A stretch of 64,000 bases of DNA from Aquiluna sp. KACHI24. Lineage in GTDB: Bacteria > Actinomycetota > Actinomycetes > Actinomycetales > Microbacteriaceae. Each line of letters begins with the position of its first letter. Within the stretch, counting starts at the first letter, position 1. The stretch spans positions 682,001 through 746,000 of the forward strand of contig NZ_AP026677.1 in assembly GCF_025997915.1 (NCBI RefSeq), given 5' to 3'. Below, piece by piece: positions 1-64,000 of the stretch. The notes under the pieces are model-generated. The model had not been told where the DNA came from, ran no database searches, and saw nothing but the letters and a program-made list of their open reading frames with translations. The translations under genes were made by a program, and so were the position numbers.

Positions 1-2259
1 TGGGGTGCCTTGAGAACGGTAGTTCTCGGAAGCATCAAAGATAAAGCTCTGTGCGCCCTCTGCGGTTGTGAAGTCTCGGGTGTAGCTACCCTCGACGTTT
101 TCGAGAAGCTGGTTACGAAGGCGAATGTTTGCGAATGTCCCGCGAATCATCACCTCGTGGTTTCCTCGTCTTGAGCCATAGGAGTTGAAGTCAACTCGAG
201 ATACACCACGTTCAGTGAGGTATTTTCCAGCTGGTGAGTCTGCCTTGATAGAACCTGCAGGTGAGATGTGGTCGGTCGTGACCGAGTCACCAAGCTTCAC
301 AAGTACCCGCGCACCGGTCACGTCAGAAACTGGCTCTGGGGTGAGCTTCATGTTGTCGAAGTAAGGCGCCTTCTTCACGTAGGTTGAGTTCTCATCCCAT
401 GTGAAGATCGAACCCTTTGGAGTCGGCAGTGAACGCCAGCGCTCATCGCCATCAAACACAGACGCGTACTGAGTCTTGAACATCTCCGAGTTAATCGAAG
501 AATCAATGGTGGACTGGACTTCTTCTGGGGTTGGCCAGATGTCCTTCAGGAAGACGTCGTTACCCTGCTGGTCTTGACCGAGCGGGTCGTTCTCGAAGTC
601 GAAGTCCATGGTTCCAGCAAGCGAGTAAGCAATTACCAGCGGTGGAGATGCAAGGTAGTTCATCTTCACATCAGGGTTGATGCGACCTTCAAAGTTGCGG
701 TTACCAGAGAGAACTGCGGTGACAGCTAGATCGTTCTCGTTGATCGCCTTCGAGATCTCGTCACTTAGCGGCCCCGAGTTTCCAATACAGGTGGTGCACC
801 CGTAACCAACAAGGTTGAAACCAAGCGCATCCAGCGAGTCGGTTAATCCAGCCTTGGCGTAGTACTCGGTAACAACCTTCGATCCAGGTGCGAGCGAGGT
901 CTTTACCCAGGGCTTGGCTTTGAGACCCTTAGCAACAGCCTTCTTTGCCAGCAGGCCAGCTGCGAGCATTACCGATGGGTTGGAGGTGTTCGTGCAGGAG
1001 GTGATGGAGGCGATGGTTACAGCACCGTGATCGATGGTGAAGTCCTTGCCTTCGACCTTTGCGGGCTTACTCTGCTCACCTGCGTAGGTAGGCAGCACCT
1101 GCTCGAACGAAGTCTTTGCCTTGGAGAGTTCGATGCGGTCCTGAGGACGCTTTGGACCAGCTATCGATGGGACAACTGTTGAAAGGTCCAGCTCCAGGTA
1201 CTCGGAGTAAACCGGTTCGATTGACGGGTCGTGCCAAAGTCCTTGAGCCTTCGTGTATGCCTCTACTAGAGCGACCTCCTGCTCCGAACGACCGGTAACA
1301 CGCAGGTAGTCCAGGGTGACCTCGTCGATTGGGAAGATTGCAACGGTTGAGCCGAACTCTGGGGACATGTTACCGATGGTTGCACGGTTTGCCAGTGGAA
1401 CCTTGGAGACGCCCTTGCCATAGAACTCGACGAACTTGCCCACTACTCCGTGCTTGCGAAGCATCTCGGTGATTGTCAATACAACGTCGGTAGCTGTAGC
1501 ACCGGTTGGGATCTCGCCAGTTAGCTTGAACCCGACGACTCTTGGAATCAGCATCGACACAGGCTGGCCCAGCATGGCCGCCTCGGCTTCAATGCCGCCT
1601 ACACCCCATCCAAGGACGCCCAAACCATTGACCATGGTGGTGTGGGAGTCGGTTCCCACACAGGAGTCTGGATATGCCACGAGCTCGCCATCAATCTCGC
1701 GGGTCATTACAGTGCGAGCCAGGTATTCAATGTTCACCTGGTGCACGATTCCAGTCCCTGGGGGAACAACCTTGAAGTTGTCAAAAGCCGTCTGTCCCCA
1801 GCGCAGGAACTGGTACCGCTCGGCGTTTCTCTGGTACTCAAATTCCACGTTGCGCTCTGCGGCATCTGGGGAGCCTGCGATGTCGATCACGACTGAGTGG
1901 TCGATGACCATTTCAGCTGGCGCTAGCGGGTTGATCTGCTGTGGGTCGCCACCAAGTTGGGCTACAGCCTCACGCATGGTTGCCAGGTCTACCACGCAGG
2001 GAACACCGGTGAAGTCCTGCATGATCACGCGAGCCGGGGTGAATTGAATTTCAGTGTCAGGCTCTGCACTTGGGTCCCAGTTGACCAAAGCGTCTACGTG
2101 AGCCTTGGTCACGTTTGCACCATCCTCGGTGCGGAGCATGTTCTCCAGAAGAATCTTCAAGCTATATGGGAGCTTCTGTGCCCCGAGCTCGGCCATGCTG
2201 TAGTACTTATAGTCCTTGCCGGCTACGGACAGTGACTTAGCTTGGAAACTTTTACCCAT
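1..2259 (-). CDS. acn: Aconitate hydratase (aconitase A), 3' end missing
   Basis: The reverse strand encodes 753 residues with no stop before the window edge, so roughly the last 140-180 residues of an actinobacterial aconitase (about 900 aa) are missing. The enzyme interconverts citrate and isocitrate in the TCA cycle through a 4Fe-4S cluster. Seen: an N-terminus starting [10 protein letters not shown], the segment [34 protein letters not shown] carrying a cluster cysteine, and [14 protein letters not shown] carrying the other two cysteines. The ATG at 2259 has a GGAGG 8 bases upstream and overlaps the DUF3159 stop by 8 bases, so it is probably translated from the upstream dut-DUF3710-DUF3159 transcript. 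The start codon and family are clear. Confidence 0.95.
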
Positions 2260-2950
2260 GTGTATTTCCTCCAGAGTTACTCGAATAATCTACCGCTTTT
2301 GACTGCTGGATTCTTCTCAGTAGAACCCACGTGAGTGCCAGCAAACCTGCATATGCCGGAGCCCCCATGATTGCTCTTGCCATCGCCAGTTGCTCAACTA
2401 GGTCGGCGAAGTAAAGCGGAACCTGAACCAGCAGTCGCAGTGAGAAGAACGCAACCCAAATCAGTGTGATCACCTGGAACTTGCGTCGAAGGGGCTTATC
2501 CCCCCGCCAGTGGTCGAGGCCGAACAGGAATTGACCGGCATAGCCCAGAATAGGGCGCTTAATCAAGACGCTCACCAAAAGTACGGACCCGTAGGCGGCG
2601 TTAGTAAAGAATCCGGGTACAAAGTAGTCGGAGGCCTGCCCACCGTCGCGCAAGGCCAAAAAGGCTGCGAGCCCGACCGCTCCCAATCCAATCAGGGCCT
2701 GCATCAGCGATTTGCGCTGAAAAAGCCGAATCAAGATGAAAATGCAGGATAGCCCGACGGCCGCGGATACCGCCCAAATTGCCGAACGGCTCAGACCATA
2801 GGTGACAGAGAACGCAGTGGCGGGAAGCACTGCCTCCAGAATGCCTAAGGGGCCGCCGATGGAGGCTAGTAGCGATGAGCCGGTAAGGACTAAGTCCTCC
2901 CCCTCCTTCGCAAGTCCGAGACGACCCGCAACTTGGTCCCGCTTACTCAT
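2252..2950 (-). CDS. DUF3159 family polytopic membrane protein
   Basis: About 232 residues, with several hydrophobic spans (for example [19 protein letters not shown] and [18 protein letters not shown]) suggesting about six membrane helices. The order DUF3159, DUF3710, dut is a conserved actinobacterial neighbourhood (from memory). Function is unknown; a membrane transport or stress role is only a guess. The ATG at 2950 overlaps the DUF3710 stop (2943-2945). An earlier in-frame start at 3007 would overlap DUF3710 by 65 bases, and the residues it adds look like out-of-frame DUF3710, so the later start is preferred. No strong ribosome site is visible, which fits translational coupling. Confidence 0.85.
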
Positions 2951-3503
2951 TCGCCGTCGGCAAGGTGATGGGTAGCAGCTCACCTGGTGGTAAGGCGGTG
3001 TCCCCACGGTTGACCGCTACAGACCGGTATAGCGCGATTAGTTTGGAGTAGGTCTCGGGTTGATAGATCTCGGGACCGGTTAAGACCCCTCTAAGAAACC
3101 AACGCGGTCCATCTACGCCGATAAATCTGGATTCGCGCAAGAATCGCTTGCCGTTCTCAGTGACGGAGGTCTGAACTCGAAGTTCTGGGCCCAGCACTCC
3201 CGGGATAATCTCTGCGAGACCATTTTGTTCGGCGATGCCCTTAGCTATCGCATTCATGGTGAACTCCCACAGACCCTCGGATTTTGTAGCAGCAAAGGCT
3301 TGAATCTGAAGTCGGTGACCATCTTGCTCGAGCGATAGCGACACGATGCGCTTTGACTGATCGTCGACATCGGCCTTGATCGTGATGCCCGGCTGTGGCG
3401 AGATGCGAAGTGAACCGAAGTCGAGATACGGTGTCAGGATGCCGAGCTCGGAGACATCAAACGGCCCATTTTCTAATCGGTCAGCCGGTTCAAGCTTCGC
3501 CAT
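2943..3503 (-). CDS. DUF3710 domain protein
   Basis: A soluble protein of 186 residues. Seen: YLDFGSLRI near residue 27 and GPRWFLRGVLTGP near residues 130-142, both recalled as characteristic of DUF3710. There are no membrane segments and no recognisable catalytic motif. The start ATG at 3503 overlaps the dut stop by one base (TGATG), so the two are translationally coupled. Constant linkage to dut in actinobacteria suggests a housekeeping role, but none is known. Confidence 0.88.
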   Translation of the reverse strand: MAKLEPADRLENGPFDVSELGILTPYLDFGSLRISPQPGITIKADVDDQSKRIVSLSLEQDGHRLQIQAFAATKSEGLWEFTMNAIAKGIAEQNGLAEIIPGVLGPELRVQTSVTENGKRFLRESRFIGVDGPRWFLRGVLTGPEIYQPETYSKLIALYRSVAVNRGDTALPPGELLPITLPTANE

Positions 3504-3922
3504 CAGCTTCGCCCCGTCGATCCAAAGCCACTGTCACCGCGGAAACTTTCTGGTAGCTCCTGAACCGGGTGAAAGGTCGCTCTTTCGACTCTTTGAAACA
3601 CGAGCTGGGCGATTCGATCGCCTCGCGTAATTTGGAAGTCCTCGTCGGAGAGATTGATAAGCGTCACCATTAGCTCGCCGCGATAGCCCGCATCAACGGT
3701 TCCAGGGGTGTTCAGCACGGTAATTCCGTGTTTGGCAGCGAGGCCGGATCTTGGGTGCACCAATCCAACGTAGCCATCTGGCATAGCGATCTTCACGCCG
3801 GTCTTCACCAGTGCGCGCTTACCGGGCTCCAGGATCAAAGTCTCAGTAGAGCGCAGATCCGCTCCGGCGTCCCCTGGTTTTGCATAGCTGGGTTCAAAGC
3901 CCGCTTCGGCGATGATGAGCAC
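3503..3922 (-). CDS. dut: Deoxyuridine 5'-triphosphate nucleotidohydrolase (dUTPase)
   Basis: Hydrolyses dUTP to dUMP and pyrophosphate, keeping uracil out of DNA and feeding thymidylate synthesis. All five motifs of the trimeric dUTPase are present in order: PGDAGADL, HPRSGLAAKHGI, GTVDAGYRGEL, RGDRIAQLVFQ and the C-terminal glycine-rich GDSGFGSTGRS. With the GTG at 3922 the product is 139 residues. That start has a GGGGTGA ribosome site 8 bases upstream. A GTG at 3934 (143 residues) is the alternative, but it sits directly on the purine-rich site. The gene diverges from DUF3093 and shares a symmetric -10 element at 3945-3951. Confidence 0.93.
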   Translation of the reverse strand: MLIIAEAGFEPSYAKPGDAGADLRSTETLILEPGKRALVKTGVKIAMPDGYVGLVHPRSGLAAKHGITVLNTPGTVDAGYRGELMVTLINLSDEDFQITRGDRIAQLVFQRVERATFHPVQELPESFRGDSGFGSTGRS

Positions 3923-3944
3923 GTCTAAATTCACCCCGCCAGCG

Positions 3945-3951
3945 TAATCTA
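3945..3951. promoter_or_regulatory. Symmetric TANNNTA -10 element between dut and DUF3093
   Basis: The bases TAATCTA read as a -10 hexamer on both strands: TAATCT forward and TAGATT reverse. Forward, it lies six bases before the GTG of DUF3093 at 3957, the leaderless spacing. Reverse, it predicts a start near 3939, giving dut a leader of about 17 bases that includes its ribosome site. Only 34 bases separate the two start codons. The promoter assignment is an inference from spacing. Confidence 0.6.
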
Positions 3952-3956
3952 TTTGC

Positions 3957-4400
3957 GTGCACCTTGTTTTTGAAGAGCGATTACTGCCGGCCCCCACAAC
4001 GTATCTAGCGCTCTCGCTATCAGCGCCGATGGTCGCACTGGCGGCCCTACCCTTCGGTTTAGAACTCGCTCTGACACTGGGCGTTTTGGTTCCCACGCTC
4101 CTTTTCGCACTGGCCAGCTTGCTTGCCCCCAAGATCTCACTCACCGATTTGGAGTTGCGCGCAGGCTCTTTTTCAATTCCGCGCGAAATCATTGGCGAAG
4201 TTCGGGTTTTGGATCAGCAGGCCTCGAGATTTGAACGTGGGCCGGGACTAAATGCAAATGCTCGGATGCTGTTGCGCGGAGACATTGCAACCATGATCAA
4301 AATCGAGATTCTGGATCCCCAGGATCCGACCCCCTACCTATTGATTTCTACTAGGCGCGGCGAACTACTAGCTAGCGCACTCCGTGCAAATCGGGCCTAG
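3957..4400 (+). CDS. DUF3093 family membrane protein
   Basis: 147 residues. The N-terminus reads MHLVFEERLLPAPTTYLALS, followed by two adjacent hydrophobic segments (about residues 15-55), then a soluble C-terminal half. The ERL-PAP start followed by a membrane hairpin is recalled as the DUF3093 signature, and the gene is a usual divergent neighbour of dut in actinobacteria. Function unknown. The GTG start has no ribosome site but has TAATCT exactly six bases upstream, suggesting a leaderless mRNA. The 3' end overlaps the convergent DUF4193 gene by 33 bases. Confidence 0.85.
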   Translation: MHLVFEERLLPAPTTYLALSLSAPMVALAALPFGLELALTLGVLVPTLLFALASLLAPKISLTDLELRAGSFSIPREIIGEVRVLDQQASRFERGPGLNANARMLLRGDIATMIKIEILDPQDPTPYLLISTRRGELLASALRANRA

Positions 4401-4649
4401 TTTGGTCTTCGAAGCCATCTGATTCTGCGGCTTTACCAAGAAGCAGCTCATGCAGGTGAATTCGTTCTCCTGCAGCGGCAGGATCACGACCTCAAGCTCT
4501 TCGTTTACCACATCTGGGATCGTGAAGGAATCTACGTTGTCAGCGTCATCCTCGCTGATTGTTGGCTTTGAGGGGATGCGCTCCTTAATTGCGTCTAGAG
4601 ATTCCGTATCGTCATCGTTTTTACGCTGAGCGTCGTAATCAGTAGCCAT
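4368..4649 (-). CDS. DUF4193 zinc-ribbon protein
   Basis: 93 residues. An acidic N-terminal half starting MATDYDAQRKNDDDTESL is followed by a C-terminal CMSC...CTEC pair of CxxC knuckles (about residues 66-92), which should bind zinc. The start MATDYDA is recalled as typical of DUF4193. An upstream ATG at 4694 would add 15 residues of unlike composition, and the ATG at 4649 has a GGGA ribosome site. Conserved in actinobacteria near sepH and dut. Function unknown; the ribbon could bind nucleic acid or a transcription partner. Confidence 0.88.
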   Translation of the reverse strand: MATDYDAQRKNDDDTESLDAIKERIPSKPTISEDDADNVDSFTIPDVVNEELEVVILPLQENEFTCMSCFLVKPQNQMASKTKLGPICTECAS

Positions 4650-4806
4650 CTCGCATCCCTTTCCATTCCTCGGCGTGAAGCATGCCCTAGTCATTTGATA
4701 AAAGCAAGTTGGAAACGCCGACAGTTGAATTCTCTTAGCAAACTCACCGAGCAGGTTGCCGTGGTGTTCTGAGCTCTAGTGCCAGACTTCAACCAAGGAG
4801 GCGGCT

Positions 4807-5553
4807 ATGGAGCTCAGATTCATTACTCGCGAGAGCGATTTCCTGATTTTGGAGACAGAGTCAGGGGAACGAGCCAGGGTTTTGATTGACGAGTCCTTGA
4901 AAGAGGCTGTCAAGCGAGTTCCGCAGATCGCTAGTTCCGGGGTTAGCCCCAAGGATGTGCAGAGCGCTATCCGATCCGGTAAGACGCCTCAAGAGGTCGC
5001 TCAGCAGTTAAATGTGCCCATTGAGGCAGTACTTCCGTTCGCCGCTCCAATCTTGGATGAGCTTCGATTTGTGCTTCAGCAGGCGCTGACCACAAAAGTT
5101 TCAAATGGCTCGAAGATGCAGGAGTTCGGAGAGCTTGTTGCTCTGACGTACCCGAACCCTGACTTTGAAATCACTAAGCCAGCAGATAAGTGGGTCCTCA
5201 CGGCCGGTAACAGCTTGAAGTGGCACTTTGACCCTAAGACAAGATTGATTGACCCGGTTAGTCCCGCTGCCCAGGAGCTTGCAAAGTCGATTTCAAGTGA
5301 GCGCGAGATGATTAGGGTCGCACCGCCCGTTGTCCAGGAGACTCACAGCGCCCCTGAGGTTACCGATGCAACGGCTGAGCCAGAGCCGGCGGCTTCGGTT
5401 CATGACTTAGTCGAAGAGCTCAGAGCTCGCAGAGCCGCCCAAACGAATCAGATAAAGCCCGCTAGCGCCAAGGGTCGAGCATCGCTGCCAAGCTGGGATG
5501 AGATTGTTCTCGGGACCAGCTCAGATGTTGAACCGGATCAAGGGGATCTGTAG
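4807..5553 (+). CDS. sepH: Cell-division regulator SepH (DUF3071)
   Basis: SepH stimulates FtsZ assembly in actinobacteria. The N-terminal DUF3071 domain is clear (MELRFITRESDFLILETESG onwards), with a helix-turn-helix-like stretch around residues 47-75 (SPKDVQSAIRSGKTPQEVAQ). The C-terminal motif [18 protein letters not shown] matches the conserved SepH tail. At 248 residues it is shorter than many homologues of 300 or more; the shortening lies in the acidic, probably disordered, linker at about residues 170-225. A strong AAGGAGG site lies 6 bases before the ATG. The 3' end overlaps the convergent phosphodiesterase gene by 33 bases. Confidence 0.92.
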   Translation: MELRFITRESDFLILETESGERARVLIDESLKEAVKRVPQIASSGVSPKDVQSAIRSGKTPQEVAQQLNVPIEAVLPFAAPILDELRFVLQQALTTKVSNGSKMQEFGELVALTYPNPDFEITKPADKWVLTAGNSLKWHFDPKTRLIDPVSPAAQELAKSISSEREMIRVAPPVVQETHSAPEVTDATAEPEPAASVHDLVEELRARRAAQTNQIKPASAKGRASLPSWDEIVLGTSSDVEPDQGDL

Positions 5554-6639
5554 CTCCTGTGAGCTCAATCCCCCGTGATGAGCGATCATCCGGTAGGAAC
5601 GCGGTTTAGAAAAATCTGAGTGATACAGAGTGTTATTGCCCTTTGCTAAAAGCACCAAATCAGGGAGCCTCTCTTTGGCCTGCGGTCCCAGCTCACCATA
5701 CAATCCGGCTTCGACAAGAGCGTTTGCATCGTACGCGCTGAACTGCTGATACGTTTCTAGCTCTTGAAGCAGGGATTCCTTATCGACTTCGGGCTTGAGA
5801 TACAGATACATACTCCGGGTGTCTCCACCAACAAACTCGACTCCCCTTGGCCTTAGAAGTTCGTCTAGCTCAACTCGCTTCTGATCATTAGTGTCGACCA
5901 TTCCGTGGTCCGCTGTTATGACTATCCCGGCATCCTTGGGGATCACCTGGGTGAAGCGCTCCAAGATTCCGTTCAACTGCTCCAACAGTGCTCTCCAGCT
6001 GTCTGACTCCCAGCCCTTGACATGCCCAAGCTGGTCAAGCTCTTGAATGTAGAGGTAGTTGATTGATCGCTCTTGGCTCTCAAGAAGTCGCTTGGCCATT
6101 TCGAATCGATCGGCGATTTCATCCGCCTCGTGAAAAAGCACCCCACGCATCGTTGCTTTAGTGAAACCCGTGGTCCGATACTCGGTGGCAGAAATGACAT
6201 TGGTCACCACCCCTTTTTCAAGTGCGGCTTCCGAAATGGTTTGGTTGGGCTGCCACTGGAGTGGATCTGTCTCCTCGGTCCAACCATTCAAAAGATTCAA
6301 TGTGCGCTGAAAGTAGCGATCTCGAACCACATGGCCAATGATTCCGTGTCCTCCCGGCCTAAGACCCGTTGCGAAACTTGATATGTTGACGCTCGTTGTC
6401 GACGGAAAAGCTGCGTGCAGCACCTGACCTTTTGAAGCAGCTCCTGCGAGGAATGGAGCGTGTCCAGCTGCAGCTTTCAAGTTTTGATAGCCAAGGCCGT
6501 CGATGAAGATGACCAGTACTTTGTTCCGGGGTTTGAAACCAAGCTCGGAGCGCTCCCCTAAAACCGAACTGAGTGCGGATTTGAACACATGCCGAATGCT
6601 CCCAAGTCCTTTGGGTACTGGAGGTAAAGTCAATGGCAC
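5521..6639 (-). CDS. Alkaline phosphatase superfamily nucleotide pyrophosphatase/phosphodiesterase
   Basis: About 372 residues of the type I phosphodiesterase/nucleotide pyrophosphatase fold. Seen: [11 protein letters not shown] with the first metal-binding Asp, [17 protein letters not shown] with the nucleophile Thr, [22 protein letters not shown] and [10 protein letters not shown] with paired metal ligands, and a late AHHGG. The likely reaction is cleavage of a phosphodiester or pyrophosphate bond; the substrate is not predictable. No signal peptide, so probably cytoplasmic. The start is uncertain. GTG 6639 has AAAACT six bases upstream, matching the leaderless layout. GTG 6657 is an alternative. 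Diverges from parC. Confidence 0.85.
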
Positions 6640-6665
6640 CCCAGAAGTTTTACACACCGAGGAAC

Positions 6666-9014
6666 ATGACCCAGTCCAACGAACGCATTATTGACGTCGA
6701 TGTCGCCAAAGAAATGCGGGAATCATTTCTGGAGTACTCCTACTCGGTCATCTATTCCAGAGCCCTGCCAGATGCCCGCGATGGCCTGAAGCCCGTTCAA
6801 CGCCGCATCGTTTACCAGATGGGTGAAATGGGCCTGCGACCAGATCGCGGTCATGTCAAATCTGCCCGCGTCACCGGCGAGGTGATGGGAAAGCTTCATC
6901 CGCACGGCGACGGTGCAATCTATGATGCGCTGGTTCGTATGGCCCAGGATTTCAGTCTGCGTCTGCCACTTATTGATGGCCACGGTAATTTTGGAAGCCT
7001 AGATGACGGCCCGGCAGCTGCTCGTTACACCGAAGCCCGTCTGGCTCCAGCTTCACTTCTTCTGAATGAGTCCTTGGATGAGGATGTTGTCGACTTCGTA
7101 CCAAACTACGACGCGCAGTTAACCGAGCCGAGTGTGCTGCCAGCGGCATTTCCGAATCTCCTGGTCAACGGCGCATCGGGCATCGCTGTTGGCATGGCTA
7201 CCAACATGCCACCACACAATCTTCGTGAGGTAGTAGCAGCGCTGCAGTTGTTGATTGCGAACCCAGACGCAGAATTAGAGGAAATCCTCAAGGTGCTTCC
7301 TGGACCCGACCTGCCCTCTGGTGCGATTGCACTAGTTGGAGAAACTCTCACCGAGGCTTATGCCACTGGTCGCGGTGCATTTCGCATGCGGGCCAAAATC
7401 AGTATCGAGAACGTTGGTCCACGCCGCACCGGGCTCGTGGTAACCGAGCTCCCATATCAGGTTGGACCAGAGCGCGTTGTGGACCGAATTCGCGAAGCCG
7501 TAAACGCAAAGAAGCTTGAGGGGATTCATGACGTCGTAGACCTCACGGACCGTGAGAACGGACTGAAGCTTGTCATCGAGCTAAAGACTGGTTTTGACCC
7601 CTCCAGCGTTGTTGAGGCGCTCTATAAGTTCACGCCGCTGGAAGAGAATTTTGGCGTAAACAATGTGGCCTTGGTCGATGGCAGACCCCAGCAATTGAGC
7701 CTTAGAGAGCTATTGCAGGTTTACATCGGTCACCGACTTGAGGTTGTGAAGCGCAGGAGCATCAACCGCAAGGACCGCAAGAGCGCGAGGCTGCACCTTC
7801 TTGAGGGCTTGCAAATTGCAGTGCTCAATATTGACGAGGTGATTGAGGTGATTCGCACCTCCGACACGGTCGAGTCCGCGCGAAGCCGCCTGATGCAAAT
7901 TTTTGACCTCTCAACGCTTCAGGCAGACCACATCCTTGAGCTGCGGCTAAGAAGATTGACTCGATTCTCTGTGATCGAGTTAGAGACTGAAGCCGACGAG
8001 TTGCGCCGTGAAATCGAAGAACTTCTTAGGCTGTTGTCCTCGGAGCAGCTGATGCGCAATCTTGTCTCTAAAGAACTCGACAAGGTCGCTCAGGATTATG
8101 GTGACGAGCGCCGCACTCTGTTGATTGACGCCTCGGGAATCTCCGTGGTTTCGAGATCGAAGGTCGTGGTTCAAGAGCTCAGTGATGAACCCACCAACGT
8201 TTATATTTCCCCCACCGGGGCAGTATTCCGTTATTCAGGTGTGGTCGCCCATACCGAAGCGAGACTGCTGTTTGAGAGCACCACTCGCAGCGATGTCGCA
8301 TTCCTGACCTCAAACGCTGAGGCGGTGCGGGTTCATGTCGCGGATCTACCCAATTACAACCCAGGTGTGAGCGGTGCGATGCCAGATGCGACCGAGTTCT
8401 TAGGCTCCGCTAATCGCGTGGTAGCGGTAATGCCGTGGGGCTCTGAGGCAACATATGCCCTAGGCACGGCTCAGGGCACGGTTAAGCGCTTTGCGGGACC
8501 CTTGCCTGATAAGGACCAGGTCTCCGTGCTCGCACTCAAAGAGCTGGACGAAGTGGTAGGGCTGGTTGAAGCCGACGAGAGCACTGAATTGGTGTTTGTA
8601 ACCAGAGAGGCAAATGCCCTGGTATTCCCTGCAACATCTGTTCGACCGCAGGGACTTCCGGCATCTGGAATGGCCGGAATAAACGTCGAGGATTCCAGGG
8701 TAATTTTCTTTGGTCGAGCAGACTCGGATTCCTATATCGTAACTGCGGCGAACCTTTCTGCTGCGCTTGGCGACACCGATCCTGGTGCGGGAAAGATTAC
8801 TCCGCTTCGAGAGATTCCTCGCAAGGGAAGAGGAGCCATGGGAGTGAGAGTGCAGCGGTTCCTCAAGGGCGAGGATCAGCTTTACTTTGCAGCGGTTGTC
8901 CAGCACGGGCTGCTCTTTGACCTGGACGGCAATCCGCTTCCTGAACTTGATAAAAACTCCAAGCGAGACGCTTCTGGATCAGCTCTTGAACGGTATGTAG
9001 CTAGCGCCTTCTAG
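6666..9014 (+). CDS. parC: DNA topoisomerase IV subunit A
   Basis: 782 residues; the DNA-cleaving subunit of a type IIA topoisomerase that decatenates chromosomes with ParE. Seen: the N-terminal [15 protein letters not shown], the active-site RYTEARLAP with Tyr121, and [17 protein letters not shown]. The GyrA-box typical of gyrase is not apparent, and the sepH/parE/sigA neighbourhood is that of actinobacterial topoisomerase IV, so ParC is preferred to GyrA. The ATG at 6666 has GAGGA just upstream; an in-frame ATG at 6633 would add eleven unlike residues. The quinolone-contact position is Gly83 rather than Ser. Convergent with parE, sharing the four bases CTAG for both stops. Confidence 0.93.
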
Positions 9015-11065
9015 GCGTCGATTCGCTCTCGGTCGAAATCGTCGGCCGCATCAATTATGAAGTCCTTTCGAGGCGCGACATCCGAACCCATCAACAGCTC
9101 GAACATCTCCTCGGCAATTTGAGCATCTGCGGCAGTGATTCGTCTCAGGGTTCGGTTTTGTGGCTGCATGGTGGTCTCAGCTAGCTGATCAGCATCCATC
9201 TCCCCCAGGCCCTTATAGCGCTGAATCGGCTGCAGGTAGCTTTTACCCTGTTTATCAAGACGCTGCAGCAGGTCCGTTAGCTCCTGCTGCGAGTAGGTGT
9301 AAATCGGCTCTTTACTCCTGCCGTTCTGCACCATGACTCTGTGAAGCGGCGGAACGGCAGCGTACACCCGACCTGCCTCTACCAATGGCCTCATGTATCG
9401 GAAAAAGAGGGTGAGAAGCAGTGTTCTGATGTGAGCCCCGTCAACGTCGGCGTCTGACATCAGAATGATCTTCTCGTAACGGACCTGCTCAAGGTCAAAT
9501 GTGCGGCCAGAACCGCCACCAACCACCTGAATGATTGAGGCACACTCGGCATTCGAGAGCATGTCGGAGATCGATGCCTTTTGGACGTTGAGGATTTTGC
9601 CTCGAATGGGCAGTAACGCCTGGAATTTGGAGTCACGCGCTAGCTTGGCGGTGCCCAGCGCGCTATCACCCTCAACAATAAACAGCTCCGAGCCCTCAGT
9701 AGCGCTAGCTCTGCAGTCAACCAACTTGGTCGGTAGCGACGAGGACTCCAGTGCGTTCTTTCGTCGCTGAGTGTCCTTCAGGGTACGTGCTGAAATGCGG
9801 GCCTTCGCCTCATTGACGATTTTCTCGAGAATCTTTTCAGCCTCTTGCTTTGAACCCCTGATGTTGCCGGACAGAAAACTGTCGAGGTATCTCGATACGG
9901 CGTTGGCGACAATTTGCTTCACCGCAGGGGTGCCAAGGGTTTCCTTGGTTTGACCCTCAAACTGCGGTTCGGGAAGGCTAACGGTCACGACTGCCGTGAG
10001 GCCCGCCATGACATCCTCACGCTCGATTTTGAGGCCATTGGCCTTCAGTTTGCGTGAGTTGGTTTCGACCGCAGCACGAATGGACTTGAGCAGCCCCTGC
10101 TCAAATCCCGCTTGATGCGAACCGCCCTTCGGCGTCGAGATAATGTTCACGAATGATCTGAGTTCGGTTTCAAATCCAGTGCCCCAGCGAAGTGCAACCT
10201 CGACCTTGCACTCGCGCTCGATCTCTTTAGAAACCATCGAGCCGGAGTCGTCCAAAACCGGCACGGTCTCCTTGAAATTTGCAGACTCCGAGATTCGCTT
10301 GGTGGCAACAACAGGAGCATCTTTGCAAAGATGCTCGACGTATTCAGAGATCCCACCCTCAAATTCAAACTCAAGCTTGGTACCGGAGCGCCTGTCTTCA
10401 GCACTTAGCTTGAGCCCTGGAACCAAAAAGGCAGTTTGGCTGAGCCTGGCTTTTAGATCGTCAATTGAGAAGACCGCACTTTGATCGAAGATTTGCCTGT
10501 CTGGCCAGTAGCGAACCTTGGTTCCAGTGATTGTCTTTGCGACCTTGCCAAGTTTCCTAAGCTCCGAGTTATCTTCAAACGGCTTAAAGGGTGCATCAGG
10601 CTGGTCAGACGCGAAGGTGCCCGGTTCCCCCCTGCGAAAAGACATTCCCCAGGTTTGCCCATCACGGTTCACTTCAACGTCCAGGCGCAGGCTAAGTGCG
10701 TTCACTACCGATGCCCCAACACCATGGAGACCGCCGGAGGCGCCATATGATCCTCCACCGAACTTGCCGCCGGCGTGCAGCTTGGTAAAGACGACCTCGA
10801 CTCCGGTGAGTCCAGTTCTTGGTTCAATGTCTACGGGAATGCCTCGCCCAAAATCCTGAACCTCGAGGGAGCCGTCCTCATGGGCGATAACCCTGATTTC
10901 CTTGCCATATCCGGCAAGGGCCTCATCTACTGAGTTGTCGATGATTTCCCACAGACAGTGCATCAAACCGCGACCATCGGTAGAACCGATGTACATTCCG
11001 GGGCGCTTGCGAACGGCCTCAAGACCCTCAAGAACTGAAAGGTGACGGGCTGAGTAGTTTTCCAC
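9011..11065 (-). CDS. parE: DNA topoisomerase IV subunit B
   Basis: 684 residues; the ATPase subunit partnering ParC. In order: GHKL ATPase ([56 protein letters not shown]), transducer domain, and TOPRIM ([36 protein letters not shown]). It ends with the short C-terminal region [17 protein letters not shown] and has none of the insertions seen in some GyrB. The GTG start has no ribosome site but has TAGCGT exactly six bases upstream (11072-11077), so the mRNA is probably leaderless. The stop codon overlaps that of parC. The pair is therefore transcribed separately, unlike a parEC operon. Confidence 0.94.
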
Positions 11066-11071
11066 GACGCA

Positions 11072-11077
11072 ACGCTA
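11072..11077 (-). promoter_or_regulatory. Putative leaderless -10 element of parE
   Basis: Reverse-strand TAGCGT (TANNNT) followed by exactly six bases and then the GTG start of parE. Assigned by spacing only; no clear -35 element was identified. Confidence 0.5.
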
Positions 11078-11175
11078 ACCGATAGCAGGATGCATCCCAG
11101 ACTGCCACTTCGCAGATAGCGAAACTGGCGCAAAATCGGGACTGTTTAGGGGCTGTCCGTGTTTCAATAGTCGCA

Positions 11176-11367
11176 ATGGAAAACACCGCTGAGAAACTTC
11201 TTGCCACTGACCGCTGCGACGTCTGTGGAGCACAGGCCTACATTCGAGTCGAGCTGGAGATTGGCGAGCTGCTTTTCTGCGCCCACCATGGAAACGCCAA
11301 TAAGGAGAAGCTTCAGCCAATCTCCATTAACTGGCACGATCAGTCTGACGAACTCAGTCAGCGATAG
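11176..11367 (+). CDS. DUF7455 small zinc-finger-like protein
   Basis: 63 residues. A compact CDVCG near the start and a later CAHHG (about residues 13-37) look like a Cys2-Cys/His zinc site. The sequence (start MENTAEKLL, then CDVCGAQAYIRVELEIGELL) is recalled as the DUF7455 family, commonly found next to parE and sigA in actinobacteria. Function unknown. It diverges from parE. Its last 14 bases overlap the end of the convergent gatD-like gene. Confidence 0.85.
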   Translation: MENTAEKLLATDRCDVCGAQAYIRVELEIGELLFCAHHGNANKEKLQPISINWHDQSDELSQR

Positions 11368-11932
11368 AAGTCTTAATTATCTGCTCGAGGTAATTTTCGA
11401 GCCTTCCCGAGAAGCTTGAACTGAGTTCTGTTTCAACGCCGATGGCATCCAAAACTAGCTTGAGCAAGTCCGGCGACTTTGCAAGCACCGGCCCGTACAA
11501 GGCTGTTCCTATGAAGGCACCCTGAATAAACAGGTCAGAACCGTCTAAATCAGTATTGCGGTATCCAAATGCGCTGAGCGATCCGGATTTAGCCACGCGA
11601 AATTCACTTACCCTGGCGGCCCGAACAGGATTGGGAAGTCCGTCAAGGATGTCCATGTAAAACTCATAGCTCGAACCCACCAAGAGGGTTGCTTTCCCCT
11701 GATCTAGTCGCGACTGCAGGCCTGGAGCCAGCTCCAAAAGTTCAGCTGAGTATTCGCGCCTCACAGCATTGAACGAGTCACCGATCAGAACGAAGTCCGC
11801 ACTTAGGTCAAATTCGTGCAGAACCTCAAAATCAACCCCTCGCCACTGCAACTGCTTAGTCAATACAAGCAGATTGCCCTGGTCTGCATTTCTATTGAAT
11901 AGCTCGGGTCTATAGCTTGAAAGAGAGATCAT
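11354..11932 (-). CDS. gatD: GatD-like class I glutamine amidotransferase, catalytically degenerate
   Basis: 192 residues, overlapping the end of murT by four bases (ATGA), the usual murT-gatD arrangement. Canonical GatD supplies ammonia from glutamine so that MurT can amidate the D-Glu alpha-carboxyl of lipid II. Here the fold markers remain (LVLTKQLQWRG..., DFVLIGDS at 47-53, YEFYMDILDG at 89-98, GTALYGPVLAKSPDLL at 142-157). The catalytic residues are gone: the expected V-C-G-G-Y-Q elbow reads V-G-S-S-Y-E (85-90), and the L-H-G-P histidine is Tyr146. The protein contains no cysteine. It therefore cannot be a Cys-dependent glutaminase. The reading frame is intact and evenly coding, so it is not an obvious pseudogene; a structural or altered role is inferred. 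Confidence 0.82.
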   Translation of the reverse strand: MISLSSYRPELFNRNADQGNLLVLTKQLQWRGVDFEVLHEFDLSADFVLIGDSFNAVRREYSAELLELAPGLQSRLDQGKATLLVGSSYEFYMDILDGLPNPVRAARVSEFRVAKSGSLSAFGYRNTDLDGSDLFIQGAFIGTALYGPVLAKSPDLLKLVLDAIGVETELSSSFSGRLENYLEQIIKTSIAD

Positions 11933-13140
11933 TTCGCCAGCCCTAAATGTCTTCGAGTGCGGCGCATCGCATCAGCTGAGAACATGATTGTGGGCGAGTC
12001 TCCAGGAAGTTCTAGAAAGTAGTCAGCGGCATCCTGAGGCGACTGAATCACCCTTCCGATTTCGACTCCGCTATAGGTGAGGGCCAAGGCGAGATCGTAA
12101 GCATTTAGCCCACCCACCACATCAACTCTGGTCAGTTTCGAGAAATCGACCGCCCACAACCAGCTAGGATCGTGAATGTCAGACCCGGCCATGAGCATCA
12201 ACGGAGTCTCTTGGCCGGAAATGTTCTCCAGGTTGAGGTTAAAGCTGACGGAGTTCTGCACCAACATAAGCCGAACCTCTCGGCCGGCAATCTCTGTTCG
12301 CTCGTCACGAGCAAACACGACAGGCATGTTTTCGAGCGTGGTTTCAACTAACTCCTGATCGATAACAACGGTTTGCTCAACGGCTGCGATCGCTGCAGCG
12401 ATGTTCAAAGCCTGGTGCGTGCCCGCGCTTGGAAGCTTTACGAAATAGCGCGCCCGCTTGGTTGCTATCTCAGCGCTCGTGCCTTCAACGCGAACAACCT
12501 CGGCCGAAATAGGAAGCGGGTCAGGCTGGGAAAAATTGATTGCATATTCAGGCCTCTCACCCTCAAAGGTTCTTCCCAAGCCAAACGCCAGGGAGTTCAC
12601 CTCCTGAGCAAACTCCAGAAGGTTCGGGTCATCACCGTTGAGGATTACCAGCTCACTGGCCGCTGCAATACGTCTTAGCTTGTCCTGAACAAACTCTGGG
12701 TCCACGAAGCGATCCAGCTGATCAGATAGCACATTTGTCAGTACCGAAGTCCTTGGCCTTAGTTCAGAAATCAGGGCTGCTCCGTGCCCCTCATCGAGCT
12801 CCAGGACGACGATGTCGGCGTCAATGCGTCCTCTTAGATCTCCAAATTGCAATACCGCTGCGTATAGACCCTGACGAATATTCGCCGTAGATGGATTGGT
12901 GAATACCTTTAGCCCTGCGGCCCTAAGCAGCTCAACGATCACCTTGGTGGTGGTGCTTTTTCCGGCTGTCCCAGAAACGGCGATTAGCCCGTGAGGAGCA
13001 GATGCAATTGCCCTTGAGAGTAACCTCGGTTGGATTTTGAATGCGATTGTGCCGGGGAGGGCTGACCCTCCACCCCTACGTACGAGTCGGAGAAGAAACC
13101 GGGCGACTTTGCCCAACAGCATTGCGGCAAAGGTGCGCAA
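11929..13140 (-). CDS. murT: MurT-like Mur-ligase protein lacking the zinc ribbon
   Basis: 403 residues. Mur ligase central domain with ATP loop GTAGKSTTTK (57-66), TNPSTANIRQGLY (81-93), the Mg-binding LELDEGHGA (113-121) and NVLSDQLDRF (136-145). The C-terminal MurT domain (DUF1727) is recognisable by FARDERTEI and PSWLWAVDF (325-333). Canonical MurT activates the D-Glu alpha-carboxyl of lipid II and amidates it with ammonia from GatD. Oddities: no cysteine anywhere, so the usual four-Cys ribbon is absent; the usual KNP-type motif reads VQNSVSF (294-300); WLWD is WLWA. The TTG start at 13140 directly abuts the rpoD stop; ATG 13122 is an alternative. Confidence 0.86.
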   Translation of the reverse strand: MRTFAAMLLGKVARFLLRLVRRGGGSALPGTIAFKIQPRLLSRAIASAPHGLIAVSGTAGKSTTTKVIVELLRAAGLKVFTNPSTANIRQGLYAAVLQFGDLRGRIDADIVVLELDEGHGAALISELRPRTSVLTNVLSDQLDRFVDPEFVQDKLRRIAAASELVILNGDDPNLLEFAQEVNSLAFGLGRTFEGERPEYAINFSQPDPLPISAEVVRVEGTSAEIATKRARYFVKLPSAGTHQALNIAAAIAAVEQTVVIDQELVETTLENMPVVFARDERTEIAGREVRLMLVQNSVSFNLNLENISGQETPLMLMAGSDIHDPSWLWAVDFSKLTRVDVVGGLNAYDLALALTYSGVEIGRVIQSPQDAADYFLELPGDSPTIMFSADAMRRTRRHLGLAK

Positions 13141-14271
13141 TTAGCTGTCCAGGTAGTCCCGAAGCAACTGCGAACGAGAGGGGTGACGAAGCTTAGACAT
13201 GGTCTTGGACTCGATCTGTCTAATGCGCTCTCGTGTGACACCGAACTTCTCGCCAATTTGGTCGAGAGTCATTTGCACACCATCTCCCAAACCGAAGCGG
13301 GAGCGAATGACGCCTGCCTCCCTTGGGTGAAGACTGTCTAATACGCGCTCCAGCTCCTGCTGCAGCATGGTGAAACCAACTGCGTCTGCAGGGACGACCG
13401 CCTCGGTGTCCTCAATCAAATCTCCGAATTCGCTGTCGCCATCTTCACCCAGAGGGGTGGAGAGCGAGATTGGCTCACGGCCGTATTTCTGGACCTCAAC
13501 AACCTTTTCTGGGGTCATGTCCAGTTCAGCTGCTAGCTCCTCTGGAGTGGGCTCTCGACCAAGGTCTTGCAGGAGCTGACGCTGAACACGGGCAAGCTTG
13601 TTGATGACCTCAACCATGTGAACTGGGATACGGATAGTTCTAGCTTGGTCGGCCATCGCACGAGTGATTGCCTGACGGATCCACCAGGTGGCATAAGTCG
13701 AGAACTTATACCCCTTGGTGTAGTCAAACTTCTCAACGGCTCTGATTAGACCGAGGTTTCCCTCTTGAATCAGGTCAAGGAATTGCATGCCTCTACCGGT
13801 GTAGCGCTTTGCAAGCGATACAACTAGACGAAGGTTCGCCTCTAGGAGGTGAGACTTTGCACGCTGACCATCTTTCACAACCCAGGTGAGATCGCGTCGC
13901 TCTTGAGGTGAGAGGTTTTTGGCAAGCGAAAGCTTCTCCTCAGCGAACAATCCGGCCTCAATGCGCTTTGCTAGCTCAACCTCGAGCTCCGCATTTAGAA
14001 GCGCGACCTTACCGATCTGCTTGAGGTAATCCTTGACCGGGTCTGCTGTAGCGCCGGAGATAGTGAGGTTCTGAACCGGGATGTCGTCATCGTCGTTGTT
14101 CAGAACTAGCACATCGGCGGGAAGCTGAATGGATTCGGTGGCTAGCTCTTCTTTGGCCTCGTCCTCAGCGGTTAGGTCAACGGCCTCTTGTGCCTCGGCG
14201 ACGATGTCCTCGACAGGCTCTAATTCAACTTCTTCTTCATCTTCTTCATCGCCATCGGGCAGATCAGCCAC
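13141..14271 (-). CDS. rpoD: Principal RNA polymerase sigma factor (SigA/RpoD)
   Basis: Primary sigma-70 of at least 376 residues. Seen: an acidic N-terminus; region 1.2 ([19 protein letters not shown]); region 2 ([54 protein letters not shown]); region 3 ([13 protein letters not shown]); and region 4 with helix-turn-helix ([20 protein letters not shown]) ending LRDYLDS. The coordinates use the GTG at 14271, which has a poor ribosome site. The frame stays open upstream to an ATC at 14331 and encodes about 20 Lys/Ala-rich residues typical of actinobacterial SigA N-termini, with GAGG six bases before that ATC, so the true start may be there. murT follows with no gap. Confidence 0.95.
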
Positions 14272-14353
14272 AGCCTTTGACTTCTTTGGAGCCTTCTCGG
14301 CCTTAGCTTTGGCCTTGGAGATAGTAGCGATGATAAACCTCGTTTTTGGGCAG

Positions 14354-14359
14354 ACTTTA
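14354..14359 (-). promoter_or_regulatory. Possible -10 element of rpoD-murT-gatD
   Basis: Reverse-strand TAAAGT fits TANNNT and would start transcription near 14347, about 16 bases before the candidate ATC start and upstream of the GAGG ribosome site. A TTGACA lies nearby at 14371-14366 but too close to act as its -35 box. The 14332-14454 stretch holds nothing else recognisable. Confidence 0.3.
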
Positions 14360-14454
14360 AACCCTTGTCAAGTCGGGTGACCTGAAAGGGTTTAGGGGCA
14401 AATTATGTCACGGAAGTGACCATTTCACAATCTAGAACGCCTATTTGGCCGAAC

Positions 14455-15357
14455 TTATTCCTTTTCTTCGCCTGTTCTCCGCATGGCGGCGAGGTAATTT
14501 TCAAGTTCTTCGGCTAACTGGTCCGCACTTGGAGGCTCGCTCGGAACTTTTCCGATTGGCGCTCTCGCGGGTCCATCAGTTGAGGAGTAGCTCGACTCGA
14601 GGGTTGCAACCAACTTAGCCAGTTCGGAATTCTCCTCGACCTGGGAGTCGACCTTTGCCAGGAATTTCTTGGACGAGTCTCTGAGCTCGTCGGATGGAAA
14701 CACCAAGCCAGTTGCAGCGCTAACAAGCTCGAGCGCCGATACCGCAGCACCAGGAACCTCGTTATCAGCCAGGTAGTGCGGCACCAACAGCACAAAGCCC
14801 GCTACCGGCAGCTCCGTCTTCGAAAGCGTGTACTCGAGTAGATGCACCACGTTTCCTGGCACTTGGGTTTGCGGCTTCCACTCCGAAAAGCGATCGATCA
14901 AGTCCTTGCGATTGCCCGAAACCGTCACGCCTATCGGCCGGGTGTGGGGCAGTGGAAACGGGATTGAGTTCACCCAGGTGAAGGAGCTGATTTCGAGCTC
15001 TTCACAGAGGTCTTCGATGGCCTGCGAAAACGCTTCCCAGCGAAAATCGGGTTCGTAGCCATCGAGCACCAGAAATGCCTGGTCCGCCTCGTCCCGCATG
15101 AGGTAAATACCCAACTCTGCGGGCTCATAGGACTCAATGTGGTCTTTTTCGAAGTAAAGCATTGGCCGTCTGGAACGGTAGTCCAAGAGCTCATCGTTAT
15201 TGAACTTGATGACCAGCTCAGATTCGAGACTTGCAAACAGGTGAGAGGAGACCTGACCGATAGCTGTACCGGCATCTGTGAATCCAGTCAGCATGCCCAG
15301 CAGGGGTAGACCTACCAGCTCCTCCTCGGGCACCAGGACACGATACAAAGGACTCAT
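14455..15357 (-). CDS. PAC2 family protein
   Basis: 300 residues. The N-terminal part fits the PAC2 (proteasome-assembly-chaperone-like, DUF75) family: LVGLPLLGMLTGFTDAGTAIGQ, then FNNDELLDYRSRRP, FLVLDGYEPDFRW, SFTWVNSIPFPLPHTRPIGV, and VPHYLADNEVPGAAVSALELV. The C-terminal 100 residues are helical and charged. The family is common in actinobacteria and its biochemical role is unsettled. There is no proteasome gene in this window. The ATG has TAGTAT exactly six bases upstream and no ribosome site, so a leaderless mRNA is likely. Divergent from pepA. Confidence 0.87.
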   Translation of the reverse strand: MSPLYRVLVPEEELVGLPLLGMLTGFTDAGTAIGQVSSHLFASLESELVIKFNNDELLDYRSRRPMLYFEKDHIESYEPAELGIYLMRDEADQAFLVLDGYEPDFRWEAFSQAIEDLCEELEISSFTWVNSIPFPLPHTRPIGVTVSGNRKDLIDRFSEWKPQTQVPGNVVHLLEYTLSKTELPVAGFVLLVPHYLADNEVPGAAVSALELVSAATGLVFPSDELRDSSKKFLAKVDSQVEENSELAKLVATLESSYSSTDGPARAPIGKVPSEPPSADQLAEELENYLAAMRRTGEEKE

Positions 15358-15363
15358 AAGCCG

Positions 15364-15369
15364 ATACTA
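15364..15369 (-). promoter_or_regulatory. Putative leaderless -10 element of the PAC2 gene
   Basis: Reverse-strand TAGTAT, then six bases, then the ATG at 15357. On the other strand pepA has TAAGCT at 15377-15382, eight bases before its ATG, so both genes of this divergent pair may have very short or no leaders. Confidence 0.5.
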
Positions 15370-15390
15370 ACCCACCTAAGCTTTTCTTTT

Positions 15391-16779
15391 ATGACTTCGA
15401 TTTCACTCGCACTCTCCCCCAGTAAATCCCAGCTTGCCATCCGCTATTCCGACTCCGGCTGTGAGCCGGTTGCCCTGGAATACGCCCCAAATCAGGAGAC
15501 TCTCACTCAGTACGGTGCAAAACCGGCCAACGCCGCTGTGGCCAAGGTCCCAGGGCCAAGCGGACTCGTTCTGGTGGTTGGTTCTAACGGCTTGAATCTG
15601 CGTGATTTTGGCGCTGTTGTTCGGCGCGAAGCGTCCGGTGAAATCAGCGTTTTGGCGCAATTGAGCACCAAGGAAGAGCTCGAACAGTTAGTTGAAGGAC
15701 TGCTTCTGGGCGGTAAGACCCCCACTCGCTTCAAGAAATCCTCAAACGAAATGGCCGGGTTCGAAATCATCGTGCCGGCAGAGCTTGTTAACGCTGATCT
15801 AACAAAAGTTCAGAAAATCTGCGCTCAGATCATTGCCATCCGTGAGTTGATCAACCTTCCCGCCAACGAGCTCTGGCCTGACAAATTGGCTCAGGAGGCA
15901 AAGCAAATGGCAACGGGGTTGCCAGTTGAGGTAGAAATCTGGGACGAGCAAAAGCTTGAGCAAGAGCGCTGCGGAGGAATTCTTTCGGTTGGAAAGGGAT
16001 CGGTCCGCCCTCCAAGGTTGGTGAAGCTCAGTTACCACGGTGGTGGAAAACACATCGCCTTGGTTGGTAAGGGCATTACCTTTGACACGGGCGGTCTATC
16101 ACTCAAGCCAGCCGAGGGAATGGTCGGCATGAAGTACGACATGGCTGGTAGCGCGACCGTACTAGGAGCAATCCTGGGCATTGCGACCCTGGGCCTAAAG
16201 GTCAATGTGACTGCCTACATGTGCCTGGCTGAAAACATGCCATCTGGTTCAGCCACCCGTCCTGGGGATGTCATCACAATCCGCAACGGCAAGACTGTCG
16301 AGGTTTTGAACACAGACGCAGAGGGTCGCCTGGTTCTGGCCGATGGACTTTCCCTAGCCACCGAGCAAAACCCCGACCACATCATTGACGTTGCTACCCT
16401 CACCGGTGCTGCTCGGATTGCTCTTGGCGATCGCTATGCAGGGGTTATGGGTTATGGCGAGGCAGTGAAGCTTTCTCTAGAGTCTGCAGCTGCGGCAAAC
16501 GAACTTTTGTGGGAGATGCCACTGCCCCCAGAGCTCCGAACCATTTTGGATAGTGAACTGGCGGACCTGGCCAACGTCAAGATCGGAAATCGCGCCGGCG
16601 GAATGATGGTTGGTGCGCAATTCTTAGCGGACTTTGTTTCCAAAGATGCTTCCTGGGCTCACCTGGACATCGCTGGCCCAGCCAATAACGATGCTGCGCC
16701 GTATGGAGTCATTCCGAAGGGTGCTTCCGGTGTGATGATCAGAACGCTTATCGGTTTCGCCCAGCGGGTTGCTCAGTAG
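15391..16779 (+). CDS. pepA: Leucyl aminopeptidase (M17 family)
   Basis: 462 residues; cytosolic dimetal peptidase removing N-terminal residues from peptides. The C-terminal M17 catalytic domain is complete: GKGITFDTGGLSLKP with a metal-binding Asp and nearby Lys, MKYDMAGSATVLGA, and NTDAEGRLVLADGL with the Asp/Glu ligands and catalytic Arg. The N-terminal macrodomain-like half is more divergent, as is usual. Size is slightly below the typical 480-500. There is no ribosome site, and a TAAGCT box lies 8 bases upstream. It diverges from the PAC2 gene and is followed 39 bases later by lpdA on the same strand. Confidence 0.93.
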   Translation: MTSISLALSPSKSQLAIRYSDSGCEPVALEYAPNQETLTQYGAKPANAAVAKVPGPSGLVLVVGSNGLNLRDFGAVVRREASGEISVLAQLSTKEELEQLVEGLLLGGKTPTRFKKSSNEMAGFEIIVPAELVNADLTKVQKICAQIIAIRELINLPANELWPDKLAQEAKQMATGLPVEVEIWDEQKLEQERCGGILSVGKGSVRPPRLVKLSYHGGGKHIALVGKGITFDTGGLSLKPAEGMVGMKYDMAGSATVLGAILGIATLGLKVNVTAYMCLAENMPSGSATRPGDVITIRNGKTVEVLNTDAEGRLVLADGLSLATEQNPDHIIDVATLTGAARIALGDRYAGVMGYGEAVKLSLESAAAANELLWEMPLPPELRTILDSELADLANVKIGNRAGGMMVGAQFLADFVSKDASWAHLDIAGPANNDAAPYGVIPKGASGVMIRTLIGFAQRVAQ

Positions 16780-16818
16780 TAGGCTTAAGCCGTTTCGCCG
16801 ACTTTGGAGCTCTAATCA

Positions 16819-18192
16819 ATGGCTAATCATGAATTCGACCTTGTAATCCTTGGCAGTGGTAGCGGCGGTTACGCCGCAGCATTGCGCGCCGCACAGTTGG
16901 GAATGACTGTTGCGTTGATTGAGAGAGACAAGCTCGGTGGCACCTGTTTGCACCGTGGTTGCATCCCAACCAAGGCTCTCCTGCACTCTGCCGAGGTTGC
17001 AGATGTCACCAAGGAAGCAGCGCACTTTGGCGTGAACGCGACCTTCCAAAGTATCGACATGACCGCGGTTAACCGCTACCGCGATTCGATCATTGACAAG
17101 CTCTACAAGGGGCTTACCGGTCTGGTCTCCTCCAAGAACATCACTTTCGTGACTGGAGAAGGTCGTCTAACCGGACCAAAGACCGTCACAGTTGGAGCTG
17201 AGTCATACACCGGCAAGAACGTTGTACTTGCTACAGGCTCCGTGACTAAAACCCTGGGTATTGAAATCGGCGGTCGCGTTATCACCTCCGACCAGGCTCT
17301 ACAGATGGACTGGATTCCAAACAAGGTCGCGATTTTGGGTGGCGGCGTAATTGGTGTTGAGTTCGCATCTATCTGGCGTTCATTTGGCGCTGAGGTAGTG
17401 ATTATTGAGGGCTTCGATCGCCTTGTGCCAAACGAAGACCCGAGCATGAGCAAGGGTCTTGAGCGCGCCTACCGCAAGCGCGGCATCGAGTTCAAGCTCG
17501 GCAATAAATTCAAGAGCGTTACCCAATCTGAGACTGCGGTAACCATTGAGCTCGAAAATGGCGAACAAATCTCAGCAGACCTCCTCCTAGTTGCTGTTGG
17601 TCGTGCTCCTAACGCCACCGGTTTTGGCTACGAGGAGCAGGGTGTTGCCATGGACCGTGGCTTCGTGCTGACCAACGAGCGTCTAGCGACAAACCTGCCA
17701 GGTGTGTATGCCGTCGGAGACATTGTTCCTGGTCTCCAGCTTGCTCACCGAGGATTTATGCAGGGAATCTTCGTAGCCGAAGAGATCGCTGGCCTGAACC
17801 CAATCGTGGTGAACGAGTGGGGAATCCCTCGCGTCACCTACTGCGAGCCGGAGATTGCTTCTGTCGGACTGACCGAAGCTCAGGCCAAGGAGAAGTTTGG
17901 TGCCGACTCGATTTCCACATACGAGTACAACCTCGCTGGAAACGGCAAGAGCAACATCTTGGGAACCGCTGGTGTAATCAAGTTGATCAGACAGGTCAAC
18001 GGTCCGGTTGTCGGATTCCACATGATTGGCTCCCGCGCTGGCGAACAGGTTGGCGAGGCGCAGCTAATCGTGAACTGGGAGGCCTACCCAGAGGACGTTG
18101 CACCTCTCATCCACGCGCACCCAACCATGAACGAAGCAATTGGCGAGGCGCACCTTGCGCTTGCCGGCAAGCCACTCCACGCACACGCATAG
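16819..18192 (+). CDS. lpdA: Dihydrolipoyl dehydrogenase (E3)
   Basis: 457 residues; a flavoprotein that reoxidises the dihydrolipoyl groups of the E2 subunit and reduces NAD. Seen: N-terminal FAD dinucleotide loop GSGSGGYAAALRA (12-24), redox disulfide GGTCLHRGCIP with Cys43 and Cys48, the NAD loop ILGGGVIGVEFASIW, the second FAD motif GVYAVGDIVPG, and the C-terminal dimer-interface HAHPTMNEAIGE with the catalytic His-Glu. A GGAG lies 9 bases before the ATG. The sucB-type E2 gene follows after 21 bases, so E3 and E2 are probably co-transcribed. Confidence 0.96.
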   Translation: MANHEFDLVILGSGSGGYAAALRAAQLGMTVALIERDKLGGTCLHRGCIPTKALLHSAEVADVTKEAAHFGVNATFQSIDMTAVNRYRDSIIDKLYKGLTGLVSSKNITFVTGEGRLTGPKTVTVGAESYTGKNVVLATGSVTKTLGIEIGGRVITSDQALQMDWIPNKVAILGGGVIGVEFASIWRSFGAEVVIIEGFDRLVPNEDPSMSKGLERAYRKRGIEFKLGNKFKSVTQSETAVTIELENGEQISADLLLVAVGRAPNATGFGYEEQGVAMDRGFVLTNERLATNLPGVYAVGDIVPGLQLAHRGFMQGIFVAEEIAGLNPIVVNEWGIPRVTYCEPEIASVGLTEAQAKEKFGADSISTYEYNLAGNGKSNILGTAGVIKLIRQVNGPVVGFHMIGSRAGEQVGEAQLIVNWEAYPEDVAPLIHAHPTMNEAIGEAHLALAGKPLHAHA

Positions 18193-18213
18193 GTTTAGAA
18201 GGGATCAAAAATC

Positions 18214-19581
18214 ATGAGCGAAGTAGTTCTTCCAGCACTCGGTGAGTCTGTAACCGAGGGAACCGTGACCCGTTGGCTTAAGAAGGTCGGCGACACCGTT
18301 GCAGTTGACGAGCCACTAGTTGAGGTTTCAACGGACAAGGTAGATACCGAGATCCCCTCGCCATTTGCTGGAGTAGTGCAGCAGATCCTGGTCCAGGAGG
18401 ACGAGACCGTAGCGGTTGGAGCTGTGCTGGCAATCGTTGGAGATGGCGCAGCTGCTCCGGCTCCAGTAGCTGAAGTTCCGGCCCCAGTTGCGGCAGCACC
18501 TGCCGAGCCTGCCCCAGTAGTGGCTCCCCCGGTCGTTGCCGCTCCAGTTGTTACACCTCCGGTTGTTGCCGCACCAGCTGCACCTGTTGTCGCAGCTCCA
18601 GTCGTGTCCGCACCCGTTGCTCCGGCTGTGGTTTCTACTCCAGCTCCAGTTGTTGCCGAGCCAGCTGAGTCCGACCCTAACTACGTGACCCCAATCGTTC
18701 GCAAACTCGCAAACGACATGGGAGTAAACCTTGCAAACATCGCCGGCACTGGTGTCGGCGGTCGAATTCGCAAGGAAGATGTGCTTGCAGCTGGTTCGCG
18801 TCCAACCGCTCCCGTGATTTCGGCACCGGTTGCATCAGCACCTGCACCACTGGTTGCTTCTCCGCTTCGTGGAACCACCGAGCCGATGTCCAGGCTTAGA
18901 AAGGTCTTGGCAGAGCGTGCAGTTGCGTCGATGCAGCAGACCGCTCAGCTAACCACCGTGGTTGAGGTCGACGTAACCCGAATTGCTTCCTTGCGTAAGC
19001 GAGTTCAGGGTGAGTTCGTCCAGAAGACAGGTGTCAAGCTGAACTTCATGCCTTTCTTCACCCTCGCTGCTGCTGAGGCGCTCGCAGCGCATCCAAAGAT
19101 CAACTCCAGCGTTGATGGGGACAGTATCGTCTACCACCCAACTGAAAACATCAGCTTCGCTGTAGACACCGAGCGTGGACTGCTCACCCCAGTAATCCGC
19201 AGCGCAGGTTCATTGAACATCGCTCAGATTGCTCAGCAAATTGCTGACCTAGCGGACCGCACTCGCAACAACCAGCTAAAGCCAGATGAGCTATCGGGTG
19301 GTACTTTCACTTTGACTAACACCGGTTCTCGCGGAGCATTGTTTGACACCCCAGTTGTCTTCTTGCCTCAGTCGGCAATCCTTGGAACTGGAATTGTGAC
19401 CAAGCGTCCTGCTGTTGTGACAGACGCAGAGGGCAACGAGTCAATCGCCATCCGTTCTTTGGTTTACCTGGCCTTGAGCTACGACCACCGCACGATTGAT
19501 GGAGCGGACGCCTCACGATTCTTGACCGATGTCAAGGCAAGACTCGAGGCCGGAGCCTTCGAAGCCAATCTAGGAATCTAG
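18214..19581 (+). CDS. sucB: Dihydrolipoyl acyltransferase (E2) of 2-oxoacid dehydrogenase
   Basis: 455 residues. Domains in order: one lipoyl domain (1-77, lipoyl Lys42 in [12 protein letters not shown]), an Ala/Pro/Val linker (79-152), a peripheral-subunit-binding domain (157-193, [12 protein letters not shown]), a second short linker, and the acyltransferase domain (about 222-455) with His425 and Asp429 in [11 protein letters not shown]. Actinobacteria often use one E2 for both pyruvate and 2-oxoglutarate dehydrogenase and name it SucB. Since aceE is in this window and no other E2 is, it most likely serves pyruvate dehydrogenase at least. It follows lpdA, is followed by a terminator, and then lipB-lipA. 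Confidence 0.93.
18448..18669 (+). repeat. Low-complexity Ala/Pro/Val linker of E2
   Basis: Coding sequence for residues 79-152 of the E2, made of degenerate short units such as VVAAPVV, APVVT and PAAP. It is a swinging-arm linker, in frame and not a transposable or tandem DNA repeat. Its length is likely to vary between strains. Confidence 0.8.
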
Positions 19582-19584
19582 ATA

Positions 19585-19612
19585 AAACGCCCAGGACCCC
19601 CTGGGCGTTTTT
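19585..19612 (+). terminator. Intrinsic terminator after lpdA-sucB
   Basis: An 11-base-pair stem (AAACGCCCAGG pairing with CCTGGGCGTTT) with an ACCC loop, followed by a T run. It lies four bases after the E2 stop codon and ends the lpdA-sucB transcript. The next 157 bases to lipB (19613-19769) hold no gene. A short inverted repeat, ATGCT-CGT-AGCAT, lies near 19695; no clear promoter was identified. Confidence 0.9.
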
Positions 19613-19769
19613 CTTAGCTTGACTCCCCTGACACCCAAAGGGTTTCCCATGATTGGTACTAGACGGTTTGCGAAAGGCATGCAGATAAGTTTCATGCTCG
19701 TAGCATCTAGCATCGCTAAGGCTTTAGGTCGGGAATCGAAATTGCTGTGGAAAAGGTTGGTTAGGTCAA

Positions 19770-20414
19770 ATGCCTGAATTCAAAGTAATCGGTTTAGACC
19801 CCAATTTCGTTTCCTATAAAGACGGTTTGGAATTGCAGCGAGATCTCCACCGCAAGGTGGTAGCCGGTGACGCGCCGGATACCGTCCTACTGCTTGAGCA
19901 CTCAAGCGTCTACACGGCCGGAAAGCGAACCGAAGATCACGAACTACCCAAGGACGGTAGTGAGTATTTCGAGACTGATCGAGGTGGAAAAATCACCTGG
20001 CATGGCCCAGGGCAGTTGATCGGCTACCCAATAATGCGCCTGCCCCAGCCAATTGACGTCGTTAACTATGTTCGCTACCTCGAAGAGGTTCTTATCGACG
20101 TTATCGCCGAATTTGGCGTAGCGGGAATTCGCGTGAAGGGAAGGACCGGAGTCTGGGTCGAGACTCCACTTGGCACCCAGAAGGTTGCGGCAATCGGAAT
20201 CCGAGTATCCGAGAAGGTGACGATGCACGGCTTTGCACTCAACTGCAACAACTCACTCGATCCCTATGACCACATCATCGCCTGCGGTATCCAGGATGCA
20301 ACCACGACAACACTTTCAATTCTGACTGGAAAGCTGATTACCCCGGCAGATGCAGCTAGCCTTGTAATGCAAAAAATGGGAGAGATACCAAATGAGCGAA
20401 AAGCCAGAGCGTAA
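19770..20414 (+). CDS. lipB: Octanoyl-ACP:protein octanoyltransferase
   Basis: 214 residues; transfers octanoate from acyl carrier protein to lipoyl-domain lysines, the first step of lipoate synthesis. Seen: the family elements [47 protein letters not shown] with the active Lys, and [18 protein letters not shown] with the acyl-accepting Cys. Size matches the family. Its last 23 bases overlap lipA, so the two are one transcript. Its targets are the E2 encoded just upstream and presumably the glycine cleavage H protein elsewhere. Confidence 0.95.
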
Positions 20415-21381
20415 GTTACTAAGGCTCGAGGTTCGCAACTCTCAGGTGCCAATCGAGCGAAAGCCAGAGTGGATTAAGACCACCGCGAAGATGGGTCCTG
20501 AGTACCGACAGTTGCACTCTCTCGTAAAGGACAAGGATCTACACACTGTCTGCCAAGAGGCAGGTTGCCCCAACATTTTTGAGTGCTGGGAGGATCGAGA
20601 AGCAACCTTCCTAATCGGAGGCTCGCAGTGCACCAGAAGGTGTGACTTCTGTCAGATTGACACTGGAAAGCCCGCCGCATTTGATGCAGATGAACCAAGA
20701 CGCGTTGGTGAATCGGTCAAGCAGATGGATCTGCGCTACGCAACCGTAACCGGTGTCGCACGAGACGATCTACCCGATGAGGGCGCCTGGCTGTATGCCG
20801 AGACCATTCGCCAAATTCACCGCCAGTCCCCCGGTACTGGCGTCGAAATTTTAGTCCCAGACTTTTCCGGGAAGCCAGAGCTTCTGCAAAAGGTGTTTGA
20901 TGCATCCCCGGAGGTTTTCGCACACAACGTGGAGACGGTGCCCAGGATCTTTAAGCGCATCCGCCCTGCCTTCAGCTACGAGCGCTCGCTCGATGTTCTC
21001 ACTCAGGCGAGAAACGCCGGCATGGTCACCAAGAGCAACCTAATCCTTGGCATGGGTGAAGAGCTAGAAGAGGTCTCACAGGCGCTGCGAGATCTTTACG
21101 AGGCCGGTACTGACATCATCACAATCACGCAGTACCTAAGGCCATCTCCTCGCCATCACCCCGTTGAGCGTTGGGTCAAGCCAGAGGAGTTCGTCGCCTT
21201 AGCCAAGGAGGCCGAAGAGCTGGGCTACCTGGGAGTTCTCGCTGGGCCATTAGTTCGAAGTAGCTACCGCGCCGGAAGACTTTGGGCCAAGTCGATGATT
21301 GCCAAGGGTCGTGAGATACCGGCTGAGCTAAAACACCTCGCTGACAAACTTGAATTCAGCCAGGCAACCGCCGTCGCCTAA
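20392..21381 (+). CDS. lipA: Lipoyl synthase
   Basis: 329 residues; a radical-SAM enzyme that inserts two sulfur atoms into the octanoyl chain. Both 4Fe-4S sites are intact: the auxiliary cluster cysteines Cys54, Cys59 and Cys65 ([12 protein letters not shown]) and the radical-SAM CTRRCDFC with Cys80, Cys84 and Cys87. Later GMGEELEEV and the [15 protein letters not shown] stretch are typical. The start overlaps lipB, an operon order shared with most actinobacteria. Confidence 0.96.
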
Positions 21382-21382
21382 C

Positions 21383-21388
21383 TAAACT
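21383..21388 (+). promoter_or_regulatory. Putative leaderless -10 element of the DUF4191 gene
   Basis: TAAACT followed by exactly six bases and the GTG start at 21395. It begins immediately after the lipA stop codon, so the DUF4191 gene may have its own transcript besides read-through from lipA. Confidence 0.5.
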
Positions 21389-21394
21389 ACTGAC

Positions 21395-22096
21395 GTGCCT
21401 AAAGATAAGAAGAACAAAGCCCCTGGACGTTTCCGTCAGCTGCTGCAGGTTTATAAGATCACCGCGAAGAGCGACCCTTCCAGCGCTTGGATAGCCGCCC
21501 TCGGGTTCCTAGGAGCTCTCGGTGTAGGTCTAATTGCCGGCTACCTTCTAGATCCGGGTAACCCCTGGTCGATGGTTCTCTGGGGCCTAACTGGCACGAC
21601 TTCTGGTCTGCTAATCGCAATGATCATCATGTCTAAGCGTGCAGAGCGAAACGCCTACATGCGTATTGAAGGTCAGCCCGGTGCGGTTGGTGCGGTGCTG
21701 GATAGCCAGATAAGAAGATCTTGGCGAGCAAACCCAATGCCGGTTGCCATCAACGGCAAGACAAAAGAGGCTGTGTACCGGATGGTTGGTCCAGCGGGCG
21801 TGGTTTTGATTGCCGAGGGTTCAGGTGCACGCGTAACCCAGATGCTTGATGATGAGGCTCGGAAGATCAACCGCGCAGCACCGGGGGCAACCGTTCATAA
21901 ACTGAAGGTTTCACAAGACAACGGCATTCGCCTTCATGCGCTACTAAAGACCGTCTACAAGCTTGGCAAGACCATGAACCGTGCTGAGGTAACTGCGGTT
22001 ACCAACCGACTCGAGGCACTTGGGGCTGGTGCTGGCCTGCCAATTCCGAAGGGTATTGACCCAACCAAGGTTCGCGCTCCAAAGCGCAAGGGTTAA
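21395..22096 (+). CDS. DUF4191 family membrane protein
   Basis: 233 residues. A short basic N-terminus (MPKDKKNKAPGRFRQL) is followed by two membrane segments (about residues 30-50 and 55-75: AALGFLGALGVGLIAGYLL and MVLWGLTGTTSGLLIAMII), then a cytoplasmic basic domain. This matches DUF4191, regularly found downstream of lipA in actinobacteria. Function unknown; by position it may be linked to lipoate metabolism or simply be a frozen neighbour. The GTG start lacks a ribosome site and fits the leaderless layout. Confidence 0.88.
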   Translation: MPKDKKNKAPGRFRQLLQVYKITAKSDPSSAWIAALGFLGALGVGLIAGYLLDPGNPWSMVLWGLTGTTSGLLIAMIIMSKRAERNAYMRIEGQPGAVGAVLDSQIRRSWRANPMPVAINGKTKEAVYRMVGPAGVVLIAEGSGARVTQMLDDEARKINRAAPGATVHKLKVSQDNGIRLHALLKTVYKLGKTMNRAEVTAVTNRLEALGAGAGLPIPKGIDPTKVRAPKRKG

Positions 22097-22108
22097 CATT
22101 TCTGAAAC
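22093..22108 (+). promoter_or_regulatory. GlnR-like operator before glnA
   Basis: TTAAC, six bases, GAAAC matches the GlnR consensus gTnAC-n6-GaAAC known from Streptomyces, except for the first base of the first half. Only one a-b pair is seen rather than the usual two. It lies 59 bases before the glnA ATG and 11 bases before a TAGATT -10 candidate at 22119-22124. Binding by a GlnR protein is inferred; no glnR gene is in this window. Confidence 0.5.
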
Positions 22109-22118
22109 ATACCTGCGC

Positions 22119-22124
22119 TAGATT
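22119..22124 (+). promoter_or_regulatory. Possible -10 element of glnA
   Basis: TAGATT fits TANNNT and would start transcription near 22131, giving a leader of about 36 bases that contains the AGAGGG ribosome site. The GlnR-like box lies where a -35 element would be expected, which fits activator-dependent initiation. Confidence 0.4.
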
Positions 22125-22166
22125 TCGTAGCGTTCCGCTATCCCATTACCTATGAGAGGGCATTCC

Positions 22167-23591
22167 ATGTTCAAGACCGCGTCCGAAGTGATCGCATACA
22201 TCAAGGAAAACGACGTCAAGTTCCTCGATGTTCGCTTCACTGACCTTCCAGGCGTGCAGCAGCACTTCAACCTTCCAGTTTCTCAAATCGATGAGGACTT
22301 CTTCGCCAACGGACAGCTCTTTGATGCTTCCTCCATCCGCGGTTTTGCATCGATTCACGAGTCAGACATGCAGCTGATCCCAGATGTGACCACTGCCTAC
22401 ATCGATCCTTTCCGCATCGAGAAGACTCTGATCATCAGCTTCGACATTTACAACCCACGCAATGGCGAGCTTTACCACCGCGACCCTCGTCAGGTTGCTC
22501 ACAAAGCAGAGCGCTACCTTGCATCAACCGGTATTGCTGACACTGCGTTCTTTGCCCCAGAGGCCGAGTTCTTTATCTTCGATGAGGTTCGTTACGAGAA
22601 CAAGTCAAACACTGCATTCCACATCGTGGACTCCATTGAAGGTGCATGGAACACTGCCCGTCAGGAAGAGGGCGGAAACTTGGGTAACAAGACCCCATTC
22701 AAGGGTGGCTACTTCCCAGTTTCCCCAGTCGACCACCTGGCAGACATCCGTGACGCAATTGTCCTAGAGCTCGAGGCCGCTGGTCTTGATGTTGAGCGCA
22801 GCCACCACGAGGTCGGAACTGCTGGTCAGTGCGAGATCAACTACCGCTTCGACACGCTGGTCAAGTCAGCTGACGACGTGCTGAAGTTCAAGTACATCGT
22901 CAAGAACGTTGCACACCAGTACGGCAAGACCGTAACCTTCATGCCAAAACCACTGTTTGGTGACAACGGTTCCGGTATGCACGTTCACCAGTCCCTCTGG
23001 AAGGACGGCAAGCCACTGTTCTACGACGAGGCTGGCTACGGAGGTCTATCCGACATCGCACGCTGGTACATCGGTGGTCTACTGAAGCACGCACCAAGCT
23101 TGCTTGCTTTCACCAACCCAACTGTGAACTCCTACCACCGTCTGGTTCCAGGCTTTGAGGCACCAGTAAACCTGGTTTACTCAGCTGGAAACCGTTCGGC
23201 CGCAATCCGTATCCCGATGACCGGTACCAACCCGAAGGCAAAGCGCATTGAGTTCCGTGCTCCAGACGCCTCTGGTAACCCATACCTCGCTTTTGCAGCA
23301 ATGCTCATGGCTGGTCTGGACGGTATCAAGAACCGCATCGAGCCTCACGCTCCTGTTGACAAGGACCTCTACGAGCTACCAGCCGAAGAGGCGAAGTTGA
23401 TCCCACAGGTTCCTGGCGACCTGGGTGCAGTTCTGACTGCGCTCGAGAGCGACCACGAGTACCTGATGCAGGGCAACGTATTTACTCAGGATCTAATTGA
23501 GACCTGGATCGACTACAAGCGTGAGAAGGAACTGAAGCCACTTGCTCAGCGCCCTCACCCTTACGAGTTCGAGCTGTACTACGGCGTCTAA
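22167..23591 (+). CDS. glnA: Glutamine synthetase type I (adenylylated form)
   Basis: 474 residues; ATP-dependent synthesis of glutamine from glutamate and ammonium, a dodecameric enzyme. Seen: [34 protein letters not shown] with metal-binding Glu, [30 protein letters not shown] with glutamate contacts, and the ATP-site [10 protein letters not shown]. The adenylylation loop [11 protein letters not shown] carries Tyr402, the target of GlnE encoded next door. The ATG at 22167 has AGAGGG six bases upstream and is preferred to the in-frame ATG at 22152. Probably GlnR-controlled. A bidirectional terminator follows. Confidence 0.97.
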
Positions 23592-23601
23592 GACCAAATA
23601 G

Positions 23602-23632
23602 AAAACGGGGTTCTTCGGAACCCCGTTTTTTT
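23602..23632. terminator. Bidirectional intrinsic terminator between glnA and glnE
   Basis: A perfect 12-base-pair stem (AAAACGGGGTTC with GAACCCCGTTTT) around a TTCG tetraloop, with A runs on one side and T runs on the other. It can terminate both glnA and the convergent glnA2-glnE transcript. The stop codon of glnE (23631-23633) lies inside its T tract. Confidence 0.93.
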
Positions 23633-26498
23633 ATTCCAGGAACAATCTCTCAAAGACCTGACGAGCGCGCCTTGTCACACCTAGGTAATGCTCTTCAAGC
23701 TCCGCAGCCGAGCCGGGTTCATACTCCAAAATACGAGCCATCGCCTCAAGTGCTCTTCGATCAGTCGGCAGTGAATCGAGCTGTTTATCGATTGCTAGAA
23801 CGAGTGCGCTTCTGCACCTAGAGGTAAGTAGCCATGCCTCTCTCAATCGCTCAGCATCATCTTTAGGAATAACCCCGACCGCAACCAGAGATTCGAGTGC
23901 AGGCAGTGTCCCAACCTCTCCGACCTCTGGGTGCTGGCCAACGTGTTGCAGCTGCTTGAGCTGGATTAGCCACTCGATGTCACTGAGTGAACCTCGACCC
24001 AGTTTGAAGTGTCGCTGCGGGTCGGCCCCCTGAGGAAGCCGCTCACTTTCGACTCTGGCCTTGATGCGCCTGATTTCCAAGAGCTGTTTAGGTGTGAGTT
24101 CTAGTGGATAGCGATACCGGTTGATCAGTTCAACAAATTCCTGAACTAGCTCTGTAGACCCGCAAACCATTCTGGCTCTGAGTAAGGCTTGGAACTCCCA
24201 TGTCTCCGCCCAGCGCTCGTAGTAGCCCTGGTAACCGCTTATCGATCGAACTCTGGGTCCATTCTTACCCTCCGGCCTGAGCCCCAAATCAAGTTCGAAC
24301 TCGAGTATGGAATCTTTCACCAAGACCAAAAGCTCCTGGCTTAGCTTGTTGGCGGCCTCACTCTGGTCTGTATCACCCCGGTAGACGAGCATGCAGTCGG
24401 CATCTGAGCCAAAGCCGAGTTCCCGGCCACCAAGTCTGCCCATGGCAACAATTCCCAGGTCAACATCGACCTGAGTCCTCAGCTTTGCGATTTCAAGCAT
24501 CGCCTTGAGATGCGCATCAGTGATGTCGGTTAGCCCAGCGGAGATCTCTTGCAAGCTAGAGGCCCCAAGAACGGCTCCGATTGCAACTCTTAGATACTCA
24601 CGTCGACGAACGGCCCGAACCGCCTCATGAGCACCTTCACCGTTTCGTTCGATTAGTGAATCGAGCTCTTCGGAAATCTGCTCGAGTGACTGGGGCTTTA
24701 GTGTCTCTTCATCCCCGAACCACTGGGATGAATCTGGGATTGACTCCAGCACCCTTGCGATGAAGGCTGAGTTTGACAAGACATTCATCAAACGCTCTGC
24801 TGCCCCCGAGCTATCGCGGAGCATCCTTAGGAACCAGTGGGTCTCCCCAAGCTCTTCAGATAGGCGTCTAAAGGTGAGTAGTGCTCTATCTGGATCGGTT
24901 CCTTCGGCCATCCATCGAATCAACACCGGGAGCAGAGTTCTCTGGATCACCGCCCTGCGAGAGACGCCCTGAGTTAGTGCCTCAATGTGCTGAGTTGCTC
25001 CCTTGGCGTCCCTAAATCCAATTGCGGTAAGGCGCTGCTGGATTTGATCCGAGGACAATACAACCTCGTCCGGACTGAGGGAAGCCGTTGCTTGTAGTAA
25101 TGGTCTGTAGAACACCGAGTCGTGCAATGAGGCCGTCTCACCACGAACACTCGAGTACCTCTCAATTAGCTCGGTTTGCGACAAAGCAAGCGATCTCGCT
25201 ATCCGACGTTGCTGCGAAGGGTCCTTCGGGAATAGGTGGGTGCGGCGCAGCTTTGAAAGTTGCACGCGATGCTCTACCGCACGCAGAAATGCGTAGTTGC
25301 GTCTGAATGCATCCCGATCGGTTCGTGATAGCAGTCCGGCATCGGCTAGTGCATCGAGCGCGCTAAAAGTGTCCATAACCCGAAGTGACTCATCCGTTAC
25401 TCCGTGAACCAGCTGCAGTAGTTGAGCGGTGAACTCAACGTCTCGAAGCCCTCCTCTTCCCAGTTTTATCTCGACTTCACGTTCCTCAGGCGGGATCATG
25501 TCAAGCACCCGTTTACGCAGATGCCGTGCACTCTCCACAATTGCCGAACGATTTGGCTGAGACCAGATCAGGGGCTTGATGGTTTGGATGTAGTTTGTGC
25601 CCAAAATCTCGTCCCCGGCTACGAACCTTGCTTTCAGAAGCGCCTGGAACTCCCAAGGCTCCGCCCATTTTTCGTAGTAGCCGCGATGGCCCTCCAGCGA
25701 CCTAACTAATGCCCCTTGCTTTCCCTCAGGTCTAAGGTTTGGATCCAATTGCCAGATACCAGGCTCCTTTGAAGGTTCGTCCAGCACCTTGGCTAGCCTG
25801 GTCGCCAGTTTGGTCGCAGTATCGAGGTAATTGTCTAACTTTCCAGATGCCACGTAGATTACGTCAACGTCACTCAGGTAATTCAGCTCACGAGCACCGG
25901 TTTTGCCCATCGCAATGACTGCGAACTTTAGATCCGCAAGCGCAGCCTCGGTCAATCTGCCTTCACCTAGTAATTCGACCTTGGCAACCTCAATACCGGC
26001 TTGTATGGTTCCATCAGCCAAATCGCTGAGAGCTCGAGTGACCTGCGGCACAATCTCCAACGGAGTCTGGCTACTCAGATCAAAATCCGCGATCCTCAAC
26101 AATGCCTGGTAGTAACGAATGCGCAATTCATCTCGTGAGCTAGAGGCCAGGGAATGCCCTGAGATCTTTGGGCTAGATCTAAAGGCATCGAGTGAGTCGG
26201 GATGGCGCTGTATGAAATCGGCAAGCCCATCCGATGCACCCAGCACCGCACACAACCTCGAAGCCTGTTGTGGATTGGAGAGTAGCTTCACGAGCTCCCT
26301 CTTGTGAAGCCTAGCTATTTCAATCAAAGCGGCTAGTGCCCGATCGGGTGAAGATGATGCGCTGATGGGAGCCAGGGCAGCATGACCGACATCTCCCACC
26401 AGCGAGACAAGTTCGTCTAATTTGGGGATCGTCTCCGAAAGTTCCTCAAAACCAAGACGTGCCAGCTCACTCAGTGAGCTAGATCGAGCGAGCGTCAT
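23631..26498 (-). CDS. glnE: Glutamine synthetase adenylyltransferase/deadenylylase
   Basis: 955 residues with two nucleotidyltransferase halves. The N-terminal deadenylylase half has MGKTGARELNYLSDVDVIYV and GRGGLRDVEF. The C-terminal adenylylase half has MGRLGGRELGFGSDADCMLVY and GRGSLSDIEWLIQ. Each half carries the G-G-x11-D-x-D signature and the following Asp-Glu motif, so both activities look intact. It should modify Tyr402 of GlnA, encoded convergently. The start overlaps the glnA2 stop (TAATG), so glnA2-glnE is one translationally coupled unit. Confidence 0.95.
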   Translation of the reverse strand: MTLARSSSLSELARLGFEELSETIPKLDELVSLVGDVGHAALAPISASSSPDRALAALIEIARLHKRELVKLLSNPQQASRLCAVLGASDGLADFIQRHPDSLDAFRSSPKISGHSLASSSRDELRIRYYQALLRIADFDLSSQTPLEIVPQVTRALSDLADGTIQAGIEVAKVELLGEGRLTEAALADLKFAVIAMGKTGARELNYLSDVDVIYVASGKLDNYLDTATKLATRLAKVLDEPSKEPGIWQLDPNLRPEGKQGALVRSLEGHRGYYEKWAEPWEFQALLKARFVAGDEILGTNYIQTIKPLIWSQPNRSAIVESARHLRKRVLDMIPPEEREVEIKLGRGGLRDVEFTAQLLQLVHGVTDESLRVMDTFSALDALADAGLLSRTDRDAFRRNYAFLRAVEHRVQLSKLRRTHLFPKDPSQQRRIARSLALSQTELIERYSSVRGETASLHDSVFYRPLLQATASLSPDEVVLSSDQIQQRLTAIGFRDAKGATQHIEALTQGVSRRAVIQRTLLPVLIRWMAEGTDPDRALLTFRRLSEELGETHWFLRMLRDSSGAAERLMNVLSNSAFIARVLESIPDSSQWFGDEETLKPQSLEQISEELDSLIERNGEGAHEAVRAVRRREYLRVAIGAVLGASSLQEISAGLTDITDAHLKAMLEIAKLRTQVDVDLGIVAMGRLGGRELGFGSDADCMLVYRGDTDQSEAANKLSQELLVLVKDSILEFELDLGLRPEGKNGPRVRSISGYQGYYERWAETWEFQALLRARMVCGSTELVQEFVELINRYRYPLELTPKQLLEIRRIKARVESERLPQGADPQRHFKLGRGSLSDIEWLIQLKQLQHVGQHPEVGEVGTLPALESLVAVGVIPKDDAERLREAWLLTSRCRSALVLAIDKQLDSLPTDRRALEAMARILEYEPGSAAELEEHYLGVTRRARQVFERLFLE

Positions 26499-27838
26499 TA
26501 CAAGGTGCGGAGGTTCTGCTCGATCTCAAACGGTGTCACTTGAGAGCGATACTGTGCCCACTCGCGACGCTTGTTGGCAAGCACGTAGCTGAATACGGAC
26601 TCTCCCAGAACCTCGGCAGCAAGCTCAGATTCCTCAAGCTTTCTGATGGCGTGGTCGAGGGACTGAGGCAGAGATTCGATACCCATAGCCCTGCGCTCCA
26701 GATCCGTTAGAGACCAAACATCATCCTCGGTCTCGGGAGGTAACTGGTAGCCCTCTTCGATGCCCTTCAGACCGGCCGCGAGCAATAGCGCGTAGGCGAG
26801 ATATGGGTTAGCGGCGGAGTCCATTGCTCGGTACTCGATGCGAGTGGACTGTGCCTTTTCAGGCTTGTGCAGTGGCACGCGAATTAGAGCACTGCGGTTG
26901 TTGTGACCCCAAGAGACGTAGCTTGGCGCCTCACCCCCACCCCAGAGGCGTTTGTATGAGTTAACAAACTGATTGGTAACCAGGGTGATCTCAGGTGCGT
27001 GCTTGAGTATTCCGGCCATGAACTGACGGGCAGTGTTACTTAGGTGGTAAGTGGCGGCTGGATCAAAGAATGCGTTCTTATCCCCCTCGAACAAAGAGAA
27101 GTGGGTGTGCATACCGCTACCAGGGTGGTTGGTGAATGGCTTTGGCATAAAGGTCGCGTAGACGCCCTGTTCTATAGCCACCTCCTTAACAACGGTCCTG
27201 AACGTCATGATGTTGTCGGCCATTGAAAGGGCATCGGCGTATCGAAGATCAATCTCGTTTTGGCCTGGACCGCCCTCGTGATGCGAGAACTCGACGGAAA
27301 TCCCGAGCTGCTCAAGCATGGTCACCGCACGGCGCCTGAAATCGTGGGCGGTGCCACCGGGAACGTTGTCAAAGTATCCGGCGTTGTCGACCGGAACGGG
27401 CTGTCCATCGGAACCAAGATCTGATGACTTAAGTAGATAGAACTCAATCTCGGGGTGGACATAGAAGGAAAAGCCCATTCGGGCTGCCTTATCTAGTGCC
27501 CTGCGCAAAACGTTCCTTGGATCCGCCGATGCCGGCTTGCCATCAGGAGTTGCAATGTCACAAAACATTCTTGCGGCTGGGTCAACGGTTCCACGCCAGG
27601 GAAGAATCTGAAAGGTTGAAGGGTCAGGCTTTGCGAGCATGTCAGCCTCGCTGGTTCTAGCGAGCCCCTCGATGGCAGAACCGTCGAAGCCGATACCCTC
27701 AGAGAAAGCGCCTTCTATTTCGGCTGGAGCTACCGCAACCGACTTCAGTGTTCCTGCAACATCGGTGAACCACAGGCGAATGAATTTCACACCGCGCTCT
27801 TCAATTGTTCGTAGAACGAACTCTTGCTGCTTATCCAT
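26498..27838 (-). CDS. glnA2: Glutamine synthetase paralogue without adenylylation site
   Basis: 446 residues, GSI type. Seen: VKFIRLWFTDVAGTLKSV, GFDGSAIEG, HPEIEFYLL, EFSHHEGGPGQNEIDLRY, FMPKPFTNHPGSGMHTH, NSYKRLWGGGEAPSYVSWGHNNRSALIRVP. Where GlnA has the adenylylated Tyr, this protein reads DDVWSLTDLERR, with no Tyr, so GlnE should not regulate it. Actinobacterial GlnA2 is usually a minor, constitutive enzyme or acts in polyamine-related gamma-glutamylation; which applies here is not predictable. An AAGG ribosome site precedes the ATG. Divergent from nadE. Confidence 0.92.
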   Translation of the reverse strand: MDKQQEFVLRTIEERGVKFIRLWFTDVAGTLKSVAVAPAEIEGAFSEGIGFDGSAIEGLARTSEADMLAKPDPSTFQILPWRGTVDPAARMFCDIATPDGKPASADPRNVLRRALDKAARMGFSFYVHPEIEFYLLKSSDLGSDGQPVPVDNAGYFDNVPGGTAHDFRRRAVTMLEQLGISVEFSHHEGGPGQNEIDLRYADALSMADNIMTFRTVVKEVAIEQGVYATFMPKPFTNHPGSGMHTHFSLFEGDKNAFFDPAATYHLSNTARQFMAGILKHAPEITLVTNQFVNSYKRLWGGGEAPSYVSWGHNNRSALIRVPLHKPEKAQSTRIEYRAMDSAANPYLAYALLLAAGLKGIEEGYQLPPETEDDVWSLTDLERRAMGIESLPQSLDHAIRKLEESELAAEVLGESVFSYVLANKRREWAQYRSQVTPFEIEQNLRTL

Positions 27839-27861
27839 GCTCTACCTTCCTTGCTAGCTAA

Positions 27862-27868
27862 TAGGCTA
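27862..27868. promoter_or_regulatory. Symmetric TANNNTA -10 element between glnA2 and nadE
   Basis: TAGGCTA reads TAGGCT forward and TAGCCT reverse. Forward, it lies seven bases before the GTG of nadE at 27875 (leaderless). Reverse, it predicts a start near 27856, giving glnA2 a short leader that contains its AAGG ribosome site. One DNA element thus appears to fire both ways. Confidence 0.55.
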
Positions 27869-27874
27869 GTGCTT

Positions 27875-29470
27875 GTGCTACCTATAAGGCTCGCTTTCGC
27901 GCAGACCAACCCAATAGTGGGTGACTTCGCAGGCAATCTAAACCAAATCAAATCCTCTGCTCTCGAAGCAGCTCAAGCCGGGATTGATCTGGTCATCTAC
28001 GGAGAGCTAGCGCTCTGTGGTTACCCCCTGGGCGATCTCAGTTACCGACGCGACATCGTGGCCTCTTCGGAAGCGGCGCTGAATGAACTTGTTGCCTTTA
28101 GCGAGGCAATTCCAAATCTGACCCTCTTGGTTGGCTACTCGAGAATCGCACAGCACGAGAACCCATCTCAATCTTCCAAGGCGATAGCGCACAATTCCGC
28201 AGCCGCCATTCGCGCCGGGGAATTGTTGGGAAGCTATGACAAGCAACTTCTTCCGAACTATGACGTTTTTGACGATTGGCGAAACTTCATTCCTGGTGAT
28301 CAAGAGCTCGTCATCAATGTTTCAGGGGCAAGAGTTGGTGTCAAGATTTGTGAAGACATCTGGGGTAATCAGAAGCACCCATTCGGAACAGATGTGGACC
28401 TAATCGCGGTGCTCAACGGCTCTCCTTACACCTTCACAAAATCAGCCCAGCGACTACTGGCAGCCAAAAACTATGCCAACGGGGTGCCAATCGCATATGC
28501 CAACCTATGTGGCGGGCAAGATGAACTGGTCTTCGATGGTGGCAGCTTCGTCCTTGATAAAAATGGTGCTGAACGTTACCAAGCTGGTTTTGCCGAGGGT
28601 TTGTTTCAAGTTGTTGACGGTAAGCACGCAGAGCTTGGTGAAGACGAAAAGCTATACCAGGTTTTGGTCTGTGGCCTAAGGGATTACCTGAAGAAGACCA
28701 GGCAGACAAAGCTCGTGCTTGGGCTATCTGGAGGCATTGACTCCGCTCTGTGCGCGGCCCTGGCTGCAGCTGCAATTGGAGCTGAAAAAGTGGTTGGTGT
28801 TGCTATGCCTTCGCGTTACTCCTCTGACCACTCGGTCAGCGATGCAAAAGCTGTTGCGAGAAACCTCGGCCTTGAATACCGCGAGGTTCCCATCGAACCA
28901 GCTCACCTGGCTTTCGAACAGATGCTCGCTCTCTCCCCCTTGGCGCAGGAGAATCTTCAGGCAAGACTTCGAGCAGTAATACTGATGGGTATTTCTAACT
29001 CTGAGAACCGGCTGCTTTTGACAACCGGAAACAAGTCCGAGGTGGCAGTTGGCTACTCCACAATTTACGGAGATTCCGCAGGCGGTTTCGCACCGATCAA
29101 GGACCTTCTCAAGACGGATGTTTGGCGAATGTCGAGGTTTGTCAATGAGCGCGCGGGCAAAGAGTTGATCCCTATAGCTTCTATTGAAAAGCCACCATCC
29201 GCTGAGCTGAGGCCGGGGCAGCTTGACCAGGACACTCTTCCCGATTACGAAATCTTGGATGGCATAATCCGGATTTTGGTCGAGCAGAACCAAACGGCTT
29301 CTCAGGCCGTTGCAGCTGGGTATCCCGAGGACCTGGTTCTGAAGACCGATGCCATGATCCGAGCAGCTGAGTGGAAGCGTTCTCAAGGTGCAATCGGAAC
29401 TAAGCTCAGTGAGGTTAGCTTCGGTTCGGGACGAAGGGTCCCCATCACAACAAGGTTTGAAACAAGATGA
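27875..29470 (+). CDS. nadE: Glutamine-dependent NAD+ synthetase
   Basis: 531 residues; the last step of NAD synthesis, amidating nicotinate adenine dinucleotide with glutamine nitrogen. The N-terminal nitrilase-type glutaminase has its Glu44-Lys123-Cys159 triad (YGELALCGYP, YDKQLLPNYDVFDD, GVKICEDIWG). The C-terminal ATP-pyrophosphatase domain has GLSGGIDSALCAAL and TTGNKSEVAVGYSTIYGD. The GTG at 27875 starts MLPIRLAFAQTN, where homology begins, and lies seven bases after TAGGCT; upstream in-frame starts add unlike residues. The stop overlaps the panB ATG (ATGA), so the two are co-translated. Confidence 0.94.
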   Translation: MLPIRLAFAQTNPIVGDFAGNLNQIKSSALEAAQAGIDLVIYGELALCGYPLGDLSYRRDIVASSEAALNELVAFSEAIPNLTLLVGYSRIAQHENPSQSSKAIAHNSAAAIRAGELLGSYDKQLLPNYDVFDDWRNFIPGDQELVINVSGARVGVKICEDIWGNQKHPFGTDVDLIAVLNGSPYTFTKSAQRLLAAKNYANGVPIAYANLCGGQDELVFDGGSFVLDKNGAERYQAGFAEGLFQVVDGKHAELGEDEKLYQVLVCGLRDYLKKTRQTKLVLGLSGGIDSALCAALAAAAIGAEKVVGVAMPSRYSSDHSVSDAKAVARNLGLEYREVPIEPAHLAFEQMLALSPLAQENLQARLRAVILMGISNSENRLLLTTGNKSEVAVGYSTIYGDSAGGFAPIKDLLKTDVWRMSRFVNERAGKELIPIASIEKPPSAELRPGQLDQDTLPDYEILDGIIRILVEQNQTASQAVAAGYPEDLVLKTDAMIRAAEWKRSQGAIGTKLSEVSFGSGRRVPITTRFETR

Positions 29471-30252
29471 AGATACGCACCGGCACTCTCGCAAAGCTCA
29501 AGCAAAAGGGCGAGCGGTTTGCGTGTCTAACAAGTTACGACTCCCTAACCGCACAGATTTTTGATCAGGCTGGGATCGAGGTCCTTCTAGTTGGCGACTC
29601 CGCGGGCAATGTTGTCCTGGGATACCCAACAACAATTCCCGTGACACTCGATCAAATGATGCATTTCGGGAAAGCCGTTACCGAGGCAACCAAATCTGCT
29701 CTGGTGGTTGTCGACATGCCTTTTGGTAGCTACGAGCTTTCGAGCGAGCAGGCTCTTGCCTCCGCTATCAAAATAATGAAAGAGACCGGTGCTGATGCAG
29801 TCAAGCTTGAGGGTTCTAGGCCGGAAGCCGTAAAGCGAATCGTAGACGCAGGAATTCCAGTTATGGGGCACCTTGGCTTCACGCCACAGTCCGTGAATCA
29901 ACTTTCTGGATTCAAGGTGCAAGGCCGCGGGGACTCATCCGAACAGCTTCTAAACGATGCCAAAGCTCTTGAAACAGCAGGGGCTTTTGCAGTTGTGCTC
30001 GAAATGATTCCAGCGCAGCTCGCAGAACGGGTCACCAGCGCGCTTCAGATTCCAACCATCGGCATTGGCGCGGGATCTGGCTGCGATGCCCAGATTTTAG
30101 TTTGGACTGACTTTGCAGGCCTATCGGATAGGTCTCCGAAGTTTGCCAAGCAGTATCTAAATCTAAGGGAGCAGCTTCTAGCTGCAGCTAGCGACTACCG
30201 CGACGAGGTCCGTTCCGGAAGCTTCCCTACCGAGGAACAAAGCTTTAGCTAA
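29467..30252 (+). CDS. panB: 3-methyl-2-oxobutanoate hydroxymethyltransferase
   Basis: 261 residues; the first committed step of pantothenate (coenzyme A) synthesis, transferring a hydroxymethyl group from methylene-tetrahydrofolate to ketoisovalerate. Seen: FACLTSYDSLTAQIFDQAGIEVLLVGDS, GNVVLGYPTTIPVTLDQM, VVVDMPFGSYE, AVKLEGSRPE, GHLGFTPQSVN and the late IPTIGIGAGSGCDAQILVW. The ATG overlaps the nadE stop by four bases, coupling two cofactor pathways. The stop shares the bases CTAA with the convergent small gene. Confidence 0.95.
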   Translation: MKIRTGTLAKLKQKGERFACLTSYDSLTAQIFDQAGIEVLLVGDSAGNVVLGYPTTIPVTLDQMMHFGKAVTEATKSALVVVDMPFGSYELSSEQALASAIKIMKETGADAVKLEGSRPEAVKRIVDAGIPVMGHLGFTPQSVNQLSGFKVQGRGDSSEQLLNDAKALETAGAFAVVLEMIPAQLAERVTSALQIPTIGIGAGSGCDAQILVWTDFAGLSDRSPKFAKQYLNLREQLLAAASDYRDEVRSGSFPTEEQSFS

Positions 30253-30428
30253 TCCTCGAGTCTTTCTTCCTCGGCTATTGCTCTCGCCCGCTCCGCGATG
30301 ATTTCCGGAGCTCGTGCAGCCTCTTGGGCCGAAGCAAACGGGCCGATTCGATCTAAAGCAAGAGCTTGAGGGCCGGTCTCGACCTGACCCGTCTTCGTGT
30401 TGAACCAAAATTGGGTTTCTTGCTCCAT
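30249..30428 (-). CDS. Small conserved protein of 59 residues
   Basis: A short acidic gene starting MEQETQFWFNTKTGQVETGP and ending in a charged helix AERARAIAEEERLED. The pattern of an aromatic YWFN-type start, TGxVExGP, then GPF-S-AQEAARAPE is recalled from small Microbacteriaceae proteins that databases label SPOR-like or, wrongly, methionine aminopeptidase. Function unknown. The ATG has TAGAAT exactly six bases upstream and no ribosome site. It diverges from map with 39 bases between start codons. Its stop overlaps the panB stop within CTAA (30249-30252). Confidence 0.78.
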   Translation of the reverse strand: MEQETQFWFNTKTGQVETGPQALALDRIGPFASAQEAARAPEIIAERARAIAEEERLED

Positions 30429-30434
30429 AGCCCA

Positions 30435-30440
30435 ATTCTA
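30435..30440 (-). promoter_or_regulatory. Putative leaderless -10 element of the 59-residue gene
   Basis: Reverse-strand TAGAAT, six bases, then ATG at 30428. It is interleaved with the promoter of map on the other strand. Confidence 0.5.
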
Positions 30441-30455
30441 AGCCGGTTCGAAAAC

Positions 30456-30461
30456 TAGACT
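30456..30461 (+). promoter_or_regulatory. Putative leaderless -10 element of map
   Basis: TAGACT, six bases, then the GTG start at 30468. The corresponding -35 region would overlap the reverse-strand -10 element at 30435-30440, so the two promoters probably interfere. Confidence 0.5.
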
Positions 30462-30467
30462 TTCGGG

Positions 30468-31331
30468 GTGCCAAGAACCGAGCAGGGTGTTTTGATACCC
30501 GGACAAATCAGCCCCCAGCGGCCCGTCCCCCTGCACATCAAAAGACCCGAATACGTTGGCAAGCCATCCCCTGCCCAGCACGTTGGTGGCGACAGGTACG
30601 ACGATGAGACTATTGCGGCGATTAGAAAAGCGTCGAAGATCGCAGCCCAGGGCCTCGAGGTGGTTCTTAGTGCCGCAAAACCTGGCATCACTACCGATGA
30701 ACTCGATCGAATTGGACATGAGTTCTTACTCAGCCAGAATGCCTACCCCTCAACCCTTGGTTATCGGGGTTTTCCAAAATCTCTGTGCAGTTCTCTCAAC
30801 GAGGTTATTTGTCACGGCATCCCTGATGACACGATAATCCGAGAGGGAGACATCCTAAACATTGACATCTCCGCCTTTATTGACGGAGTCCACGGTGACA
30901 CGAACGGTTCGATTGTGGTTGGAGATGGGTCTCAAGAGGCTCTGGATCTCGTAACTCGAACCAAGGAGGCGATGCTCAGAGGTATCAGAGCGGCACTACC
31001 AGGACGTGAGGTCAATATCATCGGTCGCGCGATTGAGAGCTACGCGAAACGTTTTGACTACGGGGTTGTTCGCGATTTCACAGGCCATGGCGTCGGCACC
31101 TCATTTCACAGCGGCCTGATAATCCCCCACTACGACGCCCCTGAATACAACACCGTAATCGAGCCAGGGATGGTTTTTACCGTTGAGCCAATGCTGACGC
31201 TCGGAACTCACGACTGGGATTTGTGGGAGGACGGTTGGACCGTGACCACCAAGGACAAATCCCTTACCGCTCAGTTTGAACACACTATTTTGATTACCGA
31301 AGACGGCCCAGAAATTTTGACGGAGGCATAG
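30468..31331 (+). CDS. map: Methionine aminopeptidase type I
   Basis: 287 residues; removes the initiator Met after deformylation. The N-terminal extension MPRTEQGVLIPGQISPQRPV with RPEYVGKP is typical of actinobacterial type Ic enzymes. The catalytic pita-bread domain has SLNEVICHGIPDD, GDILNIDISAFIDGVHGDT with two Asp ligands, DFTGHGVGTSFH with the His ligand, FTVEPML and the final FEHTILIT Glu. The GTG at 30468 fits the leaderless layout (TAGACT at -12 to -7). ppgK begins one base after its stop. Confidence 0.95.
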   Translation: MPRTEQGVLIPGQISPQRPVPLHIKRPEYVGKPSPAQHVGGDRYDDETIAAIRKASKIAAQGLEVVLSAAKPGITTDELDRIGHEFLLSQNAYPSTLGYRGFPKSLCSSLNEVICHGIPDDTIIREGDILNIDISAFIDGVHGDTNGSIVVGDGSQEALDLVTRTKEAMLRGIRAALPGREVNIIGRAIESYAKRFDYGVVRDFTGHGVGTSFHSGLIIPHYDAPEYNTVIEPGMVFTVEPMLTLGTHDWDLWEDGWTVTTKDKSLTAQFEHTILITEDGPEILTEA

Positions 31332-32093
31332 ATGAGGCGCAAAGCGATAGGTATCGACATTGGCGGCACTGGCATTAAGGCTGCCTTGGTTGATACCAAA
31401 AAGGGCTCACTTGCCTCGGAGCGCATCCGAATTGAAACCCCAGCGGGCGGGGAGCCGGAGGCTATCGCCGCAGCCTGCGCTCAAATCGTTGAGCAGCTCG
31501 ACGAAAAGGGAAATCGTGCAATCGGGATTTGCTTCCCTGCGGTTGTGAAGCATGGCCACACACAGTCGGCAGCTAACGTCTCAAAACGCTGGATTGGTCT
31601 CGATGCCCACGAGCTCTTCTCACACTCACTAAAGCGTCAGGTGCATGTCCTAAACGACGCCGATGCCGCAGGTGTTGCCGAGCTCAACTTCGGTGCAGGC
31701 AAGAACAAAGACGGTCTAGTCATCATGGCCACCCTCGGCACCGGAATTGGAACCGCGATCTTTTACGATGGCAAGCTGATCCCGAATGCTGAATTAGGGC
31801 ACTTAGAAATCGATGGTGTTGATTACGAGACCCGTGCCGCCTACAGCGCGATGGAACGGGAGAACCTTAACTTTGAAGAGTGGGCAAAGCGACTTCAGAC
31901 CTACTTCTCTCATCTGGAGAACCTTTTAGTGCCTGATTTGATCATTGTGGGTGGCGGAATCAGCAAGCAGTCAGAGAAGTTCCTGCCGCTTCTAAATCTA
32001 AAAACCGCGATCATCCCGGCACAGACTAAGAACTCCGCTGGAATCATCGGTGCTGCTTACCTCGCGAATAAGGCCTTGGAGAGAAAGCGCTAA
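31332..32093 (+). CDS. ppgK: Polyphosphate glucokinase (ROK family)
   Basis: 253 residues; phosphorylates glucose using inorganic polyphosphate (and usually ATP). Seen: the phosphate-binding IGIDIGGTGIKAALVDT, GICFPAVVKHGHTQSAANVSKRWIG, the catalytic Asp in VLNDADAAGVAEL, TLGTGIGTAIFYDG, NAELGHLEI and IIVGGGISK. The Zn cluster of other ROK proteins is absent, as expected for PpgK. A GGAGG site at the end of map precedes the ATG, so it is co-transcribed with map. Its stop codon meets the 3' end of the RNase P RNA on the other strand. It could process glucose released after the secreted pullulanase. Confidence 0.93.
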   Translation: MRRKAIGIDIGGTGIKAALVDTKKGSLASERIRIETPAGGEPEAIAAACAQIVEQLDEKGNRAIGICFPAVVKHGHTQSAANVSKRWIGLDAHELFSHSLKRQVHVLNDADAAGVAELNFGAGKNKDGLVIMATLGTGIGTAIFYDGKLIPNAELGHLEIDGVDYETRAAYSAMERENLNFEEWAKRLQTYFSHLENLLVPDLIIVGGGISKQSEKFLPLLNLKTAIIPAQTKNSAGIIGAAYLANKALERKR

Positions 32094-32421
32094 TTGGGTC
32101 AACCGATACGCCGGGTTCTGTCTTGAACGATCATCTATCTCGGCGCTGCGTTGCCGCAGTGCTCTAGCGACCTACCCGAGGGAAGCGACGGGCCGCCTAA
32201 TCCCTCTGCTTGGTCTTGCTCCCGGTGAGGTTTGCATAGCTGACTGAGTCACCCCAATCACTGGTGGTCTCTTACACCACCGTTTCACCCTTACCCTTTC
32301 GGGCGGTCTGCTTTCTGTTGCACTGTCTCTCGGGTTACCCCGGGTGGGCGTTACCCACCACCGTGCCCTGTGGAGCCCGGACGTTCCTCGGCGATGCCGC
32401 GATCGTCTAGCTGACCCAATT
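32093..32421 (-). ncRNA. rnpB: RNase P RNA (type A)
   Basis: About 330 bases on the reverse strand with the bacterial core motifs: GAGGAACGTCCGGGCTCC (at 32389-32372) near the 5' end and ACAGAACCCGGCGTAT (at 32121-32106) near the 3' end, plus GGTAAGGGTGAAACGGTG and GGTAAGAGACC-like internal segments. The ends pair as P1 (TTGGGTCAGC with GGTTGACCCAA). This is the catalytic RNA that matures tRNA 5' ends. The exact ends are set by the P1 helix and may be a few bases off. It abuts ppgK at its 3' side. Confidence 0.95.
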
Positions 32422-32430
32422 AGCTAGCTA

Positions 32431-32436
32431 AGCCTA
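32431..32436 (-). promoter_or_regulatory. Possible -10 element of rnpB
   Basis: Reverse-strand TAGGCT lies about seven bases before the inferred RNA start near 32424; a TTGCGC 16 bases further upstream could be a -35 box. The first half of this box is the stop codon of the upstream RNase H/CobC gene. Confidence 0.4.
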
Positions 32437-33534
32437 GTCAAGCGGTAGGTGTGCGCAATAGTTCAGAGCAAAAGTCTCGGCGAAGTCTGTGCCAAAGAAT
32501 CGATATACCGATACTGATGCCGGTAGGAATTGCATTGACCAGGAGACATCCACGCCAGCCAGCAGCGCCTTTCGGGCAATCGCTCGCATCGGCATCATAT
32601 GAGCAACAATCGCTACCGAACCCCCCGGGTTCGCAAGAATCTGTTCGGTTAGCTCAGCGAGAACTCGATTCTCCAAGTCCGACACCGACTCGCCGCCGGG
32701 AGGCTTTTGAGTCATTGAGCCGCGCCAATTTGAGATCTCGTGAGAGATGTCCCGCTCCAACTCCCCCATTGAGTATCGCTCCCAGTCGCCAAAGGAGATT
32801 TCACGAAGGCGATCAGATGCATTCATTTCTGCACCCAGCACCCCTGCAACCGCCTCTGCTGTCTGCGTTGCGCGCAATTGCGTGGAGTGAATGACCTTTT
32901 CTGGCAGTGCGAGGTCAAAGCGCCTAGCTAGCTCAGGTATTACCGCAGCCACTGCAGCAGCTTCTCTCAATCCAAGATCGCTCAAGCTCGGGTCATCCGA
33001 GGATCCAGAAATGAGACCTGACTCGGTGGATTGGGTGTGACCGTGTCGGATTGCATACACAACCGTTGGCTCAACGCTTTGCCTTGGCGCTCTGATGCTT
33101 TTGGGCTGCGTCATCGCGAGGTCGGGTTGAAATCGACTCTCGCTGGGGGCATCGAGAGCTTGGTTAGCCAAAGCATCAGCAACCGAGTTCTGCTCCCGTG
33201 GGACCCACTCGAAGGTCACTTTGCGATTGCCGATTAGGGATCTGGCCCTAATCGCCAGCTGGGCCATGTCAGGACTCTTGATCTTCCAACGCCCACTTAG
33301 TTGCTCAACAACGAGCTTGGAGTCCATCCGCACGTGAAGCTCGGAGTGCGGGAAGTGTGCTGCGGTGTGCTCGAGAATGGCAATCACGCCGGAGTACTCG
33401 GCAACATTGTTGGTCGCTATACCAAGAGCTCCATTTAGACGCGCAATTTCCATGTCGTCTTGATAGATCACCGCGCCATAGGAGGCTAGACCGGGGTTGC
33501 CTCGAGAGGCACCATCGGCGTAGGCAATGATCAT
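32434..33534 (-). CDS. Bifunctional RNase HI / histidine phosphatase (CobC-like)
   Basis: 366 residues. The N-terminal RNase H domain has its acidic site: Asp7 (ADGASRGNPG), Glu46 (NNVAEYSGVI), Asp71 (RMDSKLVVEQL) and Asp120 (SVADALANQALD). After a linker, a histidine phosphatase starts at about residue 157 (AIRHGHTQS), with EISFGDWE and VAHMMPMRAI completing its site. This matches the mycobacterial Rv2228c-type fusion with RNase H and alpha-ribazole-phosphatase-like activity. No cobalamin gene is in this window, so the phosphatase substrate is open. The ATG overlaps the stop of the zinc-ribbon gene (ATGA). Confidence 0.93.
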   Translation of the reverse strand: MIIAYADGASRGNPGLASYGAVIYQDDMEIARLNGALGIATNNVAEYSGVIAILEHTAAHFPHSELHVRMDSKLVVEQLSGRWKIKSPDMAQLAIRARSLIGNRKVTFEWVPREQNSVADALANQALDAPSESRFQPDLAMTQPKSIRAPRQSVEPTVVYAIRHGHTQSTESGLISGSSDDPSLSDLGLREAAAVAAVIPELARRFDLALPEKVIHSTQLRATQTAEAVAGVLGAEMNASDRLREISFGDWERYSMGELERDISHEISNWRGSMTQKPPGGESVSDLENRVLAELTEQILANPGGSVAIVAHMMPMRAIARKALLAGVDVSWSMQFLPASVSVYRFFGTDFAETFALNYCAHLPLD

Positions 33535-34244
33535 TCGCGCACCAGCATCGCACCGCACTCGGGACAGTGCAGCAGAGAGTCTTTTGGAGTAGCCAGCAAA
33601 TTGTTCAACGCGGTTGAGGTCAGAGTCATGTTGCAGGCTCCGCACATGCTCTTTCTCAGCCCACCAATTGCCACCCCGCGCGAGAACAAGCGATCGAATT
33701 CAACCAGCAGCGTCTCATCAATTGCTGCCCGGAGCTCTTCGGCCAGCTTCTTATCGGCAGCGTGCTTGGCTCTCAGCTCATCAAGTTCGAGCTTGACTGA
33801 CTCACGACCAAGCTCAAGCTCACGTTCGAGGTCCTCTCGCTCTTTTTCGATTCGATGATGAATCTCGTTTTGGGCTGCAATCTCGGCATCCAGACCGGCA
33901 AGCTCTTCGCCCAGGATCGCGGCCCGTTTATTCAGCGTATCAATCTCGTGCTGCAGTGAAATCGCATCCCGCGGGACGGCTGTGGTCTTCAGTCTTGATG
34001 CATCTTGTTCCAAGCGCTTGGAGACTAGACCCTGCTCCTCAATGATTCGCTTACGGTCGCGAATCAATCCCTCGGACTTAGAAAGATTCGAGCTGAGCTC
34101 GGTTGACTTCTCCAGCAGCATTTCTCGCAGCTGTTCATTAGCGGCATTTGCTTTAAGAACTAAAGCCTGCTGCTCGAGTTTTCTTATCTCAAGTAATACG
34201 GCTTGGTACTGCAATAGAGATTCGAGTTGTCTTTCTAAATTCAC
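33531..34244 (-). CDS. C4 zinc-ribbon coiled-coil protein (DUF164 type)
   Basis: 237 residues. A long charged coiled coil (about residues 1-185) is followed by a zinc ribbon with CGAC and CPEC knuckles near the C-terminus. Homologue of mycobacterial Rv2229c; the order NIF3, this gene, RNase H/CobC is conserved in actinobacteria. A nucleic-acid role is often proposed but unproven. The GTG at 34244 overlaps the NIF3 stop by four bases (GTGA) and is preferred to the in-frame ATG at 34265. Confidence 0.88.
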   Translation of the reverse strand: MNLERQLESLLQYQAVLLEIRKLEQQALVLKANAANEQLREMLLEKSTELSSNLSKSEGLIRDRKRIIEEQGLVSKRLEQDASRLKTTAVPRDAISLQHEIDTLNKRAAILGEELAGLDAEIAAQNEIHHRIEKEREDLERELELGRESVKLELDELRAKHAADKKLAEELRAAIDETLLVEFDRLFSRGVAIGGLRKSMCGACNMTLTSTALNNLLATPKDSLLHCPECGAMLVRE

Positions 34245-35041
34245 TGCATCACCGCAAAATCCCATGGGTCCGTATTAAGTTCACTGACCACAAACTCTAC
34301 CTCGGGAAAAGCTTTACGTAGCTCAGCGGCCGCCTGCTCCAGCCATGGCCATTCGGCGCTGAAGTGAGCGATGTTCATTAGGGCCGGCCCGCCAGACACT
34401 ATCGCGTTATCTCTGAAATCGGAGGCGGGGTGGTGTCGAAGATCCGAGGTGATGTATAGATCGACGCCTGCAGCTCTCGCCGCATCTAGATAGCTATCCC
34501 CCGCCCCAGCAACTAAACCAACTTTCGAGATAATGCGCTCAGGATCCCCCTGAACCAAGACGCCCTGGGCTACCGAGGGCAAAAGCTTTGCCACCAGGCG
34601 CGCGAAGTCGACAAGTCGCTGCGGGGTGAGGTTTCCAACGACGCCATCTCCCTCACTGGTTAGCGGTCCAGTGGGGGCAATTCCAATTGTTTTGGCCAGA
34701 ACTTCGCTCACGCCACCGGATGCGAAATCCGCGTTTGTGTGAGCTGAGAAAACTGCGATCCCATTGGTAATTGCACTGGTCACGACATTGCCCTTGAGGG
34801 TCTCCGCGTTCACGCTATCAACACCTCTGAGGAGCAACGGATGGTGGGAGAAGACAAGACCCGCGCCGGAGGTTGCGGCTTCTTTGATGATCTGCGGTGT
34901 CACATCAACGCTGAGCAGAACCTTGTTCACAGTGGAGCGTGGGGATCCAATTGCAAGACCTGGGTTATCCCAACTGGCTTTTGCGTCAAGTGGCCATCTT
35001 TGATTTGCAAAGTCAATCAGCTCGGAAATCTTCATGGTCAC
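34241..35041 (-). CDS. NIF3-like dinuclear metal centre protein
   Basis: 266 residues. Family motifs: WDNPGLAIG, VLLSVDVTPQII, FSHHPLLLRG with paired His ligands, FSAHTNAD, LVAGAGDSYLDAARAAGVDLYITSDLRHH, and the late NIAHFSAEWPWLEQ. Homologous to YbgI/Rv2230c, sometimes annotated as GTP cyclohydrolase I type 2, but the true reaction is not settled. The start is GTG 35041, overlapping the upstream membrane-protein stop (GTGA), or ATG 35035 two codons later. Confidence 0.9.
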   Translation of the reverse strand: MTMKISELIDFANQRWPLDAKASWDNPGLAIGSPRSTVNKVLLSVDVTPQIIKEAATSGAGLVFSHHPLLLRGVDSVNAETLKGNVVTSAITNGIAVFSAHTNADFASGGVSEVLAKTIGIAPTGPLTSEGDGVVGNLTPQRLVDFARLVAKLLPSVAQGVLVQGDPERIISKVGLVAGAGDSYLDAARAAGVDLYITSDLRHHPASDFRDNAIVSGGPALMNIAHFSAEWPWLEQAAAELRKAFPEVEFVVSELNTDPWDFAVMQ

Positions 35042-36498
35042 AAGCCAAGCAGATTTTCGATCCGAGCGTTGCGCGGATCGATGTTTTCAAGCTCTCGGTC
35101 TTGCCCGCGGATGACCCGGATCCGAAGGAGCGCGAATAACAAACCGGTGGCAGTGCCAAGAGTCAAACTCCACTCCGTCTGGTTCATGACTGGTGGAAGC
35201 AGGGTCATAACGAGGGAATTAGGAATTAGGGAGGCAATGGCAACTGAGCTCCAGCTCACGAGTTGAAAAGAGCCATAGAAACCGTAGCTGGTATCAAGTG
35301 AAGCTAAGTGGAGAGGCTGTCTTCGCACCAGCTGGTCGCCCAGCAGCAAGACCGATGCTGCAGCTAGAGCGGAAATAACGTGTGGGATTAGGAACCCCTG
35401 CAGCGGACTCAGGATCAAACCAATCATTACGGAGAGACCTAGGAGTCGGGAACGAACACCGCCTGAGATGTCCCTACCCGCGGCGGATAAACCAAAGATC
35501 AGTATCGAAATCACCACGATACTCACAAACTCTTGGCCTTCGTACCCGGTCGCAAAGCTCACCGGGAGTATCAACGCAGCACCTGAACCAAGGGCCCCAG
35601 CATCCTGGACGACCGATGCCCTGCGGTGTGGAATTCCAAAGATCAAGAGTAAAAAGCCAATGATCGCGATAGCGACCGCAGCCCAAAACCAATTGCCGGT
35701 AAACGACGGTGTCGTCCTGAAGCTCTGTGCAAGCACGACCCCAAAAGTTGCTAGCCCAAGGGTCGCAATGAGCAGTCCATGGAACCTAGCTGGAGCCAGC
35801 TGAGAGAGCAACACCACCATCCCGATTGCCAGCACAGCTAAGGCTTGGTAGCCAAACTCAAGCCGAATACTCGAAAGCTCTGACTCTGTTGGAAAACCGG
35901 CTATCAAAGCGAAGCTCAGCGATGCAAGCAGTAATGGAGCAGCCAGATACACTCCTCGGCCTCCGAAAACCGCAGCTGAGCGAAGAATCGGGTGAAGCTC
36001 GTGGGATCGCAGCTGGTTACTGGCAATAAGAGCGACCGCCGCGCCTACAGCATAAGCAAGCAATAAATCGAGGCTATGCACATCCAGCCAAGCACCAACG
36101 CCCAAAGCAACTAGTGCAAGAACAACAGCGCGAACCAGTGCGGCACCAAACTGTGCAATCTTTAGGCGCTGCGAGACAACACTGCGCCTGGTAACCACCG
36201 AGATTTCAGAGGAAAATGTCGGCTCTGGAACTGGCGCAGAAGGGGTTGATTGATCGCTTGGAAAAAGTTCAGCGAGAGTTTCTTGAATCAATCCCCTCGA
36301 GAACTCATCATCTCGCTGCCGCATCTGCTCAAACCAAGCTTCGAGAGCGGAAGCGTCTTGTTCGCGGAGTTTTTGTTGGGTTGCAATCAGGTCTTGAGCC
36401 CGCTCAATGCCTTTGAGGTCAGATGGGAACTTTGAAAGTTCCTCGGCGAGTTCGGCGTCACTAAGTGCTCTGCGCTTGGGACGCTCGAAGTCCGCCAT
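35038..36498 (-). CDS. Large polytopic membrane protein of unknown family
   Basis: 486 residues, not recognised. A charged, probably cytoplasmic N-terminal region (about 1-110) has a predicted helical stretch (KGIERAQDLIATQQKLREQD, then FEQMRQRDDEFSRGLIQ) and is followed by ten to twelve hydrophobic spans (for example VRAVVLALVALGVGAWL, DLLLAYAVGAAVALIA, YQALAVLAIGMVVLLS, WAAVAIAIIGFLLLIFGI). It ends in a short charged tail. No transporter signature is visible. It is the first gene of a coupled run into NIF3, zinc-ribbon and RNase H/CobC, but membrane topology suggests an unrelated job. Coding quality looks like its neighbours. Confidence 0.7.
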   Translation of the reverse strand: MADFERPKRRALSDAELAEELSKFPSDLKGIERAQDLIATQQKLREQDASALEAWFEQMRQRDDEFSRGLIQETLAELFPSDQSTPSAPVPEPTFSSEISVVTRRSVVSQRLKIAQFGAALVRAVVLALVALGVGAWLDVHSLDLLLAYAVGAAVALIASNQLRSHELHPILRSAAVFGGRGVYLAAPLLLASLSFALIAGFPTESELSSIRLEFGYQALAVLAIGMVVLLSQLAPARFHGLLIATLGLATFGVVLAQSFRTTPSFTGNWFWAAVAIAIIGFLLLIFGIPHRRASVVQDAGALGSGAALILPVSFATGYEGQEFVSIVVISILIFGLSAAGRDISGGVRSRLLGLSVMIGLILSPLQGFLIPHVISALAAASVLLLGDQLVRRQPLHLASLDTSYGFYGSFQLVSWSSVAIASLIPNSLVMTLLPPVMNQTEWSLTLGTATGLLFALLRIRVIRGQDRELENIDPRNARIENLLGL

Positions 36499-36522
36499 AG
36501 TTGCCTAACTAAAGGGGTCGAG

Positions 36523-36595
36523 TGGGCCCTACCGGGCTCGAACCGATGACATCCACGGTGTAAGCGTGGCGCTCTACCAACTGAGCTAAAGGCCC
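36523..36595 (-). tRNA. tRNA-Val (anticodon TAC)
   Basis: 73 bases. The acceptor stem GGGCCTT pairs with AGGGCCC (one G-T pair), discriminator A. D arm GCTC-AGTTGGTA-GAGC; anticodon stem CCACG/CGTGG with loop CTTACAC giving anticodon TAC; T arm with GGTTCGAGCCC. The 3' CCA is not encoded. It lies between the unknown membrane protein gene and ahpE. Confidence 0.95.
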
Positions 36596-36619
36596 GCCCG
36601 AAATACTAGTGGGTTTTTT

Positions 36620-37075
36620 CTAAGAAACCAACTCGAGGGCTTTTTTATAGTCAGAAAGTGATCTCGCTTCACCGGGGCCGTTCACGAACTTAGCTACCAG
36701 AACACCTTCAGAATCAATCACGAAAGTCGCACGAGTGGCTATCCCACGCTCTTCCAAAAACACTCCGTAACTTTTGGCAACTTCGCCGTGTGGCCAAAAG
36801 TCAGCTAGTAAATCAAACTTGTAGCCCTCCTGCTCAGCAAACTTGGCCTGAACGAACTTGGAGTCAACGCTGATGCCGATTAGCTTGACACCTGAGTGCT
36901 CGAACATCGAGAGGTTATCGCGAAGCTCGCACAGCTCCCCCGTGCAGATCCCAGAGAAGGAAAGAGGGTAAAAAACCAACACGACCGCAGTGCCTCGAAG
37001 CGATGAGAGCGAGACCTCTTCACCGAATTGATTTTGAAGCTTGAAATCTGGAGCTAGCTCTCCGACTATTGCCAA
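36620..37075 (-). CDS. ahpE: Peroxiredoxin of AhpE type
   Basis: 151 residues; thiol peroxidase reducing hydrogen peroxide and organic hydroperoxides. The peroxidatic Cys44 lies in [19 protein letters not shown]. The [12 protein letters not shown] and [18 protein letters not shown] stretches match the AhpE/BCP branch as in Mycobacterium AhpE. A second Cys49 is five residues on; whether it resolves the sulfenic acid is unknown. The TTG start at 37075 has AGAGG eight bases upstream. Divergent from aceE across a 110-base intergenic region with a symmetric -10 element. Confidence 0.92.
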
Positions 37076-37127
37076 GGTGTATTCCTCTCAAGATGTGTCT
37101 GCGGTCAAAAACGGCAGATCTAAAGAA

Positions 37128-37134
37128 TAAACTA
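37128..37134. promoter_or_regulatory. Symmetric TANNNTA -10 element between ahpE and aceE
   Basis: TAAACTA reads TAAACT forward and TAGTTT reverse. It would start the aceE transcript near 37141 (45-base leader including the AAGAGG ribosome site) and the ahpE transcript near 37121 (about 45-base leader including AGAGG). No clear -35 was identified for either direction. Confidence 0.45.
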
Positions 37135-37185
37135 GGCGGGTTCACACAAGAACAACCAGTTCCCAGCCACGAAAAGAGGCTTTTG

Positions 37186-39909
37186 ATGTCATTCAACGAT
37201 CGCGACGCTTTCTCTACTAACCCTCAAGATCGCGACCCCCAAGAAACTCGTGAATGGCTGGAATCCTTGGAGGCTGTAGCGAACCATGCAGGCCGAGGAC
37301 GCGCTCGGGAGTTGATGCAGTCACTGCTGCGTCGCTCACACGAACTGCAGCTCAATGTTCCCCTCGTACCTACTACTGATTACATAAACACCATCTCTCC
37401 AGAGGATGAGCCAGAGTTCCCAGGTGATGAGCAGATCGAGCGAACCTATCGTGCATGGATGCGCTGGAACGCAGCGATCATGGTGCACCGCGCTCAGCGC
37501 CCAGGCATCGCAGTTGGTGGACACATCTCCTCTTTCGCTTCCAGCGCCTCGCTCTATGAGGTCGGCTTCAACCACTTTTTCAAGGGCCACGACCACCCCG
37601 CTGGCGCGGACCAAATTTTCGTCCAGGGGCACGCCTCCCCTGGCCCATACGCCAGAGCTTTTCTGGAGGGTCGCCTCTCTGAGGCCGACATGGATGGTTT
37701 CCGCCAGGAGAAGTCTCGCCCGGGACGAGGACTACCGAGCTACCCTCACCCAAGGTTGATGCCTGACTTCTGGCAGTTCCCAACCGTTTCGATGGGATTG
37801 GGTCCAATCAATGCCATTTATCAGGCACAGTTCAACCGCTACCTACAAGGCCGCGGCTTCAAGGACACGTCGGAGCAACACGTCTGGGCGTTCCTTGGAG
37901 ATGGCGAGCTCGATGAGGTTGAAAGCCGCGGTGCATTGCAGCTGGCTGCAAACGATGGGCTCGACAACCTGACCTTCGTGGTGAATGCCAACCTCCAACG
38001 TCTTGACGGTCCGGTTCGCGGAAACGGCAAGATCATCCAGGAGCTGGAGAGCTTCTTCCGTGGTGCTGGTTGGAACGTAATCAAGGTGATTTGGGGTCGC
38101 GAGTGGGATGACCTGCTTTCTCGCGATTCAGACGGCGCGCTGGTTGATTTGATGAACCGCACTCCCGATGGGGACTATCAGACCTACAAAGCCGAGTCGG
38201 GTGGCTTTATCCGAGAAAACTTCTTCGGTAGAGACCACCGCACCCGCGCACTGGTTGACCACCTGAGCGATGACCAAATTTGGGGACTTAAGCGCGGTGG
38301 ACACGATTACAAGAAGATCTATGCGGCATACCAGGCTGCAATGAACCACAAGGGTCAGCCGACTGTCATCATCGCCAAGACCGTCAAGGGTTACGGCCTT
38401 GGCAAGGCATTCGAAGCCAGAAACGCTACCCACCAGATGAAGAAGCTGACCCTTGAGAACCTGAAGGACTTCAGGGACCAAATGCAGATTCCAATCTCAG
38501 ACGCGCAGCTCGAAGCGGATCCATATCAACCTCCCTACTACCGACCAAGCGAAGGGTCGGCAGAGATTGACTACCTACACGAGCGTCGCAAGGCTCTTGG
38601 CGGCTACCTGCCAGAGCGCAGGACCAAGTACGTATCTTTTGACCTACCGGACGACAAGGCCTACGAGACTCCTCGTAAGGGCTCGGGCAACCAAGAGGTT
38701 GCTACCACAATGGCATTTGTCAGAATGCTCAAGGACATCCTGAGGGCACCTGGGCTTGGTGAGCGTGTTCAGCTAATCATTCCGGATGAGGCAAGAACGT
38801 TCGGTATGGACGCATTCTTCCCAACTGCAAAGATTTACAACCCGAACGGTCAGAAATACCTATCGGTTGACCGCGAGCTACTACTTAGCTATAAAGAAGC
38901 CCAAAACGGACAGATCTTGCACACCGGAATCAACGAGGCGGGCTCAGTTGCTGCTTTCACTGCGTCTGGTTCTAGCTACTCAACTCACGGGCAGCCAATT
39001 ATCCCGTTCTACGTCTTCTACTCGATGTTCGGCTTCCAGCGCACAGCAGATGCAATCTGGCTTGCCGGGGACCAGATGGTTAGAGGTTTCATGATTGGTG
39101 CCACTGCCGGTCGAACCACCCTTACCGGTGAGGGACTCCAGCACGCCGATGGCCACTCCCCGGTTATCGCAAGCACCAACCCTGCCGTAGTGAGCTACGA
39201 CCCTGCCTACGGTTACGAGATCTCACACATTGTTCGCAGCGGTATCGAGCGGATGTACGGCGGTAACCACCCGGATCCGAACGTGATGTACTACATAACT
39301 GTCTACAACGAGCCAATGCTTCAGCCAGCTGAACCAGCAGATGTGGACATCGAGGGTATTCAGCGCGGTATTCACCTAATTTCCAAGAACCCGGCAGAGG
39401 GTCACAAGGCTCAGATTCTGGCATCTGGCGTAGCTGTTCCATGGGCTCTGGAAGCGCAGCAGCTTCTCCTGGAGTACGGAGTCTCCGCCGACGTTTGGTC
39501 AGTCACCAGTTGGAACGAACTGCGTCGAGATGGTCTCGCAGCTGACGAGGCGAAGTTCCTATACCCAGGTTCCGAAGCGCCGGTTCCATACATCACCCAG
39601 AAACTGGCCGATGCATCCGGACCAAAGCTTGGTGTCAGCGACTACATGCACTCGGTACCGGACATGATCAGGCCTTGGGTCCCAGGTCGCTATGCGACTT
39701 TGGGGGCTGATGGCTTTGGCTTCTCGGACACCCGCGCGGCTGCCAGAAGATTCTTCAAGATTGATGGGCCATCGATTGCTGTTCGCGTTATTGAACAGCT
39801 GATCGAAAAGGACAAGTTGGCGCCTGAGGTTGCTGAGCAAGCTATCGCGAAGTTCAGACTCCACGATGTGTCCGCCGGCACCAGTGGATCGGCCGGTGGA
39901 GACGCCTAG
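37186..39909 (+). CDS. aceE: Pyruvate dehydrogenase E1 component (homodimeric)
   Basis: 907 residues, the full size of AceE; thiamine-diphosphate-dependent decarboxylation of pyruvate and acetylation of E2 lipoate. Seen: [57 protein letters not shown], the TPP motif [17 protein letters not shown]...NLTFVVNAN, and [21 protein letters not shown]. The ATG at 37186 with AAGAGG upstream starts MSFNDRDAF; an in-frame ATG at 37069 would add an unlike 39-residue leader across the promoter. Works with the E2/E3 encoded at 16.8-19.6 kb. The fasR-like gene overlaps its 3' end. Confidence 0.97.
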
Positions 39910-41056
39910 GCATCTTGCCTGGCTCAACTCGATAGCAGGCGAGCTGGCAACTGCAACCATCGGGAGGTTGGATCAGACCCTGCCGTGGTATTCAGCAATG
40001 CCGCCAGCACGCAGAGCGGCGATTGGAACGGTTGCTCAGCGCGGGATTTCTAGCTTCATCGAGTGGTACAAGGACCCAAAGGCTCAACCGTGGGTTGCAG
40101 CCGATGTTTTTGAATCCGCTCCTCGTGAGCTTTTGCGCTCAATTTCACTGCAAGAAACTCTGCAGGTGATTCGTGTCGTGGTGCAGATGGTTGAAGAGCG
40201 AGTCGTTGCCGAACAGCCCGACCTGCGAGAGGCCGTTCTTACCTACTCAAGAGACATCGCCTTCACCGCAGCCGATGTTTATGCTCGCGCCGCGGAGGCG
40301 CGAGGGCTCTGGGATGCGCGTTTAGAAGCGTTGGTTGTTGACTCAATAGTCAGCGGTGAAACCTCGCAGGAGATCTCCTCACGCGTAGCGGCACTTGGTT
40401 GGCGAGCCGATGGTCAAGTTGCCGTGCTACTTGGCTCGGCCCCTCAGCTAACCGACCCAGATGCAATCAGAAAGATCGCCAGAAAATCCGGTGCAGATGT
40501 GCTACTAGGGGTCCAGGGCAGGCGTCAGGTTGCGGTGATTGGCCTAATTGAAGCGCAGTCGGATGCTGCCTCCAAGATTCATCACATCAGCCAATTGATG
40601 GAGTCGCAGTTTGGTTCAGGCGTATTAATTCTCGGACCCGTCGTTGGTGCGGTGGCAGATGCCTCGAGATCAGCAAAGGCTGCGTTGAGCGCAAATGCGG
40701 TCTCAGGAGCTATCCGGAAGCTTTCTAGGCCACTACTGGCTGACAGTTTGCTCCCAGAGCGGGCAATGGCCGGGGACTCACTGGCAAGAACCAGTTTGAT
40801 TGAGCGTTACTACACGCCATTGGCAAACAACTCCCCTGATCTACTCTCAACGCTGAGAACATACTTAGACACCGGCGGGTCACTGGAGGCCTGCGCGCGC
40901 GAGCTATACGTGCATGCCAATACGGTTAGGTATCGACTCAAGCGAATCATGGAAGAGGTGGAACTCGATCCAACGGAGTCGAGAAGTGCTTTTGTGCTGC
41001 AAGTCGCGATGACACTAGGTGCCATAAGTGACTCAGAGGCGGGTCTCAGGAGATAG
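39866..41056 (+). CDS. fasR: PucR-type transcriptional regulator, FasR-like
   Basis: About 396 residues. The C-terminal PucR helix-turn-helix is clear ([36 protein letters not shown]). The central region resembles the GGDEF-like domain of CdaR-type regulators. Placement directly before fabD-fabH-acpP-fabF is that of Streptomyces FasR, an activator of fatty-acid synthesis, so the same role is inferred. The N-terminus is uncertain: ATG 39866 overlaps aceE by 44 bases; GTG 39884 and 39896 are possible. The conserved part begins at [16 protein letters not shown]. The last three bases form part of the predicted fabD -10 box. Confidence 0.87.
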
Positions 41057-41059
41057 GTT
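41054..41059 (+). promoter_or_regulatory. Putative leaderless -10 element of fabD
   Basis: TAGGTT, six bases, then the fabD ATG at 41066. The first three bases are the stop codon of the fasR-like gene. This would let the fab genes be transcribed independently of fasR. An AGGAG 12 bases before the ATG also exists, so read-through mRNA may be translated as well. Confidence 0.5.
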
Positions 41060-41065
41060 GTTCTG

Positions 41066-41959
41066 ATGCGAATCATTGCGTGCCCAGGTCAGGGATCTCA
41101 GTCCCAAGGTTTTTTGATTCCCTGGATCGAGTCAGTTCCAGGTTTTCAAGATCAACTAATCGCTCTAGGCGAAGCTTGCGGCAAAGATCTGATCTTCCTA
41201 GGCACCGAGGCAGATGATGAGTTCATCAAGGACACCGCCAACGCCCAACCGCTAATCGTCGGTGCTTCAATCGCAGCCTTTCGCACCGCCCTTTACACCC
41301 TGGATGTTAGCCATGTCGTGGGGCACTCAGTGGGTGAATTCGCAGCGGCGGCTATTGCCGGAGTTTTGAGCGATACCGACGCCATGAAGCTGGTTGGAAT
41401 TAGGGCCGAAGCGATGGCATTGGCAGCCGCGGAGCAACAAACATCAATGGCTGCCGTTTTGGGAGGCGAGGCCGATGAGGTTGTTCGCCAGCTGCAAACC
41501 ATGGGCCTCCATGCTGCCAATTTCAACGGTGCTGGACAGATTGTTGCCGCTGGTTCAAAGGAACTGATTGCAAAGCTAGTCAGTGAGCCAATTGTCGGCA
41601 CACGTTCCATTGAACTCAAGGTGGCCGGAGCGTTCCACACGCACTTCATGCAGTCTGCGGTCGCTAAGTTGCAACAGGCGGCCACTGAGGTCACGGCATC
41701 CGACCCACAGCTTTCCCTCATTTCTAATCAGGCAGGTCAGCGGGTTTCAAGCGGTCAAGAATACCTAGATCTGATGGTGAGCCAGGTTGCCAATCCCGTG
41801 CGCTGGGACCTCTGCATGAATGCACTGAACCAAGAGGGGGCACAGTTCATTGAGCTTCCCCCAGCTGGTGCTCTTGCAGGTCTTGCAAAACGTGGAATGA
41901 ACCTAGTCTCCACCGTCGCACTTAAGTCTCCAACGGACCTCGAGAAGATCGGACTGTAA
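41066..41959 (+). CDS. fabD: Malonyl-CoA:ACP transacylase
   Basis: 297 residues; loads malonyl groups onto acyl carrier protein. Seen: CPGQGSQSQGF at the N-terminus, nucleophile Ser88 in VVGHSVGEFAA, the substrate Arg in VGIRAEAM, and AGAFHTHFMQSA with the catalytic His. The stop overlaps the fabH ATG by one base (TAATG). First gene of the type II fatty-acid synthase cluster here. The mRNA is probably leaderless. Confidence 0.95.
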   Translation: MRIIACPGQGSQSQGFLIPWIESVPGFQDQLIALGEACGKDLIFLGTEADDEFIKDTANAQPLIVGASIAAFRTALYTLDVSHVVGHSVGEFAAAAIAGVLSDTDAMKLVGIRAEAMALAAAEQQTSMAAVLGGEADEVVRQLQTMGLHAANFNGAGQIVAAGSKELIAKLVSEPIVGTRSIELKVAGAFHTHFMQSAVAKLQQAATEVTASDPQLSLISNQAGQRVSSGQEYLDLMVSQVANPVRWDLCMNALNQEGAQFIELPPAGALAGLAKRGMNLVSTVALKSPTDLEKIGL

Positions 41960-42954
41960 TGACTCTTCGTCAGACCCAAACACGTGAATTCACCAAGATC
42001 TACTCACTCGGTGCTTCAAGGGGCCACTTGGTTGTCACCAACGATGACATCGCAGGACCTATCGACTCATCCGACGAGTGGATTAGACAGCGCACGGGAA
42101 TCGTGACTAGAAAGCGAGCTGACGCGGACCAGTCGCTAATCGACATGGCTTTTGAGGCCTCCGAAGAGGCAATTGCCAAAGCCGGTATTGATCCGACGCG
42201 AATCGGTGCTGTAATCGTTGCGACCATCACCTTCCCATACCAAACTCCTTCTGCAGCAGCCCTCTTGGCCGACAAGGTTGGGGCAACGGGTGCGGCAGCC
42301 TATGACATTTCGGCCGCCTGCGCTGGCTACTGTTACGGCATCGCCCAGGCCGACGCCTTGGTTCGCTCAGGCCAAGCCGAGTTTGTCCTCGTTGTGGGTG
42401 CCGAAAAGCTCTCGGATTACATTTCACCGACTGATCGCTCAATCTCTTTCTTGCTGGGTGATGGCGCTGGCGCTGCGATCGTTGGCCCTAGCGATCACCC
42501 AGGGATCTCAAAGACCGTTTGGGGTTCCGATGGCTCGAACTGGGACAAGGTCGGCATGACCGCTTCACAGCTTGATTTCCGCGACCACAGGTCCGAGTGG
42601 CCGACCCTTGTTCAAGAGGGGCAAAGCGTTTTCCGCTGGGCAGTCTGGGAGATGGCGAAGGTTGCAAAACAGGCGCTTGAAGAAGCGGGTCTCCAATCGA
42701 GCGACCTGTCCGCACTGGTCACTCACCAGGCAAACATTCGAATCATCGACGAGTTTGCCAAGCAACTGGAACTTCCCGAGAGCGTGGTAGTGGCTAAGGA
42801 CATCGTCGAGACTGGAAACACATCGGCCGCCTCTATACCCCTTGCCATGCATCGATTGCTTGCCGAAGGTAAGATCAAGTCCGGTGGCTACGCGCTAGAA
42901 ATTGGTTTCGGCGCAGGGCTTGCCTTCGCGGCTCAAGTAGTGGAACTCCCCTAA
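41959..42954 (+). CDS. fabH: Beta-ketoacyl-ACP synthase III
   Basis: 331 residues; condenses an acyl-CoA primer with malonyl-ACP. The Cys-His-Asn triad is intact: Cys121 in DISAACAGYCYG, His in VTHQANIRI, Asn in VETGNTSAAS. The substrate-channel RQRTGIVTR is also present. Primer preference (acetyl versus branched) cannot be read from the sequence. Translationally coupled to fabD; acpP follows after 33 bases. Confidence 0.96.
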   Translation: MTLRQTQTREFTKIYSLGASRGHLVVTNDDIAGPIDSSDEWIRQRTGIVTRKRADADQSLIDMAFEASEEAIAKAGIDPTRIGAVIVATITFPYQTPSAAALLADKVGATGAAAYDISAACAGYCYGIAQADALVRSGQAEFVLVVGAEKLSDYISPTDRSISFLLGDGAGAAIVGPSDHPGISKTVWGSDGSNWDKVGMTASQLDFRDHRSEWPTLVQEGQSVFRWAVWEMAKVAKQALEEAGLQSSDLSALVTHQANIRIIDEFAKQLELPESVVVAKDIVETGNTSAASIPLAMHRLLAEGKIKSGGYALEIGFGAGLAFAAQVVELP

Positions 42955-42987
42955 AATAAACCAAAACCCCCGATAACAGGAGATCAG

Positions 42988-43236
42988 ATGGCTCTTTCAC
43001 AGGCAGAGGTCCTAGCCGGCCTAGCAGAACTAGTAAACGACGAGACCGGTATCGCAACCGACGCTGTTCAGATGGACAAGTCGTTCACCGATGACCTGGA
43101 CATCGACTCGATTTCCATGATGACCATCGTGGTAAACGCTGAGGACAAGTTCGGCGTAAAGATCCCTGACGAGGAAGTAAAGAACCTCATCACCGTTGCT
43201 GACGCCGTCAACTTCATCGTAGGCGCACAGGCTTAG
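42988..43236 (+). CDS. acpP: Acyl carrier protein
   Basis: 82 residues, acidic helical protein. Ser41 in DIDSISMMTIV is the phosphopantetheine site. The usual DSL motif reads DSI, as in several actinobacterial ACPs. A strong ACAGGAGA ribosome site precedes the ATG, fitting the high expression expected. Lies between fabH and fabF; its stop is five bases before the fabF ATG. Confidence 0.96.
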   Translation: MALSQAEVLAGLAELVNDETGIATDAVQMDKSFTDDLDIDSISMMTIVVNAEDKFGVKIPDEEVKNLITVADAVNFIVGAQA

Positions 43237-43241
43237 TCATC

Positions 43242-44474
43242 ATGCGTCGCGTCGTCGTCACCGGTATCGGAGCCACCACTCCACTTGGTGGCGACGTCGC
43301 GTCCTCATGGAAGGCTCTGCTAAATGGCGAGAGCGGGATTTCAACCCTGACTCAGGAATGGGTGGAGCGTTATGAGCTCCCCGTTACCTTTGCAGGTAAG
43401 GCAAAGGTTTCTGCAGACCAGGTTCTAACTCCTCAAGAGGCCAAGCGTCTTGATCCATCCTCACAGTTCGCCCTCATCTCAGCTCGAGAAGCCTGGGCAG
43501 ACGCTGGTTCACCAGAGGTCACTCCGGAGCGCTTAGCTGTAGATTTCGCAACTGGAATCGGTGGCGTCTGGACGCTACTAGACGCGTTCGACACCCTAAA
43601 AGAGCGCGGACCGCGTCGAGTCCTACCTATGACCGTGCCAATGCTTATGCCTAACGGTCCTGCAGCTGCAATCGGAATGGACCTGGGGGCCAGGGCCGGT
43701 GTAAGAACTGCAGTGAGTGCATGTGCATCAGGCAATGAGTCAATTGCGAACGCGCTTCAACGTATTCAACTCGGTCAGGCAGACGTGGTGGTCGCAGGCG
43801 GTGCTGAGGCAGCTATTCACCCACTTCCGATTGCCGCATTCGCCGCTATGCACGCGCTAAGCAAGCGCAACGACGATCCAGCCAGGGCCTCTCGTCCATA
43901 CGACACCGATCGCGATGGTTTCGTGATGGGTGAAGGCGCTGGTGCGTTGGTGCTTGAAGAATATGAGCACGCCAAGGCTCGCGGTGCAAAGATTTATTGT
44001 GAACTCGTGGGTGGAGCTGTGACCTCAGATGCTTACCACATCACAGCACCAGACCCAGAGGGATCTGGCGCTGCCAGGGCAGTGCTAGCGGCCCTTGAGC
44101 AAGCGGGGGCGAGTGTGACGGATGTCGAACACGTGAACGCTCACGCCACCTCAACTCCAGTGGGCGATATTGCGGAGTACACCGCAATCAAGAGAGTGTT
44201 TGGCGATCACACTGATTCACTAATCGTGTCGGCGACCAAGGCCTCCACTGGACACCTTCTTGGCGGAGCTGGGGCGATAGAGGCCATCTTCACAATCCTC
44301 GCGCTGACAGAGCAGCTGGTTCCGCCGACCATCAACTTGGATAACCAAGATCCAGCGATCCCGCTGAATGTCCCATCAGATCCAACCAAGCTCAGCCGCC
44401 CCGGCGCAATCGCCATTAGCAACAGCTTCGGTTTTGGTGGCCACAACGCGGTCTTGGCTTTCAGAAACCTTTAG
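43242..44474 (+). CDS. fabF: Beta-ketoacyl-ACP synthase II
   Basis: 410 residues; elongates acyl-ACP by condensation with malonyl-ACP. The Cys-His-His site is intact: Cys161 in AVSACASGNESIA, His in EHVNAHATSTPVGD, and His in KASTGHLLGGAGAIEA. Ends with the family's FGFGGHNAVLAF. It closes the fab operon. Its TAG stop and the TAA stop of the convergent DUF3145 gene share the four bases TTAG. Confidence 0.96.
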   Translation: MRRVVVTGIGATTPLGGDVASSWKALLNGESGISTLTQEWVERYELPVTFAGKAKVSADQVLTPQEAKRLDPSSQFALISAREAWADAGSPEVTPERLAVDFATGIGGVWTLLDAFDTLKERGPRRVLPMTVPMLMPNGPAAAIGMDLGARAGVRTAVSACASGNESIANALQRIQLGQADVVVAGGAEAAIHPLPIAAFAAMHALSKRNDDPARASRPYDTDRDGFVMGEGAGALVLEEYEHAKARGAKIYCELVGGAVTSDAYHITAPDPEGSGAARAVLAALEQAGASVTDVEHVNAHATSTPVGDIAEYTAIKRVFGDHTDSLIVSATKASTGHLLGGAGAIEAIFTILALTEQLVPPTINLDNQDPAIPLNVPSDPTKLSRPGAIAISNSFGFGGHNAVLAFRNL

Positions 44475-44920
44475 GCAACTCTTCGTTCGGCTTTAGACCT
44501 GATTAGGTCGATGGCTTCAACCCATGGCTTTCCTAGGGCGATGTCCACAAGTCGCCTCAGCTCCCGGTTGCTACCGTTCGAACGCTCAATGAGGCTTTCG
44601 AAGCGGCTGTAGCTCAACAGCTCTTCACCAATTTCGTTCAGCTCCGCACGGTGCAAACCAAGGTGCGGCACGAATGCGTATCTTTCGCCGGTGGGACCGA
44701 TGTACAGCAGTTCAAATGGTGCACCTAGCTCGGCCAGCCCCGATGCCAGGGACGCGCGAGCAGTCTGATCGATGACGGATTCCGAGCAGATTGAGAAAAG
44801 GCTTGCGTTGGGAGCGAGTTTCACGGCGGCATGCATGCCGAAGCGGGCCAGCAGCGCTTCGAAGCTTGCCAGCCGATGTGCTGGGATTTCACCGATCCAC
44901 AGCTCATTTACCTGATTCAT
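44471..44920 (-). CDS. DUF3145-like protein, divergent
   Basis: 149 residues. The C-terminal half (GERYAFVPHLGLHRAELNEIGE, then RRLVDIALGKPWVEAIDLIR) matches the pattern remembered for DUF3145, a family that follows fabF in many actinobacteria. The N-terminal half is harder to recognise. Here the gene is on the opposite strand to fabF rather than downstream in the operon. A GTG at 44926 is an alternative start. Function unknown; a link to fatty-acid synthesis is inferred only from neighbourhood. Confidence 0.68.
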   Translation of the reverse strand: MNQVNELWIGEIPAHRLASFEALLARFGMHAAVKLAPNASLFSICSESVIDQTARASLASGLAELGAPFELLYIGPTGERYAFVPHLGLHRAELNEIGEELLSYSRFESLIERSNGSNRELRRLVDIALGKPWVEAIDLIRSKAERRVA

Positions 44921-44990
44921 AGCCACCTAGATTCGTCTTCCCCAACGATCTGGATGGTCTTGCAAATCTAAACCTGGACCTAGGTGGTTG

Positions 44991-46415
44991 TCAAAACCTC
45001 TTTCGAGCCCTCTCCTGCAGCACTAACTCGGAGCGATCAGAGAGCTTTGACAACCCAGCAAAGACCTGGTTCATGCGCGGATTACCGCGAAGTTTTGCTT
45101 CGTTGGCAACCAAGAAGTTCCAATACCCAGCGGTCATTGGACATGCATTGGGACCGACTCTCACCTTTGGGTCGAATCTGCAACCCCCGCATAAGTTAGT
45201 CATCTTGCTTATGTATGAACCGCCCGCAGAGTAGGGCTTGGTTGACATTCGTCCACCATCGGCGTACTGGGACATGCCTATAACGTTGGCCGGCATGACC
45301 CATGGCGTCCCGTCGACGAACGCGTCAATGAACCAGTCGTTTAGGGCTCTGGGGTTAAGGCCGCGCTGCAGAGCAAAATTTCCCAGGATCATAAGTCGCT
45401 GAATGTGATGAGCCCAGGCATTCTTCGAAACAGACTCCAGGGCGTGAGATACGCATCGGGACTCAACTTCATCTCCCCTGAGATTTGCAAACCACTCTGG
45501 AAGTGGGGCATTCGCGTTCAAGAAATTTGACCCTTCGTAATCTTCTCCAAACTCCCAGTAGAGATGCCATACGTAGTCTCGCCAACCAATCACCTGACGA
45601 ATGAACCCCTCCACCGATTGCAGCGGTGCGTGGCCAGATCGATAGGCTTCCTCGACCCTTCGGACCACCTCCATAGGATCCAGCAATCCAAGATTCAAAG
45701 GAGCACTGAGCATCGAATGTGCCAAAACCCATTCGGTGTCGTAGACAGCGTCCTCATATGGCCCAAAGATCGGTAGCTGATGTTTGATGAAGTGATCTAG
45801 AGCCCGAAGTGCCTCCTCGCGACTCCCGGCGAACTTTCTGGGTCCATCCTCGCCGATGAATCGGACTAGACCGGACGCTTCAAGGGCGTCTAAATCCCTG
45901 CGCACCTGCGCGTCAATTTCATCTTCCAAGACTTCAAAGTGTTGAACGCCAAGACCGCCCTTTGGCACTGGTTTTCGATTGTCATGGTCGAAGTTCCACT
46001 GCCCCCCGCAGGGCTCGGTGCCATCCATCAGAACACCGAGAGTTCTCCGCTGATTTCGGTAGAAGGTTTCCAAGAGAAGACCCTTGCCCTTGTTGGCAAG
46101 CCATTGTTCCCGACTGCTGCAGAAACCTCTCGGTTCCGAGAGCGATACGCCCAGAGAGTTGGCCAGTGCCAGCATAGGTCTAGAAGTGGGTGAAACCGCC
46201 CTCGTCACGATGTTTGGGTCAAGTTCGCGATAGCTGGCCAACTTGACCAGAGTCACCCTGGGATCCATTGCTCTAGCCCTTATCGCGTAGAGAATGAGAT
46301 GGGCCTTTTGACGGTGATAAGTGCGCTTTGCGAACTGCGAAGTGACCTCAGGAAGAAGAATCTCTTCGCCTAAATCAAAATGTGGGCCGAGTTGGTCGGC
46401 AAATAACAGCTGCAA
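44991..46415 (-). CDS. phrB: Iron-sulfur bacterial photolyase/cryptochrome (PhrB type)
   Basis: 474 residues of the FeS-BCP branch (deoxyribodipyrimidine photolyase-related). The four cluster cysteines are Cys321, Cys409, Cys412 and Cys425; their spacing (88, 3, 13) is the same as in Agrobacterium PhrB, from memory. Also seen: QWNFDHDNRKPVPKG, YDTEWVLAHSMLSAPLNLGLL, and MSQYADGGRMSTKPY in the FAD region. PhrB repairs (6-4) photoproducts with light, fitting a sunlit surface-water bacterium. The TTG start has AGGTGG six bases upstream. Divergent from tdk. Confidence 0.92.
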   Translation of the reverse strand: MQLLFADQLGPHFDLGEEILLPEVTSQFAKRTYHRQKAHLILYAIRARAMDPRVTLVKLASYRELDPNIVTRAVSPTSRPMLALANSLGVSLSEPRGFCSSREQWLANKGKGLLLETFYRNQRRTLGVLMDGTEPCGGQWNFDHDNRKPVPKGGLGVQHFEVLEDEIDAQVRRDLDALEASGLVRFIGEDGPRKFAGSREEALRALDHFIKHQLPIFGPYEDAVYDTEWVLAHSMLSAPLNLGLLDPMEVVRRVEEAYRSGHAPLQSVEGFIRQVIGWRDYVWHLYWEFGEDYEGSNFLNANAPLPEWFANLRGDEVESRCVSHALESVSKNAWAHHIQRLMILGNFALQRGLNPRALNDWFIDAFVDGTPWVMPANVIGMSQYADGGRMSTKPYSAGGSYISKMTNLCGGCRFDPKVRVGPNACPMTAGYWNFLVANEAKLRGNPRMNQVFAGLSKLSDRSELVLQERARKRF

Positions 46416-46446
46416 TGGAAACCACCTATACGATTACAGAACAATC

Positions 46447-47040
46447 ATGAGCAAGCTTTACTTCCGCTACGGCGCAATGAATTCAGGCAAGTCAACCGCC
46501 TTGCTTCAAGCCGCGTATAACTATGAGGAGCGATCTCAGCACGTCCTGCTTGCAAAGCCGGCGATCGACTCCAAGGGCGATCGAAAGATCGTTTCTAGGC
46601 TTGGCGTGACTCGAGAAGTAGATTTCCTCGTCGAACCGAAAGATAACCTGCGAGAGCTTTTCAAGGCGCATCGAGACAGCCAGACAGATAGCAACGAGAT
46701 TGCATGCTTGCTAATTGATGAGGCTCAATTTTTGACCCCGGATCAGGTTGATCAAGCACTTGAACTAGCGGTCATAGACAAAGTGCCCGTTCTTGCCTAC
46801 GGCATCAGAACTGATTTTCAAACCAAATCGTTTCCTGGAAGCCGCAGGTTGCTAGAAATAGCCCACTCGCTTGAGGAGCTCAAGACCATTTGTCGCTGTG
46901 GCCGCAAAGCCATGTTCAATGGTCGCGTCATCAACGGCACCTTCACCTTTGATGGTGAACAGGTCGCTATCGATGGCGATCACGTCAGCTACGAGTCTCT
47001 CTGCGCATCCTGTTACCTCGAGAAGAAGCAAGTCATCTAA
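46447..47040 (+). CDS. tdk: Thymidine kinase
   Basis: 197 residues, type II thymidine kinase salvaging thymidine to dTMP. Seen: P-loop GAMNSGKST (9-17), LLIDEAQFL with the catalytic Glu, YGIRTDFQTKSFPGSRRLLE, and the lasso zinc site with CRCGRK and CASC. The ATG at 46447 starts MSKLYFRYG; upstream in-frame sequence is non-homologous and overlaps phrB. TACGAT at 46429-46434 may be its -10 box with a leader of only a few bases. The amidohydrolase follows directly after its stop. Confidence 0.94.
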   Translation: MSKLYFRYGAMNSGKSTALLQAAYNYEERSQHVLLAKPAIDSKGDRKIVSRLGVTREVDFLVEPKDNLRELFKAHRDSQTDSNEIACLLIDEAQFLTPDQVDQALELAVIDKVPVLAYGIRTDFQTKSFPGSRRLLEIAHSLEELKTICRCGRKAMFNGRVINGTFTFDGEQVAIDGDHVSYESLCASCYLEKKQVI

Positions 47041-48432
47041 GTGAGCGTTAGACTCCCAGCCTTCAGAGATGGTCACGCCCATCCAATATTCGCTGGCAGG
47101 GAGGCCTTAGGCCCTCAACTCGATGGCCTCAAAAGCATCGAACTTATTCTCGAAACTGTCGCCAAGTTTGCAAATGACAACCCAGCAACTGAGTGGATTG
47201 TCGGTGGGGCGTATGAACGCTCACTCGCCGACACATTTCTGGCGAGCTGGTTAGATGCGGTGGTGCCTGATCGCCCCGTGGTGTTGCACGCATCCGACCA
47301 CCACACCATTTGGGTAAATTCTGAAGCGCTCAGGCGTGCGGGAGTACTCGATAACTTCCCACAGGTCTTCCCCGGTTTCGCAGACACCGATTCAGCGGGC
47401 AAACCAACTGGCACGCTAAGAGAGTCCGGCGCTATGGACGTTGTCCTCTCATGCATTCCGCCGCTCAGCATGGAGGCTGAGCTGAAGGCTCTGGCCTGGT
47501 CTCAAGAGCGACTACTGGAAAACGGAATTGTTCAAGTCCAAGATGCCTGGATTGAACGAGGTATGGCAGAAATTTACCTGCAAGCGCTTGAACGAAACCA
47601 GCTGAGAGTTGCCACCAATCTCGCGTTTAGAGTGACTCCAGAGAACTTCGAACGTGACCTCGAGTACTTCCTCGATCTCCGACAAAAGGTTCAAGAGGCA
47701 AACTCGCACCTGCTAACGGCAAAGACAGCCAAGTTCTTCGCCGATGGAGTACTTGGAAGCGGGACTGCAGCCGTCCTAGAGCCATACATTGATGCTCACA
47801 CTCACGGAGAGCCAGTCTGGGATGTTCTACAACTCCAGCAAGCCGCAAACCTATATGCAAAGCATGGATTTCAGCTGCACATCCACGCCATAGGTGATGC
47901 AGCTGTTAGGGATGCTCTTTCGGTAATCGAATCGGCACCAAGAGGCGCACTACCGTCAGTTATTGCTCATGCGGAGCTAATTTCCAACGACGACATATCA
48001 CGCTTTGCAAAACTTGGGGTCATCGCCAACATGCAACCACTCTGGGCCAGGCCTGATGGCATGCTGCTGAGCTGCAAGCCGAGAATCGGTGAGCGCCTGG
48101 AGCAAATGTATAAAATGCGCTCGTTACTGAATGCAGGCGCAACAGTTAGCTTTGGATCAGACTGGCCCGTTAGTTCGGTATCGCCGCTTGAAGGAATTCA
48201 AACCGCCGTGACCAGAAGTTTTGAAGGCAATTCAAACAACCTCGCTGAAGCAATTGATGTCGACCAGGCGCTGTATGCATATACAACCGCAGTCAGGAAA
48301 CAACTGGGTTCAGCTGATCTCAATGAGACGGTGACCCTGTCGGCTGACCCCAGACGCGTTGACCCCGCCGAGATCTCCACCATCGAGGTGCTTGAAGTGA
48401 CACGGGGCAGAGAAGTTCTCTTCAGTCGCTAG
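47041..48432 (+). CDS. Amidohydrolase family 3 protein (YtcJ-like)
   Basis: 463 residues, amidohydrolase superfamily. Metal-site markers: FRDGHAHPIF (first HxH), VVLHASDHHTIWVN, KFFADGVLGSGTAAV, LHIHAIGDAAVRDAL, IAHAELIS, and GSDWPVSSVSPLEG with the late Asp. YtcJ-like enzymes hydrolyse amides, carbamates or formamides; the substrate is not predictable. The N-terminus begins almost at the first HxH, shorter than many homologues that start with a composite beta domain. The GTG start abuts the tdk stop. Two bases separate its stop from the convergent pullulanase stop. Confidence 0.85.
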   Translation: MSVRLPAFRDGHAHPIFAGREALGPQLDGLKSIELILETVAKFANDNPATEWIVGGAYERSLADTFLASWLDAVVPDRPVVLHASDHHTIWVNSEALRRAGVLDNFPQVFPGFADTDSAGKPTGTLRESGAMDVVLSCIPPLSMEAELKALAWSQERLLENGIVQVQDAWIERGMAEIYLQALERNQLRVATNLAFRVTPENFERDLEYFLDLRQKVQEANSHLLTAKTAKFFADGVLGSGTAAVLEPYIDAHTHGEPVWDVLQLQQAANLYAKHGFQLHIHAIGDAAVRDALSVIESAPRGALPSVIAHAELISNDDISRFAKLGVIANMQPLWARPDGMLLSCKPRIGERLEQMYKMRSLLNAGATVSFGSDWPVSSVSPLEGIQTAVTRSFEGNSNNLAEAIDVDQALYAYTTAVRKQLGSADLNETVTLSADPRRVDPAEISTIEVLEVTRGREVLFSR

Positions 48433-48434
48433 AC

Positions 48435-51011
48435 CTACTTAGTGCTTGAAAGCACCATCGTTGACTGTGCTGAAATGGCTACTTGCTTCCCGCCACTGAT
48501 CGTTTTGATTCCTCCGACCTTGGCGACAAGCCCCTGCGCCAAGACCTTCCAAGGGCCACTCGATGGCAATCTCACTAGCTTCGACTTTTTGGAAGAATTG
48601 TGAATCACGAAGATGCGCTTCACTCCATTGGTCTGGCTCTTCGCGTCCAATGAGTACGCAATCACATCGTTTGGAGTGGAACTGAACTTCAGTACGCGTT
48701 TGAGCTCCTGCACCTTGTTGATGCGGAAGGCCGAGTTGGCAGCTCGTATCTCTAACAAGCCCCTGAAGTAGTTGACCATGTCCAAGTTTCTCTCTCGATC
48801 TAGCCATTTGAGAGAGTTGACCCGGTCAGGTGACTTGTATGAATTCTCATCCCCATCCTTGGACCGCATGAACTCTTGACCAGCGTGGATAAATGGAATC
48901 CCCTGGGCCAGGATTGCGACGCTCGATGCCAGCGCGAAAACGCGCTTTCGCTCGGCATCTGTACTGGTTGGCATTGAGGTCTTTAGTTTGTCGAAAAGAG
49001 TGAGGTTGTCATGCGCTTCAACATAACTGACCGACTGTTCGGGTTGAGCGTTACCCCAAGAACCACGAACGTTTGAACCAAACTCCGTCTCGCCGGCGAT
49101 ACCCGCCATTACCTCGAGCTTCGATGAGCTCCTACCCGAGGCCCAGCCATTCTCCTCGGCCTTGAAAACGGATCCCTTCAGCCCATCACGAATGCCGTCG
49201 TTGAAATGAGCAATACGCTGCATGGCAGAGGCGTTGAATTGATTGGCCTTTCGGTCCGCAGCGAGGATGTCCCCCATGTTCCAACCTTCGCCGATAATCA
49301 AGAAGTTCTTGTCGATCAAATCAACACCCGCTCTTACGGCGTTCATGGTTTGCAGATCAAGGATGCCCATTAGGTCAAATCGGAAACCATCTAACTGGTA
49401 CTCCCTGGCCCAGTAGACCGAACTGTCAACTATGTATTTGCTAGCCATGGATCGCTCCGAGGCAACCTCATTACCAACACCTGTTCCATTCGCGAACGAG
49501 CCATCTGCGTTCTTCCGAAAGAAATAGCCAGGCACGAGCTTCTCGAAGCTGTGTGAACCAGCATCGAATACGTGGTTGTAGACCACATCCATGACAACCC
49601 TGAGACCCTTCGAGTGAAGAAACTGTATGGTCTGCTTTAGCTCAGAAATTCGATTCGCGGGGTCCGCAGGGCTGGTTGCATATGAACCCTCTGGAACATT
49701 GAAGTTCAAGGGGTCGTAACCCCAGTTGAATTGGTCACTCCTTGATTCATCGACTGTCTTGTAGTCATAAATCGGCAAGAGTTGAAGGTGGGTGACACCG
49801 AGATCCAGAACTGCATCAATCCCGGTCTTTGATTTTCCAGTTGGAGTTTTAGTACCCGTCTCGGTTAACCCCAAGAACTTACCCTTGTTCACAATCCCAC
49901 TTGAGGAATCCATTGCTAGGTCCCTCACGTGCAGCTCGTAGAAGACCGCATCAGTTGCAACGCCGGAGAATTTAGGTTTTGAGTGGTCGGCCCAGCCTGC
50001 GGGGTTCGTAGTTGAGAGATCTATCACCACTCCCTTTTCACCATTGATGGTTGCGGCCCTTACGTAGGGATCAACCGCTTCACTCCAAACTCCACCCAGC
50101 TTTACCCGATACGTGTAGATGGTTAGATTTTGGTCACCCGAGAGCGATGCAGTCCAGGTGCCTTTCTCCGACTTAGTCATGGGGACTGTCTTAGATGGGG
50201 TTGGATCAGATGCTGCGCCGTAAATCAACAGCTGTGCTTCCGTGGCCGTTGGTGCCCAAAGCCTGAATTTGGTTTCGGTCTTGGCATAGCTGTTTCCGAG
50301 ATCATCACCTGGATAGTGGAAAGCCTCTCTGAACTCATCGCTTCCGAAGAGTCCACCCAAATCTGGCGTGATGGAACCATACTCAGGGTGGCTGAACAAA
50401 ACCTCTCCACCCAAAGTGAGTGCCTTTGCAAGTCGAACCTCGAACCTGTTTGCGGTTGTGGCAGTCTCGGGAATAGGAGTGAGCGATGAGATAGCAGTTG
50501 CAGCTCCCGCTGTCGTAATGCTTAGTCCGCGCTCTAACGATGCGGCGTCGGTCTTTCTGTTGAGGGTTATCTCGGCGGTTGTGAAAGATTTCATCATGCC
50601 GGTGGCAAGCTTGGTGGTAATGGCCGGCCTTTCGTAGTAGATGGTTGGGTCCGCCTGAATCAGCCAAATCTCAGCCCTGCCGTCGACGAACTTGGTTACA
50701 AAACGATCCTGTTGCCCATCCTTGGTTTGCCACTCCCCCAGTCGCACAATAATTCCAAGCTGGTCAACATTTTGAGTACCCGGGACTTTTATGCGGGCCA
50801 CCTTGCCAAAACCATCATCCTCAGTGAATTCGTAGGCTTTACCCTCTCCTCCCTTAGGCCAAACCCAAAGGTTCCAGTCCTTATAGTCACCTTCAAAGCG
50901 TGTGTAGTGAACCGTTAGTTCGGTGGTCTCGTTTAGGGCACTCGCAGGGTTGATAAACCCGACCGCGATCGCGATGGAGATAAGGATTGAGAGAATTCGC
51001 TTCAAAGCCAC
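48435..51011 (-). CDS. pulA: Secreted type I pullulanase (GH13)
   Basis: 858 residues. Signal peptide 1-25 ending ASA, then a CBM41-like starch-binding domain (about 30-130), a CBM48-like domain (about 235-330), the GH13 barrel and a C-terminal beta domain. Catalytic residues: Asp546 (GFRFDLMG), Glu575 (IGEGWNMG) and Asp668 (VEAHDNL). The type I markers FNWGYDP (428-434) and YNHVFD (479-483 region) are present. It cleaves alpha-1,6 branches of pullulan, glycogen or starch outside the cell. No LPXTG or C-terminal membrane anchor is seen. The start is GTG 51011 or TTG 51005. Confidence 0.93.
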   Translation of the reverse strand: MALKRILSILISIAIAVGFINPASALNETTELTVHYTRFEGDYKDWNLWVWPKGGEGKAYEFTEDDGFGKVARIKVPGTQNVDQLGIIVRLGEWQTKDGQQDRFVTKFVDGRAEIWLIQADPTIYYERPAITTKLATGMMKSFTTAEITLNRKTDAASLERGLSITTAGAATAISSLTPIPETATTANRFEVRLAKALTLGGEVLFSHPEYGSITPDLGGLFGSDEFREAFHYPGDDLGNSYAKTETKFRLWAPTATEAQLLIYGAASDPTPSKTVPMTKSEKGTWTASLSGDQNLTIYTYRVKLGGVWSEAVDPYVRAATINGEKGVVIDLSTTNPAGWADHSKPKFSGVATDAVFYELHVRDLAMDSSSGIVNKGKFLGLTETGTKTPTGKSKTGIDAVLDLGVTHLQLLPIYDYKTVDESRSDQFNWGYDPLNFNVPEGSYATSPADPANRISELKQTIQFLHSKGLRVVMDVVYNHVFDAGSHSFEKLVPGYFFRKNADGSFANGTGVGNEVASERSMASKYIVDSSVYWAREYQLDGFRFDLMGILDLQTMNAVRAGVDLIDKNFLIIGEGWNMGDILAADRKANQFNASAMQRIAHFNDGIRDGLKGSVFKAEENGWASGRSSSKLEVMAGIAGETEFGSNVRGSWGNAQPEQSVSYVEAHDNLTLFDKLKTSMPTSTDAERKRVFALASSVAILAQGIPFIHAGQEFMRSKDGDENSYKSPDRVNSLKWLDRERNLDMVNYFRGLLEIRAANSAFRINKVQELKRVLKFSSTPNDVIAYSLDAKSQTNGVKRIFVIHNSSKKSKLVRLPSSGPWKVLAQGLVAKVGGIKTISGGKQVAISAQSTMVLSSTK

Positions 51012-51029
51012 CCCTTTGTGTTTTGACGG

Positions 51030-51103
51030 TGGGGCGTGCGGGACTTGAACCCGCGACCGACGGATTATGAGTCCGCTGCTCTAACCGGCTGAGCTAACGC
51101 CCC
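51030..51103 (-). tRNA. tRNA with CAT anticodon (Met elongator most likely)
   Basis: 74 bases. The acceptor stem GGGGCGT pairs with ACGCCCC, discriminator A, with CC but no full CCA encoded. Anticodon stem GCGGA/TCCGT with loop CTCATAA, anticodon CAT; T arm GCGGGTTCAAGTCCCGC. The D loop AGCCGGTTA is not initiator-like, and the first base pair is a normal G-C, so it is not the initiator. Elongator Met is favoured, but the lysidine-modified Ile2 tRNA cannot be excluded by eye. Confidence 0.9.
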
Positions 51104-51155
51104 CAACCTTGGAAAAGCTTAGCCCACGTGCCTAGCCAACCTCGGAGGTCTAGGC

Positions 51156-52601
51156 CTAGCTCTCGTCCTTGTTGCGGAGTCTCCGGGCTTGTTTCTTCAC
51201 CGCATCCTTGATCTCTTCGATCTGCTCTATGACCTCGTCCTTGAGTTCCTCCAGCTGTTCACGTAGCTCTTCAGATGCGTCGCTGATGCGCTCGCGAGCC
51301 TCTGAGGAAAGCTCCTCGGCCTTCCGCCTTAGGGTAAGGGTCTCATCGCGCCAGCTGGTGAGTGCAGAAGTCAAAGCCTCGCTCAGTCTTCCGATCGGGA
51401 GCAGGTAACCGGGGTCATTGTCCATGGTTGCGTAGCCAGATCCGACACCTCGGTAAAGATTTTCGAATATGTCTAATGTGCGACCAATGTCATGTGACTG
51501 AATTAGGTGCAGAGAGTTTTGGGACAGACGCTCAAGCTCAGTCGAATCCGCTTCAAGTACGAGCCGCAATTTCGCCGCAAGGTCATCGGCATCATCGGGT
51601 TCGAAGAGGTAGCCGTTGTCACCATCGTGAACCAGGTGTGGCAGTGCCATTGCATTGGCTGCAATTACCGGGCGACCGGAGGCCATGGCCTCCATGGTGG
51701 CAATTGACTGAAGCTCGGCAATTGATGGCATAACGAATACTGTTGCGCGTTCATATGCCAAAGGGAGCTCTGCGTCAGTGATGTGGCCGGTGAACTTCAC
51801 GCGGTCTGCAATCCCGAGATCCTTTGCCAAATTCTCTAGATTCTTACGCTCACCGCCATCGCCTACAAGCTCCACCTTCACATTTGGATGATCCTTCAAA
51901 AGCGCAACTGCTCGAAGCAATATATGAATCCGCTTTTCGTCATCGAGACGACCCAAAAACAGAAGCTGAGGATTCGAGTTCTGCGTAGGAGTTGCGTTCG
52001 CAAACTTTGCAGCCTCGATGCCGCAGGAGATCGCCATTACTTCGGTGAGGCCAGTCGCGCGCTCAAGCAAATCTGCAGCTCGTCTGGTAGGGGTCGTGAC
52101 CGCATCCATGCGACGCAGAATTCGCCCTGCATCCCACCAGATGAATTTCATGGCGGGCTTGTGTAAAAACTCTGGCAAGAAGGAGTACTTGATCAAGTTC
52201 TCGGGCATGATGTGGTTTGTAGCAAGCGTCTTGACATCAGCCCGCCTTGCGGCGCGGATCGCAAATCTTCCAACCAACAGATGAGATTGGACGTGAAGCG
52301 CGTCGGGTCTTATCTCCCGAAGGATTTTTTCAATTTTGCCCGTCAGACCCCAAGGCTCGACCCAACGAAGACTCTTATGGTTGGGGACACGATGAGACTT
52401 CAGTCGATGCAGAGTTAGTTGAGCTCCATCGTGAGTCTCGATTCTCGTTCCGTGTGTTTCATCAAAAGCCGCAGCAATAACGTGAACATCGTGACCACGC
52501 TTGGCTAGTCCGGCCGCGAGGCGTTCAGCAAACCTGGCTGCACCGTTGATGTCTGGCGCGAACGTATCGCATGCCAGAACCACTTTGAGTTTTTCTGACA
52601 T
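51156..52601 (-). CDS. GT4 glycosyltransferase with C-terminal coiled-coil tail
   Basis: 481 residues. The GT-B glycosyltransferase (family 4) covers about residues 1-385: DTFAPDINGAARFAERLAAGL, LHVQSHLLVGR, TNHIMPEN, CGIEAAKF, FLGRLDDEKRIHILLRA, and the donor site MPSIAELQSIATMEAMASGRPVIA. Such enzymes in actinobacteria glycosylate diacylglycerol or phosphatidylinositol; the exact acceptor is unknown. The last 75 or so residues form a heptad-like Glu/Lys/Arg-rich helix (ELREQLEELKDEVIEQIEEI) that is unusual for the family and may be amphipathic or oligomerising. The start overlaps the transporter stop (TAATG). Confidence 0.88.
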   Translation of the reverse strand: MSEKLKVVLACDTFAPDINGAARFAERLAAGLAKRGHDVHVIAAAFDETHGTRIETHDGAQLTLHRLKSHRVPNHKSLRWVEPWGLTGKIEKILREIRPDALHVQSHLLVGRFAIRAARRADVKTLATNHIMPENLIKYSFLPEFLHKPAMKFIWWDAGRILRRMDAVTTPTRRAADLLERATGLTEVMAISCGIEAAKFANATPTQNSNPQLLFLGRLDDEKRIHILLRAVALLKDHPNVKVELVGDGGERKNLENLAKDLGIADRVKFTGHITDAELPLAYERATVFVMPSIAELQSIATMEAMASGRPVIAANAMALPHLVHDGDNGYLFEPDDADDLAAKLRLVLEADSTELERLSQNSLHLIQSHDIGRTLDIFENLYRGVGSGYATMDNDPGYLLPIGRLSEALTSALTSWRDETLTLRRKAEELSSEARERISDASEELREQLEELKDEVIEQIEEIKDAVKKQARRLRNKDES

Positions 52602-53488
52602 TAGGCCTTTTGTTTGTCTAGTTGAGGGTGAAATTTTGAGAGCAATAGCACTCCAGTGATAGCAACGATACCCGAGAGTGAGAAACCGATGATCTGGATC
52701 GGGTCAGCTTGTTGCGCTTCACCGAGAAAAATAATCGCAATGCCAATCGCCACTGCAGGGTCAACGACTGTCAAACCAGCGATTACTAGATCCGGCGGTC
52801 CCGAAGCATAAGCGTTTTGTACGAACCAACCACCAAGAACGGTTGCCCCTACTAAAGCAAACACAGCAAGCAGCGTTAGCCACTCAAAATCTCCCTGACG
52901 GATTCGAAGTAAAACCACCTTGGCAAGCGACGCGACAAACCCATAAAGGACTCCAGCACCGAAGATGTAATGCAAGGGCCCTGCGGATTTCTTGGTGAAG
53001 AGAAATAGCAGGGCAAAAAGGGTGATCAACCCAACCAGGGCACCGACTATCAGAAGCAGCTGCCTGTCGGTGAGCAGTTGATCCTTGGCACCCTGGGAGG
53101 CAAACGCAACGAAGGATCCAACCCCGACCATGGTCAGCAAGATAGAGCCCAGTGTTCTAACGTCGAGCTTGATCTTGTGAATTCGGGCGTTTAGAAACGA
53201 GGTGATAATCAAGGCAATAGCACCGATCGGCTGCACCACAATCAGCGGCGCTAAAGCCAGTGCAGAGAGCTGCAGCAAAATCGCGAGCCCGAGAAAAACA
53301 GTTCCCATGAGCCATCTTGGCCGGGCCAAAAGCGAGGCAAGTTGGCGAATGCCAAGGGCCTTTGGCTTATCAGCCGAACTGCTCGAACCCGTTACCGCAT
53401 CGTTTTGAAACTGAGCACCTAGCGAGAGAAAGACTGCGCCCAATACCGCGAAAGCGATAGCGAGTAGGCGAAGGTCTTCAAAGGGCAT
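52601..53488 (-). CDS. Drug/metabolite-type (EamA-like) transporter
   Basis: 295 residues with about nine or ten membrane helices, starting MPFEDLRLLAIAFAVLGAVFLSLGAQFQND. The internal repeat (AIALIITSFLNARI near 120; VDPAVAIGIAIIFLGEAQQADPIQIIG near 245) fits the EamA/DMT or NIPA-like fold. Substrate unknown. The ATG at 53488 has GGAGAG upstream; an in-frame start at 53608 would run into the def gene on the other strand. Co-transcribed with the GT4 gene, so an envelope precursor is a possible but unproven substrate. Confidence 0.85.
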   Translation of the reverse strand: MPFEDLRLLAIAFAVLGAVFLSLGAQFQNDAVTGSSSSADKPKALGIRQLASLLARPRWLMGTVFLGLAILLQLSALALAPLIVVQPIGAIALIITSFLNARIHKIKLDVRTLGSILLTMVGVGSFVAFASQGAKDQLLTDRQLLLIVGALVGLITLFALLFLFTKKSAGPLHYIFGAGVLYGFVASLAKVVLLRIRQGDFEWLTLLAVFALVGATVLGGWFVQNAYASGPPDLVIAGLTVVDPAVAIGIAIIFLGEAQQADPIQIIGFSLSGIVAITGVLLLSKFHPQLDKQKA

Positions 53489-53551
53489 AAAAAGCTCTCC
53501 TAGTTCGCGACCTGCTAAGCCTAAATGAGTGAACCTGAATAAGCGCTGAGC

Positions 53552-53557
53552 TAGATT
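53552..53557 (+). promoter_or_regulatory. Putative leaderless -10 element of def
   Basis: TAGATT followed by six bases and GTG at 53564. The in-frame ATG at 53561 would be only three bases away. The leaderless layout seen in other genes here therefore favours the GTG. Confidence 0.5.
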
Positions 53558-53563
53558 GGCATG

Positions 53564-54127
53564 GTGCCAATTAGACCTATCACGATTACTGGGGAGCCAG
53601 TCCTTCATCAGCGCGCTCAGGAAGTTGAGAGCATCACAGACGACATTCGGACACTCATCGCTGACATGTACGAAACGATGGAAGCTGCCCCAGGTGTTGG
53701 GTTAGCCGCAACCCAAGTTGGGGTCGGATTGAGAATATTTGTTTTCGACTGGCACGATGGCGAAACCCTGCACCGCGGTGAGGCAATAAATCCAACGGTC
53801 GAGCTTGGACCAGTCAGCGAAGACTGGCCGGACGAGGACACCGAACTCGAAGGGTGTCTATCTATCCCAGGCGAGCGCTACCCGCTGAAGCGCGCAGAGA
53901 CGGCCGTATTGCGGGCTATGAATCTCGAGGGTGAAGCATATGAAATTTCTGCCACTGGCTGGCTCGCTCGCATATTCCAGCATGAGTTTGATCACCTAAA
54001 TGGCACCCTGTATGCCGATCGTCTGCTGAAGCCATATGCGCGAGAGATTAAGCGGGTCATCAAAGGTGAAGGCTGGGGCGAGCCTGGTCATACCTGGATG
54101 CCAGGTAAAGACTTCCTAGAACCCTAA
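53564..54127 (+). CDS. def: Peptide deformylase
   Basis: 187 residues; removes the formyl group from nascent N-termini using a metal ion. All three motifs are present: GVGLAATQVG, EGCLSIPGE with Cys98, and QHEFDHLNG with His140, Glu141 and His144. The start is GTG 53564 (leaderless layout) or the in-frame ATG 53561 one codon earlier. There is no ribosome site for either. It acts just before methionine aminopeptidase (map, 30.5 kb). The 3' end overlaps the convergent azlD by 12 bases. Confidence 0.95.
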   Translation: MPIRPITITGEPVLHQRAQEVESITDDIRTLIADMYETMEAAPGVGLAATQVGVGLRIFVFDWHDGETLHRGEAINPTVELGPVSEDWPDEDTELEGCLSIPGERYPLKRAETAVLRAMNLEGEAYEISATGWLARIFQHEFDHLNGTLYADRLLKPYAREIKRVIKGEGWGEPGHTWMPGKDFLEP

Positions 54128-54415
54128 GGCGCGCAGTCCTGCTGCCACCAATGCTGCGGCAATTATCACAACGATAAAAGGCAACCGAAGCATTAACAGC
54201 ACGGCGGCAACAATAACTGCGGGGACACGAGCGTCCAACACAAGGCCATCTGCGCTTGAGATTGTTTGAATCCCGACCAGCGCAGCCAAAAGCGCGACAG
54301 TTACCCGCTCACTGAAGCGTTGCACGCCGACTGTGATGAAGCGCTGAGGAATCAAATACCCGAGTAGTTTCCAGCTGAACACCAGTGCGGACGCGATGAC
54401 GACGGTTAGAGTCAT
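54116..54415 (-). CDS. azlD: AzlD-type branched-chain amino acid export subunit
   Basis: 99 residues with three to four hydrophobic segments (VVIASALVFSWKLLGYLIP, VTVALLAALVGIQTI, PFIVVIIAAALVAAGLRAL), the size of AzlD. It works with AzlC in exporting branched-chain amino acids or analogues. The ATG overlaps the azlC stop by four bases (ATGA). It ends in overlap with def. Confidence 0.88.
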   Translation of the reverse strand: MTLTVVIASALVFSWKLLGYLIPQRFITVGVQRFSERVTVALLAALVGIQTISSADGLVLDARVPAVIVAAVLLMLRLPFIVVIIAAALVAAGLRALGF

Positions 54416-55053
54416 GACCTGACCAACCTCGGAACTAACGCAACCAATGCCGTGAGCAGGATGGCGGTCCCGCTACCAAAAGCTGGTGTCAAAGCAACCC
54501 CAACCCCGCAGGCCACCAGTGCCAAAACGAGCTTGCCTTTGAGCATTGGCCAAAGAAGTCCAAGAAAAGCAGCGGCAGCGGCAGCATCCAAACCCCAGGC
54601 TTCCACTGAACCGAGCGCAGAGCCCGCCAAGGCGCCTGCCAGAGTGGCCAAGTTCCAAAGGAGGTAGATACCGACGCCCGTTAACCAAAAACCACGGACC
54701 GCACTCTTTTGATCGCTCTGAGCTGCATGCACAGCGTTCGATTCATCGATTGTGAACTGCGCTGCCAGAAGACGCATAACTCCCCTAGGGGCAATCTCGG
54801 AACGCAGCCTTAGTGCGTAAAAGCTATTTCTGATACCCATCAGCCACGCTGAAAGAATTGCTGCGAGAGCGGTGCCTCCCGAAGCGAAGACTCCAACCAA
54901 AGCGAATTGCGAGGCCCCGGAGAACATCAAAAGACTCAGGAGCATGGTTGGCAAAAGCTCCAGGCCAGCAGCGGTCGCAAGAGCGCCGAACGAAATGCCG
55001 TAAAGGCCAGTAGCTAGGGAGACTGAAAGAGAGGTCTGAGTGACTTTATCCAT
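54412..55053 (-). CDS. azlC: AzlC-type branched-chain amino acid export subunit
   Basis: 213 residues, polytopic. Family features: SLATGLYGISFGALATAAGL, LLMFSGASQFALVGVFASGGT, LMGIRNSFYALRL, TIDESNAVH. It exports branched-chain amino acids with AzlD. The ATG at 55053 has AGGGG five bases upstream and is preferred to the start two codons earlier. leuA, the branched-chain pathway entry enzyme, is about 7 kb away; the link may be coincidental. Confidence 0.9.
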   Translation of the reverse strand: MDKVTQTSLSVSLATGLYGISFGALATAAGLELLPTMLLSLLMFSGASQFALVGVFASGGTALAAILSAWLMGIRNSFYALRLRSEIAPRGVMRLLAAQFTIDESNAVHAAQSDQKSAVRGFWLTGVGIYLLWNLATLAGALAGSALGSVEAWGLDAAAAAAFLGLLWPMLKGKLVLALVACGVGVALTPAFGSGTAILLTALVALVPRLVRS

Positions 55054-55069
55054 CAGCACCCCTGAGAAG

Positions 55070-55145
55070 TGGCTCCCCGACTTGGACTCGAACCAAGAAC
55101 CCTCCGGTTAACAGCCGAATGCTCTGCCAATTGAGCTATCGAGGA
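55070..55145 (-). tRNA. tRNA-Asn (anticodon GTT)
   Basis: 76 bases including an encoded CCA. The acceptor stem TCCTCGA pairs with TCGGGGA, with discriminator G as expected for Asn. Anticodon stem TTCGG/CCGGA with loop CTGTTAA, anticodon GTT; T arm CTTGGTTCGAGTCCAAG. It lies between azlC and dnaG. Confidence 0.95.
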
Positions 55146-55188
55146 ATGCGCGAACGCAGGTAAAACAATAGCAGATAAAACCGGATCA

Positions 55189-57003
55189 CTACATCAGTGA
55201 TCTTCGTTCAATCTCCAAATTCATCAACTCCTGCTGCAATGCCTTTGCAGCTTCTGGCTGAGTGCCGGCATCAATACGCTTCAGAGCTGCCAAAAGATCA
55301 TTCTTTTCGCGCAGCAGGGCCTGCATTTGAGCCGACCTCACTATGCCCTTTGCGTAGCGCTCGAGCTCCTGTTGGCTTCTAACCGGAAGCTCAGCCATGG
55401 CTAGGGACCGAACGTCATCAACTAGTTCAGGTTCTGATTGCATCAGGATAGAAACCCAATCGGGCTCCCCCATTGAATCGACATTACGGGAAATGCACTG
55501 CAAAAGTCTTTGATAGCCAGGGGTCGCAAAGCCCGCTGCGGAAATACGGCGAACCTGGAGCTTTTGAAAGAACTCTGGCTTTTGAATAAGAATCTCTAGA
55601 ATCTGGCGCTCTTGTCGAGACTGAGGATCGTCTGGTCGTGGAGTCGGAATCGAGGTCTTTGCAATCGGAGCAACGCGATCGCTAACTCCCTGTCTAGAGA
55701 CGCCGCTGACAATTGAGTTGACTTCCGATACGTCGAGGGAAACCCAATCTGCGAGTTGGCGAGTGTAAGCAGACTTCAGTGCGGGATCAACCAAATCCGA
55801 AATCACTCCAGCTGCGGCTCTTGCTGCCGCAACCCTTGACTCCAAGTTGCCGAGGTCAAACTTTGCAATGCGATGCCGGATGACAAATTCAAACAGCGGT
55901 TTGCGCGCCTGTACCATAAGTTTGATTGCTTCATCGCCGCGCTGTTGCCTGAGGTCACTCGGGTCCAAGCCCTCTGGTCCCGCGGCAACATAGGTAAGTG
56001 CGTTGAACTTTGAGGTGTCAGAGTACATGCGTAACGCTGCCTTTTCACCAGCCGCGTCTGGATCGAAGGTGAAGATTACGCTGGCGGGATCACCGGCTGA
56101 AGAGCCGAACAGCCTATTGATGAGCTTGATATGGTCCTCACCAAATGCAGTGCCACAAGTTGCCACCGCTGTTTCCACTCCTGCCAAATGACAGGCCATT
56201 ACATCGGTGTAGCCCTCAACCACCACAATTTCACGTGACTTGACTATGGCCTTGCGTGCGGAGTCCAATCCATACAGCACTGAACCCTTATGGTAAACAG
56301 GAGTCTCTGGGGTATTTAGATACTTTGGACCTTGGTCATCCTCATAAAGTTTCCTTGCTCCAAAACCCAAGACCTGGGAATTCGCATCTTTGATTGGCCA
56401 AAGAACGCGACCCCTAAATCGGTCATAACCACCCTTATCGCTTGGCATGACAAGCCCAGCGGTGATTAGCTCCTCGCTGGTGAATCCTAAAGCGGCAAGA
56501 TGTTCAAGCAGGTTTTGCCAACCCTTGGGCGCATAACCAATTCCAAAACGCTGCTGTGCCAAGTCATCAAAGCCTCGACCGATCAGAAAATTTCGCGCGA
56601 AGACACCTTCTTCGGTTCTCAACTGCGCTTGATAGAACTCTGCGGCAGCGGCGTTCGCAGCAAGCAGTCGAGTTCTCGCCGAGGACTCCGAGGAACCCTC
56701 CTCATAACTCAGTTGATACCCGAGCTTGTCAGCCAGTCGCTCCACGGCGTCTGAGAAGGAAATGGATTCAATCTCCTGTAAAAACTTGAACACGTCGCCA
56801 CCGACTCCACAGCCGAAGCAGTGATAAAAGGCCGGTGAATTTCTGACGTTGAAACTGGGAGATTTTTCACCGTGAAATGGACACAGGCCTTTGAAAGAAC
56901 CAGCGCTGGCGGGCTTTAGAGAGACGTATCCCGAAATGATGTCGACAAGGTTGGCCCGAGCCTTGAGCTCTTCAATATCAGATTGCTTTACCCTGCCAGC
57001 CAT
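55189..57003 (-). CDS. dnaG: DNA primase
   Basis: 604 residues; synthesises RNA primers at the replication fork. The N-terminal zinc domain has Cys41, His44, Cys62 and Cys65 (CPFHGEKSPSF, HCFGCGVGGD). The central TOPRIM polymerase has FGARKLYEDDQGPKYLNTPETP, VVEGYTDVMACH, and FTFDPDAAGEKAAL with the catalytic acids. The C-terminal helicase-binding region is more divergent. It follows dgt after nine bases, an order common in actinobacteria. Confidence 0.96.
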   Translation of the reverse strand: MAGRVKQSDIEELKARANLVDIISGYVSLKPASAGSFKGLCPFHGEKSPSFNVRNSPAFYHCFGCGVGGDVFKFLQEIESISFSDAVERLADKLGYQLSYEEGSSESSARTRLLAANAAAAEFYQAQLRTEEGVFARNFLIGRGFDDLAQQRFGIGYAPKGWQNLLEHLAALGFTSEELITAGLVMPSDKGGYDRFRGRVLWPIKDANSQVLGFGARKLYEDDQGPKYLNTPETPVYHKGSVLYGLDSARKAIVKSREIVVVEGYTDVMACHLAGVETAVATCGTAFGEDHIKLINRLFGSSAGDPASVIFTFDPDAAGEKAALRMYSDTSKFNALTYVAAGPEGLDPSDLRQQRGDEAIKLMVQARKPLFEFVIRHRIAKFDLGNLESRVAAARAAAGVISDLVDPALKSAYTRQLADWVSLDVSEVNSIVSGVSRQGVSDRVAPIAKTSIPTPRPDDPQSRQERQILEILIQKPEFFQKLQVRRISAAGFATPGYQRLLQCISRNVDSMGEPDWVSILMQSEPELVDDVRSLAMAELPVRSQQELERYAKGIVRSAQMQALLREKNDLLAALKRIDAGTQPEAAKALQQELMNLEIERRSLM

Positions 57004-57012
57004 ACGCCAATC

Positions 57013-58260
57013 CTAGGTCAGGCGCTGGTGCAGAGCGATCGCAGTCGGGTCGGTCAGCGAGGCGACTTGATCAACAATGACGCGGCGCTTTGCAGCATCC
57101 GAAGACGCAGCCTCCCAGGCTTGAGCCGAGATCGCATCTAGATGTTCAGGCGCCGTAAGTAGCGCGTCTGCAAGCTCGGTCAAAATAACCCGCTGGCGCT
57201 CGTATAGCGGCTGCCTAGAGTTGTGGCTCATCACTTGAGAAGCAACAATTCCCTTCAAAACCGCGATCTCGCTCTTGACCTTGGATGGAACTATGACTCC
57301 CGCCCGGTACCTGGTCAAAGAGGACTTTGAAGCATTCTCCAAAATGGCCTCAGTCGTGCGTGAGACGAAGCTACCGATTAGGTCCGAGGTTAAATTCTTG
57401 AGCTGAGCCAAATCTCTAGGTGAGCCGTCATAACCGGATAACCAGAATGGTGATTGCTGCAGGTGATGCAGCGCCTCTTCAAGCTGCACCTTTGCCAGGC
57501 TTCCCCCGGCCCACTTTCCGACCTCTTCCAGAAGCGCGTCCTTGGCAAGCGGATCAGAGATAACTGCAGGATCGATAAATCCCTCGAATATCGCATCTTC
57601 GAAATCGTGAACTGAATACGCCACATCGTCGGAGAAGTCCATAATCTGAGCCTCAACGCACTTTGCTCCATCCGGTGCTGAGGCTCGCATCCAATGAAAC
57701 ACCTCTAGATCATCGTCATAAACGCCGAACTTCACCGAATTGCCATACTCTGACGCCTGCGATAGCCGCCATGGGTACTTGGTAGCGGCATCGAGAGAAG
57801 CCCTGGTGAGGTTCAACCCGCGAGACCTACCGGATTCGTCATAGATCTTGGGCTCAAGACGAGTAAGAATTCTGAACGTCTGGGCATTACCCTCAAAGCC
57901 CCCTATTTCCGCGGCCCAAAGATTCAGAGCGCTCTCGCCATTGTGTCCAAATGGTGGATGGCCAAGGTCATGTGCCAGACAAGCCATGTCAACTAGGTCG
58001 GCGTCTACACCAATCACGTTTGCGATTTCTCTGCCGACCTGAGAAACCTCTAGCGAGTGGGTCAGACGCGTTCTAGCGAAATCCCCGGAGCTGGGCGATA
58101 GTACCTGAGTCTTTGAGGAAAGCTTCCGGAATGCCGCCGAGTGGAGCACTCGGGCACGGTCCCTGGCGAACTCGCCGCGTCTAACCATTGAGGACTTGGC
58201 TTGTGAGACAAAACGCTCCCTGTCGAAGTCCTCGTATCCAGGCTCAAGTTCGTTCATCAT
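57013..58260 (-). CDS. dgt: dGTP triphosphohydrolase-like HD protein
   Basis: 415 residues. HD-domain metal ligands: TRLTHSLEVSQVGREIA (His) and CLAHDLGHPPFGHNGE (His-Asp), then DDVAYSVHDFED (distal Asp). N-terminal RDRARVLHSAAFRKLSSKTQV is typical of the dGTPase family, which hydrolyses dNTPs to nucleosides and triphosphate. Its ATG overlaps the dusB stop (TAATG), placing dusB-dgt-dnaG in one transcript, an arrangement shared by many actinobacteria. Confidence 0.94.
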   Translation of the reverse strand: MMNELEPGYEDFDRERFVSQAKSSMVRRGEFARDRARVLHSAAFRKLSSKTQVLSPSSGDFARTRLTHSLEVSQVGREIANVIGVDADLVDMACLAHDLGHPPFGHNGESALNLWAAEIGGFEGNAQTFRILTRLEPKIYDESGRSRGLNLTRASLDAATKYPWRLSQASEYGNSVKFGVYDDDLEVFHWMRASAPDGAKCVEAQIMDFSDDVAYSVHDFEDAIFEGFIDPAVISDPLAKDALLEEVGKWAGGSLAKVQLEEALHHLQQSPFWLSGYDGSPRDLAQLKNLTSDLIGSFVSRTTEAILENASKSSLTRYRAGVIVPSKVKSEIAVLKGIVASQVMSHNSRQPLYERQRVILTELADALLTAPEHLDAISAQAWEAASSDAAKRRVIVDQVASLTDPTAIALHQRLT

Positions 58261-59414
58261 TACCCTCCGGACACCGATAACTCTGCATCCAACAGGACGG
58301 TCTTCTGTTCAAAATTTAGATCTCTTGAATTCAGCCAGTTTTCTGGCAAGGTGCAGGACTTTGCGCTTCCTAAACGCCCACGTGGACCCTCAGCGGCCTC
58401 GCCGGGGTAAGGGATGTTGCGATCTAACGTGCCAATCAAGTCCTGAATCTCCTGAAGCGAATTGGCCAGGGCAAGAGCCGCACGTAATTCACCGCCAACT
58501 GGATAACCCTTGAAATACCAAGCCACATGCTTTCTAATGTCACGGCAGGCACGCTCTTCACTTTCAAAAAACTCAACCAGTAACTCGGCGTGACGATAGT
58601 AAGCATCGGCTACCTCACCTAGCGACGGCATCGCGGTCTCTGAGGCGTCAAGCGGTTGATTCTCGAGATAGGCGGAAATCGCACGTTCGAGATCACCAAA
58701 GAGCCATGGCCTACCAAGGCAGCCGCGACCGACGACAACGCCGTCAACGCCGGTTTGCTGCATCATTCGAACCGCATCGGCCGCTGACCAAATGTCGCCA
58801 TTTCCAAGAACCTGGACATCAGGTAATGCATTGCGAAGTTCCGCGATTGCATCCCAGTCGGCAACTCCGGAGTAGTAATCAGCTGCGGTTCGACCGTGCA
58901 GTGCAACCGCTGCTACCCCTGCATCTCGAGCCGCCTTACCGGCATCCAGGAAAGTGAGGTGTTGGTCGTCAATCCCCTTACGCATTTTGACCGTGACCGG
59001 AATATCACCAGCTGACTTGACCGCTGTGTTGACTATGGACTCAAACAGGTCGCTTTTCCAAGGTAATGCTGCTCCCCCGCCCTTTCGGGTGACTTTGGGT
59101 ACTGGACAGCCAAAATTCAGATCGATGTGATCGGCTCGATCCTCAGCAACCAACATGGTCACTGCCTCACCGATGGTTTTTGGATCGACACCGTATAGCT
59201 GCACCGATCGAATCTTCTCACTTGGATGGTGACCAATTAGGCGCATCGACTCGGGGGTTCTCTCCACCAGCGCACGGGATGTGACCATCTCTGATACGTA
59301 AAGACCGCCACCGTATTCCTGACAAAGTCTGCGATACGCGGTGTTGGTAATGCCCGCCATAGGAGCCAGCACAACTGGCACCTTGATGTCGTGCTTACCG
59401 TATCTGAGGCCCAA
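58260..59414 (-). CDS. dusB: tRNA-dihydrouridine synthase
   Basis: 384 residues; FMN-dependent reduction of uridines in tRNA D loops. Seen: LAPMAGITNTAYRRLC, the catalytic Cys103 in DLNFGCPVPKVTRKGGGAALP, TVKMRKGI, ALHGRTAADYYSG, GNGDIWSAADAVRMMQ, and GVVVGRGCLGRPW for FMN phosphate binding. The start is TTG 59414, one base after the glyS stop; the spacing implies coupled translation. Confidence 0.94.
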   Translation of the reverse strand: MGLRYGKHDIKVPVVLAPMAGITNTAYRRLCQEYGGGLYVSEMVTSRALVERTPESMRLIGHHPSEKIRSVQLYGVDPKTIGEAVTMLVAEDRADHIDLNFGCPVPKVTRKGGGAALPWKSDLFESIVNTAVKSAGDIPVTVKMRKGIDDQHLTFLDAGKAARDAGVAAVALHGRTAADYYSGVADWDAIAELRNALPDVQVLGNGDIWSAADAVRMMQQTGVDGVVVGRGCLGRPWLFGDLERAISAYLENQPLDASETAMPSLGEVADAYYRHAELLVEFFESEERACRDIRKHVAWYFKGYPVGGELRAALALANSLQEIQDLIGTLDRNIPYPGEAAEGPRGRLGSAKSCTLPENWLNSRDLNFEQKTVLLDAELSVSGG

Positions 59415-59415
59415 A

Positions 59416-60792
59416 CTAGCCCTTTAGGCGCTCGAACAGATAGCCAGAAAGCTTGGAAAGGGAGACGCGCTCCTGGGCCATGCTGTCACGCTCACGTACG
59501 GTTACAGACAGATCAGTCGGAGTCTCAAAGTCCACGGTGATGCAGAACGGAGTTCCGATTTCATCCTGACGGCGGTAGCGTCGACCGATTGCGGCTGAAT
59601 CGTCGTAATCGACATTCCAGTTCTGGCGAAGCTCCTGAGCGAGGGATTTGGCGATTGGAGATAGCTCCTCGTTTTTGCTCAAAGGCAACACGGCTGCCTT
59701 GACTGGAGCAAGGCGGTAATCAAGCCTTAGGACAGTTCGGGTGTCAACACCACCCTTGGCGTTAGGGGCCTCATCCTCTGCGTAAGCATCAACCAAGAAC
59801 GCCATTAGTGACCGAGTTAGGCCGGCGGCTGGCTCAATAACAAATGGAGTCCAACGCTTTTCCTCAGTTGGATCAAAGTAACTCAAATCAACACCAGAGT
59901 GCTCGGAGTGAGTCTTGAGATCAAAGTCGGTTCGGTTTGCAATGCCCTCAAGCTCGCCGAACTCGCTGCCCTGGAAACCAAATCGATACTCGATGTCCAC
60001 GGTGCGCTTTGAGTAGTGCGAGAGCTTTTCCTTTGGGTGCTCGAACAGCCTGAGGTTTTCAGGGTTGATACCTAGGTTTGTGTACCAGTTGTAGCGCTCG
60101 TTGATCCAATAGTCGTGCCAGGTCTCATCCTCACCAGGCTTGACGAAAAACTCCATCTCCATCTGCTCAAACTCCCTGGTTCGGAAGATGAAGTTGCCGG
60201 GCGTAATCTCGTTTCTAAAGCTCTTTCCCATCTGACCGATGCCAAAAGGGGGCTTCATTCTGGCTGCGTTTAGCACGTTGTTGAAGTTCACAAAAATGCC
60301 CTGCGCGGTCTCAGGTCGTAGGTAGTGCATGCCGGATTCGTCTTCTACCGGACCAAGGCTGGTCTTGAGTAGACCATTGAAATTCTTAGGCTCAGTCCAC
60401 GAGGAGCGAGTGCCACAGTTTGGGCAGGCAATTTCCTCAAGAGAGGATGGTGCGCGACCCTTCTTTTCCTCGAACGCCTCCTCTAGGTGGTCAGCGCGGA
60501 AGCGCTTGTGGCAGGAGGTGCATTCAATTAGCGGATCAACGAAGGCCTCGACGTGGCCGGAAGCCTCCCAGACGCGTTTTGGCAAAATGATTGAGGAATC
60601 CAACCCCACAACATCCTCACGAGAGGAAACCATGGACTTCCACCACTGGCGCTTAATGTTTTCCTTGAGTTCGACACCCAAAGGTCCGTAGTCCCATGCT
60701 GATCTTGAACCACCGTAAATCTCACCGGCCTGAAATACGAAGCCGCGGCGTTTTGCCAATGAAATTACTTGGTCGAGTTTCTGGGATGCCAT
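59416..60792 (-). CDS. glyS: Glycyl-tRNA synthetase (dimeric class II)
   Basis: 458 residues, the alpha-2 type. Seen: [20 protein letters not shown], the zinc knuckles CTSCHK and [19 protein letters not shown] (motif region), [25 protein letters not shown] (motif 2), [13 protein letters not shown], and an anticodon-binding C-terminus. CTGGAG lies just before the ATG. It charges tRNA-Gly. It is first in the glyS-dusB-dgt-dnaG run. Confidence 0.96.
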
Positions 60793-60818
60793 GTTTCTCC
60801 AGTTGGGAAGCGAAAACG

Positions 60819-61574
60819 CTAGTTTAGCGGAGCATCCTCGGCAGCACCGAAGCGACGCTGACGCCCACCAAACTCAGCTATTGCCCTCCAAAGCTCTTCC
60901 CTGTTGAAGTCAGGCCAGAGGGTTGGTGAAAAGAAGTACTCCGCATAACTTGATTGCCACATCAAAAAGTTTGAGGAACGAAGTTCGCCACTTGACCTAA
61001 GAAACAAATCCACGTCTGGAAGCTCTGGAACATAAAGCTCTTTGGCAATCGTCTTTTCAGTGATGGAACCAGGCTTAAGCTGACCAAGAGCAACCTTAGT
61101 AGCCAGCTTGTTCACCGCGTCTACAAGCTCCTGTCGACCACCATAGTTAACCGCCATCGTCAACGTGAGCCCCGTGTTTTTGGCGGTTATGCGCTCGGCC
61201 TCTTGAAGTTCTTTGACAACCGAGGGCCAAAGCCGAGGCATACGACCCGCCCACCTGATCCTGACGTTCCACTCCATGAGCAAGTCGCGTCTTTTGCGCA
61301 GCACCTCTTTGTTGTAGCCCATCAAAAAGCGCACCTCTTCGGGAGATCGCTTCCAATTCTCGGTCGAGAATGCATAAGCGGTTAGGTTCTCAACTCCGGC
61401 TTCAATTGCACCGGCAACCACTTCTAAAAGAGCAATCTCGCCTGCTTTGTGACCTTCGGTACGCGTCAGGCCTCGCTGATTTGCCCAACGACCATTACCG
61501 TCCATAACAAGTGCAATGTGCCTCGGGACCACGTCTAACTTGGGAGCTTTTCGCTCAGGGTCAAAGAGCCTCAT
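60819..61574 (-). CDS. uppS: Isoprenyl (polyprenyl) diphosphate synthase, cis type
   Basis: 251 residues; builds the undecaprenyl or decaprenyl diphosphate carrier for cell-wall synthesis. Seen: [17 protein letters not shown] with catalytic Asp25, [15 protein letters not shown], and the late [24 protein letters not shown] region. Typical enzymes read RTSGE-RISNFLLWQ, so this is a mild variant (Ser for Thr, Leu for Gln). The ATG at 61574 overlaps the recO stop by four bases; an in-frame start at 61625 lies within recO and is unlikely. Confidence 0.95.
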
Positions 61575-62293
61575 TCGCTTCGCTCCAGAAAACGCAGCGA
61601 GCGCAACCCGCGCTCCAATTGCCACTGCAAATAGGTGCTCACGACGTTCCCCACCGCCTCTTTGGTCTGATCATCCGCCTTGGCAACAGTATCCCAATCT
61701 CCAGCCAACAGCGCCCGCATTAGCTCGAGCCCATAACCTCCGAGGCGAACCGCGCCGGGTAACTCACAGCTCGGACAACTAACCGCTCCCGTGTGAGTAG
61801 AAAAACTAATCGGGGAATTTTGACACAGGTGGCACTGCTCCAGATCTGGCACCCAGCCTGCCAGGGCGAGAGATCGAAGCAGGTAACTGTCTAGTACCTG
61901 AGGAGCGGGCCTTTGGTTCTGTGCCAGGGTTCGAAGCGCGCCAATCAACAACAGGTAATGACTTTCCGAGGAGGTTTCACGAGTGAGCCGCTCGGCAGCT
62001 TCCAGGATCGCGTTACCGATTGTGTAGAGCTGGTAATCAGCAACAATCTCTGCGCCGTAGCTAGCTAGTTGCTCAACCTGGGAAACCGTGTCTAAGTTGC
62101 GACCCTCATATAGCTGAAGATCCGCCACCATGAACGGCTCTAGCCGTGCACCAAACCTTGAACTGGTTTTACGCACGCCTTTTGCTACAGCGCGAATCTG
62201 GCCGTGTCGCCTCGTCAGAATGGTGAGAATTCGATCAACCTCGCCCAGCTTGTGGGTTCGGATGATGATTCCCTCATCCCTGTAGACCGGCAC
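61571..62293 (-). CDS. recO: DNA repair protein RecO
   Basis: 240 residues. N-terminal OB fold (EGIIIRTHKLGEVDRILTILTR) and a helical domain with a zinc site Cys154, Cys157, Cys173 and Cys176 (CHLC, CPSC). It loads RecA on SSB-coated DNA with RecR. The GTG start has AGGA seven bases upstream. Order leuA, recO, uppS is a common actinobacterial arrangement; recO-uppS overlap by four bases (ATGA). Confidence 0.95.
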   Translation of the reverse strand: MPVYRDEGIIIRTHKLGEVDRILTILTRRHGQIRAVAKGVRKTSSRFGARLEPFMVADLQLYEGRNLDTVSQVEQLASYGAEIVADYQLYTIGNAILEAAERLTRETSSESHYLLLIGALRTLAQNQRPAPQVLDSYLLRSLALAGWVPDLEQCHLCQNSPISFSTHTGAVSCPSCELPGAVRLGGYGLELMRALLAGDWDTVAKADDQTKEAVGNVVSTYLQWQLERGLRSLRFLERSE

Positions 62294-62305
62294 CGTGTTT
62301 CCTGA

Positions 62306-64000
<1,695 letters not shown>

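Follow-up and report, generated by a model that had tools for sequence, protein, structure and literature searches.

A Cys-less GatD and its MurT partner in the sigA-parE interval of Microbacteriaceae as a candidate ligase for B-type cell wall bridges

Introduction

What is a glutaminase subunit retained for when it has lost the residues that make it a glutaminase? This question is raised by a 64,000-nucleotide stretch of the Aquiluna sp. KACHI24 genome (contig NZ_AP026677.1, positions 682,001 to 746,000), hereafter referred to as the window, in which a gatD homologue follows a gene for a MurT-like ligase. Characterised MurT acts on the alpha-carboxyl of D-Glu (PMC6085368), and replacement of the GatD nucleophile in S. 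aureus, by C94S and earlier by C94G, is reported to abolish activity (PMC6113224). It is furthermore reported that S. aureus MurT uses ammonia at pH 8.5 while GatD is still required (PMC6085368), and as GatD is needed even when ammonia is supplied, a GatD without catalytic activity can nevertheless be indispensable to its MurT.

Members of the Microbacteriaceae are described as possessing B-type walls (PMC3655929), and the one-residue D-Dab bridge of Clavibacter michiganensis is reported to be located on the D-Glu alpha-carboxyl. In the accessible parts of the open-licence literature no enzyme is named for the B-type bridge bond, and no report that addresses MurT and GatD of Microbacteriaceae was found in that literature. 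The initial annotation of the window had proposed that GatD is a partner that does not produce ammonia, kept for another reaction, and that the pair may attach the bridging amino acid itself.

Results

The gatD homologue (11354..11932, minus strand) encodes 192 residues, and its ATG start shares 4 nt with the stop of the murT homologue, confirming the intact, overlapping frame that had been annotated. The substitutions described there were likewise recovered by alignment: the former nucleophile elbow, residues 85-90 VGSSYE (11663..11680, minus strand), places Gly86 in the Cys column, while Tyr146 (11495..11497, minus strand), within GTALYGPVL, occupies the column of the catalytic His, and the complete 192-residue translation contains 0 Cys. 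A Pfam search with this protein returned no family at E<=1, and its NCBIfam GatD match is weak (25.9 bits against an equivalog cut-off of 450). Structure comparison of its AlphaFold model (pLDDT 87.1) with solved GatD chains gave Z scores of 15.5-17.3 and rmsd values of 2.8-3.1 over 181-190 residues, followed by HisH as the next-best match (Z 11.2), and the class I glutaminase fold is present. Judged by this model, the protein is a genuine GatD homologue. It is very probably not a glutaminase.

The murT homologue (11929..13140, minus strand) encodes a Mur-ligase-like partner of 403 residues with the Pfam domains MurT_C and Mur_ligase_M, which contains no Cys and no CxxC motif and thus no zinc ribbon, and which scores 116.4 bits against an NCBIfam equivalog cut-off of 800. 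Its AlphaFold model (pLDDT 88.6) matches MurT chains at Z 26.5-32.1, and also other Mur ligases, folylpolyglutamate synthases and cyanophycin synthetase at Z about 25-29. The phosphate-binding loop, residues 57-65 GTAGKSTTT (12946..12972, minus strand), is intact, and alignment shows that Asp324 (12169..12171, minus strand), the counterpart of S. aureus MurT Asp349, is retained; the D349N substitution is reported to reduce activity severely (PMC6113224). As read from the alignment, the ATP-binding loop and the Mg and catalytic ligase residues are retained, i.e., those conserved in Cys-intact pairs: the P-loop (K61), E114, D116, E117, N136, R144, N168, D171, R278, E280, N296, D324 and S326. Absence of the zinc ribbon was considered as a novelty and rejected, as the ribbon is likewise missing from many Cys-intact pairs of the order.

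The genome that contains the window (1,459,348 bp, 1 contig) possesses one MurT_C match, and the three GATase_3 matches found elsewhere in it were read from their translations as PdxT, PurQ and HisH. A second canonical murT-gatD pair, which the initial annotation had put forward as counter-evidence, was searched for and not found among the MurT_C and GATase_3 profile matches of the whole genome.

The distribution of the Cys loss was determined in 249 Microbacteriaceae genomes, 171 of which returned a MurT_C match, while a class C MurT profile (E<=1e-15; see below for classes) added 31 of the remaining 78, so that MurT is present in 202 of the 249 genomes and absent from 47. From the 171 genomes, 110 loci were taken, five genomes providing two each, and genomes beyond these count only as MurT-bearing. 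Including that of the window, 111 family GatDs were read: Cys and His are kept in 28, and Cys is absent from 83, of which 33, all of class C, keep the His. Among other families of the order, for which 50 of 92 MurT matches were read as loci and one GatD (L152) was lost, Cys and His are intact in 49 of 49 readable GatDs. The same applies to 21 of 21 GatDs in a class-wide draw of 122 non-family genomes with a match, of which 22 were read, one GatD (L283) being lost and 3 genomes having already been counted. Combined, 0 of 67 distinct genomes outside the family carry a Cys-less GatD. Among named relatives, limited to the best 80 of 371, Cys is absent at the elbow in all 65 GatDs read, with the remaining loci comprising 14 failures of the MurT pattern and 1 without a GatD found. 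The loss seen in the window, shared by 83 of 111 family sequences and 65 of 65 named ones, is not due to chance or a sequencing artefact. The suggested correlation between Cys loss and B-type walls held between families, yet inside the family Cys and His are kept in the 28 GatDs mentioned. Erysipelothrix and Eubacterium represent B-type lineages outside the Microbacteriaceae.

Four classes of family loci were distinguished: class A, combining a MurT without zinc ribbon and a Cys-intact GatD (23 loci); class A', with a zinc-ribbon MurT and a Cys-intact GatD (5 loci); class B, with a zinc-ribbon MurT and a GatD resembling FTHNALEVLG..GTSLIGP (15 loci); and class C, with a MurT lacking the ribbon and a GatD resembling AVGxGxELL..GTHLHGP in many variants (66 loci, including the window). 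These classes were assigned by sequence features, with trees sampling 85 and 57 MurTs, and L110 was placed in class B by tree. Classes B and C account for 81 of the 83 Cys-less family GatDs, and the two odd ones lie outside the sigA-parE interval described below. In each of the two trees the class C rows, that of the window included, group as a single clade (SH-aLRT 99). This clade is located beside class A and its kin from other families in the larger tree, where class B forms a separate clade; class B is a single clade in the tree of 57 as well. A single origin of classes B and C was rejected as one clade (p-AU 0.0076), a result accompanied by a long-branch warning from the tool.

Named class C loci, again among the best 80 of 371, were found in Herbiconiux, Subtercola, Clavibacter michiganensis, Leifsonia, Pseudoclavibacter, Frondihabitans and Agreia, and furthermore in Curtobacterium, Frigoribacterium, Mycetocola, Cryobacterium, Rathayibacter iranicus, Agromyces, Plantibacter, Microcella, Rhodoluna, some Microbacterium and others. 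A few record titles in this set refer to other groups or to no group. Three unusual records were encountered. Genus g53 (G053) carries an odd off-slot MurT/GatD on a very long branch, with a GatD devoid of Cys and His (L174:8686-9402 and L055); a 1.4 Mb genome (G005) harbours an off-slot, very diverged Cys-less MurT/GatD (L057; FNNALDILG, EALGNVF); and a record titled Planococcus sp. APC 4015 (L219) contains a class C pair that is 48% identical to the query and lies among Microbacteriaceae records, and is probably mislabelled or contaminated.

Class C MurTs are distinguished by a KNPASL in place of the KNPAGF segment, and by the lack of three residues before DxSW, corresponding to the DNAAD region, of which only the last Asp is left. 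In S. aureus, the DNAAD region has been linked to the stem peptide, while a Pro-framed stretch following the catalytic His of GatD contacts MurT (both PMC6113224). Of ten MurT columns specific to class C, six are matched by the window protein (S62, Q90, V151, V215, S299 and the gap before DxSW), whereas the remaining four differ (T58, Q243, N246 and N346). One of these concerns the adenine-pocket Asn (S. aureus N267 column), which is replaced by Asp in 91% of class C MurTs and kept as Asn246 in the window; the nucleotide preference of the class C proteins with this replacement may differ, GTP in place of ATP having been considered.

The pair of the window is located between sigA (13141..14271, minus strand), directly upstream of murT, and parE (9011..11065, minus strand), both named by sequence reading. 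This position proved to be characteristic of the Cys-less classes: class C adjoins sigA in 64 of 65 loci, 34 of which also reach parE, and class B does so in 15 of 15. A sigA-adjacent MurT was seen in 0 of 28 class A/A' loci and 0 of 49 loci of other families, many with shorter flanks, and no Cys-intact GatD was seen in the sigA-parE slot (0/28).

The slot region of genomes without MurT was read in 13 loci (L295, L296, L313-L323). Ten of these contain a gene for a CofE-like ligase (PF01996; the four proteins tested score 29.6-47.9 bits, above the cut-off of 25), nine of the ten also an ATP-grasp ligase (PF14397), and five (L295, L296, L313, L322, L323) a racemase pair. The CofE-like gene is located behind sigA in all nine genomes where this is readable, in one case (L314:3445-5499, genome G020) with a gene for a diaminobutyrate transaminase (Dat), scoring over the NCBIfam cut-off, between the two. 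The other three slots (L315, L318, L320) lack CofE-like, ATP-grasp, racemase-pair and Dat genes, as do the three slots read in class-A-only genomes (L324, L325, L327; L326 had no usable gene calls), in which no ligase, racemase pair or Dat was found. The sigA-parE interval of L318, a slot without ligase, contains a gene for a small DUF7455 protein (3477-3740). The ATP-grasp family also occurs in 7 of 15 class B loci; it was seen in 0 of 65 class C loci within about 4 kb, and the 80 named class C loci (best 80 of 371), as far as they reach, showed neither this family nor a CofE-like gene.

When the CofE-like profile was run against the 249 family genomes, 37 strong matches (E<=5e-109) were obtained, all among the 47 genomes lacking MurT and none among the 202 possessing it (Fisher p 2.6e-35, kinship ignored), a count that leaves out three weak matches (G053, G123, G147; E 1e-36 to 2e-45), all in MurT genomes. 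The weak match of G053 lies beside its odd off-slot MurT. Eleven of the 18 genera with a CofE-like gene (g7, g9, g13, g53, g57, g58, g74, g76, g79, g84 and g85) also hold MurT genomes, and the swap between the two has therefore probably occurred repeatedly. Ten of the 249 genomes, some incomplete, contain neither ligase. In Microbacterium (genus g85), class C is present in 21 of 119 genomes, and 98 lack MurT at E<=1e-20. The mutual exclusion shows that MurT and the CofE-like ligase share a role, and does not specify the carboxyl and the amine that are joined. The slot gene is a diverged homologue of CofE, the F420-0:glutamate ligase, which belongs to a family different from that of MurT; the three slot proteins tested remain below the cofE equivalog cut-off (25.6-31.4 against 180.65 bits). 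On gene content, the sigA-parE slot looks like a site for exchangeable cassettes.

Two adjacent genes for relatives of alanine racemase are located behind gatD in 31 of 80 named class C loci (best 80 of 371; e.g., L167:3780-5646, as well as L191, L193, L221 and others), and in 24-25 of 65 class C loci of the 249-genome set. The position of the PLP lysine is Lys in 17 of 17 aligned first proteins (Alr1) and Arg in 17 of 17 second proteins (Alr2). In the three pairs analysed with Pfam, the N-terminal domain is complete in Alr1, where the C-terminal one is at best represented by its later part, and Alr2 combines a complete C-terminal domain with a barrel fragment; the Alr1 of L193 passes the NCBIfam alr equivalog cut-off (188.6 against 168). 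Together the two proteins carry both Pfam domains of Alr, from which they differ in that the catalytic parts are divided, with the PLP lysine in Alr1 and the start of the C-terminal domain, which we take to carry the second catalytic residue, Tyr, only in Alr2. Based on this domain division, Alr1 and Alr2 could form one active site between two proteins, i.e., a split racemase.

The racemase pair was rejected as a constant partner, since no pair was seen in 49 of the 80 named loci, some of which are short, and since the window genome and that of Rhodoluna lacicola each possess only one Alr gene, without split pair and without a Dat over the cut-off. Dat (TIGR00709) was similarly rejected as a class C marker: it is over the cut-off in 6 of 18 genomes, only two of them class C. 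The other four lack MurT or have class A only, and Dab-type walls may therefore exist without class C.

Published wall compositions refer to species or genera, not always to the sequenced strain, and are on record for few sequenced taxa. R. lacicola, whose murT-gatD pair (G010) is of class C, is reported to have a B2beta wall with Dab and a D-Ala-D-Dab peptide (PMC4156110). Among genera with class C loci, a B2gamma wall with D- and L-Dab has been described for Herbiconiux (PMC10011130), B2gamma for Subtercola, L-Dab with D-Orn for Agreia and B2beta with D-Orn for Frondihabitans (PMC5945732), while in Microbacterium D-Orn is common, and L-Lys or Dab also occur (PMC10757982). B2 walls containing D-diamino acids are thus on record for several class C taxa, R. 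lacicola among them. B1 walls are reported for some Microbacteriaceae genera, and the slots read here come from other genera. A. minutum (G059) possesses only a Cys-intact class A' pair, and no published wall type was found for this species.

Both genes are under purifying selection, with dN/dS values, for the within-genus pairs printed, of 0.06-0.34 for the Cys-less GatD and 0.02-0.26 for its MurT, and the pair is kept in genomes of 0.93-1.46 Mb. Mean column identity is 36% for GatD and 54% for MurT. A pseudogene reading was rejected on dN/dS and conservation. In three family genomes (G152, G048, G101; L180-L182) the murT match contains an in-frame TGA, which may reflect local loss of the pair or an assembly error. 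The proposal that GatD has been kept as a non-ammonia-producing partner for another reaction is well supported by these data, given the inactivity of the S. aureus C94S and C94G proteins, the existence of two Cys-less classes and the persistence of purifying selection.

Discussion

The reading we favour, with a probability of roughly 0.55, is that the pair ligates a bridge amino acid to the D-Glu alpha-carboxyl, with GatD as a non-glutaminase partner. We infer substrate, product and the role of GatD as follows. The murT-gatD pair would encode a wall enzyme of the Microbacteriaceae that forms an amide bond at the expense of ATP. Its MurT would convert the D-Glu alpha-carboxyl of a stem-peptide precursor into an acyl phosphate, as has been proposed for MurT. 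This would then be attacked not by ammonia but by the bridge amino acid through its amino group, most likely a D-diamino acid (D-Dab, D-Orn or D-Lys), so that the initial bond of a B2-type interpeptide bridge is formed. GatD, unable to hydrolyse glutamine, would complete the C-terminal domain of MurT and may let in or orient the incoming amino acid. Within the sigA-parE cassette, this step would be performed interchangeably by class C or class B MurT/GatD, or by a CofE-like ligase.

The pair resembles the MurT/GatD lipid II isoglutaminyl synthase of S. aureus, S. pneumoniae and mycobacteria in its two-gene operon, in both folds, and in the ATP-site residues and Asp349 equivalent of MurT. It differs from that enzyme in lacking the nucleophile Cys and the His of GatD, in scoring far below the equivalog cut-offs, in its locus and, in class C, in the replaced DNAAD region; absence of the zinc ribbon is a further difference, although not a diagnostic one, as the ribbon is also absent from the Cys-intact class A. 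MurC-F and folylpolyglutamate synthases share the fold of the MurT model, and the proposed chemistry, acyl phosphate plus amino acid, is alike, whereas the MurT described here possesses MurT_C and a conserved small partner and scores below their NCBIfam cut-offs. An amino-acid ligase fits better than an amidase because the ligase site of MurT is kept, GatD cannot produce ammonia by the known route, other amide ligases can take the place of the pair in the slot, and D-amino-acid genes are grouped at this locus. That the Cys-less pair sits where relatives carry different bond-forming enzymes suggests that all slot ligases attach a cross-link amino acid.

The proposal of the initial annotation that the pair attaches the bridging amino acid thus gained indirect support from the CofE-like and ATP-grasp ligases, the racemase pairs and the single Dat in the slots of relatives. 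A simple claim that the pair is the B-type ligase of the family is contradicted by the 37 of 249 genomes with a CofE-like gene instead, the 10 with neither and the 98 of 119 Microbacterium genomes without MurT. The absence of MurT from most sampled Microbacterium, where D-Orn walls are common, counts against the bridge-ligase reading, which also leaves unexplained the ten genomes with neither ligase, the slots of class-A-only genomes in which no ligase was found and the lack of a racemase pair in the window.

An alternative that we consider unlikely is that the pair ligates an amino acid elsewhere, i.e., at position 3, as the second bridge residue, or on another surface polymer. Class B and CofE-like slots can hold two ligase kinds, and at least two ligations may therefore belong to the locus. 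Class C loci, however, show one ligase, ATP-grasp genes being absent from them both within about 4 kb and among the named loci; the wall of C. michiganensis, a class C species, is reported to have a bridge of a single residue, and characterised MurT acts on the D-Glu alpha-carboxyl (PMC6085368).

It is also improbable that the pair still amidates, with MurT using free ammonia, GatD being structural only, and D-Glu or the carboxyl of a bridge amino acid as the target. The ammonia-dependent activity of S. aureus MurT in the presence of GatD (PMC6085368) and the retention of the ATP-site residues and Asp349 equivalent are in keeping with such an activity. Yet in B-type walls the bridge is attached to the D-Glu alpha-carboxyl, as reported for C. 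michiganensis, the DNAAD region is missing from class C except for its last Asp, and the CofE-like plus ATP-grasp genes that replace the pair, accompanied by racemase genes and in one case by Dat, are more in keeping with amino acid ligation than with amidation. It is very improbable that GatD, possibly together with MurT, is a remnant that is decaying or serves regulation only: the lower conservation of GatD, its short length of 192 residues in the window and the TGA codons in three genomes are outweighed by the dN/dS values, the retention of the pair in small genomes and in its slot, and the intact ligase residues of MurT.

A broader form of the bridge-ligase reading, which is tentative and to which we would give somewhat less than even odds, is that sigA-parE is a switchable locus for the B-type bridge, at which three ligase types alternate, an ATP-grasp ligase is added for a second bridge residue, a racemase is built from two proteins, of which one supplies the PLP lysine and its partner the tyrosine, and GatD has on at least two occasions become a subunit that admits the amino acid. 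The interpeptide bridges of Microbacterium are generally described as beginning with glycine; a bridge of two residues made by two ligases would agree with this, and the glycine would account for the absence of MurT from most Microbacterium genomes sampled.

If the bridge-ligase reading is correct, a question that is directly testable in R. lacicola, for which genome editing has been reported (PMC11577799), candidate ligases would be named for most Microbacteriaceae walls, including those of plant-associated species and probably T. whipplei. It would furthermore mean that a glutaminase subunit has been reused after losing its chemistry, and that the presence of MurT/GatD in a genome does not imply amidated D-Glu in the corresponding wall.
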